From NCBI RefSeq assembly GCF_018798885.1, contig NZ_CP076361.1, positions 2,819,501-2,883,500 of the forward strand: a stretch of DNA of 64,000 bases, read 5' to 3'. Positions 1 to 64,000 of the stretch are shown here, piece by piece. Both the position numbers and the translations under genes were made by a program. This DNA comes from Gemmobacter fulvus. GTDB taxonomy: Bacteria; Pseudomonadota; Alphaproteobacteria; Rhodobacterales; Rhodobacteraceae. How positions within the stretch are numbered: the stretch's first letter is position 1; every line of letters begins with the position of its first letter. The notes below the pieces were generated by a model that did not search any database, had not been told where the DNA came from, and was given only the letters and a program-made list of their open reading frames with translations.

Positions 1-401
1 TCCGCAACCAGCGTGCCCATCAGCGCCGACAGAAAGCTTTTCGCCACCGACCAACTGATCCGCCGGTCCAGCGGGCCTGTGCCGAGGTAATAGCTTTCAT
101 GCCGCAATTGCCCGTCCTTGACGAGAACCAGCGCCGTGACCGACCGCTGCGCCACCCAATCCTGTGCTTCGGGCGGCAGCGCGAAGGGTGTGCCCGCAGG
201 CAGGGGCAGGGGGGCGGCATCGCCCTTGGGCACCGGCACCGACAGGAAGGCCGCATCCATATGGCTGAAATTCTGCACGATGCGCCCGGTGTCAAACAGG
301 GTCAGCACGGCGTGCAGCCGTGCCAGATCGTCACGTTTCCAGACGGCAAGGGCGGCAAGGATCAGGACAATGATCCCAAGGGCTTTGATGATGCGGCGCA
401 T
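1..401 (-). CDS. Serine hydrolase of the beta-lactamase/penicillin-binding-protein class C type, 3' part cut by the window edge
   Basis: Only the first 133 codons are present; the gene runs off the left edge of the window. It starts MRRIIKALGI with an N-terminal hydrophobic segment (about residues 4-19) that looks like a membrane anchor or signal. The readable part ends in ISWSVAKSFLSALMGTL, where S-V-A-K is the SxxK catalytic tetrad of serine beta-lactamase-like esterases and peptidases; the serine would be the nucleophile and the lysine its base. The family covers esterases, D-aminopeptidases and resistance enzymes, so the substrate cannot be told from this part. It is followed on the same strand by no close partner; pth lies 27 bp to its right on the same strand and may be co-transcribed upstream of it. 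Confidence 0.75.
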   Translation of the reverse strand, partial: MRRIIKALGIIVLILAALAVWKRDDLARLHAVLTLFDTGRIVQNFSHMDAAFLSVPVPKGDAAPLPLPAGTPFALPPEAQDWVAQRSVTALVLVKDGQLRHESYYLGTGPLDRRISWSVAKSFLSALMGTLVA

Positions 402-427
402 GATGTCTCCTCTGCGCCCAACATAGC

Positions 428-1138
428 CTAGCGGAAGCGGTCTGCCAGCTTTTGCAACGCCGAGCGCGGGTCGGGTGACGCTTCCGTTGCGTCCGGGGCT
501 GCCGGTTTGGCGGTGGCCGGGTCAGGTTTGGCGCGTGGTCCGGGCCGTTCGGTGCCGGTGGAGGACCGGGGCGGCGCGGTGCGCAGCGCCACCGCATTCA
601 GGAAACGCGCGCCATCGCCATCGGCCAGCGCCGCCGCGCCGTCGGAAATGCCGCGCAGCAGATCCTCCAGCCAGTCCTGTTCGGACTTGGCAAAATCATG
701 CAGCACATAACCCGCGACCGCATCCTTGTGCCCCGGATGACCTATGCCCAGCCGCACGCGGCCATAGGCCTCGCCGACATGCGCATGGATGGAGCGCAGG
801 CCGTTATGCCCGGCATGGCCGCCGCCCTGTTTGACGCGGGCCTTGCCCGGGGCCAGATCCAGCTCGTCATGGAATACCACCAGATCGGCGGGCGTCAGCT
901 TGTAGAAGCGCAGCGCCTCGCCCACGGCCTGCCCCGACAAGTTCATGAAGGTTTCGGGCTTCAGCAGGATCACCTTGTCGGCCCCCAGCCGCCCTTCGCA
1001 GAACAGCCCCTGAAAGCCGCGCTTCCACGGGCTGAACCCATGGTCCGCCGCGATGCGGTCCAGTGCCATGAAACCGATGTTATGTCGGTTGCCCGCATAT
1101 TTCGCACCCGGATTGCCCAATCCTGTCCACAGCTTCAT
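428..1138 (-). CDS. pth: Peptidyl-tRNA hydrolase
   Basis: Releases tRNA from peptidyl-tRNAs dropped by stalled ribosomes. The 236-residue product starts [14 protein letters not shown] and has the family signatures GNPG (Asn9), RHNIGF with catalytic His19, HDELDL with the catalytic Asp, and [12 protein letters not shown]. The ATG at 1138 is chosen because the Pth homology begins there and an AGGGC-type ribosome site precedes it; an in-frame upstream start would add 35 unrelated residues. The last ~45 residues are a Pro/Ala/Thr-rich tail beyond the usual ~190-residue core, a common alphaproteobacterial extension. In many alphaproteobacteria pth directly follows rplY; here rplY is on the same strand but about 3 kb upstream, with five other loci between. 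Confidence 0.95.
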
Positions 1139-1254
1139 TGCGCCCTCATTGCCTCTTGACCCGCCCCGGTAATGCCCCGATTTTACGGGCAATGCCAGAC
1201 AGCGCGCATCGTGCCAGCCATCCAGCCCCGAAACTGACTGCAAGGGATGTGCAC

Positions 1255-1569
1255 ATGTACCTCACCATGAACCGTTTCAAGGTCAAGCCGGGGCAAGAGG
1301 CGGCGTTCGAGGCGATCTGGCGCAGCCGCGACAGCTATCTGCCGCAGGTGCCGGGCTTTGTGTCCTTTCACCTGATGAAAGGGGCCAGCAGCCACAGCCA
1401 CACGCTCTATGCCTCGCATACGCTGTGGCAGAGTGCGGCGGATTTCACCGCCTGGACCAAATCCGAGGCGTTTCGCGCCGCCCATCGCGGGGCGGGCAGC
1501 CATGGCGACATCTATGCCGGGCACCCGGAGCTGGAGTTGTTCGCCTCGGTCCAGGAGATCACCGCCTGA
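1255..1569 (+). CDS. Antibiotic biosynthesis monooxygenase (ABM)/IsdG-like small protein
   Basis: A 104-residue protein, [18 protein letters not shown] onward, with the ABM ferredoxin-like pattern: a first beta strand with N-R-F-K-V, the K-P-G-Q-E-x-x-F-E helix start, then [11 protein letters not shown] and a central W ([13 protein letters not shown]). Relatives are cofactor-poor monooxygenases and IsdG-type haem-degrading enzymes, usually dimeric. The start at 1255 is preceded by AAGGGATGTGCAC. The gene is divergent from pth. Which of the ABM activities it has cannot be decided from sequence; several family members act on haem, and a histidine-rich stretch ([11 protein letters not shown]) is present but is not proof of haem binding. 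Confidence 0.8.
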
Positions 1570-1622
1570 TCGGTTGACTTCGCACCGCCGAGGTCCGAGT
1601 CTGCCGGGAAACGGAGGTCTTG

Positions 1623-2618
1623 GTGAAGGCGACGGTTGTCTGTTCGATGCGCAATGAAGGGCCGTTCCTTGTGGAATGGGTCTGCTGGTATCGGATGCTG
1701 GGCTTCACCGATCTGGTCATCGTCACCAATGATTGCACCGATCATTCGCCCGAGTTGCTGGACCATCTGGCGCGGGCGGGATGGGTGCATCACCTGCGCT
1801 CGGATGTGGTGCCGGGCGAAAAGGTGGTGGCGGCCAAGCTGAAACAGGCGCGTCGCCATCCGGCGGTGCGGCGGGCCGATTGGGTGCTGGTCTGTGATGT
1901 CGACGAATTTCTGGTGATCCATCGCGGCGCGGGCAAGCTGGCGGATCTGCTGGCCCCGCATCTGGCCGAGAGCGGGCCTGACATGCTGGCCATGGCGATC
2001 AACTGGCGCGTGTTCGGCACCTCGGGCATTGCAGAGTGGCAGGACGGGTTGACGCATCGGCAGTTTCGCCGCGCTGGGCCGACGCGCAACTGGATCTCGC
2101 GCTGGATCAAGGTCTTGCACCGGGCACCGCTGGCCTTCGGGGCCTTGGGCGAACATGGGCCGAAGCGGCTGTCCGCGGACAAGGCCGCGCCGCCCCTGCG
2201 GTTTGTGAACAGCGAAGGGGTGACGGTGCCCGACTGGTCGCCCGAAGGGCCTTATCTGCGCATGCTTCCCGCCGATCTGACCACGCATGAGGTGGCGCAG
2301 ATGAACCATTACATGCTGCGGTCCGAAGAAAGCTGGGGCCTGAAACAGGGAACACCCTCGGCGGTACAGGGGGCGGATCGGTATAATGACAGCTATTACC
2401 GTTCGACCAACCGCAATGAGCTGCGGGATCTGTCGGCGCTGCGCCATGAGGCGGCGTTTGATCTGATCCATGCCGAAGCCATGGCCTTGCCCGGCGTGCG
2501 CCGCCTGCATCATCTGTGCTGCGCCGATTATGCGGCGCGGCTGTGCGACAAGGCCGGGCGCGCCGTGGAGACGGATGCGCGTTGGCGCTGGCACATGGCG
2601 CAGGCGGGCGAGGCCTGA
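1623..2618 (+). CDS. Glycosyltransferase, family 2-like
   Basis: Predicted cytosolic nucleotide-sugar glycosyltransferase of about 331 residues. The N-terminus KATVVCSMRNEGPFLVEW is the typical Rossmann-like start of GT2/DUF4422-like transferases, and WVLVCDVDEFLVIH carries the DxD metal-binding motif (DVD). GGAGG at 1613-1617 sits five bases before GTG at 1623, so I use that GTG; a TTG at 1620 in the same frame is the alternative. It ends exactly where homology of the neighbouring chrA remnant on the opposite strand ends, so this gene may border the deletion that truncated chrA. No polysaccharide cluster surrounds it, so its acceptor is unknown. Confidence 0.8.
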   Translation: MKATVVCSMRNEGPFLVEWVCWYRMLGFTDLVIVTNDCTDHSPELLDHLARAGWVHHLRSDVVPGEKVVAAKLKQARRHPAVRRADWVLVCDVDEFLVIHRGAGKLADLLAPHLAESGPDMLAMAINWRVFGTSGIAEWQDGLTHRQFRRAGPTRNWISRWIKVLHRAPLAFGALGEHGPKRLSADKAAPPLRFVNSEGVTVPDWSPEGPYLRMLPADLTTHEVAQMNHYMLRSEESWGLKQGTPSAVQGADRYNDSYYRSTNRNELRDLSALRHEAAFDLIHAEAMALPGVRRLHHLCCADYAARLCDKAGRAVETDARWRWHMAQAGEA

Positions 2619-3207
2619 GTCAGACCAAGCCCCAGCGCAAAGAAACCGATGCCCGCCAGCGCCGCCAACGGGATCAGCCACAGGCACAGCGCCACCAGCC
2701 CGGCACCGATGGCCCCGCGCCGGGCGCTGGTTGGCATATCGTGCAACTCTGCACCCAGCAGCGTCTCGGCATCTGCCACATGCGTCTTGCCCATGGCCCC
2801 ATGCCGGCCGCTGCCGTGAAAGGCGGGCAGACCGGCCTTGGCCCCGGCCCCGCCCAAGGCGGCGGCCAGCAGCACGATCACCGGAAAGGGGGCCCCCAGC
2901 GCAAAGATCGCCAGAAAGGACAGCGCAGCGATGGCCAGCATCGTGGTGTTTTTCAGCGCGCGCCGCCCCAACTGCGGTGCATCAGCCAGCCGATATAGGT
3001 GGCCAATTGCTGGGCCTCGGGACCGCGCAGCACCATTCAGAAGTTCAGCGCGTGCAGGAACCGTGCATCACCGATCCATTTCTTTTCCTCCACCAGAATG
3101 CGGTGCATCACCGCAATCTGCCCCACAGGGCCGCCAAAGCTGAGCGCGGCAATGTGGGGCAGATTGGTGGCTTCGGCCAGACTGGGGTGGGCGTGCTTCT
3201 GGCGCAT
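2619..3207 (-). pseudogene. chrA: Remnant of a chromate transporter gene (chrA) with stops, frameshift and deletions
   Basis: Reading the minus strand from about 3207 gives [19 protein letters not shown] and then [13 protein letters not shown], the N-terminal ChrA signature, followed by an in-frame TGA where the family has a cysteine codon, and then by MVLRGPEAQQLATYIGWLM, again ChrA. The frame breaks after WGG, and another frame continues with ALKNTTMLAIAALSFLAIF and then AGLVALCLWLIPLAALAG, which correspond to the middle of ChrA. So roughly 100 residues are missing internally and the C-terminal half is absent. Function (proton-coupled chromate export) is certainly lost. The MarR-type gene starting at 3332 is divergent and may once have regulated it. 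Confidence 0.8.
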
Positions 3208-3294
3208 GTCGCTGACCTGTGTCGTGTGGGCATCTGTGGCAGCGCTATCAGAGGATTGCGGGGCGGTTTGTCAAAAGCGTGCCGGGTGGAGCGC

Positions 3295-3324
3295 TTGACA
3301 TATGATTAGGCGATAAACTATATG
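3295..3324 (+). promoter_or_regulatory. Candidate sigma-70 promoter of the MarR gene, possibly giving a leaderless mRNA
   Basis: A perfect TTGACA at 3295-3300 is followed after 18 bp by TATATG (3319-3324). The next start codon, ATG at 3332, lies about 7 bp after the -10, that is at the expected transcription start, and no Shine-Dalgarno sequence precedes it. The region is unusually AT-rich for this genome (TATGATTAGGCGATAAAC), which also suits a MarR operator. Confidence 0.5.
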
Positions 3325-3331
3325 CTGACTT

Positions 3332-3832
3332 ATGATACTCCAGCAAAAACATACCGCCCTGTTGCAAGAGGCAGAGCGCCGTGGCGCGACCGGGATCGCG
3401 CCGTTGCGGCTGTGCCTTCAGATGCTGTCGCTGGCGACGGCGATAGATGACGATTGCGCCGCCCGGCTTGCGCCCTTCGGTCTGTCAGAAGGCAAGTTCG
3501 TGATGTTGTTTCTGTTGCAGGGGCAGGCCGAAGGGCTGTCTCCGCATGAATTGGCCGAACGGGCGGGCGTAAGCCGCGCTACCGTGACCGGGCTGCTCGA
3601 CGGGCTGGAGCGGGACGGCTTTCTGGCCCGGCAAGGCGGGCTGGCTGATCGCCGCAAGATCCGGGTGCTGCTGTCTGCCAAAGGGGCGGCCATGGCGCAG
3701 GATCTGTTCGCGCGGCACACCACATGGATTTCGACGCTGTTTTCCGGCCTGTCCGAAACCGAACAGCAAACCCTGACCGGCCTTCTGGCCCGTGTCTGGC
3801 GCAACACCGATGCCGGCAAGGCCGCATCCTGA
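3332..3832 (+). CDS. MarR family transcriptional regulator
   Basis: A 166-residue winged-helix DNA-binding protein. Residues about 70-95 (LSPHELAERAGVSRATVTGLLDGLERDGFL) are the helix-turn-helix, followed by the wing LADRRKIRVLLSAKG with the D-R-R/K signature that contacts DNA. MarR proteins are dimers that leave their operator when a small ligand, often a phenolic or toxic compound, binds. It lies divergent from the chrA remnant and 26 bp before a small gene of unknown function with which it probably forms an operon. The start at 3332 has no ribosome site; see the promoter entry for the leaderless interpretation. Confidence 0.9.
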   Translation: MILQQKHTALLQEAERRGATGIAPLRLCLQMLSLATAIDDDCAARLAPFGLSEGKFVMLFLLQGQAEGLSPHELAERAGVSRATVTGLLDGLERDGFLARQGGLADRRKIRVLLSAKGAAMAQDLFARHTTWISTLFSGLSETEQQTLTGLLARVWRNTDAGKAAS

Positions 3833-3858
3833 CTCCCCAAGGCAACAAGGATTTTCCA

Positions 3859-4194
3859 ATGCCCCATTACCTGACCGAGCTTTACAGCCCGAAACCCGCA
3901 TGGCTGGCGCTGAGCCTGGCAGAGCGCCAAAGCTATTTCGCCAGCATCGCCGAAGGCATGGGGGCGCTGTCGGCCCTGGGTGTGGAACCCATCGCATTTG
4001 GCGAAACCGAGCCATCCATCCATCCCGCGCCGCAACAGTTCTTTTCGGTCTGGCGTCTGCCCGATGCCGAGGCGCAGGCGGCGCTGCTGTCGGGCATCGC
4101 CGCAACCGGCTGGCATGACTATTTCGACACGGTGAATGCGGCGGGCAAGGGCGTCGATTTTCCCGCACACCTGACCCAGCTTACCGGGGTCTGA
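3859..4194 (+). CDS. Small conserved protein of unknown function (possibly DUF6616)
   Basis: A 111-residue soluble protein starting MPHYLTELYSPKPAWLAL. It contains repeated aromatic positions (SYFASIAEGMGALSALGVEP; FFSVWRLPDAEA; WHDYFDTVNAAG) and has the length and alternating pattern of small alpha/beta-barrel dimers of the ABM-like fold, though I cannot show that. The start at 3859 follows AACAAGGATTTTCCA. It follows the MarR gene by 26 bp on the same strand and precedes a strong terminator, so the two genes form one unit. The name DUF6616 is recalled from similar sequences and is tentative; no activity can be assigned. Confidence 0.65.
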   Translation: MPHYLTELYSPKPAWLALSLAERQSYFASIAEGMGALSALGVEPIAFGETEPSIHPAPQQFFSVWRLPDAEAQAALLSGIAATGWHDYFDTVNAAGKGVDFPAHLTQLTGV

Positions 4195-4213
4195 AGCCCG
4201 GCAGTAGACATGA

Positions 4214-4246
4214 AAAAACGCGGCAGGAAGATCCTGCCGCGTTTTT
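4214..4246. terminator. Bidirectional intrinsic terminator
   Basis: AAAAACGCGGCAGGA and TCCTGCCGCGTTTTT form a perfect 15-bp stem with the 3-nt loop AGA. The A run on one arm and T run on the other let it work on both strands, ending the MarR operon (+) and rplY (-), which converge here. Confidence 0.92.
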
Positions 4247-4266
4247 GTTTTCCCGAATGGGAAATC

Positions 4267-4860
4267 TTACTCGTCTTCGCCTGCAACCAGACCCGTCGGG
4301 GCGGTCACATTGGCGATCACGAAGTTGCGCTCGATGGTCGGCTTTGCGCCTTTCGGCAGAACCACGTCGCTGATGTGGATCACGTCGCCGAAGGTCTTGC
4401 CGGTCAGGTCAACCACGATTTCGCTCGGGATGTCGGAGGCCAGAACTTCCAGCTCCACTTCCGGGCGCACCACGGTCAGCGTGCCGCCACGCTTCAGGCC
4501 GGGGCTTGCTTCGTGGTTGATGAAGGTGACGTGGATGAACAGGTTGATGCGGCTGTCATCGTGCAGGCGCATGAAGTCGATATGCGTCGGCAGGTCTTTC
4601 ACGACGTCGCGCTGGACGCCACGGCAGACCACATGCACGTCGGGCTGGCCTTCAACCTTGAGGTTGATCAGCGTCGACAGGAAGCGGCCTGCTTTCAGGC
4701 GCTTCAGCAGCATGTTGTAGCCAAGGTTGATCGGCTGCGGCTCTTTGCCGTCGCCATAAACGATGCCGGGTACGTAGCCCTCACGACGAGCTTGACGAGC
4801 GGCCCCCTTGCCTGTCCCCGTCCGCACCACAGCCTGAAGATCCGGGATCTCGCGTGCCAT
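4267..4860 (-). CDS. rplY: 50S ribosomal protein L25/general stress protein Ctc
   Basis: Binds 5S rRNA in the large ribosomal subunit. The 197-residue product is of the long Ctc type: an L25 domain (about 5-95: [19 protein letters not shown], then VPGIVYG) and a C-terminal TL5-like beta domain (about 100-190, with [17 protein letters not shown]). It starts with [10 protein letters not shown] after GGAGAATACCT. It is followed downstream by the shared terminator at 4214-4246, so it no longer forms an operon with pth as in many relatives. Confidence 0.96.
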
Positions 4861-4918
4861 AGGTATTCTCCATATATAAATCCGCCATCCTCCAAGGGTG
4901 CATGGCGCGACCGGGGGC

Positions 4919-5380
4919 CTATAGCGGGGAATCGCCTTGGGGGAAAGAGGAAATCGCGCGCGCCTGTCCCATCGCCTGTGCCAGATCGGCCAGATTGCGC
5001 GCCGCGAAGTGCCGCAGGATCACCGCTTCGGCCTCGACCATCGCCGCCGAGACGACATCGGCCATGGCCGCTTCGATGGCGCAGGTGCCATGCGGTGCGG
5101 GGGACAGAGGGGCTGCGTTCAGAAACGGCTCATCCAGCGCGCGGTAGATATCGGCCACGGTGATCGCTTCGGCCGGGCGGGCCAGCCGCCAGCCGCCGTG
5201 ATGGCCCTTTTCCGATGTCAGCAGCCCGGCGCTGCGCAGCAGGCCGAACACCCGCCGCACCACAACCGCATGGGTCGCATGATGTGCGGCAATCTGCTCA
5301 GAGGTCTGCGCCACCTGCGGCCTCAGCGCCATATGCCCCAGCGCATGCAGGGCAAGGGACAGCTTGCTATTGCGTTTCAT
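4919..5380 (-). CDS. Rrf2 family transcriptional regulator lacking the iron-sulfur cysteines
   Basis: A 153-residue regulator: winged helix in residues 1-85 ([58 protein letters not shown]) and a helical dimerisation region after. IscR, NsrR and RirA ligate a cluster through three cysteines near residues 90-110; here only one cysteine (GTCAIEAAM) is present, so a three-Cys cluster is excluded and thiol or ligand sensing (as in YwnA/CymR-like members) is more likely. The ATG at 5380 is used because the HTH begins there. It is divergent from, and probably controls, the flavin disulfide reductase 48 bp away. Confidence 0.88.
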
Positions 5381-5388
5381 GTAACTAT

Positions 5389-5414
5389 CTTTGTTGCGTG
5401 AGTCGAAATCAAAG
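5389..5414. promoter_or_regulatory. Candidate Rrf2 operator between the divergent genes
   Basis: The 48-bp gap contains the arms CTTTGTT (5389-5395) and AATCAAAG (5407-5414), which are inverted (CTTTG/CAAAG) around a GC-rich centre. Position between the two start codons suits repression of both genes. The assignment is inferred from placement and symmetry only. Confidence 0.35.
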
Positions 5415-5428
5415 CACAGAGGCCCCTT

Positions 5429-6373
5429 ATGGCACAGAACATCCCCCGAACGACAGATGACACCCCGAAACCCACCGAATTGCTGGATGTGGCGGTGGTG
5501 GGCGGCAGTTTTGCCGGGCTGACCGCCGCGCTCTATCTTGCGCGGGGGCGCAAGCGCCTGGCGGTGATCGACGCGGGCGAGACCCGCAACCGCGCCGCCA
5601 GCAGCGCGCATGGCTTTCTGGGGCAGGATGGCCGCCCGCCTGCCGAGATCCGCGCCGCCGGGCTGCGTGATCTGCTGGCCTACCCCGAGGCGGTGCTGAT
5701 CCCTGGCCATGTGACAACGATCCACGGTGGCCCCGACGATTTTACCCTGACGCTGGCAGACGGGGGCACGCTGCGGGCGCGCCGGGTGATCCTTGCCCAT
5801 GGGATGCGGGACATCCTGCCCGATCTGCCGGGGCTGGCACAGATCTGGGGTCAGACCGCCTTTCAATGCCCCTATTGCCATGGCTATGAACTGGCGGGGC
5901 AGCCGACAGGCTTGCTGATGTCAGGCGCCAAAGTCGTGGAACACGCCCAGTTCCTGACCGATTGGGCCCCCGGCCTGACCGTGTTTGATCCCGATGCCAA
6001 CGCCGAAGACATGGCCTCGCTTGCGGCGGCGGGCATCCCGGTGATCCAAAGCCCGGTGCAGCGGATCGAGGCCGAGGGTGCCCGGCTGCGCGCGCTGCAT
6101 CTGGCGGATGGGCGGCGCATCCCGCTTGCGGTGCTGTATATGGTCAGCCGCGCCGAACCGGCGAGCGATCTGCCGCAGCAGCTTGGCTGCAAGATGGAGA
6201 CCGGACCGCAAGGCCCCTATATCGCCACGGACATGATGAAGGCGACATCGGTGCCCGGCGTCTTTGCCGCAGGCGATCTTGCGCGCCCGGTGTTCGGCGC
6301 GGTGTTTGCGGCGGCAGATGGCGCGATGGCCGGGGTGGCGTGTCAGCGCAGTCTGGGACTCTCTGCGACATGA
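5429..6373 (+). CDS. Thioredoxin-reductase-like NAD(P)/FAD-dependent oxidoreductase with CxxC
   Basis: A 314-residue flavoprotein of the TrxB fold. Residues about 20-50 give the FAD-binding VAVVGGSFAGLTAALYLARG; the redox-active dithiol is F-Q-C-P-Y-C-H-G-Y-E near residue 147; the C-terminal FAD motif is GVFAAGDLARPVFGAVFAAADG. The NADP-binding glycine cluster typical of TrxB (GGGDSA) is replaced by LLMSGAKVVEHA, so it may use another donor, as in the ferredoxin-linked or gliotoxin-reductase-like branches. The start has GAGG upstream. It is divergent from an Rrf2 regulator, a pairing common for disulfide stress enzymes; the partner protein is not in the window. Confidence 0.85.
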   Translation: MAQNIPRTTDDTPKPTELLDVAVVGGSFAGLTAALYLARGRKRLAVIDAGETRNRAASSAHGFLGQDGRPPAEIRAAGLRDLLAYPEAVLIPGHVTTIHGGPDDFTLTLADGGTLRARRVILAHGMRDILPDLPGLAQIWGQTAFQCPYCHGYELAGQPTGLLMSGAKVVEHAQFLTDWAPGLTVFDPDANAEDMASLAAAGIPVIQSPVQRIEAEGARLRALHLADGRRIPLAVLYMVSRAEPASDLPQQLGCKMETGPQGPYIATDMMKATSVPGVFAAGDLARPVFGAVFAAADGAMAGVACQRSLGLSAT

Positions 6374-6440
6374 TCTGTCGCCTGCGGGCATGACGGCGGG
6401 CCGGGGGCGGGCTAGCACGGGGCGATTGAAGGAGCCGACC

Positions 6441-7586
6441 ATGCCCGCCCTGTCCCTGCTCAGAACGGCGCGCGCGCCTTTGGCCGCCTTTGCCGCGATG
6501 GGGGTACTCTGGGGCACATTCGCCGCCGTGCTGCCCGATCTGAAAGCGCAGCTTGGCGTGGGCGAGGCGCAACTGGGCCTGCTGATGCTGATGACGCCGC
6601 TGGCGGCGGTGACGGCCATGCTGCTGGCACCGGGGGTGGGGGTGGCCTTGGGGCGGGTGGCCCTGCCGCTGTCGGCGCTTGCCATGGCGGCGGCCTTTGT
6701 GCTGCCGGGGCAAGTGACGATGCTCTGGCTGTTTCCGCTGGCGATGATGGCGATGGGTGCGGCCACCGGCCTGACCGATGTGCTGATGAACGCCCGTGTC
6801 GCGGCGCTGGAAAGCAGCCGGAACCTGCATCTTATGAACCTGTGCCATGCCGCCTATTCCTTTGGATATGCCGGCGGCGCGCTGGCAACCGGCGTGCTGC
6901 GCGACGGGGCCTGGCCGCCGGGCTGGGTGATGGCGGCAGCGGCGCTGGCGGCCGGTCTGGTGGCGCTGCTGTGTTTCGAGGCGGATGGTACTATTCACGG
7001 GCTGGCCAGGCCGCAAGGGCAGGGGGCCGCCGGGCTGGGCCTTGTGCCGCTGATCGGCGGCGGCATCGTGCTGATCGCCTTTCTGACCGAAAACGCCGCC
7101 GAGAACTGGTCGGCGCTGCATATCGAAAAGACGCTTGGCGGCAGCCCGTCGGAAGGCGCGATGGGGCCTGCGGCGTTGGCGCTGACCATGGGATTTGCCC
7201 GTTTGGCGGGGCAGGGGCTGGTGGCGCGGCTCAATCCGTTCCGGTTGCTGATGGGCGGCGCGATGCTGTCGGCCTGCGGTGCCCTCGGCGCGGCGCTGGC
7301 CAGCACGCCGACCATGGCCTATGCAGGATTCATCGTGATGGGGCTCGGCTCTTCGGTGATCGCGCCCACCGCTTTTTCACTGGTGGGTCGGCTTGCCAAT
7401 CCGGTAGCGCGTGCGCGTGCCGTGGCCCGCGCCACGCTTTATGGCTATTTCGGTTATTTCTTCGGCCCGCCGATGCTGGGCTTTCTGGCAGGCCTGTTCG
7501 GCCTGCGTGCCGCCTTTGTCTTTGCCGCCGCCATGTTGCTGCTGGTGCTGATCCTGTCGCCGCTGATGGCGCGGCAGAAGGCCTGA
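6441..7586 (+). CDS. MFS transporter
   Basis: A 381-residue integral membrane protein with about 12 hydrophobic helices, starting MPALSLLRTARAPLAAF after GGAG. Helix 1 reads AAMGVLWGTFAAVLPDLKAQLG and the loop QLGVGEAQLGLLMLMTPLAAV is the arrangement seen in YbjJ/FucP-like exporters. It is followed immediately by lldD on the opposite strand (2 bp gap) and starts 67 bp after the oxidoreductase. A second protein of the same type is encoded at 43985-45139. The substrate is unknown. Confidence 0.85.
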   Translation: MPALSLLRTARAPLAAFAAMGVLWGTFAAVLPDLKAQLGVGEAQLGLLMLMTPLAAVTAMLLAPGVGVALGRVALPLSALAMAAAFVLPGQVTMLWLFPLAMMAMGAATGLTDVLMNARVAALESSRNLHLMNLCHAAYSFGYAGGALATGVLRDGAWPPGWVMAAAALAAGLVALLCFEADGTIHGLARPQGQGAAGLGLVPLIGGGIVLIAFLTENAAENWSALHIEKTLGGSPSEGAMGPAALALTMGFARLAGQGLVARLNPFRLLMGGAMLSACGALGAALASTPTMAYAGFIVMGLGSSVIAPTAFSLVGRLANPVARARAVARATLYGYFGYFFGPPMLGFLAGLFGLRAAFVFAAAMLLLVLILSPLMARQKA

Positions 7587-7588
7587 GC

Positions 7589-8752
7589 TTACACCCAATC
7601 GCCTTCAAAATCCTTGGGCACCAGCAGGTTGTGCCGCCCCAGCGCCGCCACGTCGCGTTCACCACACAGCGCCATGGTGATATCCAGCTCTTTCTTCAGG
7701 ATCTCCAGCGCCATGGTGACACCGGCCTGACCCATCGCACCCAGACCGTAGATATAGCTGCGCCCAATCATGGTGGCATCGGCCCCCATCGCCAGCGCCT
7801 TCAGGATGTCCTGCCCAGACCGGATACCGCTGTCGAGCCAGATCTCGGTCTGTCCCTTTACCGCCGCCACGATGGACGGCAGGATGCGGATGGAGCTGAG
7901 CGCGCCGTCCAGTTGCCGCCCGCCATGGTTGGAGACGATAATGGCATCGGCCCCGAAATCGGCGGCACGCCGCGCGTCATCGGCATCAAGGATGCCTTTC
8001 AGGATCATCTTGCCGCCCCATTTTTCGCGCAGGCGGGCAATCTTGCCCCAGTCCAGCTGCGGGTCGAACTGTTCATTGGTCCAGCTGGTCAACGAGGACA
8101 GATCGCCCACGCCTTTGGCATGGCCGACAATATTGCCAAAGCTGCGGCGTCTGGTGCCCAGCATTCCCATGCACCAGGCCGGTTTGGTGGTCATGTTCAC
8201 GATATTGGGCAGGGTCAGGCGGGGCGGGGCGGTCAGCCCGTTCTTCAGATCCTTGTGCCGCTGGCCCAGGATCTGCAAATCCAGCGTCAGCACCAGCGCC
8301 GAACAGCCCGCCGCCTTGGCACGCGCGATGATATTGTCGACAAACTCTTCGTCGCGCATCACATAAAGCTGGAACCAGAACGGCTTGCTGGTATGGGCCG
8401 CCACATCCTCGATCGAGCAGATCGACATGGTTGACAGGGTGAAGGGCACGCCAAAGGCCTCGGCGGCACGCGCGGCCTTGATCTCGCCATCTGCCGACTG
8501 CATCCCGGTCATCCCCACCGGCGCCAGCGCCACCGGCATCGCCACCGGCTGACCGATCATGGTTCCGGCGACAGAGCGGTTCGACATATCGACCGCAACC
8601 TTCTGGCGCAGGCGGATTTTTTGAAAATCCGTGGTGTTGTCGCGGAAGGTCTGCTCGGTATAGCTGCCGCTTTCGGCATAATCGTAGAACATCTTCGGGG
8701 CACGCTTGCGGTGCAGCCGTTTCAGATCGTCGATGCAGGCGATGACGGTCAT
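7589..8752 (-). CDS. lldD: FMN-dependent L-lactate dehydrogenase/alpha-hydroxy-acid dehydrogenase
   Basis: Oxidises L-lactate (or a related 2-hydroxy acid) to pyruvate and passes electrons to the quinone pool at the inner membrane. The 387-residue TIM barrel shows the family pattern: FDYAESGSYTE-like start (MFYDYAESGSYTEQTF), VALAPVGMTGM, PFWFQLYVM, LVLTLDLQILGQR, KGILDADDARRA and the active-site SNHGGRQLDGALS with the catalytic histidine, then LDSGIRSGQDILKALAMGA for FMN phosphate. ATG at 8752 (MTVIACIDDLKR) has GGGAG upstream; an in-frame TTG nine bases earlier is too close to the ribosome site. It stands alone, without lldP. Confidence 0.9.
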   Translation of the reverse strand: MTVIACIDDLKRLHRKRAPKMFYDYAESGSYTEQTFRDNTTDFQKIRLRQKVAVDMSNRSVAGTMIGQPVAMPVALAPVGMTGMQSADGEIKAARAAEAFGVPFTLSTMSICSIEDVAAHTSKPFWFQLYVMRDEEFVDNIIARAKAAGCSALVLTLDLQILGQRHKDLKNGLTAPPRLTLPNIVNMTTKPAWCMGMLGTRRRSFGNIVGHAKGVGDLSSLTSWTNEQFDPQLDWGKIARLREKWGGKMILKGILDADDARRAADFGADAIIVSNHGGRQLDGALSSIRILPSIVAAVKGQTEIWLDSGIRSGQDILKALAMGADATMIGRSYIYGLGAMGQAGVTMALEILKKELDITMALCGERDVAALGRHNLLVPKDFEGDWV

Positions 8753-8828
8753 GGCGTTCAAAACTCCCGATATTGGTTAGAATCCTTTACCAATCCTTGC
8801 GGATCAATGCAAGAACCAAGCCTCTGGC

Positions 8829-8852
8829 TTGCACTTTGTTCAAATACTCAAA
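8829..8852 (+). repeat. Rhodobacteraceae intergenic motif, copy 1
   Basis: TTGCACTTTGTTCAAATACTC belongs, with copies near 16307, 47792 and 49754-49823, to a family with the core CTTTGnnCAAATAyTC found only between genes in this window. It lies between lldD (start) and trpA (end), both on the minus strand. Function unknown. Confidence 0.6.
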
Positions 8853-8883
8853 CAACAGCGCCGCACGGCTCCGGCCAAAAGGA

Positions 8884-8909
8884 AAAGCGCACCCGGAAGG
8901 ATGCGCTTT
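8884..8909 (-). terminator. Likely intrinsic terminator of trpA
   Basis: AAAGCGCA (8884-8891) and TGCGCTTT (8902-8909) form an 8-bp stem with a 10-nt loop, 22 bp beyond the trpA stop; the minus strand continues TTTTCC. Moderate strength. Confidence 0.65.
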
Positions 8910-8931
8910 CAGCAAGCCTGAGGGGCAGGGC

Positions 8932-9723
8932 TCAGGCCGAATGGGCCCCTGCCGCAAGGGCGGCCACATTGGCCAGCACCTCAGCCACGGGTTTACCCGC
9001 ACCGATATCCTTGACGATGGCCGACCCCACCACACAGCCATCTGCAATCCCGGCGATGTCGCGGGCATTGTCGGGCGTGGTGATGCCAAAGCCGACGATG
9101 ATCGGCAGATCGGTCTGCGCCTTGATGCGCTGCACCTCGGGGGCCACATCCGCCGCCTTCGCCGCCGCAGCGCCGGTGATGCCGGTGATCGAGACGTAAT
9201 ACACAAACCCGCTGGTATTCTGCAGCACCTTGGGCAGACGGGCATCATCGGTGGTGGGCGTGGCCAGCCGGATGAAGTTCAGCCCGGCGGCCTGCGCGGG
9301 CAGGCACAGCTCGCTGTCCTCTTCGGGCGGCAGATCGACCACGATCAGCCCGTCGATCCCGGCGGCCTGCGCCTCGGCCAGAAAACGGTCGACGCCGCGC
9401 GCATAGATCGGGTTGTAATAGCCCATCAGCACGATGGGCGTGCGGTCATCGCCCTTGCGGAATTCGGTCGCCATGGCCAGCACCTTGTCCATGGTCATGC
9501 CGCCTTCCAGCGCCCGCTGTCCGGCCAACTGGATCGTCGGCCCGTCCGCCATCGGATCGGTAAAGGGCATCCCCAGCTCGATCACATCGACCCCGGCCTC
9601 CGGCAGACCCTTCATCACGGCGAGCGATGTGGCCACATCCGGATCGCCACCCATGATATAGGCGACAAAGGCCTTTTTGCCCTCGACCTTCAGGGCTGCA
9701 AATTTGGCATCAATCCGGGTCAT
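8932..9723 (-). CDS. trpA: Tryptophan synthase alpha chain
   Basis: Cleaves indole-3-glycerol phosphate to indole and glyceraldehyde 3-phosphate and channels indole to TrpB. The 263-residue barrel has the catalytic Glu49 in [16 protein letters not shown] and Asp60 in the same motif, the Y-Y-N-P loop ([12 protein letters not shown]), and VVDLPPEED and [10 protein letters not shown] for phosphate binding. ATG at 9723 follows GAGAGGATGCCCG. trpB is not next to it; in this window it stands as a single gene, with a divergent ychF, as in several Rhodobacteraceae where trpA is separated from trpFB. Confidence 0.96.
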
Positions 9724-9891
9724 CGGGCATCCTCTCTGGCAGTTCCGCCCGGTGTGCAAAAAACCACGCTGAAAAGCAATGGGGCTTTGCCGTTCCGCAG
9801 GCCGATCCCGCCCTGGCCGCAAAGCCGCGCTTGCGATTCTTCCCCCCGCGCCCTAGAAGCCAAGCGGAATTTCGCAAAGGGGATCGCGGTC

Positions 9892-10989
9892 ATGGGTTTC
9901 AAGATGGGCATTGTCGGCCTGCCGAATGTGGGCAAATCGACGCTCTTCAACGCGCTCACCCGCACGGCGGCGGCGCAGGCGGCCAATTTTCCCTTCTGCA
10001 CCATCGAACCCAATGTGGGCGAAGTGGCGGTGCCCGATGCGCGGCTGGACAAACTTGCCGCCATTGCCGGCAGCAAACAGATCATCCCGACGCGGATGAC
10101 CTTTGTTGATATCGCGGGCCTCGTGCGCGGTGCCTCGAAAGGCGAGGGTCTGGGCAACCAGTTCCTCGCCAATATCCGCGAATGCGACGCGATTGCCCAT
10201 GTGCTGCGCTGTTTCGAGGATGGCGACATCACCCATGTCGAAGGCCGGATTGATCCCGTCGCCGATGCCGAAACCATCGAGACCGAGCTGATGCTGGCTG
10301 ATATGGATTCGATCGAGCGGCGGCTGGCCAACCTCGCGCGCAAGCTCAAGGGCGGCGACAAGGACAGCCTCGATCAGGATCGCCTGCTGCGGCTGGCACA
10401 GGTGGCGCTGAACGAGGGCCGGCCCGCCCGCACCGTCACCGTGGCGGCGGATGACCGCAAGCAATGGGAGATGCTGCAACTGCTCACCTCCAAGCCGGTG
10501 CTCTATGTCTGCAACGTCGAGGAATCGAAGGCGTCGGAAGGCAACAGCCAGTCAGCGCGTGTGGCCGAAATGGCGGCACGGCAGGGCGCGGCCTCGGTGG
10601 TGATTTCGGCCAAGATCGAAGAAGAGATCAGCCAGCTTCCCGATGAGGAAGCGGTGATGTTCCTGGAGGAGATGGGCCTGCACGAAGCCGGTCTGGATCG
10701 CCTGATCCGCGCGGGATATCAGCTGCTTGGCCTGCAAACCTATTTCACCGTCGGCCCCAAGGAGGCCCGCGCCTGGACCATCACCAAAGGCACGCTCGCG
10801 CCGCAGGCGGCCGGCGTGATCCATGGCGATTTCGAGAAGGGCTTCATCCGCGCCGAAACCGTTGCCTATGATGATTACATCGCAGGCAAGGGCGAGGCGG
10901 GCGCTAAAGAGGCGGGCAAGTTCCGCGTGGAAGGCAAGACCTATGAGGTGAAGGACGGCGACGTTCTGCACTTCCTGTTCAACGGTTGA
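9892..10989 (+). CDS. ychF: Redox-regulated ATPase YchF (OLA1 family)
   Basis: A 365-residue P-loop protein: the G1 motif GLPNVGKST near residue 9, [12 protein letters not shown] as switch [21 protein letters not shown] as G3/switch II, a coiled-coil insert (about 130-200), and a C-terminal TGS domain ([15 protein letters not shown] to VLHFLFNG). The family prefers ATP because the G4 motif is altered; here it reads NVEE instead of NKxD. It associates with ribosomes and responds to oxidative stress. AAAGGGGATCGCGGTC precedes ATG at 9892. In many bacteria it is operonic with pth; here the two are 9 kb apart. Confidence 0.95.
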
Positions 10990-11103
10990 TCTTTGGTGGC
11001 CCCTTTCGCACGGCGAGAGGGGCGCCGATCTGATCGCCGCGCTATCACATTTGATCAAACGCCTGATCCGCGCTAGCCTGCGCCACAAACGGAGGCCAGC
11101 CCC

Positions 11104-12471
11104 ATGCGCATCGGTGAGATTTCCTTCTGGTATGCCGATATCGGCCTGCCGCCGCCGCGCCCGGCGCTGGCAGGCGACACCGAGGCCGACATCTGTATCA
11201 TCGGTGCTGGATATACCGGCCTCTGGACCGCCTATTATCTGAAAAAGGCAAATCCAGCCCTGAATATCCTGATTGTCGAGCGGGAATTCGCAGGTTTTGG
11301 TGCGTCGGGCCGCAACGGCGGCTGGCTTACCGGCGGGTTCGCCTGGTCGCACGACCGGTATCTGCGCCATTCCAGCCCCGAAGCGGTGCGCGCCATGGTG
11401 CAGGCCATGGGCGGCACGGTGGAGGAGGTGATCCGCGTCTGCACAGCCGAAGGCATCGACGCTGACATCCTGCGCACCGATGAGCTGATGGTGGCTACCA
11501 ACCCCGCCCAACGCGCGCGCATGCAGGCCGAAGCGCAGCACCGGCAAAGCTGGGGCGAGGATCGTGTGAGCCTGCTATCGCAGGCAGAACTCAGCGCGCG
11601 AATTCAGATCCCCGGCGCGCTTGCTGCGCTGCGGGTCGGGGGTGTCGCCCGTGTACAGCCCGCCAAACTGGTGCAGGGTCTCGCTCGCACAGTCGAAGCT
11701 CTGGGCGTGCGGATCGTCGAAGGCACCGCCGTCACCGCCTATGGCCCGGGTCAGGTGCAGACCGCGCAGGGCCGGGTGCGCGCGGCCATCGTGCTGCGCT
11801 GCACCGAAGGTTTCACCGCGGATCTGCCGGGCCATCACCGCGACTGGCTGCCGCTGAACTCCGCCCAGATCGTCACTGCCCCGCTGCCGCCCGAGATCTG
11901 GCAGAAGATCGGCTGGCAAGGCCATGAAATTCTGGGCGATTTCAACAATGCATATTGCTACTGCCAACGCACCCGCGAAGGCCGCATCACCGTGGGCGCG
12001 CGCGGCGTGCCCTATAAATACGGCTCGCGCACCGATACCGGCGGCGCGCCTGATGCCGAAACCATCCGCCGCCTGACCGCAATCCTGCACCGCCATTTTC
12101 CCGATGCCGTCGCCGTGCCGGTCGATCATGCCTGGTGTGGCGTGCTGGGCGTGCCGCGCGACTGGTGCGCCACCGTGGGCTTCACGCCCGAAACCGGGCT
12201 TGGCTTTGCGGGCGGCTATGTCGGGGTGGGTGTCAGCACTTCCAACCTCGCAGGCCGCACGTTGGCGGATCTTGCGCTGCGGCGCGCGACCGATCTGACC
12301 CGACTGCCCTGGGTCAATCACAAGGTCCGCAGATGGGAGCCAGAGCCGCTGCGCTGGCTGGGCGTGCAGGGCATGTATGCGCTGTTGAACCAGGCCGATG
12401 CCCGCGAACAGCGCCTCGGCATCCCGCTCTCGCGGCTGGCCCGTCTCGGCAACTGGCTGACCGGACGCTGA
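11104..12471 (+). CDS. FAD-dependent amine/amino-acid oxidase (DAO fold, PuuB-like)
   Basis: A 455-residue flavoprotein. Residues 29-50 give the FAD-binding DICIIGAGYTGLWTAYYL, followed by VEREFAGFGASGRNGGW, the signature of the DAO family of gamma-glutamylputrescine oxidase and related amine oxidases; the C-terminal flavin contact is FAGGYVGVGVSTSNLAG. Such enzymes oxidise secondary or primary amines to imines with H2O2 release. The C-terminal 60 residues (RWEPEPLRWLGVQGMYALLN) are typical of the putrescine/opine-type branch. ATG at 11104 follows GGAGGCCAGCCCC. A TTTGATCAAA palindrome lies at 11050-11059 upstream. An insertion sequence begins 10 bp after its stop codon. Confidence 0.85.
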   Translation: MRIGEISFWYADIGLPPPRPALAGDTEADICIIGAGYTGLWTAYYLKKANPALNILIVEREFAGFGASGRNGGWLTGGFAWSHDRYLRHSSPEAVRAMVQAMGGTVEEVIRVCTAEGIDADILRTDELMVATNPAQRARMQAEAQHRQSWGEDRVSLLSQAELSARIQIPGALAALRVGGVARVQPAKLVQGLARTVEALGVRIVEGTAVTAYGPGQVQTAQGRVRAAIVLRCTEGFTADLPGHHRDWLPLNSAQIVTAPLPPEIWQKIGWQGHEILGDFNNAYCYCQRTREGRITVGARGVPYKYGSRTDTGGAPDAETIRRLTAILHRHFPDAVAVPVDHAWCGVLGVPRDWCATVGFTPETGLGFAGGYVGVGVSTSNLAGRTLADLALRRATDLTRLPWVNHKVRRWEPEPLRWLGVQGMYALLNQADAREQRLGIPLSRLARLGNWLTGR

Positions 12472-13108
12472 CCGCCTGTTTGTTTCGGCGTGCAAATTTG
12501 ACCCCCTAAGGCGGGGTATCGGCGTCCAATTTTGCCCCCCTTGAAGTTCTATCAGACCGTTCGTTGCGGGGCAGCGAACGGAGTGGGGGATGAAGCGAGT
12601 GGATACGATCGCGCGGGTCAGACGGGCCTACTATGTCCAGAAGTGGTCGGTGAAGAAGATCGTGCGGGAACTGCACGTGTCGCGGAATACCGTCCGGAAG
12701 ATCCTGCGGTCTGACGAGACGGACTTCAGCTACGAGCGTGAGCGCCAGCCGATGCCGCGGATCGGGCCGTGGCAGGGACAGCTTGAGCAGTTCCTGTCGT
12801 CCAACGCGAACAAGCCGTCGCGGGAACGGCTGACGCTGATCCGCATCTTTGAAGAGTTGCGCGGGTTGGGCTACGAGGGCGGCTATGATGCCGTGCGCCG
12901 GTTCGCGAAGGGCTGGTCGCAGAACCGGGGCGCGGTGACGGCGGAAGCCTATGTGCCGCTCTACTATGCGCCCGGCGAGGCATACCAGTTCGACTGGAGC
13001 CATGAAGTCGTGGTGATCTCCGGCGTCACGGTGACGGTGAAGGTGGCGCACGTCCGGCTTTGCCACAGCCGGATGATGTTCGCCCGAGCCTACATGCGCG
13101 AGATCGAG

Positions 13109-13139
13109 CCATTGTCCGCCATTGGTCCGAGGACAATGG
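13109..13139. repeat. Hairpin insert 1 in istA
   Basis: CCATTGTCC (13109-13117) and GGACAATGG (13131-13139) form a perfect 9-bp stem around the 13-nt loop GCCATTGGTCCGA. Comparison with the istA reading frame on either side implies about 37 extra bases here, which explains the frameshift. The same loop (one base different) and the same stem length recur at 13223-13253 with a different stem sequence. Confidence 0.75.
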
Positions 13140-13222
13140 CGAGGGGAGATGGTGTTTGACGCCCATGACCGGGCCTTCGCCTTCTTCAAGGGCACCTGCA
13201 CACGCGGCATCTACGACAGTGA

Positions 13223-13253
13223 GGCTTGGCCGCCATCGGTCCGAGGCCAGGCC
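13223..13253. repeat. Hairpin insert 2 in istA
   Basis: GGCTTGGCC (13223-13231) and GGCCAGGCC (13245-13253) form a 9-bp stem with one G.T wobble around the 13-nt loop GCCATCGGTCCGA. About 35 extra bases are implied relative to the transposase frame. Architecture is identical to insert 1, 92 bp to the left. Confidence 0.75.
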
Positions 13254-14161
13254 GAACGAAGACGGCGGTGGAGGCGGTCTTCACCGGCAAGGAACGGCAT
13301 TACAACCGTCGCTTCCTGCAGATGTGCAGCCATTACCTGGTCCAACCCGTTGCCTGCACCCCGGCGTCCGGCGGGGAGAAGGGTCAGGTCGAGAACCAGG
13401 TCGGGCTGGTGAGGGAACGGTTCTTTACGCCGCGCCTTGGAGTCAAAAGTCTGGACGAACTGAACGCCTGGCTGCTGGAAAAATGCGTGGCCTAAGCAAA
13501 GGCGCACCGCCATGTGGAAGAGACCGACAAGACGATCTGGGAGATGTTCGAGGCCGAGCGGCCCCACCTCGTTCCATACGTCGGCCGCTTCGATGACTTC
13601 CACAGCGTGCCAACCTCGGTATGGAATACCTGCACGGTGCGGTTCGACAACAACAAATACTCGGTCTTGGCGACTGCCGTCGGACGTCCCGTAGATGTGC
13701 ATGCTTACGCCGAACGCATCGTCATCCGACAGGATGGCGTGGTGGTTGGGGAACATGCCCGCGCCTTCGGGCGTGGCCAGACGGTCTATGATCCGTGGCA
13801 TTATGTGCCTGTGCTGGCACGCAAAACCCGGCGCGCTGCGTAATGGGGCTCCGTTCAAGGACTGGGTGCTTCCGCCCGCCATGGCTGCGATCCGGCGCAA
13901 GTTGAAGGGCAGCGATGATGGCAACCGGCAGATGGTCCATATCCTGAGTTGCGTGCCCGATGACGGGTTGCAAGCCCGAAGCCACCTGCCGGGAAGCCGT
14001 GGATCAGGGCGTCCATTCCGTGCCTGTCGTCATCAACATCCTCGCCCGACGACGTGACCCAACCCCGCCACCACTTCTACTCACCCCCACCGCGCTGCGC
14101 CTGACCCACGAACCCGTGGCCGATTGCGCTCGCTACGACAGCCTCAGGAGGACCAGCCGAC

Positions 14162-14890
14162 ATGGAACGCACCCAAATCTTAGACCTGATGGGCAGCCTC
14201 AAGCTCTACGGGATGCGCAGCGCCTATGAAGAGGTCATGGCCGCGGGCATCAAGCGCCAGCACGAACCGCCCCGCATCGTCGGTGACCTGCCGCAATCCG
14301 AGATCGCGGAGAAGCAGGCCAGATCGATCCACTACTAGATGACCGTCGCCAAACTGCCGCTGGTCAAGGATATCGAAGAGTTCGACTTCACCGGCACTCC
14401 GATCAACGAGGGGCTGGTTCGGGAACTGGCCACCGGCAGCTTCGTCGCGGACCAGCGCAATGTCGTCCTCATCGGCGGCACTGGCACCGGCAAGATCCAC
14501 CTCGCAATCGCCATTGCCCGTGCGCTCATCCGCAATAGCACCCGCGGCCGCTTTTACAACGTCGTCGATCTGGTGAACCAGCTTGAAACCGAGACTCGCG
14601 GCGGCAAACAGGGACGGCTGGCCGATTACATGACCCGCCTCGACTTTGTAATCCTCGAGGAACTCGGCTATCTGCCCTTTGCGCAATCCGGCGGACAGCT
14701 GCTCTTCCACCTGATCAGCCGCCTCTACGAACGCACCTCCATCATCGTCACAACCAACCTGGCCTTCGGCGAATGGCCGACCGTCTTCGGCGACGCAAAG
14801 ATGACCACGGCGCTCCTCGACCGCCTGACCCATCACTGCGAGATCGTTGAGACCGGCAACGAGTCATGGCGCTTCAAAAACCGCGCCTGA
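14162..14890 (+). pseudogene. istB: IS21 ATPase helper gene (istB) with an amber codon and a mutated P-loop
   Basis: IstB is the AAA+ partner of the IS21 transposase. Starting at 14162 (MERTQILDLMGSLKLYGM) the frame runs to a TAG at 14336-14338, where the family has glutamine ([14 protein letters not shown]), and then continues to 14890 with [18 protein letters not shown] as Walker A and [14 protein letters not shown] as Walker B. The Walker A threonine (GKT) is isoleucine here, which should abolish nucleotide binding even if the stop were read through. Both changes are C-to-T transitions (CAG to TAG, ACC to ATC). Confidence 0.88.
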
Positions 14891-15033
14891 CCCTGATCAG
14901 GGCCTGACCCGCCTCCACTCTGTGATAAGTTCCGCCGACTCAGGCCCTGATCTCGACGCAGCATAGGGGGGTCAATTTTGGACGCCGATATGGAGTGAAC
15001 CCCTCGGGCTGGACCATAGGGGTGCCATCTGAG

Positions 15034-15923
15034 CTAAGCCGCCTTTTGGGCGAATAGGGTTTCGAATTCCTCGGGGGTTCGGTAGCCGAGGGCGGAGTGC
15101 AGTCTCTTCGAGTTGTAAACCTGCTCGATGAATTTGGGCAAGCGGGCCGCGACGTCGGCGAAGGTTTCGTATCCGGCCCTGTAGACTTCCTCGACCTTCA
15201 GCGTCTTCATGAAGCTTTCGGCCTGTGCGTTGTGATAGGGGTTTCCGACGCTGCTCATGGAACCGCGCAGACCTGCGGCCTGAAGAGCATCGCGATAGGT
15301 TTGAGATGCGTATTGGCAACCCCTATCCGTATGATGGAGACAGCCTTCGGGAGGGTTTCGGTTGGCCACGGCCGAGTGCAGAGCCGCAAGTGCCAAGGGC
15401 GTGTCGAGACGCTGCGACAGCGCATAACCGACAACTTTGCGGCTGCAGGCATCCAGAATGACCGCCAGATAGCAGAACCCTGTCGCAACGCGGATGTAGG
15501 TGAAGTCTGCGACCCAAACCCTGTCCGGGTGATCAGGGATGATGTTGCCGTAAAGGTTCGGGAATATTGGGGAATCGTGCCTGCTGTCCGTCGTTCTGAC
15601 AAAGCGCCTGCGGGGTTTGATGCCAAGTCCCGCCTCCCGCATCACCCGTGCTATCCTCTTGTGATTGACTACAAACCCGTGGCGACGAAGCTCATGGGTC
15701 ACGCGGCGGTAGCCGTAGCATGGCAGTTCATCCTGGATGTCTTCGATGATGGCCGTGAGTTCAGCGTCTGTAAGCCCTTCGGCCTTGGCGGCGGGGCGGT
15801 AATAATAGGTGCTGCGAGGCAGGTTCATGGCTTTGCACCCCCGCCTGATGGAGCAGGTGCGGGGCCGCTGATCACGAAGGACTTCTCGCTGTTGTTGGCG
15901 GTCGGCATCCGCGGTGTTTTTTT
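15034..15923 (-). CDS. IS3-family transposase OrfB (catalytic part, made by -1 frameshift from OrfA)
   Basis: The DDE integrase domain: first Asp in VWVADFTYIRVATGF, second in CLHHTDRGCQYAS, and Glu in NAQAESFMKTLKVEE, with the IS3-type spacing. HTH_21 region before it: YYYRPAAKAEGLTDAEL to PCYGYRRVTHELRRHG. The frame overlaps the OrfA frame; a run of seven A residues on the minus strand (15917-15923) within GCC-AAA-AAA-AC is a classical slippery site and would fuse OrfA after its coiled coil to OrfB. An internal ATG exists at 15828 if OrfB is also made alone. Confidence 0.9.
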
Positions 15924-16190
15924 GGCAAGATCCAGCTCCATCGTGAGCTGGCCCACCTTGCGCTCGAGGGCTGCGATGCGGGCCTCGTATTCGGCGATGA
16001 CGCTGGCTTCGGCCTCCTCGTCCGTCAGCTCGCCACGGTCGAACTGGGTCAGCCAAAGCTGGATGAGGTTGGCAGAGATGTTATGGCTGCGTTGCGCATC
16101 GCGTCGCCCGATGACGCCGGCCCGGATATCTTGGCAGAGCTGCAGCTTGAATGCGGTCGAATGTCGACGGTAGGGACCTCGTGATGTCAT
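15825..16190 (-). CDS. IS3-family OrfA (DNA-binding subunit)
   Basis: A 121-residue protein starting MTSRGPYRRHSTAFKLQL with an HTH_8/HTH_29 domain (residues about 12-55, ISANLIQLWLTQFDRGEL) that recognises the terminal repeats, then a leucine-zipper-like helix (EYEARIAALERKVGQLTMELDLAKK, described here by its ends) that multimerises the transposase. The frame passes the slippery A run at 15917-15923 and ends in a Pro/Gly tail (PAPAPSGGGAKP) that is the unshifted product. Confidence 0.9.
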   Translation of the reverse strand: MTSRGPYRRHSTAFKLQLCQDIRAGVIGRRDAQRSHNISANLIQLWLTQFDRGELTDEEAEASVIAEYEARIAALERKVGQLTMELDLAKKTPRMPTANNSEKSFVISGPAPAPSGGGAKP

Positions 16191-16306
16191 GAGCCTTCTC
16201 CAAACAAGGCCCGTTCAGCGTATCAGATCTTCAGGCTCCTGTGGTCCAGCCCGAGGGGTTCACTCCAATAAGGGGTCAAGTTTGCAAGCCGATTGACAAT
16301 CACCTG

Positions 16307-16333
16307 TTTGCACTTTGTAAAAATACTCATCTT
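16307..16333 (+). repeat. Rhodobacteraceae intergenic motif, copy 2, at the IS21 junction
   Basis: TTTGCACTTTGTAAAAATACTC is a further copy of the CTTTG..AAATACTC motif. It overlaps the right-hand CCTGTTTG target repeat; joining the sequence left of 12482 to that right of 16310 rebuilds the motif directly behind the FAD oxidase gene, so the IS21 element inserted into it. Confidence 0.55.
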
Positions 16334-16389
16334 CTGCGGCCAGCTTGCCCAACCTAGGGCGCTCTGCGCCAGAGCCGCCCCTGCGGCCG

Positions 16390-16422
16390 CAGGTCTGCGG
16401 GGCTCGATGCCCCGCAGACCTG
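16390..16422 (-). terminator. Strong hairpin downstream of the GNAT/racemase operon
   Basis: CAGGTCTGCGGGG (16390-16402) and CCCCGCAGACCTG (16410-16422) form a perfect 13-bp stem with a 7-nt loop, 8 bp after the stop of the minus-strand GNAT gene. No long T run follows, so termination may need help from Rho or NusA. Confidence 0.65.
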
Positions 16423-16429
16423 CCCCTGC

Positions 16430-17143
16430 TCAGCCGGTTGTCAGCAGATAGCTGCGGCTGGCGCTGTCAAAGCCGGTGATGCGCTGGCCTTGGGCAAAGG
16501 CCTGTTGCAAGGTGGCGCGGTTTTCCAGACGGGCGGCGCGCGCCGCTGCCGGGTCCGCGTGCAACAAGGCCCCAAAATCGGCGGGCACGGCCACCCGCGC
16601 GGCGGGATCTGTCGGATAGGGCAGTGGCGCGCCTGCGGCACAGGCCACAACGCGCGGGCTGTCCAGAAACCAGTCCGCCATCAGGCGGTCGGACGGCGCA
16701 CCTTTGTTGATGCCCTCCATCGCGCCATAATAATCCGGCAGATAGGTCGAGGCCTGCGCCCCCAGCCGATGAATGTTCAGCGTCGCATTGGGCAGGCGCA
16801 GCGGGTCATAGGTCCAGCGCACATGGCGGATGTCGCGCGCCAGACACCAGTCACGCTGATACCATTTCAGCCGCACCCCCAGCCCCAGCCCGCGCGCCGC
16901 TTCCAGCACGGCCAGCCGGTGCGAATGCTGCACGCCGGGCGTGGCGGTTGGAAAACCGAACACATAACCCAGCATCTGCCCGTCGCGGAACGCCCCCGCT
17001 ACCAGCCCGCCTTCATGCTGCATGACCATCATCAGATCGGCAGGGTCTTCCTTGTCGCCTTCGCCCCAGACGGCGCGTTGCAGCTCTTCTGCGGTGCGGA
17101 ACTCCGCCATGCCGTCCAGATCGCGGAAGGTGATCTCGCTCAT
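16430..17143 (-). CDS. Predicted GNAT N-acyltransferase (COG3375 type), partner of the racemase
   Basis: A 237-residue acyltransferase. The acyl-CoA pocket region is LAVLEAARGLGLGVRLKWYQRDW, equivalent to the Q/RxxGxG/A loop of GNAT proteins; FGFPTATPGVQHSHRL and HVRWTYDPLRLPNATLNIHRLG are conserved in COG3375 proteins. The start overlaps the racemase stop by 4 bp (ATGA), so translation is coupled. In Geobacillus the homologous neighbour of an N-succinylamino-acid racemase is a succinyl-CoA:D-amino-acid N-succinyltransferase; the same role is inferred here. It could use another acyl donor. Confidence 0.8.
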   Translation of the reverse strand: MSEITFRDLDGMAEFRTAEELQRAVWGEGDKEDPADLMMVMQHEGGLVAGAFRDGQMLGYVFGFPTATPGVQHSHRLAVLEAARGLGLGVRLKWYQRDWCLARDIRHVRWTYDPLRLPNATLNIHRLGAQASTYLPDYYGAMEGINKGAPSDRLMADWFLDSPRVVACAAGAPLPYPTDPAARVAVPADFGALLHADPAAARAARLENRATLQQAFAQGQRITGFDSASRSYLLTTG

Positions 17144-18252
17144 GGCCGGAACACCTCGGGCGCGTCCGAGACCGTGGCGAGGAACGCCTGATCCAGCGTC
17201 ACGCCCAAGCCCGGCCCTTCCAGCGGCACCGGCATCCGGCCTGCCACGGTTTCCAGCTTCTGCTCCACGATGTCGCGGTGGAAATAGCGGCTGGCCGAGG
17301 ACACATCGCCGGGTTTGGTGAAGTTCGGCAGGGTGGACAGGTGGATGTTATGGGCGCGGCCCACGCCGCTTTCCAACATGCCGCCACACCAGACCGGCAC
17401 ATTGAAGGCGGCGCACAGATCATGGATGCGCAGGCTGTCCAGATAACCGCCCGACCGCCCGACCTTGATATTGATCACCCGCGCTGCATCGCTTTGCAGC
17501 GCCTTGCGCGCCTCTTGCACGCCCTTGATGCTTTCATCGAGGCAGATCGGCGTGGCAATGCGCTGTTGCAGGGTGGCATGGTCGTGGATGTCATTCCAGG
17601 CCAGCGGTTGTTCGATATAGTCAAGATCGAAGGCATCCAACCGGCCCAGTAGCGCCGTATCGGCGAGCGTATAGCAGGAATTTGCATCTACCGTCAGATG
17701 CGCATCGGGGAAGGCCGCGCGCACCGCGCGCACCAGCGTCAGGTCATGGCCCGGCATGATCTTCAGCTTGATGCGTTTGTAGCCTTGCTCCAGATGGCTG
17801 CCGACCCGTTCGACCGTGCTGTCGATCGGACCGATGCCCAGCGACACGCCGACATCTACCGCGTCGCCCGCGCCGCCCAGTACCGTCTGCAACGGCAGGT
17901 TCAGCGATTTGGCCCAGAGATCCCAGAACGCCATTTCCAGCGTCGCCCGTGCCATCTGATGCCCGCGCCACGGCGCCAGCACCGGCGCCAGCGCCTGCGG
18001 GTTGGCAAAGCTTTTGCCGACCACCGCGGGGATCAGAACATCGCGCAGCAGCGCCAGCGTGCCGGGCAGCGATTCATCCAGATAATCGGGCAGCGGGTCC
18101 ATCACGCCTTCGGCAAACCCTTCGATCCCATCGGCGCGCAGCACCAGAAGCGGGAAGAGCTTCTCATACATCGTGCCGGTGGAGATGGTGAAAGGCGTGA
18201 TTAGCGGCAGGCGCACGAGGCGGAGTTCGGCGCTGTCGATCCTGAGGGGCAT
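17140..18252 (-). CDS. N-acyl (succinyl) amino acid racemase / o-succinylbenzoate synthase-like enolase-superfamily enzyme
   Basis: A 370-residue muconate-lactonising-type enzyme. The catalytic set is complete: K162-x-K164 (RIKLKI) as one base, metal ligands D189 (VDAN), E214 (DYIEQPLAW), D239 (CLDES), and K263 (NIKVGRSGG) as the other base. The N-terminal capping domain (residues 1-110) begins MPLRIDSAELRLVRLPLI. OSBS and NSAR activities share this scaffold; the absence of other menaquinone genes and the overlapping GNAT partner favour the N-succinylamino-acid racemase role in D- to L-amino-acid conversion. The third enzyme of that route, an N-succinyl-L-amino-acid hydrolase, is not seen in the window. 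Confidence 0.85.
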   Translation of the reverse strand: MPLRIDSAELRLVRLPLITPFTISTGTMYEKLFPLLVLRADGIEGFAEGVMDPLPDYLDESLPGTLALLRDVLIPAVVGKSFANPQALAPVLAPWRGHQMARATLEMAFWDLWAKSLNLPLQTVLGGAGDAVDVGVSLGIGPIDSTVERVGSHLEQGYKRIKLKIMPGHDLTLVRAVRAAFPDAHLTVDANSCYTLADTALLGRLDAFDLDYIEQPLAWNDIHDHATLQQRIATPICLDESIKGVQEARKALQSDAARVINIKVGRSGGYLDSLRIHDLCAAFNVPVWCGGMLESGVGRAHNIHLSTLPNFTKPGDVSSASRYFHRDIVEQKLETVAGRMPVPLEGPGLGVTLDQAFLATVSDAPEVFRP

Positions 18253-18328
18253 GGGGAACCTGCTGGTGGTTATATTTTGGGCAGAGCCTCTGCCAAGGCT
18301 GGCGGAAGGTCAAGCCAGCCCGGCAGAA

Positions 18329-18342
18329 TTGACCAAGATCAA
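18329..18342 (+). promoter_or_regulatory. FnrL-type box upstream of the small membrane protein gene
   Basis: TTGAC-CAAG-ATCAA matches the FNR/FnrL consensus TTGAT-N4-ATCAA in nine of ten positions. Its centre is about 70 bp before the ATG at 18406. A class II arrangement (centre at -41.5) would put the transcription start near 18377, leaving a leader of about 29 nt. It is also about 80 bp upstream of the divergent racemase gene, which it could repress or activate. Confidence 0.65.
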
Positions 18343-18405
18343 GGCAAATCGCCGGAAGCGGGCGCATTCTGCAGGTGGACGCGCGTCCGGATCGAGAGGT
18401 TTCAA

Positions 18406-18582
18406 ATGACCCGTCTGATGATGGTTATCTTTTCCATGGCGTCGACCACCCTGATGGGGGTGGGGATCGTGGTGGCGCTGACCACCGGGCACGACACCCT
18501 GCAACCGATCCTGCTGGCGGCAGCGCTTGGTTTTGTGGCGGCGGTGCCGGTCAGCTGGCTGGTGGCGCGGGCACTGGCCTGA
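18406..18582 (+). CDS. Small two-helix membrane protein (often labelled 'CTP synthetase' in Rhodobacteraceae)
   Basis: A 58-residue protein with two hydrophobic segments, roughly residues 3-26 (MMVIFSMASTTLMGVGIVV) and 33-57 (ILLAAALGFVAAVPVSWL), ending ARALA. GAGAGGTTTCAA precedes the ATG. Homologues in this family often carry the database name CTP synthetase, which must be a mistake: nothing of the synthetase or amidotransferase domains is here and the length is a tenth of PyrG. The FnrL box upstream suggests low-oxygen expression. Role unknown. Confidence 0.8.
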   Translation: MTRLMMVIFSMASTTLMGVGIVVALTTGHDTLQPILLAAALGFVAAVPVSWLVARALA

Positions 18583-18591
18583 CAGCGGGGG

Positions 18592-19365
18592 TCAGCTGTT
18601 GAGGAACACGCGCAGGGTATCTTCAAACTCGCGCGGCTTGTCGGCGTGCAGCCAGTGCCCGGCCCCGGCCAGCTTTGCAAAGAGGGCATTGGGGAACAGC
18701 GGGCGGATCAGCGCGCGATGCTCTGGCTTGACATAGGGGCTTTCGCTGCCGGTCAGGAACAGCACCGGGCCATCGAACTGGCCCGTCGGCGCAGGCCAGC
18801 CGACAATTCTGGCCATATCGGCGGCCAGCACATCAAGGTTGAGCCGCCAGCGCGGCCCGCCCTCGGCCTTGAGGTCCAGCGATTGCAGAAAAAATGCCCG
18901 CAGCGGCGCTTCCGGCACGAAGGCGGCAAGGCGGCGGTCGGCCTCGGCGCGGGTGGTCAGATCGGTCAGATCCATCGCCTTCATCGCGGTGATGTATTGC
19001 GTCTGGTCATGCGCATAGGCCACCGGGGCAATATCGGCCACCACCAGACGGCGCACGGCCTCGGGATGGGCAAGGGCCAGCATCATGGACGCCTTGCCGC
19101 CCATGGAATGACCAACCACATCGGCCTGCCCACCGGCGGCGGCAATCACCTCGGCCAGATCGACAGCAAGCTCGGGGTAGGTATGGCTGGGCATCCACGG
19201 GCTTTCGCCATGATTGCGCATGTCCACCGTCAGCACATTGCGCGTGTCCGACAGCCGCTTGGCAATCACGTTCCAGTTGCGGGCCGACCCATAAAGCCCA
19301 TGCGCAATCAGCAGGGGCGGCAGGTCAGAGGGCGTGGTGGCGGGGTGGTGGACAGTGTTCAGCAT
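18592..19365 (-). CDS. Alpha/beta hydrolase (YbfF-like esterase)
   Basis: A 257-residue hydrolase. LIAHGLYGSARNW is the oxyanion-hole region, DVVGHSMGGKASMMLAL holds the nucleophile Ser in G-H-S-M-G, and GAGHWLHADKPREF holds the catalytic His; the Asp lies in the LFLTGSESPYV strand. The arrangement with MRNHGES is that of the YbfF family, which hydrolyses acyl-CoAs and short-chain esters. Its ATG is at 19365; it converges with the small membrane protein gene, whose stop is 9 bp away. Substrate unknown. Confidence 0.88.
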   Translation of the reverse strand: MLNTVHHPATTPSDLPPLLIAHGLYGSARNWNVIAKRLSDTRNVLTVDMRNHGESPWMPSHTYPELAVDLAEVIAAAGGQADVVGHSMGGKASMMLALAHPEAVRRLVVADIAPVAYAHDQTQYITAMKAMDLTDLTTRAEADRRLAAFVPEAPLRAFFLQSLDLKAEGGPRWRLNLDVLAADMARIVGWPAPTGQFDGPVLFLTGSESPYVKPEHRALIRPLFPNALFAKLAGAGHWLHADKPREFEDTLRVFLNS

Positions 19366-19464
19366 GAAACAGGTTTAGCCTCCCGCACGCGGCACGGCCA
19401 GAGGTGTTGAAGCGCCCCGCGCTGCGGCGTAAGCTTCGGGCAACGAAAAACCGGGGCAGGGACA

Positions 19465-19836
19465 ATGGGCGCGATCACCATACAGCAGATGGCCGACCGC
19501 GTGGCGGGCCTGATGGAGGACCGGCTGCGCATCCGGGGCAATGGTCTGGCTGACAAGCTGGGCCGGGGCGGCGGGCGGCTGCCGCGCAAGGTGCGGGCGG
19601 CAGCAGGTCGGCTGGCCGAAGCCGCGCATATGTCGCAGAACCCGAAACTGCTGTTGCAGGTGGACGAGGGCGAGGTGGCCGAAGCCTATGACATCTGCGT
19701 GCGGTATCTCGCGCCGCTTGGGGCCGCCGCGCGGCGCAAGGGCCTGCTGATGGGCATGGCGGCGCAGATCACCTTCGGCTTTCTGGTGCTGGCGGCCGGG
19801 GTTCTGCTGGTGCTGAAATGGCGTGGGCTGGTCTGA
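19465..19836 (+). CDS. Hypothetical protein with a C-terminal membrane segment
   Basis: A 123-residue protein without a family I recognise. The first ~90 residues are basic and soluble (MGAITIQQMADRVAGLMED; DKLGRGGGRLPRKVRAAAGRL), resembling a cytosolic helical bundle; residues about 97-118 (AAQITFGFLVLAAGVLLVL) form one transmembrane helix followed by KWRGLV. So it is probably a tail-anchored inner-membrane protein with its bulk in the cytoplasm. Its last 68 bases overlap the 3' end of the convergent DUF817 gene, which suggests that both transcripts form a short duplex unless terminated. Confidence 0.7.
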   Translation: MGAITIQQMADRVAGLMEDRLRIRGNGLADKLGRGGGRLPRKVRAAAGRLAEAAHMSQNPKLLLQVDEGEVAEAYDICVRYLAPLGAAARRKGLLMGMAAQITFGFLVLAAGVLLVLKWRGLV

Positions 19837-20656
19837 GTGCGGCGCGGCTGACCAAGGTCACAGTGACGAAGGCCACATAGAGCAGCAGATACCACGCCCC
19901 CAGTTTGCCAAAGCTGACCCATTGGCCGGGGATCTGCCCGGAATAGAGCCAGGTGCCGGTGGCGGTGCCGATATTCTCGGCCACCCAGAGCGCAAGGCTC
20001 GACAGAAAGGCGGCAAGCGGCAGCGGCATCCACCAGTCGCGGTCCGAGATGCGGAACCAGACGCGGGTGCGGGCAAACAGCAGCAGCGAGGCCGCAAACA
20101 GCCCCAGCCGGATATCCGGCACAAAGTGATGCGCAAAGAAATTGACATAGATGGCACTGGCAAACAGCACCGTCAGCCAGAATGGCGGGTAGGGGGCAAA
20201 GCGCATGTCAAAGATGCGGATCACCCGCGCCATATAGCTGCCGACCGAGGCATACATGAACCCTGAGAACAGCGGCACGCCCAGCAGCTTCAACACGGCG
20301 GGTTCGGGATAACTCCAGCTGCCCGCGCCGACCTTGAACCATTCCATCGCCGTGCCGGTCAGATGAAACAGCAGGATCACCCGCGCCTCTTCCCAGGTTT
20401 CCAGCCGCGCCCACAGAAACAGTGCCTGCGTGGCGATGGCAAACAGGAACAGCGCATCATAGCGGTGCAGCGGCCAGTCCGGTTGCCAGACCGCGCGGCT
20501 GATCAGAATGGCCGCCAGCAGCAGCCCGCCGAACAGGCAGGCCCAACCCTGTTTCAGCACGAACATGGTGATTTCGGCCAACCCATAGGGCAGGCGCGCG
20601 CGTGCCCAATCGCCAAGGCGGCGTTCGATCCGGGTCGAGTGCGGGGCGTGGGACAT
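19769..20656 (-). CDS. DUF817 integral membrane protein
   Basis: About 295 residues and eight or so hydrophobic helices. Conserved landmarks of DUF817 (YoaT-like) proteins are present: MFVLKQGWACLFGGLLLAA, HLTGTAMEWFKVGAGSWSYPE, VPLFSGFMYASVGSYMAR and VAENIGTATGTWLYSGQIPG, with conserved charged residues in the helices. ATG at 20656 (MSHAPHSTRIERRLGDW) is used; a TTG 42 bases earlier is possible because a clear ribosome site is missing at the ATG. It overlaps the convergent gene at 19465-19836. Function unknown. Confidence 0.82.
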   Translation of the reverse strand: MSHAPHSTRIERRLGDWARARLPYGLAEITMFVLKQGWACLFGGLLLAAILISRAVWQPDWPLHRYDALFLFAIATQALFLWARLETWEEARVILLFHLTGTAMEWFKVGAGSWSYPEPAVLKLLGVPLFSGFMYASVGSYMARVIRIFDMRFAPYPPFWLTVLFASAIYVNFFAHHFVPDIRLGLFAASLLLFARTRVWFRISDRDWWMPLPLAAFLSSLALWVAENIGTATGTWLYSGQIPGQWVSFGKLGAWYLLLYVAFVTVTLVSRAALRPAHAISAPAEPRPPAPESRR

Positions 20657-20702
20657 GGAGGATATGGGGCCGGGCAAACGCCGGCGCCTCTCTTGCAAGG
20701 AA

Positions 20703-20727
20703 AAAGGCCCCGCATCGCGGGGCCTTT
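20703..20727. terminator. Bidirectional terminator after glyA
   Basis: AAAGGCCCCGC and GCGGGGCCTTT pair over 11 bp with loop ATC, 6 bp beyond the glyA stop. On the minus strand the hairpin is followed by a T run (TTTTTCC). Confidence 0.9.
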
Positions 20728-20732
20728 CGGGA

Positions 20733-22025
20733 TCAGAGCGTCGGGTAGAGCGGGAATTTGGCGCAAAGGTCTGCGACCTTGGCCTTCACCGCAGCTTCGA
20801 CCTCGGCATTGCCGTCTTCACCATTTGCAGCCAGACCGTCGACCACTTCGGTGATCCACTGGCCGATCAGGCGGAATTCAGCCTCGCCAAAACCACGGGT
20901 CGTCCCGGCCGGGGTGCCAAGGCGCACGCCCGAGGTGACGGTCGGCTTTTCCGGGTCAAACGGGATGCCGTTCTTGTTGCAGGTGATATGCGCCCGGCCA
21001 AGTGCCTTTTCGGTCGCATTGCCCTTCACGCCTTTCGGGCGCAGGTCCACCAGCATCACATGGGTATCGGTGCCGCCGGTGACGATATCGAGGCCCCCTT
21101 TCATCAGCTCATCGGCCAGCGCCTGCGCGTTCTTGATGACCTGTGCCGCATAGTCCTTGAACTCGGGGCGCAGCGCCTCGCCAAAGGCCACGGCCTTGGC
21201 GGCGATCACATGCATCAGCGGACCGCCCTGAATGCCCGGGAAGATCGCCGAATTCACCTTTTTGGCGATCTCTTCGTTATTGGTCAGGATCATGCCGCCA
21301 CGCGGGCCGCGCAGGGTTTTATGCGTGGTGGTGGTGGCGACATCGGCATAGGGGAAGGGCGAGGGGTGCTGGCCACCGGCCACCAGACCGGCGAAATGCG
21401 CCATGTCCACCATGAGGTAGGCACCAACCTTGTCGGCAATCGCGCGGAAGCGGGCAAAGTCGATCTGGCGCGGCACAGCAGAGCCACCGGCGATGATCAG
21501 CTTGGGCTGATGTTCCACTGCAAGCGCCTCAAGCTGATCATAGTCGATCAGGCTGTCTTGCTGGCGCACGCCATATTTGATCGCGTTGAACCATTTGCCG
21601 GACTGGTTCGGGGCCGCCCCATGCGTCAGGTGCCCGCCCGAGGCGAGATCCATGCCCAGAATGGTGTCGCCGGGTTTGATCAGCGCCTGAAACACGCCCT
21701 GATTGGCCTGGCTGCCGGAGTTGGGCTGCACATTGGCAAAGGCACAGCCAAACAGCTGTTTGGCCCGCTCGATTGCCAGATTCTCGGCCACATCGACGAA
21801 CTGGCAGCCGCCATAATACCGCTTGCCCGGATAGCCTTCGGCATATTTGTTGGTCATCACCGACCCCTGCGCTTCCATCACGGCGCGCGAGACGATGTTT
21901 TCCGAGGCGATCAGCTCGATCTCGTCGCGCTGGCGGCCGAGTTCCGAGGTGATCGAACCGAACAGTTCGGGATCACGGGTGGCGAGGGCTTCGGTGAAGA
22001 AACCGGAATCGCGGCTGGCAGTCAT
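20733..22025 (-). CDS. glyA: Serine hydroxymethyltransferase
   Basis: PLP enzyme that interconverts serine and glycine with tetrahydrofolate and feeds one-carbon units. 430 residues; the PLP lysine is in [16 protein letters not shown], and the substrate-binding motifs [23 protein letters not shown], and [13 protein letters not shown] are present. ATG at 22025 ([10 protein letters not shown]) follows GGAGACGCCC; twelve further codons upstream lack homology. Monocistronic, with its own terminator at 20703-20727 and divergent from the nadK gene. Confidence 0.97.
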
Positions 22026-22235
22026 GGGCGTCTCCTGTTGGGAAGTCGTATTCGCGGCCATTTAGACCATGCCCCCTGCGACAGGGAAGGGCAGAAACCG
22101 ACATCGCGCCGGATTCAAGCGAAGTGCGTGTAGCGTATCGGAAACTTTTTGTCTGCGAACAGGCCGGGCGAGGGGTTGAGTTTGCCCGGCGCGCAGCCCA
22201 AGACTGGCGCGCAAGGACAAGGAAGGACATGCCCC

Positions 22236-22991
22236 ATGCGCATCGGATTCCGGGCCAGCAACGCCCCCGCCGCCCAACAGGCCTTGGCAGAGCTGACCGC
22301 CCGTCACGGCGACGTTCCGGTGCAGAAGGCCGAGGTGATCGTGGCGCTGGGGGGCGACGGGTTCATGCTGCAAACCCTGCATGAAACCCAAAGTCTGGAA
22401 CTGCCGGTTTACGGCATGAACTGTGGCACAATCGGCTTTTTGATGAATATCTACGCCGAAACCGGGCTGGAACAGCGCTTGGCAGTGGCCGAAGAAGAGG
22501 TGATCAACCCTTTGGCCATGCACGCGGTCACGGCATCGGGGCGCGAATACCGGGCGCTGGCGATCAATGAGGTCAGCCTGCTGCGCGCAGGGCCGCAGGC
22601 GGCAAAGCTGCGCATTTCTGTGGATGGGCGGGAGCGGATGCCGGAGCTGGTCTGTGACGGCGCGCTGCTTTGCACCCCTGCGGGATCGACGGCCTATAAC
22701 TATTCGGCGCATGGCCCGATTCTGCCGATCGGGTCGGACGTGCTGGCGCTGACCGCGATGGCGGCGTTCCGGCCCCGGCGCTGGCGCGGGGCCTTGCTGC
22801 CCAAAACCGCCACGGTGCGCTTTGATGTGCTGGAGCCTGCCAAACGCCCGGTGATGGCGGATGCGGATGGCCGGTCGTTCCGCGATGTGCTGAGTGTCGA
22901 GATCCGTTCGGAACCGACGGTGCGCCACCGGATCCTGTTCGACCCCGGTCATGGTCTGGAAGAACGCCTGACGCATGAGCAGTTCATCTGA
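22236..22991 (+). CDS. nadK: NAD kinase
   Basis: Phosphorylates NAD to NADP. 251 residues: the ATP-binding GGDG motif (residues 39-42, VIVALGGDGFMLQTLH), NCGTIGFLMN, the NAD-contacting L-A-I-N-E-V-S-L, and the conserved TPAGSTAYNYSAHGPI loop. It is of the short alphaproteobacterial type. GGAAGGACATGCCCC precedes ATG at 22236. It converges with prpE, with a strong hairpin between. Confidence 0.93.
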   Translation: MRIGFRASNAPAAQQALAELTARHGDVPVQKAEVIVALGGDGFMLQTLHETQSLELPVYGMNCGTIGFLMNIYAETGLEQRLAVAEEEVINPLAMHAVTASGREYRALAINEVSLLRAGPQAAKLRISVDGRERMPELVCDGALLCTPAGSTAYNYSAHGPILPIGSDVLALTAMAAFRPRRWRGALLPKTATVRFDVLEPAKRPVMADADGRSFRDVLSVEIRSEPTVRHRILFDPGHGLEERLTHEQFI

Positions 22992-23022
22992 ACCGCAACC
23001 GCCGACCGCCCGGCGATTATTC

Positions 23023-23053
23023 CGGCCCGGCAAGGGGATCCCCTGCCGGGCCG
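23023..23053. terminator. GC-rich hairpin between convergent nadK and prpE
   Basis: CGGCCCGGCA (23023-23032) pairs with TGCCGGGCCG (23044-23053); an inner GGGG/CCCC pair extends it past a one-base bulge. It lies about midway between the two stop codons. There is no T run. Confidence 0.6.
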
Positions 23054-23063
23054 CTGTGCAAAC

Positions 23064-24968
23064 TTAGCCGCGAGCGAGACCCAGAGCCTGCAAGGCCGTG
23101 CGGATTTCATCCAGAACCGCCGGATCGTCGATGGTCGCGGGCAGTTTGAACGGTGCGTCATCCGCGATCTTCACCATGGTGGAGCGCAGGATCTTGCCCG
23201 AGCGTGTTTTGGGCAGGCGGTCGACCACGCAGGCACGCTTGAAATCAGCGACGGGGCCGATCTTTTCGCGCATCAGGCTGACACATTCCTTGACCACATC
23301 GGCATGATCGCGGCCCGAGCCTTTGTTGAGGCACAGGAACCCCAGCGGCGACTGCCCTTTCAACGCATCCGCCACACCGATCACCGCACATTCCGCGACA
23401 TCGGGATGGCCTGCCAGCACCTCTTCCATCGCGCCGGTCGACAGGCGGTGGCCCGCGACGTTGATCACGTCATCGGTGCGCGCCATGATGTAAAGATAGC
23501 CGTCCTCGTCGATATAACCCGCATCGCCGGTTTCATAATAGCCGGGGAAATGGCTGAGATAGGCCTTCTGGAACCGCTCTGGTGCATTCCACAGCGTCGG
23601 CAGGGTGCCGGGCGGCAGCGGCAGCTTGATTGCAATCGCGCCCAGCGTGCCCGAGGACACCGGATGCCCGCCTTCGTCCAGCACCTGCACATCATAGCCC
23701 GGCATCGGCACAGAGGGGCTGCCCAGCTTGACCGGCAGCTCTTCGATGCCCAGCGGGTTTGCGGCAATCGGCCAGCCGGTTTCGGTCTGCCACCAATGGT
23801 CGATCACCGGCACCTTCAGATGGCGCTGGGCCCATTGGATCGTATCTGGATCGGCGCGCTCTCCGGCCAGATAGAGCGCAAACAGGCCCTTCAGATCGTA
23901 ATTGCGGATCAGCAGCCCTTCCGGGTCATCGCGCTTGATGGCGCGCAGTGCAGTGGGGGCGGTGAAGAAGCTTTTGACCTTATGCTCGCTGATCACTCGC
24001 CAGAAGGTGCCTGCATCCGGCGTGCCGACCGGCTTGCCCTCGAACACCAGTGTGGTGCAGCCCGCAATCAGCGGGCCATAGCAGATATAGCTGTGCCCCA
24101 CGACCCAGCCCACATCCGAGGCGGCCCAGAACACATCGCCCACGCCCACGTTGAAAATGGCGCGCATCGACCAGTTCAGCGCCACCAGATGCCCGGCGGT
24201 GGCCCGCACCACGCCTTTCGGCGCGCCGGTGGTGCCGGAAGTATAGAGGATATAGGCGGGGTGGTTGCCGTCGACCGGCACGCAATCGGCAGGCTCCACC
24301 CCATACTGGAAGGTATGCCAGGCCACATCACGGCCCTCGATCAGCTTGGCAACCTCTTGTTCGCGCTGGAAGATCACGCAGAAATCCGGCTTGTGGTCGG
24401 CCAGTTCGATCGCGCCATCCAGCAGCGGCTTGTAATGCACCACGCGGTTCGGTTCGATCCCGCAGGAGGCGGCAATGATTGCCTTGGGTTTGCAGTCGTC
24501 GATCCGCACCGCCAGCTCATTGGCGGCAAACCCGCCGAACACCACCGAATGAACGGCACCGAGCCGGGCGCAGGCCAGCATCGCTTCCAGCGCTTCGGGC
24601 ACCATCGGCATATAGATGATGACCCGGTCGCCCTTTTCCACGCCCTTGGCGCGCAGCGCCCCGGCGAGGGTGGACACACGCGTCAGCAGTTCGGCATAGG
24701 TGATGCCATGTTTGGTATGGGTCACCGGGCTGTCATGGATGATCGCCAGCTGATCGCCGCGCCCGGCCAGAACATGGCGGTCCACCGCGTTCCAGCAGGC
24801 ATTCACCTGCGCATCGGTATACCATTCATACAGCGGCGCCTGATCGGCATTCAGCGCGCGGGAAGGGTGCTTGATCCAGTCGATGCCGCCTGCGGCCTTC
24901 ATCCAGAACCCCTCGGGATCTGCCTTCCAGCCATCATAGATTTCTGCATAAGCGCCACTGTATGCCAT
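23064..24968 (-). CDS. prpE: Propionyl-CoA synthetase
   Basis: AMP-forming acyl-CoA ligase activating propionate (and acetate less well). 634 residues; N-terminal MAYSGAYAEIYDGWKADPEGFW and WIKHPSRALNADQAPLYEWY are typical of PrpE rather than Acs. AMP-binding core: YILYTSGTTGAPKGVVR (P-loop), HWWQTETGWPIAANP (motif with the acyl-pocket residues), YYETGDAGYIDEDGY, and the C-terminal PKTRSGKILRSTM with the acetylatable catalytic lysine. GGAGGAGGCATACA precedes the ATG. Two RamB/ScfR-like sites lie 130-190 bp upstream. In relatives PrpE feeds the propionyl-CoA carboxylase/methylmalonyl-CoA mutase route; meaB of that route is at 48729. Confidence 0.92.
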   Translation of the reverse strand: MAYSGAYAEIYDGWKADPEGFWMKAAGGIDWIKHPSRALNADQAPLYEWYTDAQVNACWNAVDRHVLAGRGDQLAIIHDSPVTHTKHGITYAELLTRVSTLAGALRAKGVEKGDRVIIYMPMVPEALEAMLACARLGAVHSVVFGGFAANELAVRIDDCKPKAIIAASCGIEPNRVVHYKPLLDGAIELADHKPDFCVIFQREQEVAKLIEGRDVAWHTFQYGVEPADCVPVDGNHPAYILYTSGTTGAPKGVVRATAGHLVALNWSMRAIFNVGVGDVFWAASDVGWVVGHSYICYGPLIAGCTTLVFEGKPVGTPDAGTFWRVISEHKVKSFFTAPTALRAIKRDDPEGLLIRNYDLKGLFALYLAGERADPDTIQWAQRHLKVPVIDHWWQTETGWPIAANPLGIEELPVKLGSPSVPMPGYDVQVLDEGGHPVSSGTLGAIAIKLPLPPGTLPTLWNAPERFQKAYLSHFPGYYETGDAGYIDEDGYLYIMARTDDVINVAGHRLSTGAMEEVLAGHPDVAECAVIGVADALKGQSPLGFLCLNKGSGRDHADVVKECVSLMREKIGPVADFKRACVVDRLPKTRSGKILRSTMVKIADDAPFKLPATIDDPAVLDEIRTALQALGLARG

Positions 24969-25097
24969 TGTATGCCTCCTCCTCCGACTTGCTGCGTTGT
25001 TACGCGACGGCGGGTGAGTCTCGCAACGCTGTTACCGGTCACGGAACGGCGCTGGGGCAGAATAATTTGCAATTTATGCGGATGTGGATTGGCAAAC

Positions 25098-25109
25098 TTT
25101 TGCAAAGTT
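25098..25109 (-). promoter_or_regulatory. RamB/ScfR-like site 1 upstream of prpE
   Basis: The minus strand reads AACTTTGCAAAA, containing ACTTTGCAAA, the core described for RamB in Corynebacterium and akin to the TTTGCAAA repeats reported for the ScfR protein PccR of Rhodobacter sphaeroides. The adjoining plus-strand GGCAAACTT gives a second half 10 bp away. Confidence 0.5.
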
Positions 25110-25146
25110 GCGCGATATGCCAATAATTCAACGCAGTCAGGCCGGG

Positions 25147-25158
25147 TTTGCAAAGTTT
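25147..25158 (-). promoter_or_regulatory. RamB/ScfR-like site 2 upstream of prpE
   Basis: The minus strand reads AAACTTTGCAAA, an exact match to the RamB core; a degenerate TTTGCA follows at 25164-25170. Together with site 1 it makes a short-chain acyl-CoA-responsive promoter of prpE plausible. The intergenic stretch 24969-25238 contains nothing else I can name apart from the maeB terminator. Confidence 0.5.
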
Positions 25159-25203
25159 ATGCAGTTTGCAGCCTGTGGTGCGGGCGCTGATTCCCCCGGG
25201 GCA

Positions 25204-25230
25204 ACAGGGCCACGCAACGCGCGGCCCTGT
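25204..25230 (-). terminator. Hairpin downstream of maeB
   Basis: ACAGGGCC (25204-25211) and GGCCCTGT (25223-25230) pair, with an inner CGC/GCG extension and loop AAC. It lies 9 bp beyond the maeB stop; no T run follows on the minus strand. Confidence 0.5.
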
Positions 25231-25238
25231 GCTGTGCT

Positions 25239-27518
25239 TTACCCGTAATGGGCGACGGGCGTGCCGGCCAAAGCCGAGATGTTCAGCAGCCCGCGCGCCG
25301 TGATCGACGGCGTGACGATATGCGCCCGGTTGCCCATGCCCATCAGGATCGGCCCGACCTCAAGCCCGCCCGCTTTCATCTTGAGCATGTTGCGCGCGGC
25401 ATTCGCGGCATCGGTATAGGCGAACACCAGAATATTCGCGGCCCCCTGCAGGCGCGATTCGGGGAACATGCGGGCGCGCAGCTCGGTGTCGAGTGCGGCA
25501 TCCACGCTCATTTCACCCTCATAGATGAAATCACGGGGCGTGCTGTCGAGGATCTCCAGCGCCGCGCGCATCCGGCGGCCCGAATCCGTCTCAAGATTGC
25601 CGAAGTTGGAATGCGAGCACAGCGCCACTTTCGGGGTCACGCCAAAGCGTTTGGCATGGCGCGCGGCCCCCAGAATGGTCAGCGCGATCTGTTCGGGCGT
25701 TGGCACCGGGTTGACCTGCGTATCCGCGATGAACAGCGGCCCATCCTCAAGGATCATCAGGCTGAGCGCGCCATGCGGGCTGAGCCCGTCGCGCCCCAGA
25801 ACTTGCGAGATATAGTTCAGGTGCCACAGATACTGACCGAAGGTGCCGCAGATCATGCTGTCGGCATCGCCGCGATGCACGGCAATGGCGGCAATCGCCG
25901 TGGTATTGGTGCGCAGCACGGCCCGGGCAATATCGGGCGACACGCCGCGCCGCGCCATCAGCTCGTGATAGCTCGACCAGTAATCGCGATAGCGGCGGTC
26001 GCTTTCGGGGTTCACGATCTCGAAATCCCGCTCGGGGCGGATCGGCAGGCCCGCGCGTTCGCAGCGGGTGGCAATCACATCCGGGCGGCCGATCAGGATC
26101 GGCTTGTCGGTGGTTTCTTCCAGCATCGCATTTGCGGCGCGCAGCACCCGTTCATCCTCGCCTTCGGCAAAGATGATGCGGCGGGTGACCTGACGCGCGG
26201 CCTCGAACACAGGGCGCATGATCAGCGCCGATTTGAACACCGAGCCGTTGAGCTTTTCGCGGTAAGCGGCCAGATCTTCAATCGCGCGGGTGGCCACACC
26301 CGTTTCCATCGCCGCCTTGGCCACGGCCGAGGCAACAACGCCGATCAGGCGCGGATCGAAGGGTTTCGGGATCAGGTAATCCGGCCCGAAGGTCAGTTGC
26401 TCGCCCTTGTAGGCGGCGGCGGCCTCGGCGCTGGTGGTGGCGCGGGCGAGCGCCGCAATCCCGTCGATACAGGCCAGCTGCATCGCATCATTGATCTGCG
26501 TCGCGCCCACATCCAGCGCGCCGCGGAAGATGAAGGGGAAACACAGCACGTTGTTGACCTGATTGGGAAAATCAGACCGGCCTGTGGCGATGATCGCATC
26601 GGGGGCCACGCTGCGCACGGCATCGGGCAGGATCTCTGGCGTCGGGTTGGCCAGTGCGAAGATGATCGGGGCAGGGGCCATGCGCGACACCATCTCGGGC
26701 GTCAGCACACCGGGGCCGGACAGGCCGAGGAACAGATCCGCGCCGTCGATCACATCCGACAGGCTGCGCTTGTCCGATGCCTGCGCATAGGCCGCCTTCT
26801 GCGGGTTCATATCCTCGGCGCGGCCTTCATAGACCAGCCCGTGAATGTCGCAGAGCCAGACATTCTCGCGCTTCACCCCCAGTTTCAGCAGCATGTTCAG
26901 GCAGGCAATGCCCGCCGCGCCACCGCCGGTGGAGACGATCTTGATGTCCTCGAACCGCTTGCCCGCCACATGCAGCGCATTGGTTGCCGCCGCGCCGACC
27001 ACGATGGCGGTGCCGTGCTGGTCATCGTGAAAGACCGGAATGTTCATCCGCTCGCGGCACAGTTTTTCGACGATGAAACAGTCGGGGGCCTTGATGTCCT
27101 CAAGGTTGATCGCACCAAAGGTCGGCTCCAGGGCGCAGACGATATCGGCCAGCTTGTGCGGGTCTGGTTCATTCAGTTCAATATCGAAGCAATCGATATT
27201 GGCGAATTTCTTGAACAGGACGGCCTTGCCCTCCATCACCGGCTTGGAGGCCAGCGCACCGATATTGCCAAGCCCCAGAACGGCGGTGCCATTGGTGACG
27301 ACCGCGACCAGATTTCCCCTTGCCGTATAACGGCTTGCCGTGGCGGGATCGGCCTTGATCTCAAGGCAGGCCTCGGCCACGCCGGGGCTATAGGCGCGGC
27401 TCAGATCGCGGCCATTGGCCAGCGGTTTCGTCGCGCGGATCTCAAGCTTTCCGGGCTTGGGAAATTCGTGATAATCCAGCGCCGCCTGACGGGCGTTATC
27501 CTGCCGTGCTTCTTCCAT
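25239..27518 (-). CDS. maeB: NADP-dependent malic enzyme with C-terminal phosphotransacetylase-like domain
   Basis: Decarboxylates malate to pyruvate with NADP reduction, draining C4 acids during growth on acetate or C4 acids. 759 residues: malic domain (1-165; [41 protein letters not shown]), NAD-binding domain (165-410; [28 protein letters not shown]), and a C-terminal PTA-like domain (about 430-755; [17 protein letters not shown]) that is regulatory, acetyl-CoA inhibiting, in E. coli MaeB. GGGAGGATGAT precedes the ATG. A TTTGCC-type motif related to the prpE sites lies upstream at 27595-27612. Confidence 0.95.
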
Positions 27519-27594
27519 ATCATCCTCCCGGAAATTTGGTTTACCCTTAAACCACTCTCAAAATCACGCAAGCCTGATTGCGCCAACAGCATCT

Positions 27595-27612
27595 TTTGCC
27601 AAAGCTTGCAAA
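27595..27612. promoter_or_regulatory. ScfR-like motif between maeB and the divergent cupin gene
   Basis: TTTGCCAAAGCTTGCAAA has two TTGC..AAA halves ten bases apart, the same spacing as GGCAAACTTTTGCAAAG upstream of prpE (13 of 19 aligned positions identical). It is a looser match to the RamB core than the prpE sites. Confidence 0.3.
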
Positions 27613-27658
27613 TCATCCGTCCCCTCGGCACTCTGCGCCAATTCGGGGGAAGGAAACA

Positions 27659-28768
27659 ATGACGGAAAGCCGCAATAGCGCCCGCGCCGAAATGCGCCTG
27701 CCCAGCCAGGATCTGCGCGCGGATCTGGCGTTCTTCACCCGCACGCTCGGCTTCCGGCTCGACACGATCTACCCGGCGGACAATCCCGAAGTGGCGGTGC
27801 TGTCGGGCCATGGGCTGCGGCTGCGGCTTCAGGTCGGCGCGACAGAGGCCCCCGGCACCCTGCGCCTTCTGACTGACGCGCCGGATGAGGTGGCCGCAGG
27901 CGCGCGGCTGCTGACCGCGCCCAATGGCACGCGGGTCGAGATTGACGATCTGAACCCGCCACTGGTGCTGCCGCCGACCGAACATGCCTTTCTGGTGCGG
28001 CGTCTGGCCGATCAGGCCCCGTGGATCATTGGCCGCGCCGGGATGCACTACCGCGACCTTGTGCCGTCGCGTCTGGGCGGGGCGGTGATTGCCAGCCATA
28101 TCCGCATCCCTGATGGTGGCCCGGTGCCCGATATGGTGCATTACCACAAGGTCGGCTTTCAACTCATCTTCTGCATCAAGGGTTGGGTGGATGTGGTCTA
28201 TGAGGACCAGGGGCCGAAAATCCGCCTGACTGCCGGGAATTGTTTCATCCAGCCACCCGAGATCCGCCATCGGGTGCTGGAAGCCTCGGACGGGATCGAG
28301 GTCATCGAGATTGGCGTGCCCGCCGAGCATGTGACCGAAATCGACCATGAGATGACCCTGCCGACGCCGCATCTGCGCCCTGACCGCGAATGGCAGGGGC
28401 AGCGCTTTGTGCATAATATCGGGGCAGAGGGGCAGTTCCGGCCCTTCCGCATTCCGGGGTTCGAGGCTCGCGACACCACGATCTGCGCCAATACCCAGGG
28501 TGTAGCCTCGGTGATGGTGGTGCGGCCCCTGTCCAATGCGATGGGCACGCCCGCGCCCTGGACACGGCATGATGGCGACATCCTGTTCACCTTCGTGATG
28601 GCGGGGCATCTGCTGTTGGAAGGCGAGGGCAAAGCACCGTTCCGCCTGTCGCCCGGCGATGCCTTCGTGGTGCCGCCCGGCATGGCAACCCGCTATGCCG
28701 ACCCGACCGAGGATCTGGAATTGCTGGAAGTCAGCCTGCCGGGGGTCTTTGCGACAGAGCGCCTCTGA
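27659..28768 (+). CDS. VOC-cupin-cupin fusion protein
   Basis: A 369-residue protein with three parts. Residues 10-110 resemble a glyoxalase/VOC half-domain (DLRADLAFFTRTLGFRLD; VAVLSGHGLRLRLQVG). Residues about 145-225 form a cupin (VPDMVHYHKVGFQLIFCIKG then GNCFIQPPEIRHRVLEA, giving an H..H...E..H-like metal set). Residues about 290-360 form a second cupin (HDGDILFTFVMAGHLLLEG and GDAFVVPPGMATRY). Start at 27659 follows GGGGAAGGAAACA. Divergent from maeB. Cupin enzymes include dioxygenases and isomerases; the fusion is unusual and I assign no reaction. Confidence 0.75.
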   Translation: MTESRNSARAEMRLPSQDLRADLAFFTRTLGFRLDTIYPADNPEVAVLSGHGLRLRLQVGATEAPGTLRLLTDAPDEVAAGARLLTAPNGTRVEIDDLNPPLVLPPTEHAFLVRRLADQAPWIIGRAGMHYRDLVPSRLGGAVIASHIRIPDGGPVPDMVHYHKVGFQLIFCIKGWVDVVYEDQGPKIRLTAGNCFIQPPEIRHRVLEASDGIEVIEIGVPAEHVTEIDHEMTLPTPHLRPDREWQGQRFVHNIGAEGQFRPFRIPGFEARDTTICANTQGVASVMVVRPLSNAMGTPAPWTRHDGDILFTFVMAGHLLLEGEGKAPFRLSPGDAFVVPPGMATRYADPTEDLELLEVSLPGVFATERL

Positions 28769-28858
28769 CGGCGGGCGGGCACTGCCGCAAGGGCTGCGCT
28801 TGCCTATCGCGCGGCGCTGCCGCACACTCCGAACCAAATGGTCAAAACCGGAGCCGCC

Positions 28859-29275
28859 ATGTCCTTGCTTGATGCCGCGACGAACGTGCGTGAAAACGCC
28901 TATGCCCCCTATTCGCGTTTCAAGGTCGGCGCGGCCCTGCGCACGCCTTCAGGCGTGATCTATGCCGGTTGTAATGTCGAAAATGTCGCCTATCCCGAAG
29001 GCACCTGTGCCGAAGCCGGGGCGATTGCCGCCATGGTTGCGGCGGGCGAGACACGGATTGCCGAGATGCTGGTGATTGCCGACAGCCCGGATCCAGTGCC
29101 GCCCTGTGGTGGCTGCCGCCAGAAGATCGCCGAATTCGCAGCGCAGGATGTGGTGGTGACGCTGTGCACGACGGCGGGTCAGTCGCGCCGCATGACGGTG
29201 GCCGATCTGCTGCCTGGCGTGTTCACCGCCGCGCATATGGCCGCCAGCGACAGCGCCGGAGGCGACGGCGCATGA
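28859..29275 (+). CDS. cdd: Cytidine deaminase
   Basis: Converts cytidine and deoxycytidine to uridine and deoxyuridine. 138 residues of the small tetrameric type: zinc and catalytic residues in G-T-C-A-E-A-G-A (Cys ligand and proton-shuttling Glu) and PPCGGCRQKI (two Cys ligands), with YAPYSRFKVGAAL at the start. ATG at 28859 has CCGGAG seven bases before it and is preferred over an in-frame ATG at 28838. First gene of the nucleoside salvage operon; its stop overlaps the deoA start (ATGA). Confidence 0.95.
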   Translation: MSLLDAATNVRENAYAPYSRFKVGAALRTPSGVIYAGCNVENVAYPEGTCAEAGAIAAMVAAGETRIAEMLVIADSPDPVPPCGGCRQKIAEFAAQDVVVTLCTTAGQSRRMTVADLLPGVFTAAHMAASDSAGGDGA

Positions 29276-30582
29276 CCGACGCCCGCGCCATCATCGCCAC
29301 CCTGCGCGATGGCGGGCAGCCCAGTGTGGCCGATCTGCGCTGGTTTGCCGACGGGCTGGCATCGGGTGCGGTCAGCGATGCGCAGGCCGGGGCCTTTGCC
29401 ATGGTCGTGCTGCTCAAGGGGCTGGGCGAGGGCGGGCGCGTGGCGCTGACACAGGCGATGCGCGATTCCGGGCGGGTGCTGGAATGGGATATGCCCGGCC
29501 CGGTGCTGGACAAACATTCCACCGGCGGGATCGGTGATTGCGTGTCATTGCTGCTGGCGCCTGCGCTGGCGGCCTGCGGGGCCTATGTGCCGATGATCTC
29601 GGGGCGCGGTCTGGGCCATACCGGCGGCACGCTGGACAAGCTTGAGGCGATCCCTGGCTTCCGCACCGGCCTGAGCGAGGCGCAACTGCGCCGGCAGATT
29701 GCCGAGACACGCTGCGCCATCGTATCGGCCAGTGGCGATATTGCCCCGGCAGACCGCCGACTTTACGCGATCCGCGATGTGACCTCGACCGTGGAAAGCA
29801 TTGACCTGATCACCGCCTCGATCCTGTCCAAGAAGCTGGCGGCGGGGCTTGAGGCGCTGGTGCTGGATGTGAAGGTCGGCTCTGGTGCCTTTATGAAGAC
29901 CATGGACCGGGCCGAAGCGCTGGCGCGTGCGCTGGTGAAAACCGCGCAGGGGGCGGGCTGCATGACCACGGCGCTGATCACCGACATGAGCCAGCCGCTG
30001 GCCACGGCAGCGGGCAATGCGCTGGAGGTGATCGAGGTGATGGAGACGCTGACCGGCACCTCGGTCAATGCCGCGCTGTGGGACATCACGGCGGCGCTGG
30101 GCGGCGAGGCGCTGGCGCTGGGCGGCCTTGCGGCGGATGCCGCCGATGGGGCCGCGCGGATCGAACAGGCGCTGCACAGCGGGGCGGCGGCCGAAGTCTT
30201 TGGCCGGATGGTGGCGGCACAGGGTGGGCCTGCGGATTTTGTCGACCGCTGGCCGGACCGTCTGCCCGCAGCACCAGTCACGCGCGAAGTGCCCAGCCCG
30301 CGCGATGGGTTTGTGACAGCGATCGACGGCTTTGCGCTGGGGCAGGCGGTGGTGCATCTGGGCGGTGGTCGCCTGCGAGAGGGTGACCGGGTGAACCCCT
30401 CGGTCGGCCTGTCGGATCTGGCCGGGCTGGGCGAAGAGATGCACCGCGGAGTGCCGCTGGCCATGGTCCATGCGGCCAGCGTGTCAGAGGCCGAAGCCGC
30501 CGTGCGCAGCGTTCTGGCCGCCTATGAGCTGGGCGCGCAGGCGGTGGCCGAGCCGCCGCTGGTGTTGAAAAGGATTGCCTGA
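29272..30582 (+). CDS. deoA: Thymidine phosphorylase
   Basis: Phosphorolysis of thymidine and deoxyuridine to base and deoxyribose 1-phosphate. 436 residues: MPGPVLDKHSTGGIGDCVS carries the phosphate-binding loop, VPMISGRGLGHTGGTLDKLE the family signature, and VLDVKVGSGAFMKT the base-binding part. Starts at 29272 within the cdd stop and ends at 30582, where deoB starts (TGATG), so translation is coupled on both sides. Confidence 0.96.
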   Translation: MTDARAIIATLRDGGQPSVADLRWFADGLASGAVSDAQAGAFAMVVLLKGLGEGGRVALTQAMRDSGRVLEWDMPGPVLDKHSTGGIGDCVSLLLAPALAACGAYVPMISGRGLGHTGGTLDKLEAIPGFRTGLSEAQLRRQIAETRCAIVSASGDIAPADRRLYAIRDVTSTVESIDLITASILSKKLAAGLEALVLDVKVGSGAFMKTMDRAEALARALVKTAQGAGCMTTALITDMSQPLATAAGNALEVIEVMETLTGTSVNAALWDITAALGGEALALGGLAADAADGAARIEQALHSGAAAEVFGRMVAAQGGPADFVDRWPDRLPAAPVTREVPSPRDGFVTAIDGFALGQAVVHLGGGRLREGDRVNPSVGLSDLAGLGEEMHRGVPLAMVHAASVSEAEAAVRSVLAAYELGAQAVAEPPLVLKRIA

Positions 30583-31778
30583 TGAGCCGCGCCTTTCTCG
30601 TGGTGATGGACAGTGTTGGCATTGGCGGCGCGCCGGATGCCGCCGATTTCGGGGATGCCGGGGCGAATACGCTTGCCCATATTGCTGCGGAATGTGCGGC
30701 AGGACGGGCCGAGGTCGGGCGCAGCGGGCCGCTGCGGCTGCCGCATCTAGATGGCTTGGGTCTGGGGGCAGCCTGTCGGCTGGCCAGCGGGGCAGAGGTG
30801 CCGGGGCTGACGGCCGCGCCCAGCGGGCGCTGGGGGGCGGCCACCGAAGTTTCGCGCGGCAAGGATACGCCCTCGGGGCATTGGGAACTGGCGGGGGTGC
30901 CGGTGCCATGGGACTGGACCTATTTCCCCGACACGCAGCCCGCCTTCCCCGAGGCGCTGGTGGCCGAGGTCTGCCGTCTGGCGGGGACGGCGGGCATTCT
31001 GGGCAATTGCCATGCCTCGGGCATTCCGATCATCGAACGCCATGGTGCCGAGCATCTGCGCAGCGGCTGGCCGATCTGTTACACCTCGGCGGACAGCGTG
31101 TTCCAGATTGCGGCGCATGAGGAAAGCTTCGGGCTCGACCGGCTGATTGCGCTTTGCGCAGCACTGGCCCCAAGCCTGCATGCGATGAAGGTGGGGCGGG
31201 TGATTGCGCGGCCCTTCACCGGGCAGGTGGGCGCGTTTCAGCGCACCGCGAACCGCCGCGATTTTGCCATAGCGCCGCCTGCGCCAACCTTGCTGGATTG
31301 GGCGGCATCCGCCGGGCGGATGACCCATGCCATTGGCAAGATCGGCGACATCTTTTCGCATCGCGGCATCGGCAGGCTGCACAAGGGCAAAGACGACCTT
31401 GCCCTTTTCGACCATCTGGATCGCTTGGTAGCCGAGGCAGAGCCGGGATCTTTGACCTTTGCGAACTTCGTGGAATTTGACAGCCTTTATGGCCACCGGC
31501 GCGACGTGGCCGGGTATGCCCGCGCGCTGGAGGTATTCGACAGCCGGGTGGGCACCTTTCTGACGCGGCTGCGCCCCGGCGATCTGGCCCTGTTCACCGC
31601 CGATCACGGCAATGATCCGACCTTCCGGGGCACCGAGCACACGCGCGAGCGGGTGCCGGTGTTGGCAGCGGGCGTGGGGGCGGGCGAGATCGGCCTTTGT
31701 GCCTTCACCGATATGGCGGCCTCGGTCGCCGCCCATCTTGGCATCCCGGCGCAAGGGCCGGGACGGAGTTTTCTATGA
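30582..31778 (+). CDS. deoB: Phosphopentomutase
   Basis: Interconverts (deoxy)ribose 1- and 5-phosphate, taking over the product of DeoA. 398 residues of the alkaline-phosphatase superfamily: MDSVGIGGAPDAADFGDAGAN binds metal and includes the N-terminal Asp; TPSGHWELAG has the phosphorylated Thr; LALFTADHGNDPTFRGTEHTRE gives the second metal site. Overlaps deoA by one base and add by four. No deoC is present nearby, so the deoxyribose 5-phosphate aldolase must be elsewhere. Confidence 0.96.
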   Translation: MSRAFLVVMDSVGIGGAPDAADFGDAGANTLAHIAAECAAGRAEVGRSGPLRLPHLDGLGLGAACRLASGAEVPGLTAAPSGRWGAATEVSRGKDTPSGHWELAGVPVPWDWTYFPDTQPAFPEALVAEVCRLAGTAGILGNCHASGIPIIERHGAEHLRSGWPICYTSADSVFQIAAHEESFGLDRLIALCAALAPSLHAMKVGRVIARPFTGQVGAFQRTANRRDFAIAPPAPTLLDWAASAGRMTHAIGKIGDIFSHRGIGRLHKGKDDLALFDHLDRLVAEAEPGSLTFANFVEFDSLYGHRRDVAGYARALEVFDSRVGTFLTRLRPGDLALFTADHGNDPTFRGTEHTRERVPVLAAGVGAGEIGLCAFTDMAASVAAHLGIPAQGPGRSFL

Positions 31779-32770
31779 GCCTGAAATCCAACCCGAAACT
31801 GGAACTGCACCTGCATCTGGAAGGGGCGGCCCCACCGGCCTTCATCCGCGGGCTGGCCAAGGAAAAGCATATCGACATTTCCGGCATTTTCGATGCGCGC
31901 GGCGGTTATGCCTATACCGATTTCTGGCACTTCCTGAAAATCTACGAAGCGGCGACCTCGGTCCTGCAAAGCCCGATGGATTTTCACCGCCTGACGCTGG
32001 CGGTGCTGGAAGAAAGCGCGGCAAATGGCGTGATCTACACGGAAATGTTCATCAGCCCGGATTTTTGCGGTGGGCGCGATCTGGGGGCGTGGCGCGAATA
32101 TCTGCATGCGATGACCGAAGCCGCCGAACAGGCGGAGCGTGATCTGGGCATCACCATGCGCGGGATCGTGACAGCAATCCGGCATTTCGGCCCCGACAAG
32201 GCGCGCGAAACCGCGCGCTGTGCGGCAGAAACGGCGGGACGCTTCATCACCGGCTTTGGCATGGGTGGCGACGAGAAGATCTGCGAGCCCAAGGATTTCG
32301 CCTGGTCCTTCGACATGGCGCGCGAGGCCGGGCTGGGGATCACCGTCCATGCCGGGGAATGGCGCGGGCCGGAGCATATCCGCGATACGCTGACCGCGCT
32401 GCGCCCCAGCCGTCTGGGCCATGGCGTGCGCGCCATCGAGGATCTGGCGCTGGTGGATGAACTGGCCGAACAGGGCATCGTGCTGGAGGTCTGCCCCGGA
32501 TCGAACATCGTGCTGGGTCTTTACCCGGACTGGCGCGCGCATCCCATCGGCCAGCTTTACGACCGGGGCGTGAAGGTCACGGTCTCCACCGATGACCCGC
32601 CGTTCTTTCACACCAGCATGGCGCGGGAATGGGACCGTCTGGCAGACGCGCTGGAGTGGGATGACGGCGTGTTCCAGACCCTGAACCGCACCGCGCTTGA
32701 CGCCGCTTTCTGTGACGCCGATACCCGCGCAACCCTCGCCAAGACACTGGAGCAAGCCTATGCCCGATAA
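31775..32770 (+). CDS. add: Adenosine deaminase
   Basis: Converts adenosine and deoxyadenosine to inosine forms. 331-residue TIM barrel with zinc ligands in ELHLHLEGA, the catalytic Glu in [14 protein letters not shown], and [10 protein letters not shown] and VSTDDPPFF for the remaining His/Asp residues. ATG at 31775 overlaps the deoB stop. The end overlaps upp by 11 bases. A purine nucleoside phosphorylase to follow it is not in the operon. Confidence 0.95.
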
Positions 32771-33407
32771 TCAGCCGCTGCCGCATCTGACCGTCGTCCA
32801 TCATCCGCTGGTGCAGCACAAGCTGACGATCATGCGCGACAAGGAGACCTCGACCGCTGGCTTCCGCCGCCTGCTGCGCGAGATCAGCCTGCTTCTGGCC
32901 TATGAGGTGACGCGCGAACTCGACATGACCACGACGCGCATCGAAACGCCGTTGCAGCCGATGGATGCGCCGACGCTGGATGGCAAGAAACTGGCGCTGA
33001 TTTCCATTCTGCGCGCGGGCAACGGCTTGCTGGATGGTATTCTGGAACTGATCCCGGCGGCGCGGGTCGGCTTTGTCGGATTGTATCGTGACCCGGAAAC
33101 ACTTCAGCCGGTGCAATATTACTGCAAGGTGCCCGATCATCTGGAAGAGCGCATCTGCATCGTGGTGGATCCGATGCTCGCCACCGGCAATTCTTCGGTC
33201 GCGGCGATTGATCTTCTGAAACAATCAGGGGCCAGGAACATCCGTTTCCTGTGCCTGCTGGCCTCACCCGAGGGGGTTGCCCGCATGAAGGAAGCCCATC
33301 CCGACGTGCCAATCGTTACAGCTTCGCTGGATAGTCACCTGAATGAACACGGTTATATCGTTCCTGGCCTAGGGGATGCGGGCGACCGTATGTTCGGCAC
33401 TAAATAA
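32760..33407 (+). CDS. upp: Uracil phosphoribosyltransferase
   Basis: Salvages uracil to UMP with PRPP. 215 residues: [36 protein letters not shown] (PRPP loop) and C-terminal [17 protein letters not shown] (uracil binding). Last gene of cdd-deoA-deoB-add-upp. The operon turns cytidine, deoxycytidine and thymidine into bases and sugar phosphates, and recovers uracil as UMP. A weak AAGGG/CCCTT element lies just after the stop. Confidence 0.96.
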
Positions 33408-33472
33408 GGGATTACCCCTTTACTCGGGAACAATCCTAACGCATGATTCGCCCATACTACATGGGGGTAGTC

Positions 33473-34771
33473 ATGCTTCGTAAGATTGTTGCGGCCGCAA
33501 TTCTGGCGGCTGTTGCCGGGGTTACTGTTGCGCAGGCGCAGACGGTTGCGCAAATCGGTGGACCCGCAGAGCTGCCGCCCTCCAGCTTCAAGGGCCAGAT
33601 GTATGTCGACAGCCGGGGCTGCGTGTTCCTGCGCGCAGGCCTGAGCGGGCGCACCAACTGGGTGCCGCGCGTCAGCCGGGATCGCAAGGCGCTCTGCGGC
33701 TATCCGCCCACCCTTGCCGCCATGGCCAATCCTGTGCCGGTGGCCGAAGCGCCTGCCGTGACTGTGGCCGAAGCACCCGCCCCCCGGGCGACTGGCAAGC
33801 CGCTGAACACCGTGGCGACGCTGACCACCCCGCCGAAGATCCGCATGACGCCGCCTGCGGGCGCGATGACGGCCGAGCCCTATATGACGCGGGCCGTGCC
33901 CGCCGCCATTGCCGCACCGCCTGCGGTGGTTATGGCACAGGCGCCGCGTGTGGCGGTGCAGCCGCCCGTGACCCGCGCGCCCGAGCCGATCCTTGGCCCG
34001 GTGCAGACCGGGCTGACCGGCGGCAAGATCGGCTGCTACACCTCGGCCCCGGTGCCGAAACTGGTGTCGCTGTCCAATGGCGGCACAGCGGTTCTTTGCA
34101 CCAGAGGCGATGGCACCCTGGCCGGGGCACGGGCCCCGCTTTACGCCAAGGTGGCGATGGGCGAGGGCAACCGCGTCGGGGCCGGGCTTTATGATCCGGC
34201 AGGCACCCGCGTCAGCCGGGGCAATATGTCGGTCGATGCGGTGGGCAGCGCGGATCGCGCGACCATCGTGACGACCTACGCCGCAGCCCCCGAGCCGATC
34301 GTGATGCCCAAGGGCTACAAAGCCGCTTGGACGGATGACCGCCTGAATCCCTACCGGGCGCAGGGCACGGCACAGGGTCAGGCGCAGCAGGATCAGCTGT
34401 GGACGCGGGAAGTGCCGTCCAATCTGGTCGCGGCACAGGGCACCGTGGTGCGCCGGGTAGCCGTCTCCACCAAGGGCACCGCCCCGCGCGTGCAGATCTC
34501 GACCAAATCCGAGCCAACGGCGCGGGTTGCCAAACCGGCAACCAAGGGTAGCTTCTATGTGCAGGTCGGCACATTCGGGGTGGCCAGCAATGCCGAGGGC
34601 GCGCGGGCGCAATTGCGCGCGGCGGGCCTACCGGTTGGCACCGCGAAGATCAGCAAAGGCGGCAAGCAGATGCAGATGGTTATGGCCGGCCCCTTTGCCG
34701 ACAGCGCTGCGGCGCAGATGGCCTTGCGCGCGGCGCGCGGCGCAGGCTTTGGCGACGCTTTCATCCGCTAA
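33473..34771 (+). CDS. Periplasmic SPOR-domain protein
   Basis: A 432-residue exported protein. Signal peptide MLRKIVAAAILAAVAGVTVAQAQ-like (residues 1-23 from ATG at 33473, preceded by GGGGG five bases upstream; in-frame ATGs at 33443 and 33461 are alternatives). A middle region rich in Ala/Pro/Val repeats (VPVAEAPAVTVAEAPAP) looks disordered, with two Cys pairs (RGCVF, ALCGY; GCYTS, VLCTR). Residues about 360-430 (GSFYVQVGTFGVASNAEGA onward) form the SPOR domain that binds denuded glycan strands at division sites or poles. A role in cell envelope or septal peptidoglycan is likely. Confidence 0.85.
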   Translation: MLRKIVAAAILAAVAGVTVAQAQTVAQIGGPAELPPSSFKGQMYVDSRGCVFLRAGLSGRTNWVPRVSRDRKALCGYPPTLAAMANPVPVAEAPAVTVAEAPAPRATGKPLNTVATLTTPPKIRMTPPAGAMTAEPYMTRAVPAAIAAPPAVVMAQAPRVAVQPPVTRAPEPILGPVQTGLTGGKIGCYTSAPVPKLVSLSNGGTAVLCTRGDGTLAGARAPLYAKVAMGEGNRVGAGLYDPAGTRVSRGNMSVDAVGSADRATIVTTYAAAPEPIVMPKGYKAAWTDDRLNPYRAQGTAQGQAQQDQLWTREVPSNLVAAQGTVVRRVAVSTKGTAPRVQISTKSEPTARVAKPATKGSFYVQVGTFGVASNAEGARAQLRAAGLPVGTAKISKGGKQMQMVMAGPFADSAAAQMALRAARGAGFGDAFIR

Positions 34772-34813
34772 GACATTTCCGTTCAGGCAAAAAACGGGCA
34801 GATATAAATCTCA

Positions 34814-34845
34814 CGCCCTCCTGCCATTGGCCGGGGGGCGCTTTT
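34814..34845 (+). terminator. Likely intrinsic terminator of the SPOR gene
   Basis: CGCCCTCC (34814-34821) and GGGGGGCG (34833-34840) pair over 8 bp with one G.U, followed by CTTTTC. The hairpin starts 43 bp after the stop. Confidence 0.65.
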
Positions 34846-34856
34846 CTGTCTGCCGC

Positions 34857-35882
34857 TCACTCGGCGCAGATCGCCTGAAGGCTGATCCAGTCGCCATCCG
34901 GCAAGACGGGCTTGGCTGGGCTGCGGGCGAAAGGGTCGGCCTCGATCAGCGCCAGCGTGGCCTCGCCGCTCGGGTCCAGTGCCCGCGCATAGGGGCTGGA
35001 GGGGATGCCCGCCTCGGCAAAGCGCGCCAGCAGCGGCTCTGCCGCAAGCGGGGCGGGGGGGGCAAGCAGAAGTTCCGCGCCATACCCCTCGACCGCGCCA
35101 GGATCGAGCCGCCCGGTGGTCAGCAGTCCAAAGGTGGCGCGCAGCCCCGCATGATCCAGCAAGGGTTCCATCGGATCGGCCGTGCTGGCCCGCTGCGCCT
35201 CGGCCAGCGCGAAACCGGCGGCGAGTTCGCCGCTTTCCTGCGGTTCGATCAGGCTGCGATGCAGAGTGATGATATGGCCGGGCAGATGCAGCGCCTTGGC
35301 AGCCCCATCGCGTAGCACATAAAGCTGCGGCGGGTTGGGGCCAAAGACCCGCAGCGCCATCCGGTCCAGCGCCGCCTGCCCGGAGGGATCGGCGCAGGGC
35401 GCACCTGCCACGCGCGACAGATCAGCCAGTGCCATGCGGCCAATCGCCTTGCGGGTGGCTTCGGGCACCATCGCCGCCGTATGATCGACCATGGCCGAGG
35501 GCACAAAGGCCATGCCCAGCAGCAGCACCAGCGACGTGCCGATCAGGAACAGGCTGCCGCGCAGCCGCCCCGGTTTGGGTCGTTCTGACGCCAGCGCATC
35601 GCGCACGGTTTCCAGCGCCGCGATCATCGTCGTATCGTCCAGTTCCAGCGTTTCCAGCGCATCGGGTCCAGGGGCATAGAGCGCAGGCATCTCGCCGGGG
35701 TTCAGCCGCTCCACCGCGGGCAAAGACCAATGCGACAGCGCGGTTTCGGTGCGCGGATCGGCGAGCGTCAGCGAAGCTTCGCCAAACGCCACCACAACCT
35801 CGCGGCGCTGCAACTCCGGCGCCTCGCGCCACAGGCCCGGACTTTCCAGCTTCTGATATTTTTTCAGCGCCGTGCTGCGCAT
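34857..35882 (-). CDS. Membrane protein resembling a degenerate M48 peptidase
   Basis: A 341-residue protein. Residues 1-107 are soluble and basic/acidic mixed (EVVVAFGEASLTLADPRTETALSHW looks like a small beta domain), residues 109-129 a single transmembrane helix (GSLFLIGTSLVLLLGMAFV), and the rest would be periplasmic. Residues 186-235 (LYVLRDGAAKALHLPGH, ITLHRSLIEPQESGELAAG) follow the M48 pattern of the strand-helix before HExxH, but the zinc motif is absent: the corresponding place reads FALAEAQRA. So if related, it is a pseudo-peptidase. Function unknown; M48 origin is my inference from pattern only. Confidence 0.6.
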   Translation of the reverse strand: MRSTALKKYQKLESPGLWREAPELQRREVVVAFGEASLTLADPRTETALSHWSLPAVERLNPGEMPALYAPGPDALETLELDDTTMIAALETVRDALASERPKPGRLRGSLFLIGTSLVLLLGMAFVPSAMVDHTAAMVPEATRKAIGRMALADLSRVAGAPCADPSGQAALDRMALRVFGPNPPQLYVLRDGAAKALHLPGHIITLHRSLIEPQESGELAAGFALAEAQRASTADPMEPLLDHAGLRATFGLLTTGRLDPGAVEGYGAELLLAPPAPLAAEPLLARFAEAGIPSSPYARALDPSGEATLALIEADPFARSPAKPVLPDGDWISLQAICAE

Positions 35883-35970
35883 GGAGGGCCTTTTTTGCCG
35901 CGTTCAGCGGACCTTAGCGCGGATGATGCAGGCTCACAACCGGCTCTGCCCGCCGCAGCGCGGCAATAGG

Positions 35971-36459
35971 CTAGTCCAGACCGAAGGCGGCATGAAAGCG
36001 CAGGGCACCGGCGGCGGTGCTGGCACATCGGCGGGTCAGAACATAGTCGGGCGGGATGTCGGGCGCAAAGATCGCCGGGTCGGCGGCAAAGCCGAAGCGG
36101 CCATAATAAACCGGGTCGCCGACGATCACCACACCGCCCACCGACAGGCGGCTGAGCTGTGCCAGCGCCGCCCCGATCAGCGCCGTGCCGATGCCGCTGC
36201 GCTGCTGCGCCGGATCCACCGCCAGCGGCGCGATGCAGGCCCAGCCCGTTTGCCCGCCCACCGAACAGGGCGAGGCCGCGATATGCCCCTGGATGCCGTT
36301 TGGCCCTTCTGACACCAAGGACAGCAGCAGGCCGCCTTCTGCCCGCAACCGCGCAACGATTTCGGCCTCGTTGCCATCGGCATGGGCGGCGGTCAGAAAG
36401 GCCTCGGTGATCAGCGTGGCAATGGCGGGCGCGTCCTGCGGCCCCTCGGGGCGGATCAT
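35971..36459 (-). CDS. GNAT N-acetyltransferase (YhbS-like)
   Basis: A 162-residue acetyltransferase with the acetyl-CoA loop LAVDPAQQRSGIGTALI (Q/R-x-x-G-x-G/A) and the downstream GDPVYYGRFGFAAD typical of YhbS-like proteins. The start overlaps the upstream acyl-CoA ligase stop by 4 bp, so it is the second gene of that transcript. Substrate unknown; proximity to an acyl-CoA ligase does not define it. Confidence 0.85.
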   Translation of the reverse strand: MIRPEGPQDAPAIATLITEAFLTAAHADGNEAEIVARLRAEGGLLLSLVSEGPNGIQGHIAASPCSVGGQTGWACIAPLAVDPAQQRSGIGTALIGAALAQLSRLSVGGVVIVGDPVYYGRFGFAADPAIFAPDIPPDYVLTRRCASTAAGALRFHAAFGLD

Positions 36460-38093
36460 CCTTTCTGCGCCATCAGCTTGGCCACGGCGCGCAGCTCGAA
36501 CTTCTGGATCTTGCCGGTGGAGGTTTTGGGCAGGTCACAAAACACAACCGCTTTGGGGGTGGCAAACCCGGCCAGCCGGGCACGGCAATGTTTGATCAGC
36601 TCGTCTTCAGTGGCGGACATGCCGGGCTTCAGTTCGACAAAGGCGCAGGGCACTTCGCCCCATTTGTCATCCGGTTTGGCGACGACCGCGCAGAGGCTGA
36701 CGGCGGGGTGGTGCATCAAGGCCCCCTCCACCTCGACCGAAGAGACATTCTCGCCGCCGGAAATGATGATGTCCTTCGCGCGGTCGGTGATCTTGATATA
36801 ACCATCAGGATGTTGCAACGCGATGTCGCCGGAGCGGAACCAGCCGCCCTTGAACGCCTCGGCGGTGGCTTCGGGGTTCTTGTAATAGCCCTTCATCACC
36901 ATGTTGCCGCGCAGGGCAATCTCGCCCAGATGGGCAGCATCGCGCGGCACCGGCATGCCGTGGGTGTCATGCACCTCGGCCCCTTCCAGCGTCGCCATGG
37001 CGACGCCGGTGCGGGCCTTGAACGCGGCGCGGTCCTCGCCGGTTTTCTGATCCCATTCGGGTTTCCACAGACATTCGGTGGCGGGGCCATAGGTTTCGGT
37101 CAGGCCGTAAACCTGCGTCACGTTGAAGCCCAGCGGTTCAATCGCCGCCAGCGTGGCGGCGGGCGGCGGGGCACCGGCGGTGAACACCTCGACGATCTGG
37201 GCAAAGTCGCGGCGGTCTTCGGGCTTTGCATTGATCAGCGTGTTCAGCACGATGGGCGCACCGCCGAAATGGGTAACCCCTTCATCGGCAATCGCATCAT
37301 AGACCGCCTTCGCCGTGATGTCGCGGCAACAGACGATGGTGCCGCCCATCATCGGGATCATCCAGGGGTGGCACCAGGCATTGCAATGGAACAGCGGCAC
37401 GATGGTCAGATAGACGGGATACAATTGCATCCGCCAGGCAATCACATTGGCCATGGTGGCGAGATAGGCACCGCGATGGTGATAGACCACGCCCTTGGGG
37501 CGCCCGGTGGTGCCCGAGGTATAGTTGATGGCGAGGCTTTCCCATTCGTCCTGCGGCAGGATCCAGTCAAACCCCGGATCGCCTTCGGCCAGAAGCTCTT
37601 CATATTCAAGGTAATGGCCGCTGGCGGCAAAGCCTGCCTCGGCATCGGCAACCTCGATGATCTGCGGCGCGGGGCCCTGCATCTTCTTGATTGCCTGTTC
37701 CGCCAGCGCCACAAAGGCGCTGTCCACCAGCACGATCTTTGCCCCGGCATGGCCGAAGATATAACCCACCGTATCGGCATCCAGCCGGGTGTTGATGGTG
37801 TTCAGCACCGCACCGCAGGCGGGCACGCCGAAATGCGCCTCGGCCTGTTGCGGGATATTGGGCAGAAGCGTGGCCACCACATCGCCGGGGCGGATGCCGC
37901 GCGCCACCAGCGCCGAGGCCATGCGGCTGATCCGGACGGCATATTCGGCATAGCTGCGCCGCGTGGTTTTCCAGACCAGTGCGGTGCGGTCGGCATGAAT
38001 ATCCGCGGCGCGCTTCAGATGCGACAGGGGTGTGAGCGGCACATAATTGGCCGCGTTTTTGTCGAGCCCCGATTCATCCACCAACCAGCCCAT
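36456..38093 (-). CDS. AMP-forming acyl-CoA synthetase (DmdB-like)
   Basis: A 545-residue ligase that adenylates a carboxylic acid and transfers it to CoA. Motifs: INYTSGTTGRPKGVVYHH (P-loop), QVYGLTETYGPATEC (A5), GGWFRSGDIALQHPDGY (A7) and LPKTSTGKIQKFELR (A10, catalytic Lys). Length and the VPLFHCNAWCHPW segment are those of the medium-chain/3-methylmercaptopropionate ligases (DmdB) common in this family. No other DMSP demethylation gene (dmdA, dmdC, dmdD) is in the window, so the substrate stays open. It is first in a two-gene unit with the GNAT gene. Confidence 0.85.
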   Translation of the reverse strand: MGWLVDESGLDKNAANYVPLTPLSHLKRAADIHADRTALVWKTTRRSYAEYAVRISRMASALVARGIRPGDVVATLLPNIPQQAEAHFGVPACGAVLNTINTRLDADTVGYIFGHAGAKIVLVDSAFVALAEQAIKKMQGPAPQIIEVADAEAGFAASGHYLEYEELLAEGDPGFDWILPQDEWESLAINYTSGTTGRPKGVVYHHRGAYLATMANVIAWRMQLYPVYLTIVPLFHCNAWCHPWMIPMMGGTIVCCRDITAKAVYDAIADEGVTHFGGAPIVLNTLINAKPEDRRDFAQIVEVFTAGAPPPAATLAAIEPLGFNVTQVYGLTETYGPATECLWKPEWDQKTGEDRAAFKARTGVAMATLEGAEVHDTHGMPVPRDAAHLGEIALRGNMVMKGYYKNPEATAEAFKGGWFRSGDIALQHPDGYIKITDRAKDIIISGGENVSSVEVEGALMHHPAVSLCAVVAKPDDKWGEVPCAFVELKPGMSATEDELIKHCRARLAGFATPKAVVFCDLPKTSTGKIQKFELRAVAKLMAQKG

Positions 38094-38190
38094 CGCATCC
38101 TCCCGAAATCTCGCGCATATGTCGCTTTTCGGCGGGCAGTTTGCGTCCGTATCGGGTGATTGAAAAGAGCATCACGAAAGGAAATTACGC

Positions 38191-39123
38191 ATGGCCCCCA
38201 TGACACAGGATCGCACGCTGACCGCAGCCGGCATGGTGCTGATCTATGCCATGCTGATCGGCTTTACCGACAATTTCGTGCGGGTGATCGCGGCAGAGGC
38301 CGGGCTGTGGCAGTTTCATGCCACGCGGTCGATCATGGCCTGGGGATTGCTGCTGGCCTTGATGGTGCCTTTTGGCCTGCGTTTGCGTCCGGTGAACATG
38401 CGGGCGGTGGTGGCGCGGTCGGCGATTCACGGGCTGGCCATGCTGATCTATTTCGGCGCGCTGGCGTTTTTGCCGGTGGCACAGGTTGCGGCGGGGCTGT
38501 TCACGGCGCCGATCTTTGTGCTGCTGATCTCGCGCTTTGCCTATGGCCACAGGATCGGCCCGGTGCGGATCATCGCCGTGGCCATCGGCTTTTGCGGTGT
38601 GGTGCTGGTGCTTGGCCCTTCGGCGATGGCGGGGGCCAGTGTGGCGGCGTTTCTGCCGGTGCTGGCGGGCGGGCTTTACGCCATGGGCAATATTGCCACG
38701 CGCGAATGGTGCCCCGAAGAAAGCGCCGAAACCCTGCTGGGCGGGTTTTTCGCGGCCCTTGGGATTCTGGGCCTGATCGGCATGGCCCTGCTGGCGCTGA
38801 TGCCGCTGGCGGTGCCGGAGGGGGCGGCGGGCTTTGTGCAGCGCGGCGCGGTCTGGCCCTCAGGCGCCTTCTGGTTCTGGACCTTTGTGCAGGCGGCGGG
38901 ATCCTTGCTGGGCGTGGGCATGATGATCAAGGCCTATCAGCTGGCCGATGCCAGCAGGGTCTCGGTGTTTGAATATGTGATCCTGCCCGCCTCGGCGCTC
39001 TGGGCCTGGCTGATCTGGGGCGAAACGCTGACGCCACTGGCGATTGTCGGCATGTGCCTGATCACGCTGGCGGGATTGCTGATCGCCGCGCGGTCGAGGC
39101 AGGTGGTTCAGGCAACCGCCTGA
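38191..39123 (+). CDS. DMT-superfamily (EamA) transporter
   Basis: A 310-residue protein with about ten transmembrane helices in two EamA repeats: GMVLIYAMLIGFTDNFVRVIA and later FWTFVQAAGSLLGVGMMIKAY; the loop RSIMAWGLLLALMVPFGLRL is typical. AAAGGAAATTACGC precedes ATG at 38191. It is divergent from the acyl-CoA ligase and its last 16 bp overlap the end of tdk. Substrate (metabolite export is common in the family) unknown. Confidence 0.88.
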   Translation: MAPMTQDRTLTAAGMVLIYAMLIGFTDNFVRVIAAEAGLWQFHATRSIMAWGLLLALMVPFGLRLRPVNMRAVVARSAIHGLAMLIYFGALAFLPVAQVAAGLFTAPIFVLLISRFAYGHRIGPVRIIAVAIGFCGVVLVLGPSAMAGASVAAFLPVLAGGLYAMGNIATREWCPEESAETLLGGFFAALGILGLIGMALLALMPLAVPEGAAGFVQRGAVWPSGAFWFWTFVQAAGSLLGVGMMIKAYQLADASRVSVFEYVILPASALWAWLIWGETLTPLAIVGMCLITLAGLLIAARSRQVVQATA

Positions 39124-39698
39124 TCGGCCACCGCCGCGCGCCAGTGGCGGCGGCACAGGCTGACATAGGTTTCATTGCCGCCGATCTGTACCTGTTCGCC
39201 ATCGCGCAGGGCGCGGCCATCCGGGCCGCGCCGGATCACCATGGTCGCCTTGCGCCCGCAATGGCAGATCGTGCGCACCTCGCGCATTTCATCGGCCCAG
39301 GCCAGCAAGGCCGCCGAGCCGGGAAACAGATTGCCCTGAAAATCCACGCGCAGCCCGTAGCACATCACTGGCACGCCCAGATCATCCACGGCCTGCGCCA
39401 GTTGCCAGACCTGCGGTTTGGTCAGAAACTGCGCCTCGTCGATGAACACGCAGGCCACCGTGCCCGCCGCAAAGCGCGTGCGCAGCTTGGCCAGCATATC
39501 CTCTTGCGGGCCAAAGGTATCGGCAGCCTCGCCGATGCCGATGCGGCTGGCAATCCGGCCTTCACCGGCGCGGTCATCAAACCGCGCGGTCAGCAGATAG
39601 GTCGCCATGCCGCCTTCGCGGTAATTGTGCGAGGCTTGCAGCAGGGCCGTCGATTTGCCCGCATTCATCGTGGAGTAATGGAAGTAAAGCTTTGCCAT
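39108..39698 (-). CDS. tdk: Thymidine kinase (type II)
   Basis: Phosphorylates thymidine to TMP. 196 residues: P-loop MNAGKSTALLQ near the N-terminus, catalytic Glu in VFIDEAQFLTK, zinc-binding cysteines in ICHCGRKA and a later C-R-R-H, and GGNETYVSLC lasso-loop residues for thymidine. It complements the deoA route in the operon 6 kb to the left. Convergent overlap of 16 bp with the EamA gene. Confidence 0.95.
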   Translation of the reverse strand: MAKLYFHYSTMNAGKSTALLQASHNYREGGMATYLLTARFDDRAGEGRIASRIGIGEAADTFGPQEDMLAKLRTRFAAGTVACVFIDEAQFLTKPQVWQLAQAVDDLGVPVMCYGLRVDFQGNLFPGSAALLAWADEMREVRTICHCGRKATMVIRRGPDGRALRDGEQVQIGGNETYVSLCRRHWRAAVADQAVA

Positions 39699-39716
39699 GA
39701 TGCGCGCGGCGATAGC

Positions 39717-39751
39717 GCAAAAGCCCCGGCTTTCACAAGCGGGGCTTTTGC
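39717..39751. terminator. Terminator-like hairpin just upstream of tdk
   Basis: GCAAAAGCCCC (39717-39727) and GGGGCTTTTGC (39741-39751) pair perfectly over 11 bp, with an inner GCTT/AAGC extension after a one-base bulge. A/T runs on both arms would allow termination in either direction. Because it is only 18 bp before the tdk start it may lie in the tdk leader and act as an attenuator, or protect tdk from transcription entering from the right. Confidence 0.6.
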
Positions 39752-40199
39752 GTCACTCGTCCGAAATCGTTACACACTCACTGATACGGCTACGTTACAG
39801 ACACTGATACGGGCACTGGCAAGTGCGGGCAGGGGTCACGCCGGATGTGGTGGCTTCGGAAAGCCTTGTTCCACAGGGCGCGGGCACAATCGGGGCACAG
39901 AACGGCACCCCGGATACTCGTTACACAAAGATCACCCGGCACGAGGGGCACCGGCAATCGCAGAACTGGTTACGCACAGGACGGGCCCGCCGCAGGGTCG
40001 CCCAAAAAACAGGCTCCCATTCCATACAGAACAAGGCACGGCGGACCCCTACCCATGCCGACGCTGGGGACGCCGGCCACTCACTACGGTTCCGATTACG
40101 CGGAACTGAATTATGAATGACAAAACCCTGTCATCCGATTAATGGGAAAACGAAGATCGTTTTCCCCCATGCTCTTGCAGGGGTTTTGAAGGTTGAGAA
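39752..40199 (+). other. Structured non-coding region with repeats, a tiny reading frame and a perfect hairpin
   Basis: About 450 bp with no convincing gene and lower GC than its neighbours. It has a tandem pair GTTACACACTCACTGATACG (39770) and GTTACAGACACTGATACGG (39794), followed by two looser GTTAC-CACA copies (39920, 39969). A 21-codon frame at 40055-40120 (starting MPTLGTPATHYG, ending AELNYE) and a 9-codon frame at 40113-40142 (MNDKTLSSD) precede the inverted repeat GGGAAAACGA-AGA-TCGTTTTCCC at 40144-40166. I see no tRNA, tmRNA, RNase P or SRP signature. It reads as the control region of the HTH gene at 40200, or a small RNA. Confidence 0.45.
40144..40166. promoter_or_regulatory. Perfect 10-bp inverted repeat upstream of the HTH gene
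   Basis: GGGAAAACGA and TCGTTTTCCC around AGA, centred 45 bp before the ATG at 40200. It could be an operator for autoregulation by the HTH protein or a leader hairpin; there is no T run to make it a terminator on the plus strand. Confidence 0.5.
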
Positions 40200-40655
40200 A
40201 TGTCCGTTGCATCCTATCTCAAGAAACATACCGAGGCGCTCGTCAAAGACGTGGGCATCGAAGCGGCATGTGAACTGACCGGCAAATCCAAGGCGACGAT
40301 CGGGCGCTATTATTCGGATCAGCACGAACATGGCGACCGTTTCATGCCGATTGATGTGGTGGCGGATCTGGAGGCGGCGGCGCGCTTTCCGCATGTGACC
40401 TCGGCACTGGCCGATCTGCGGGGCATCACGCTCAGCTATGACGCCGAAAAGCGCAATGCGCAGTCGTCGGGCATCAATGCCGATGTGGTGGCGCTGGCCC
40501 AGCGGTTCGGCATGCTGATGGCGGAATACAATCAGGCGATTGGCGACGGCAAGATTTCAGTCAACGAGGCCAAGCGGCTGTTGCGCGAAACGCTGGCCAT
40601 CCAGCAGGTCTTGCTGGAGATGAAGCTGAACCTTGAGGATGAGGTGGATTCCTGA
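40200..40655 (+). CDS. Small HTH protein resembling phage CII/CP76-type regulators
   Basis: A 151-residue protein. Residues 1-45 (MSVASYLKKHTEALVKDVG, then ACELTGKSKATIGRYYSD) form a probable HTH. HEHGDRFMPIDVVADLEAAA follows, where CP76/CII-like proteins have the D-H-H..LR..E stretch, and residues 100-150 (FGMLMAEYNQAIGDGKISV, then RLLRETLAIQQVLLEMKL) form a helical, probably oligomerising, C-terminus. It is a conserved alphaproteobacterial type found outside prophages, and no phage genes are near. The start lacks a strong ribosome site (AAGGTTGAGAA). It ends before a bidirectional terminator. Confidence 0.7.
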   Translation: MSVASYLKKHTEALVKDVGIEAACELTGKSKATIGRYYSDQHEHGDRFMPIDVVADLEAAARFPHVTSALADLRGITLSYDAEKRNAQSSGINADVVALAQRFGMLMAEYNQAIGDGKISVNEAKRLLRETLAIQQVLLEMKLNLEDEVDS

Positions 40656-40699
40656 ACCAGGGCGGCGGGCTGATCGCCGCCGCGGCCGTGTCCAGATGC

Positions 40700-40727
40700 A
40701 AAAAGGGGCGGTGAACCGCCCCTTTTT
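40700..40727. terminator. Bidirectional intrinsic terminator
   Basis: AAAAAGGGGCGGT and ACCGCCCCTTTTT pair over 13 positions around GA, between the convergent HTH gene and rhlE. Confidence 0.92.
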
Positions 40728-40746
40728 TATGACACGGTGATGTGGA

Positions 40747-42141
40747 TCACGAGGCCATCGCGCCGCGATTGGCCGGGCGGCGTGCGCCCTGCGGTTTCTT
40801 CGGCGTGGCAAGCCCCCCGGCAGAGCGGCCCGCGCCCTGCGGTTTGGCACTCTGCGGCTTGGCGCCAAACGGCTTGCCACCCTCGGCGCGCTGGCCTTGG
40901 GGTTTTGCCCCTTGCGGCTTTGCGCCCTGCGGACGACCGCCCGGCTTGGCCCCCTGCGGGCGGCCCCGGTTCTGGCCCGGCTTGACGGCGGCCTTGACCA
41001 CATCCATCGCCCAGGGCGCGCCACCCACCACCGGGATCGGCTTTTTCAGCACTTTCTCGATGGCTTGCAGCTCTTCCATCTCGGCAGGGGCACAGAAGGC
41101 GATGGCATTGCCTTCTGCCCCGGCACGGGCGGTGCGGCCGATGCGATGGACATAGTTTTCCGGCACATTCGGCATGTCGTAGTTATAGACATGGCGCACG
41201 CCCGGAATGTCGATGCCGCGTGCGGCCACATCGGTGGCCACCAGCACATCCAGATCCCCGGCGCGGAATTCGGCCAGCGTGCGCTCACGCTGGTTCTGGC
41301 TCTTGTTGCCGTGGATCGAGCTGGCCTTGAAGCCCCAGCTGACCAGCAGCTTCATCAGCTTCTCCGACCCGTGTTTGGTGCGGCCAAAGACCAGCGCCTG
41401 TTCGCCCGGATGCTTTTTCAGATAGGTTTCCAGCAGTTTCGCCTTGTCACCCTGCGGGGTGTAATAGACGCCCTGCACGATGCGTTCGACCGGCTTGCCG
41501 GGCGGGGCGACCTGCACGCGCACCGGATTGCGCAGATAGGTGTCGGCGATTTCTTCGATGTCCTTCGGCATGGTGGCCGAGAACAGCAGCGTCTGGCGCT
41601 TGACCGGGATATGTTTGGCAATCCGGCGCAGCGCGTGGATGAACCCCATGTCGAGCATGTGGTCGGCCTCGTCCAGCACCAGATAGCCGCATTTTTCCAG
41701 GCTGACCGCGCCGCGTTCCAGCAGGTCGATCAGGCGGCCCGGTGTGGCGATCAGCACATCGGTGCCGCGCGCCAGCCGCTCGGATTGTTTGTGGATCGAC
41801 GCGCCGCCGACCACCATGGTCAGTTTGACCGCCGTGCCCTTGGTGAACACCATGAAGTTGTCGTGGATCTGGCTGACCAGTTCCCGCGTCGGGGCCAGCA
41901 CCAGGGCGCGCACATTGCGCGGCCCCGGCGGGTGGCCGATGTCGAGCAGGCGGTGCAGCAGCGGCAGGCCGAAGGCCGCCGTCTTGCCGGTGCCGGTCTG
42001 CGCCAGACCCATCAGGTCGCGGCCTTCCATCACCTGCGGAATCGCCTGCACCTGAATCGGGGTGGGGGCGGTAAAGTTGGTTTTTTCCAGCGCCTTGAGG
42101 ATATTCGGCGAAAGGCCGAGGTCTGCGAACGTCGTCATCAT
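40747..42141 (-). CDS. rhlE: DEAD-box RNA helicase (RhlE type)
   Basis: Unwinds RNA in ribosome assembly and cold adaptation. 464 residues: Q motif and AQTGTGKTAAFGLP (I), PTRELVSQI (Ia), VLDEADHMLDMGF (II, D-E-A-D), LLFSATMP (III), VATDVAARGIDIPG (V), YVHRIGRTARAG (VI). The C-terminal ~90 residues are low-complexity repeats of PQGAK/GGRPQG, basic and Gly/Gln-rich, as in RNA-annealing tails. Start: ATG at 42141 or 42138 after GGAAAGACAT. A leader of more than 100 nt precedes it. Confidence 0.93.
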   Translation of the reverse strand: MMTTFADLGLSPNILKALEKTNFTAPTPIQVQAIPQVMEGRDLMGLAQTGTGKTAAFGLPLLHRLLDIGHPPGPRNVRALVLAPTRELVSQIHDNFMVFTKGTAVKLTMVVGGASIHKQSERLARGTDVLIATPGRLIDLLERGAVSLEKCGYLVLDEADHMLDMGFIHALRRIAKHIPVKRQTLLFSATMPKDIEEIADTYLRNPVRVQVAPPGKPVERIVQGVYYTPQGDKAKLLETYLKKHPGEQALVFGRTKHGSEKLMKLLVSWGFKASSIHGNKSQNQRERTLAEFRAGDLDVLVATDVAARGIDIPGVRHVYNYDMPNVPENYVHRIGRTARAGAEGNAIAFCAPAEMEELQAIEKVLKKPIPVVGGAPWAMDVVKAAVKPGQNRGRPQGAKPGGRPQGAKPQGAKPQGQRAEGGKPFGAKPQSAKPQGAGRSAGGLATPKKPQGARRPANRGAMAS

Positions 42142-42580
42142 ATGTCTTTCCGACAGACCACAGGCCTGTCTGCAACCGCCCAGCTGGCGGAAGGAGGGGG
42201 CGGTGACGCCTCGCCCTCGGAACGGATTCCCGAGTGCCGTCGGCACCGCGGAACCCCTGCGTGATGGTGGGAACCTGTCCCCGCGCCCTCATATGGTGCT
42301 CACGCGGCACGGGCGTCGGTTGTGGTGCAGATGGGGCCTGCCTGTCTGTTTGTCAAGAAAAAAGGCCGGGAGGCAGAGTCGTGGGGCCGGGCACCGGGCG
42401 GCGTGGCCGGGATTTCTGTCGTCTGGCGCGGCCGATCTGGCGGCGGCGGCACACAGGATCCTTGACGTGATCCCAGAACAAAGCTCTGATTATAAATCGT
42501 TTTCCTGTGGCAAACAGGCCCTTCTGGTACCGCTGTGGCGGTCCGACAAGAAAGGGCAACAGGACGGGGGGAGGGGCGGC
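42142..42580. other. Intergenic region between divergent rhlE and aldehyde dehydrogenase genes
   Basis: About 440 bp. Close to rhlE, the minus strand holds GACAGGCCTGTGGTCTGTC, a hairpin-forming stretch directly before the GGAAAG ribosome site, which could fold over it in the cold. A T-rich stretch (GTCTGTTTGTCAAGAAAAAA) lies at 42342-42362 and another AT-rich block (TCTGATTATAAATCG) at 42485-42499, a possible promoter for the aldehyde dehydrogenase. No gene is supported. Confidence 0.4.
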
Positions 42581-62386: not shown

Positions 62387-63418
62387 TCACTTGGGCATCA
62401 CCGCCCAGTAATCCAGATCCAGCAGAACCTCGGGCAGGTATTTGCCATCCTCGCCGCGCAGCGCAAACGGGGCCGCGCCCTGTTTGACGGCGACCAGCCG
62501 CAGCCGGATGGCACCCACGCCCGGTGCCGACGTGTCGGCCTTGTCGATCACCTCGGACCAGGCCTTGACCGTATCGCCCGCGAAACAGGGGTTGGCATGG
62601 GCCCCGGCGTTCAGCGCCACGATCATCTGCGCATTGGCGAGGCCATTGAACGACAGCGCCCGCGCCATCGAGATCACATGGCCGCCATAGATCAGCCGCT
62701 TGCCATCCGGGCGGAAGGTCGCGTCGAAATGCACCTTGGCGGTGTTCTGCCACAGGCGGGTGGCGATCATGTGCTCGGCCTCTTCGATGGTCACGCCATC
62801 AACGTGGTCGATCTTCTCGCCGATGGCGTAATCGCCCCAGCGATGCGGCTCGCCCGCCAGTGCGAATTCATACCGGCTGAAATCCAACCCGGCGGGGATC
62901 ACCAGCGTCTCGGGGGCGACAACCTTGGCCAGCGCGGGTACGACAGCGTCGGGGGCAGGGGCGTCCAGCCGGTTCTTGCGCACCATGACCCAGCGCACAT
63001 AGTCCAGCACGGTGGTGCCGTTCTGGTTGATGCCGCGTGTGCGCACATAGACCACACCCGACGCGCCGTTGGAGTTTTCCTTCAGCCCGATCACCGTGCT
63101 TTCGGACCGCAGCGTATCGCCCGGATAGACCGCCGACAGCCAGCGCCCCTCGGCATAGCCCAGATTGGCAATGGCATTCAGCGAGACATCCGGCACAGTC
63201 TTGCCGAACACCACATGGAAGGCAGCCAGATCATCCAGCGGCGAGGCCGCAAGGCCGCAATTGCGCGCGAACTCGTCCGAGGAATAGAGCGCATGGCGCG
63301 CCGGATAAAGCGCATGATACAGCGCCCGCTCTCCGCCCGAAACGGTGCGGGGCACGGCATGGGTGATCGTCTCGCCGATGCGGTAATCCTCGAAGAAACG
63401 TCCGGGGTTGGTTTTCAT
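62387..63418 (-). CDS. mch: Mesaconyl-CoA hydratase (beta-methylmalyl-CoA dehydratase), MaoC family
   Basis: Interconverts beta-methylmalyl-CoA and mesaconyl-CoA in the ethylmalonyl-CoA pathway for acetate assimilation. 343 residues, the exact length I recall for the Rhodobacter sphaeroides enzyme. Two hot-dog halves: MKTNPGRFFEDYRIGETITH with RTVSGGERALYHALYPARH (first) and GDYAIGEKIDHVDGVTIEEAEHM with LIYGGHVISMARALSFNG (second, MaoC-type Asp/His). GGAGAGAGCGC precedes the ATG. Its position directly upstream of sdhC is also what I recall from R. sphaeroides. Confidence 0.92.
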   Translation of the reverse strand: MKTNPGRFFEDYRIGETITHAVPRTVSGGERALYHALYPARHALYSSDEFARNCGLAASPLDDLAAFHVVFGKTVPDVSLNAIANLGYAEGRWLSAVYPGDTLRSESTVIGLKENSNGASGVVYVRTRGINQNGTTVLDYVRWVMVRKNRLDAPAPDAVVPALAKVVAPETLVIPAGLDFSRYEFALAGEPHRWGDYAIGEKIDHVDGVTIEEAEHMIATRLWQNTAKVHFDATFRPDGKRLIYGGHVISMARALSFNGLANAQMIVALNAGAHANPCFAGDTVKAWSEVIDKADTSAPGVGAIRLRLVAVKQGAAPFALRGEDGKYLPEVLLDLDYWAVMPK

Positions 63419-63468
63419 GCGCTCTCTCCATCAGGGGCGCGGCGGGGGCCCTCCGCCGCGCGCGTCTA

Positions 63469-63672
63469 TCAGTGTTCGCCCAGCTTGGTGTCGGGCGTGT
63501 AATCGCCGGGGACTTCCTTCACCACGGCCTGCCCGCAGCGCATGACGCCGCGCGCGGCATCAAAGGCATAGGTGGGGCTGCCATGCAGCGCCCAGCCCTT
63601 GTTGAGGGCCGCCGTCACCTTGTGACAGAAGGCCGATGTGTCGTCGTCGGACAGAAAGCGATAGAGCTGCAT
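63469..63672 (-). CDS. DUF1737 small protein
   Basis: 67 residues: MQLYRFLSDDDTSAFCHKVT and LNKGWALHGSPTYAFDAARG are the DUF1737 pattern, ending VVKEVPGDYTPDTKLGEH. Probably cytosolic, function unknown. It starts inside the stop of the NnrU-type gene (TGATG), so it is translationally coupled to it; mch follows 50 bp later. Confidence 0.88.
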   Translation of the reverse strand: MQLYRFLSDDDTSAFCHKVTAALNKGWALHGSPTYAFDAARGVMRCGQAVVKEVPGDYTPDTKLGEH

Positions 63673-64000
63673 CAGAAATACGTCCCTTCAAACACCGGAT
63701 GGCCCAGCCACAGGTGAACCATCGCAATCGCGCCGAACAGCAGCAGGGTGCCGACAAGGTTCATCGCATCGCCCTTGAGGCCGCGCCCGCCGACAGGCCG
63801 CACCCATGACGTGCGGTTCAGGATCAGCATTTCCACCACCGCCCAGAGGCCGATGCCGCCAAACAGCAGCAGCGAGGCGCGGTCGCCATTCACCGCCAGA
63901 TGGGCGAGCGACCAGATCACCGTGCCCCAGAGCATCGGGTGGCGGATCCTAGGGTAAAGCGTGCCCTTGGTGCCGCCCACCCCGAACAGGAACAGCGAGA
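63672..64000 (-). CDS. NnrU-family membrane protein, N-terminal part beyond the window
   Basis: The visible 109 residues (SLFLFGVGGTKGTLYPRIR, then HPMLWGTVIWSLAHLAVNG) carry the R-H-P-x-L-x-G-x-x-x-W-x-x-x-H motif of the NnrU/isoprenylcysteine-methyltransferase-like fold and three transmembrane helices (LLLFGGIGLWAVVEMLIL; NLVGTLLLFGAIAMVHLWL). NnrU was named for nitrite/nitric oxide metabolism in Rhodobacter; no nir or nor genes are here, and the family also occurs outside denitrification. The start codon lies to the right of the window. Confidence 0.88.
   Translation of the reverse strand, partial: SLFLFGVGGTKGTLYPRIRHPMLWGTVIWSLAHLAVNGDRASLLLFGGIGLWAVVEMLILNRTSWVRPVGGRGLKGDAMNLVGTLLLFGAIAMVHLWLGHPVFEGTYF

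Follow-up and report, generated by a model that had tools for sequence, protein, structure and literature searches.

Two short hairpins inside a broken transposase gene of Gemmobacter fulvus are best read, with a probability that we put at roughly two in three, as copies of a non-coding mobile palindrome, very small at about 39–42 nt, in which a fixed loop is held between varying but complementary arms and which would move in the manner proposed below. Both hairpins were found in the window, that is, the whole 64,000-nt stretch of contig NZ_CP076361.1 analysed here (positions 2,819,501 to 2,883,500). If this reading holds, a very small mobile element exists whose arms are free to change while they remain paired and which inserts without target duplication, into transposase genes as well as into loops of its own kind, and its many insertions would provide material on the movement of palindromic repeats for which no transposase is known.

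The carrier is an IS21-family element on the plus strand, consisting of a broken istA (12590..14057, the end being approximate; delimited by open reading frames, DNA relatives, and tblastn with IstA) and istB (14162..14890; from the open reading frames, and named as istB under the plasmid matches). Insert 1 (13104..13144, plus strand) comprises 41 nt, made up of a 14-nt arm, the loop at 13118–13130, and a second 14-nt arm, and insert 2 (13219..13257, plus strand) comprises 39 nt, made up of a 13-nt arm, the loop at 13232–13244, and a second 13-nt arm, and lies directly 3' of the Asp codon in the IYDNMKTAV motif of istA. Both inserts contain an exact copy of the 13-nt loop GCCATYGGTCCGA, flanked by arms that pair as CCATTGTCC/GGACAATGG in one hairpin and as GGCTTGGCC/GGCCAGGCC in the other; the stems are thus unrelated in sequence and still pair around a common loop, as a preliminary description of this DNA had stated. 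That description had also given a design of a 13-nt loop on a 9-bp stem, of which the loop length is correct and the stem has to be revised to 9–10 standard pairs, a G.A/A.G step, and two outer pairs.

The limits of the inserts are those of the best single-gap fit to IS21 relatives, according to which 41 nt replace GCCA at site 1 and 39 nt replace ACAT at site 2 (GACA/ACAT/GAAG). In relatives without the blocks, the nearest full-length one of which (L015) is 85% identical, the alignment gap is 36–37 nt long at site 1 and 35 nt long at site 2, so that the 37 and 35 nt originally reported for the two extra segments are right as net gains, and the bases in question are no part of the normal coding sequence there. 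The inserts had further been thought to shift the reading frame and then restore it, which is true of their sum (+72 nt); istA nevertheless has further lesions, its frame after site 2 stopping at 13495 and the next one ending at 13843, and istB is likewise broken, by a stop that ends at 14338 (all from the open reading frames). Because istA has decayed elsewhere too, the frame kept by the two inserts together says little about function. An IS3-like two-frame transposase element, recognized by eye among the open reading frames, follows the IS21 copy at 15034–16190 on the minus strand.

The exact loop occurs twice in the window against an expectation of 0.0075 from base composition on both strands. 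When each hairpin was folded alone, the z-scores of hairpins 1 and 2 were −2.91 and −1.53 as plus-strand DNA, −3.70 and −0.67 as minus-strand DNA, and −2.82 and −2.95 as RNA; the second hairpin as DNA is therefore not unusual by itself. With two mismatches allowed, the loop is no commoner in the window than expected (6 matches against 6.11), which would fit an origin of the two similar hairpins by local mutation in one decaying gene. Such a chance origin is hardly credible, being refuted by the empty IS21 relatives and by the family-wide copies recovered with the covariance model described below, and the covariation of the arms also speaks against it.

In the own genome, the only full copy of this IS21 element's DNA is that of the window, the other matches being short pieces of 76–83% identity at two places. 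A loop pattern with one mismatch gave 34 matches there and its reversed control 4, and the only exact loops are the two of the window. These two hairpins are also the only matches of the covariance model in the genome, and their E-values are flattered because the model was built partly on them. Given that no others exist in this genome, the two copies probably arrived with the IS21 copy.

Outside this genome, the hairpins form a dispersed family. The loop together with the right arm, with one mismatch allowed, was present in 51 of 394 genomes of the bacterial family (Rhodobacteraceae), and the reversed control pattern in none among the lines listed. A covariance model (R1) of 25 elements (22 of 42 diverse chosen ones plus 3 more), whose building rows had been filtered on inner pairing, matched 193 of the 394 at E ≤ 0.001; scoring covered some 15 candidates in each genome, which makes counts of 15 lower bounds. 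In a class-wide draw, R1 matched 8 of 385 genomes, namely, the own genome, 3 others of its family, and 4 from other families (E of 6.3e-5 to 8.4e-4); among the genomes listed from this draw, which are mostly those with a match, one further family genome had none. On genome contigs, at least 120 stretches matched a longer pattern, and among 80 listed contig titles nearly all are of organisms that we take to be Rhodobacterales, the exceptions being MAGs called Rhizobiaceae (1), Proteobacteria (1), and Alphaproteobacteria (2). Plasmid records gave 38 matches, all bearing names that presumably belong to the Rhodobacterales. Phage records contained no hairpin match at E up to 1, and 8 IMG/VR contigs matched, one of which (L295) agrees in size and match position with the bacterial contig L122. 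Of 154 copies, 64 have relatives in which the site is empty; three weak loop matches (L012, L013, and L140) were then removed, leaving 151 copies for later counts. Dispersed copies with empty sites, the mark of a palindromic mobile repeat in the wide sense, are thus at hand, and it is from them that we infer mobility. They support the short palindromic mobile or repeat element first suggested for the two inserts, and the further loop copies with paired arms sought on that suggestion are abundant in the family genomes and absent from the own genome. The best reading is a new REP-like mobile palindrome, in this wide sense only.

Over 86 distinct sites, the limits of the element are sharp: sequence information extends about 17 nt to the left of the loop and 16 nt to its right and then falls almost to nothing. 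The consensus reads GGRRYGAGCCNTTGTCC, loop GCCATYGGTCCGA, GGACAATGGCGRRYGS, with arms of 13–15 nt on either side of the 13-nt loop, and a second stem type, GTCGCCATTGTCGC/GCGACAATGGCGAC, carries the same loop. In RNA folds, a small inner GCC/GGU stem forms inside the loop, with CCGA bulging out; in DNA folds, a three-pair inner stem appears in the second window hairpin only. The model rows were 82.6% paired against 55.1% in shuffles and had a covariation of 0.663 against 0.191 (reached by 0 of 500 shuffles), while pairs changed on both sides numbered 13 against 11.2 (reached by 33 of 500); because these rows had been filtered on inner pairing, this test leans towards structure. Most of that selection bias is avoided in a second test with 102 hairpins selected by nothing but the loop and the 4 nt flanking it on either side, a criterion that fixed stem positions 1, 2, and 4. 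Pairing exceeded that of shuffles at positions 3, 5, 6, 8, 9, 10, 11, and 14 (0 of 300 shuffles) as well as at 13 (1 of 300), 7 (4 of 300), and 16 (7 of 300), and did not at positions 12 (158 of 300) and 15 (118 of 300). The arms thus covary, including outer pairs unused for selection, to a degree that is overstated by the shared descent of the copies, which the shuffles keep. Judged from sequence comparison, this is a hairpin family in which the loop is fixed and the arms vary yet stay complementary, and the initial supposition that a kept loop with compensated stems denotes a family of structured elements holds across it.

Covariation of this kind, together with the conserved loop and its inner stem and bulge in RNA folds, would also suit a conserved functional RNA or DNA element, such as a regulator or terminator, that is not a mobile repeat, as would the intergenic copies in G-run palindromes described below. 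The copies, however, stand in unrelated gene contexts and in both orientations, some are nested in one another, empty relatives exist, and Rfam gave no match up to E = 1 in 8 loci, all of which make a functional element decidedly improbable.

The ends of the hairpins bear on how a mobile palindrome would insert. In 61 hairpins, RRYG stands at both ends, resembling a direct repeat, and the preliminary description had raised target duplication as a possibility. The middles are complementary in 56 of the 61, in 34 of these without being identical, and in none of the 61 are they identical only; the end tetranucleotides therefore belong to the stem, and target duplication was rejected. Instead, a few target nucleotides are replaced. 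Among 32 fits with flank identity of at least 85%, 4–5 nt were replaced in 18 (8 of which are one IS21 site), 6–7 nt in 6, and 8–12 nt in 8 (partly reflecting alignment ambiguity), the best fits giving about 4–7 nt without any duplication. Net gains were 35–39 nt, often not multiples of three. Over the 86 distinct sites, the left neighbour of the element is often A or G, and the right neighbour is often G. The plasmid searches yielded no near-identical empty copies above about 92% identity (matches at best 80–95%) and no strain series above 98% identity.

Many IS21 copies have a hairpin at site 2, among them a group whose protein is about 35–45% identical. Moreover, locus L155, which groups with an IS21 lineage other than that of the window, has hairpins at both window sites (37–75 and 155–192), the first with a changed loop; the two loops are separated by 114 nt, the same spacing as in the window. 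The insertion sites are not random, as the frequent occupation of site 2 in other IS21 copies and of both sites in L155 shows. In a FastTree tree of 47 IstA rows with hairpin labels set by hand, a rough test that includes partly broken proteins and some duplicate rows (L002 to L005 come from one place, as do L061 and L185), the hairpin rows were scattered across lineages. An automatic check recognized 13 hairpin rows and required 11 changes, compared with a mean of 11.6 for shuffled labels; it agreed with 12 of the 14 hand-labelled rows, missed L036 and L099, and added L023, a locus with a second, broken IS21 copy that contains the hairpin. L150, labelled by hand as lacking a hairpin, apparently has one at site 2 by eye. 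With the hairpin rows scattered in this way, one ancestral functional insertion at site 2 is unsupported. Tip branches were longer for the hairpin rows (median 0.113) than for the others (0.041). The istA of L108 has no stops to either side of the hairpin (residues 1–209 and 211–533), and the hairpin may therefore be its first lesion. One IS21 copy (L036) contains at least 4 hairpin-like matches (1115, 1762, 1890, and 2488) in both orientations.

The genomic settings were surveyed by tblastn with 17 transposase pieces, most of them labelled by Pfam (the labels rve_L132 and IS66 being weak, and those of the L024 IstA, the second L047 piece, and the IS110 protein given by homology or by eye), counting copies that lie inside a transposase-like frame or no more than 80 nt from one. 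Such frames accommodated 110 of the 151 copies (91 in an earlier search with 8 pieces) and 59 of the 86 distinct sites, a raw share that does not factor in the genomes' background of transposase DNA and is biased upward by the fetching of the 151 copies via one stem type or IS21 DNA. The 59 sites comprised IS3 (30), IS21 (12), IS5 (8), IS256 (5), rve (2), IS1182 (1), and IS110 (1), with 44 hairpins in sense and 15 in antisense orientation. In a second sample of 60 copies, hand-picked from the listed model hits, 23 were in or beside transposase frames by tblastn (15 sense and 8 antisense), and 4 more were so placed by Pfam or a shared site (L263, L281, L270, weakly, and L230, which is the same site as L074), while 19 by a fixed rule (21 by eye) lay in an intergenic G-run palindrome. 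These intergenic copies rule out a purely transposase-specific element. Another copy lies inside a phage terminase large subunit gene (L122:2369–2415), the upstream part of which is GpA_ATPase. The second stem type was seen in L225, L227, L259, and others of L224–L283, where it occupies intergenic palindromes built as AAATATCC...GGGGG hairpin GGGGC...GCCCC.

The sense bias of 44 to 15, together with the istA genes of L108 and L019, in which a frame-shifting hairpin has open frame to either side, might indicate translational bypassing or recoding, in which ribosomes skip the hairpin and the transposase stays functional. Against this stand the 15 antisense and many intergenic sites, the scattering of hairpin-bearing IstA copies on longer tips, as decay would give, and the other stops in several carriers, the window's among them; bypassing is accordingly very improbable. 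A host or plasmid defence that places hairpins into transposase genes to disable insertion sequences would make use of the same longer tips and of the otherwise open L108 istA, along with the 59 of 86 sites in or beside transposase genes and the one istA position filled across scattered lineages. We consider it unlikely, given that 19 of 60 model hits reside in intergenic G-run palindromes, some in other hairpins, and one copy in a phage terminase, that the site sample is partly IS-biased by how it was fetched, and that no defence machinery was found.

Candidate movers of the palindrome were compared between 18 hairpin-rich and 14 hairpin-free genomes, hand-picked from the R1 results. Genes for the Y1 transposase (RAYT, PF01797) were present in 2 of 18 and 1 of 14, respectively, those for Y2 in 4 of 18 and 2 of 14, and those for IS110 in 12 of 18 and 7 of 14; none of the three tracks the hairpins in these 32 genomes, and all were rejected as movers. 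For the preferred mobile palindrome, we infer all steps beyond dispersed, foldable, and inserted copies. The element would move as a folded single strand, either DNA or a DNA copy of RNA, the ends of which would come together at the base of the stem; the loop and bulge would be recognized by a trans-acting enzyme, and the hairpin would be joined in across a short gap in exchange for a few target nucleotides, only foldable copies being able to move, so that the arms stay paired. Joining across a short gap would explain both the replacement in place of duplication and the persistent pairing of the arms.

Among known systems, REP palindromes tagged with GTAG or CGTC come closest. According to PMC3733652, these are short, many-copy sequences, some of which lie inside other palindromes; the CGTC class, which is the prevalent one in Alphaproteobacteria, lacks a transposase of its own, has loops of 4–5 nt, and moves in a way stated there to be an open point. 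The hairpins resemble REP elements in being short palindromes of many copies, some inside other palindromes; they differ in their loop of 13 nt, with an inner triloop in RNA folds, in the fixed loop between varying arms, and in the many copies within transposase genes. Moreover, they have no unpaired GTAG or CGTC tag (consensus GGRRYG...RRYGS, with no information outside), and Y1 does not accompany them as RAYT would a GTAG repeat. The second stem type, GTCGCC...GGCGAC, does contain CGTC on the other strand, paired in the stem. Since tag and loop length differ, we do not file the hairpins as GTAG or CGTC REP. Rickettsia palindromic elements are likewise palindromic repeats inside genes of Alphaproteobacteria, but are longer and in-frame, unlike the present net gains. 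Bacterial MITEs share with the hairpins the short, non-autonomous inverted repeats; the hairpins differ in lacking a target duplication and a conserved arm sequence, and no parent transposon was found for them. Mitochondrial byp elements are also hairpins of a few tens of nucleotides inside genes and are bypassed in translation, in contrast to the hairpins with their antisense and intergenic copies and decayed carriers. Among the titles and opening lines of abstracts listed by literature searches, none reports this repeat, and in the library of paper texts 12-letter pieces of the loop occurred only in two unrelated papers on Plasmodium.

The loop itself may serve as a target. Some hairpins are nested, one folded within the loop of the next, to a depth of three in L243 and of two in L249 (near 1316). 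A more specific version of the mechanism would have a lineage-specific machine recognize the loop and bulge and swap the folded strand for a few target nucleotides, favouring transposase genes and the element's own loops; we regard it as speculative and rather unlikely, and if real, it would amount to a chemistry of transposition that duplicates no target and inactivates insertion sequences as well. An element of IS110 type in L043 (107–1500, with a 370-aa open reading frame, named by eye) splits the loop of a site-2 hairpin, the only split loop among the loci scanned for one. The same istA has, by eye, a second, antisense hairpin near 1612–1655.
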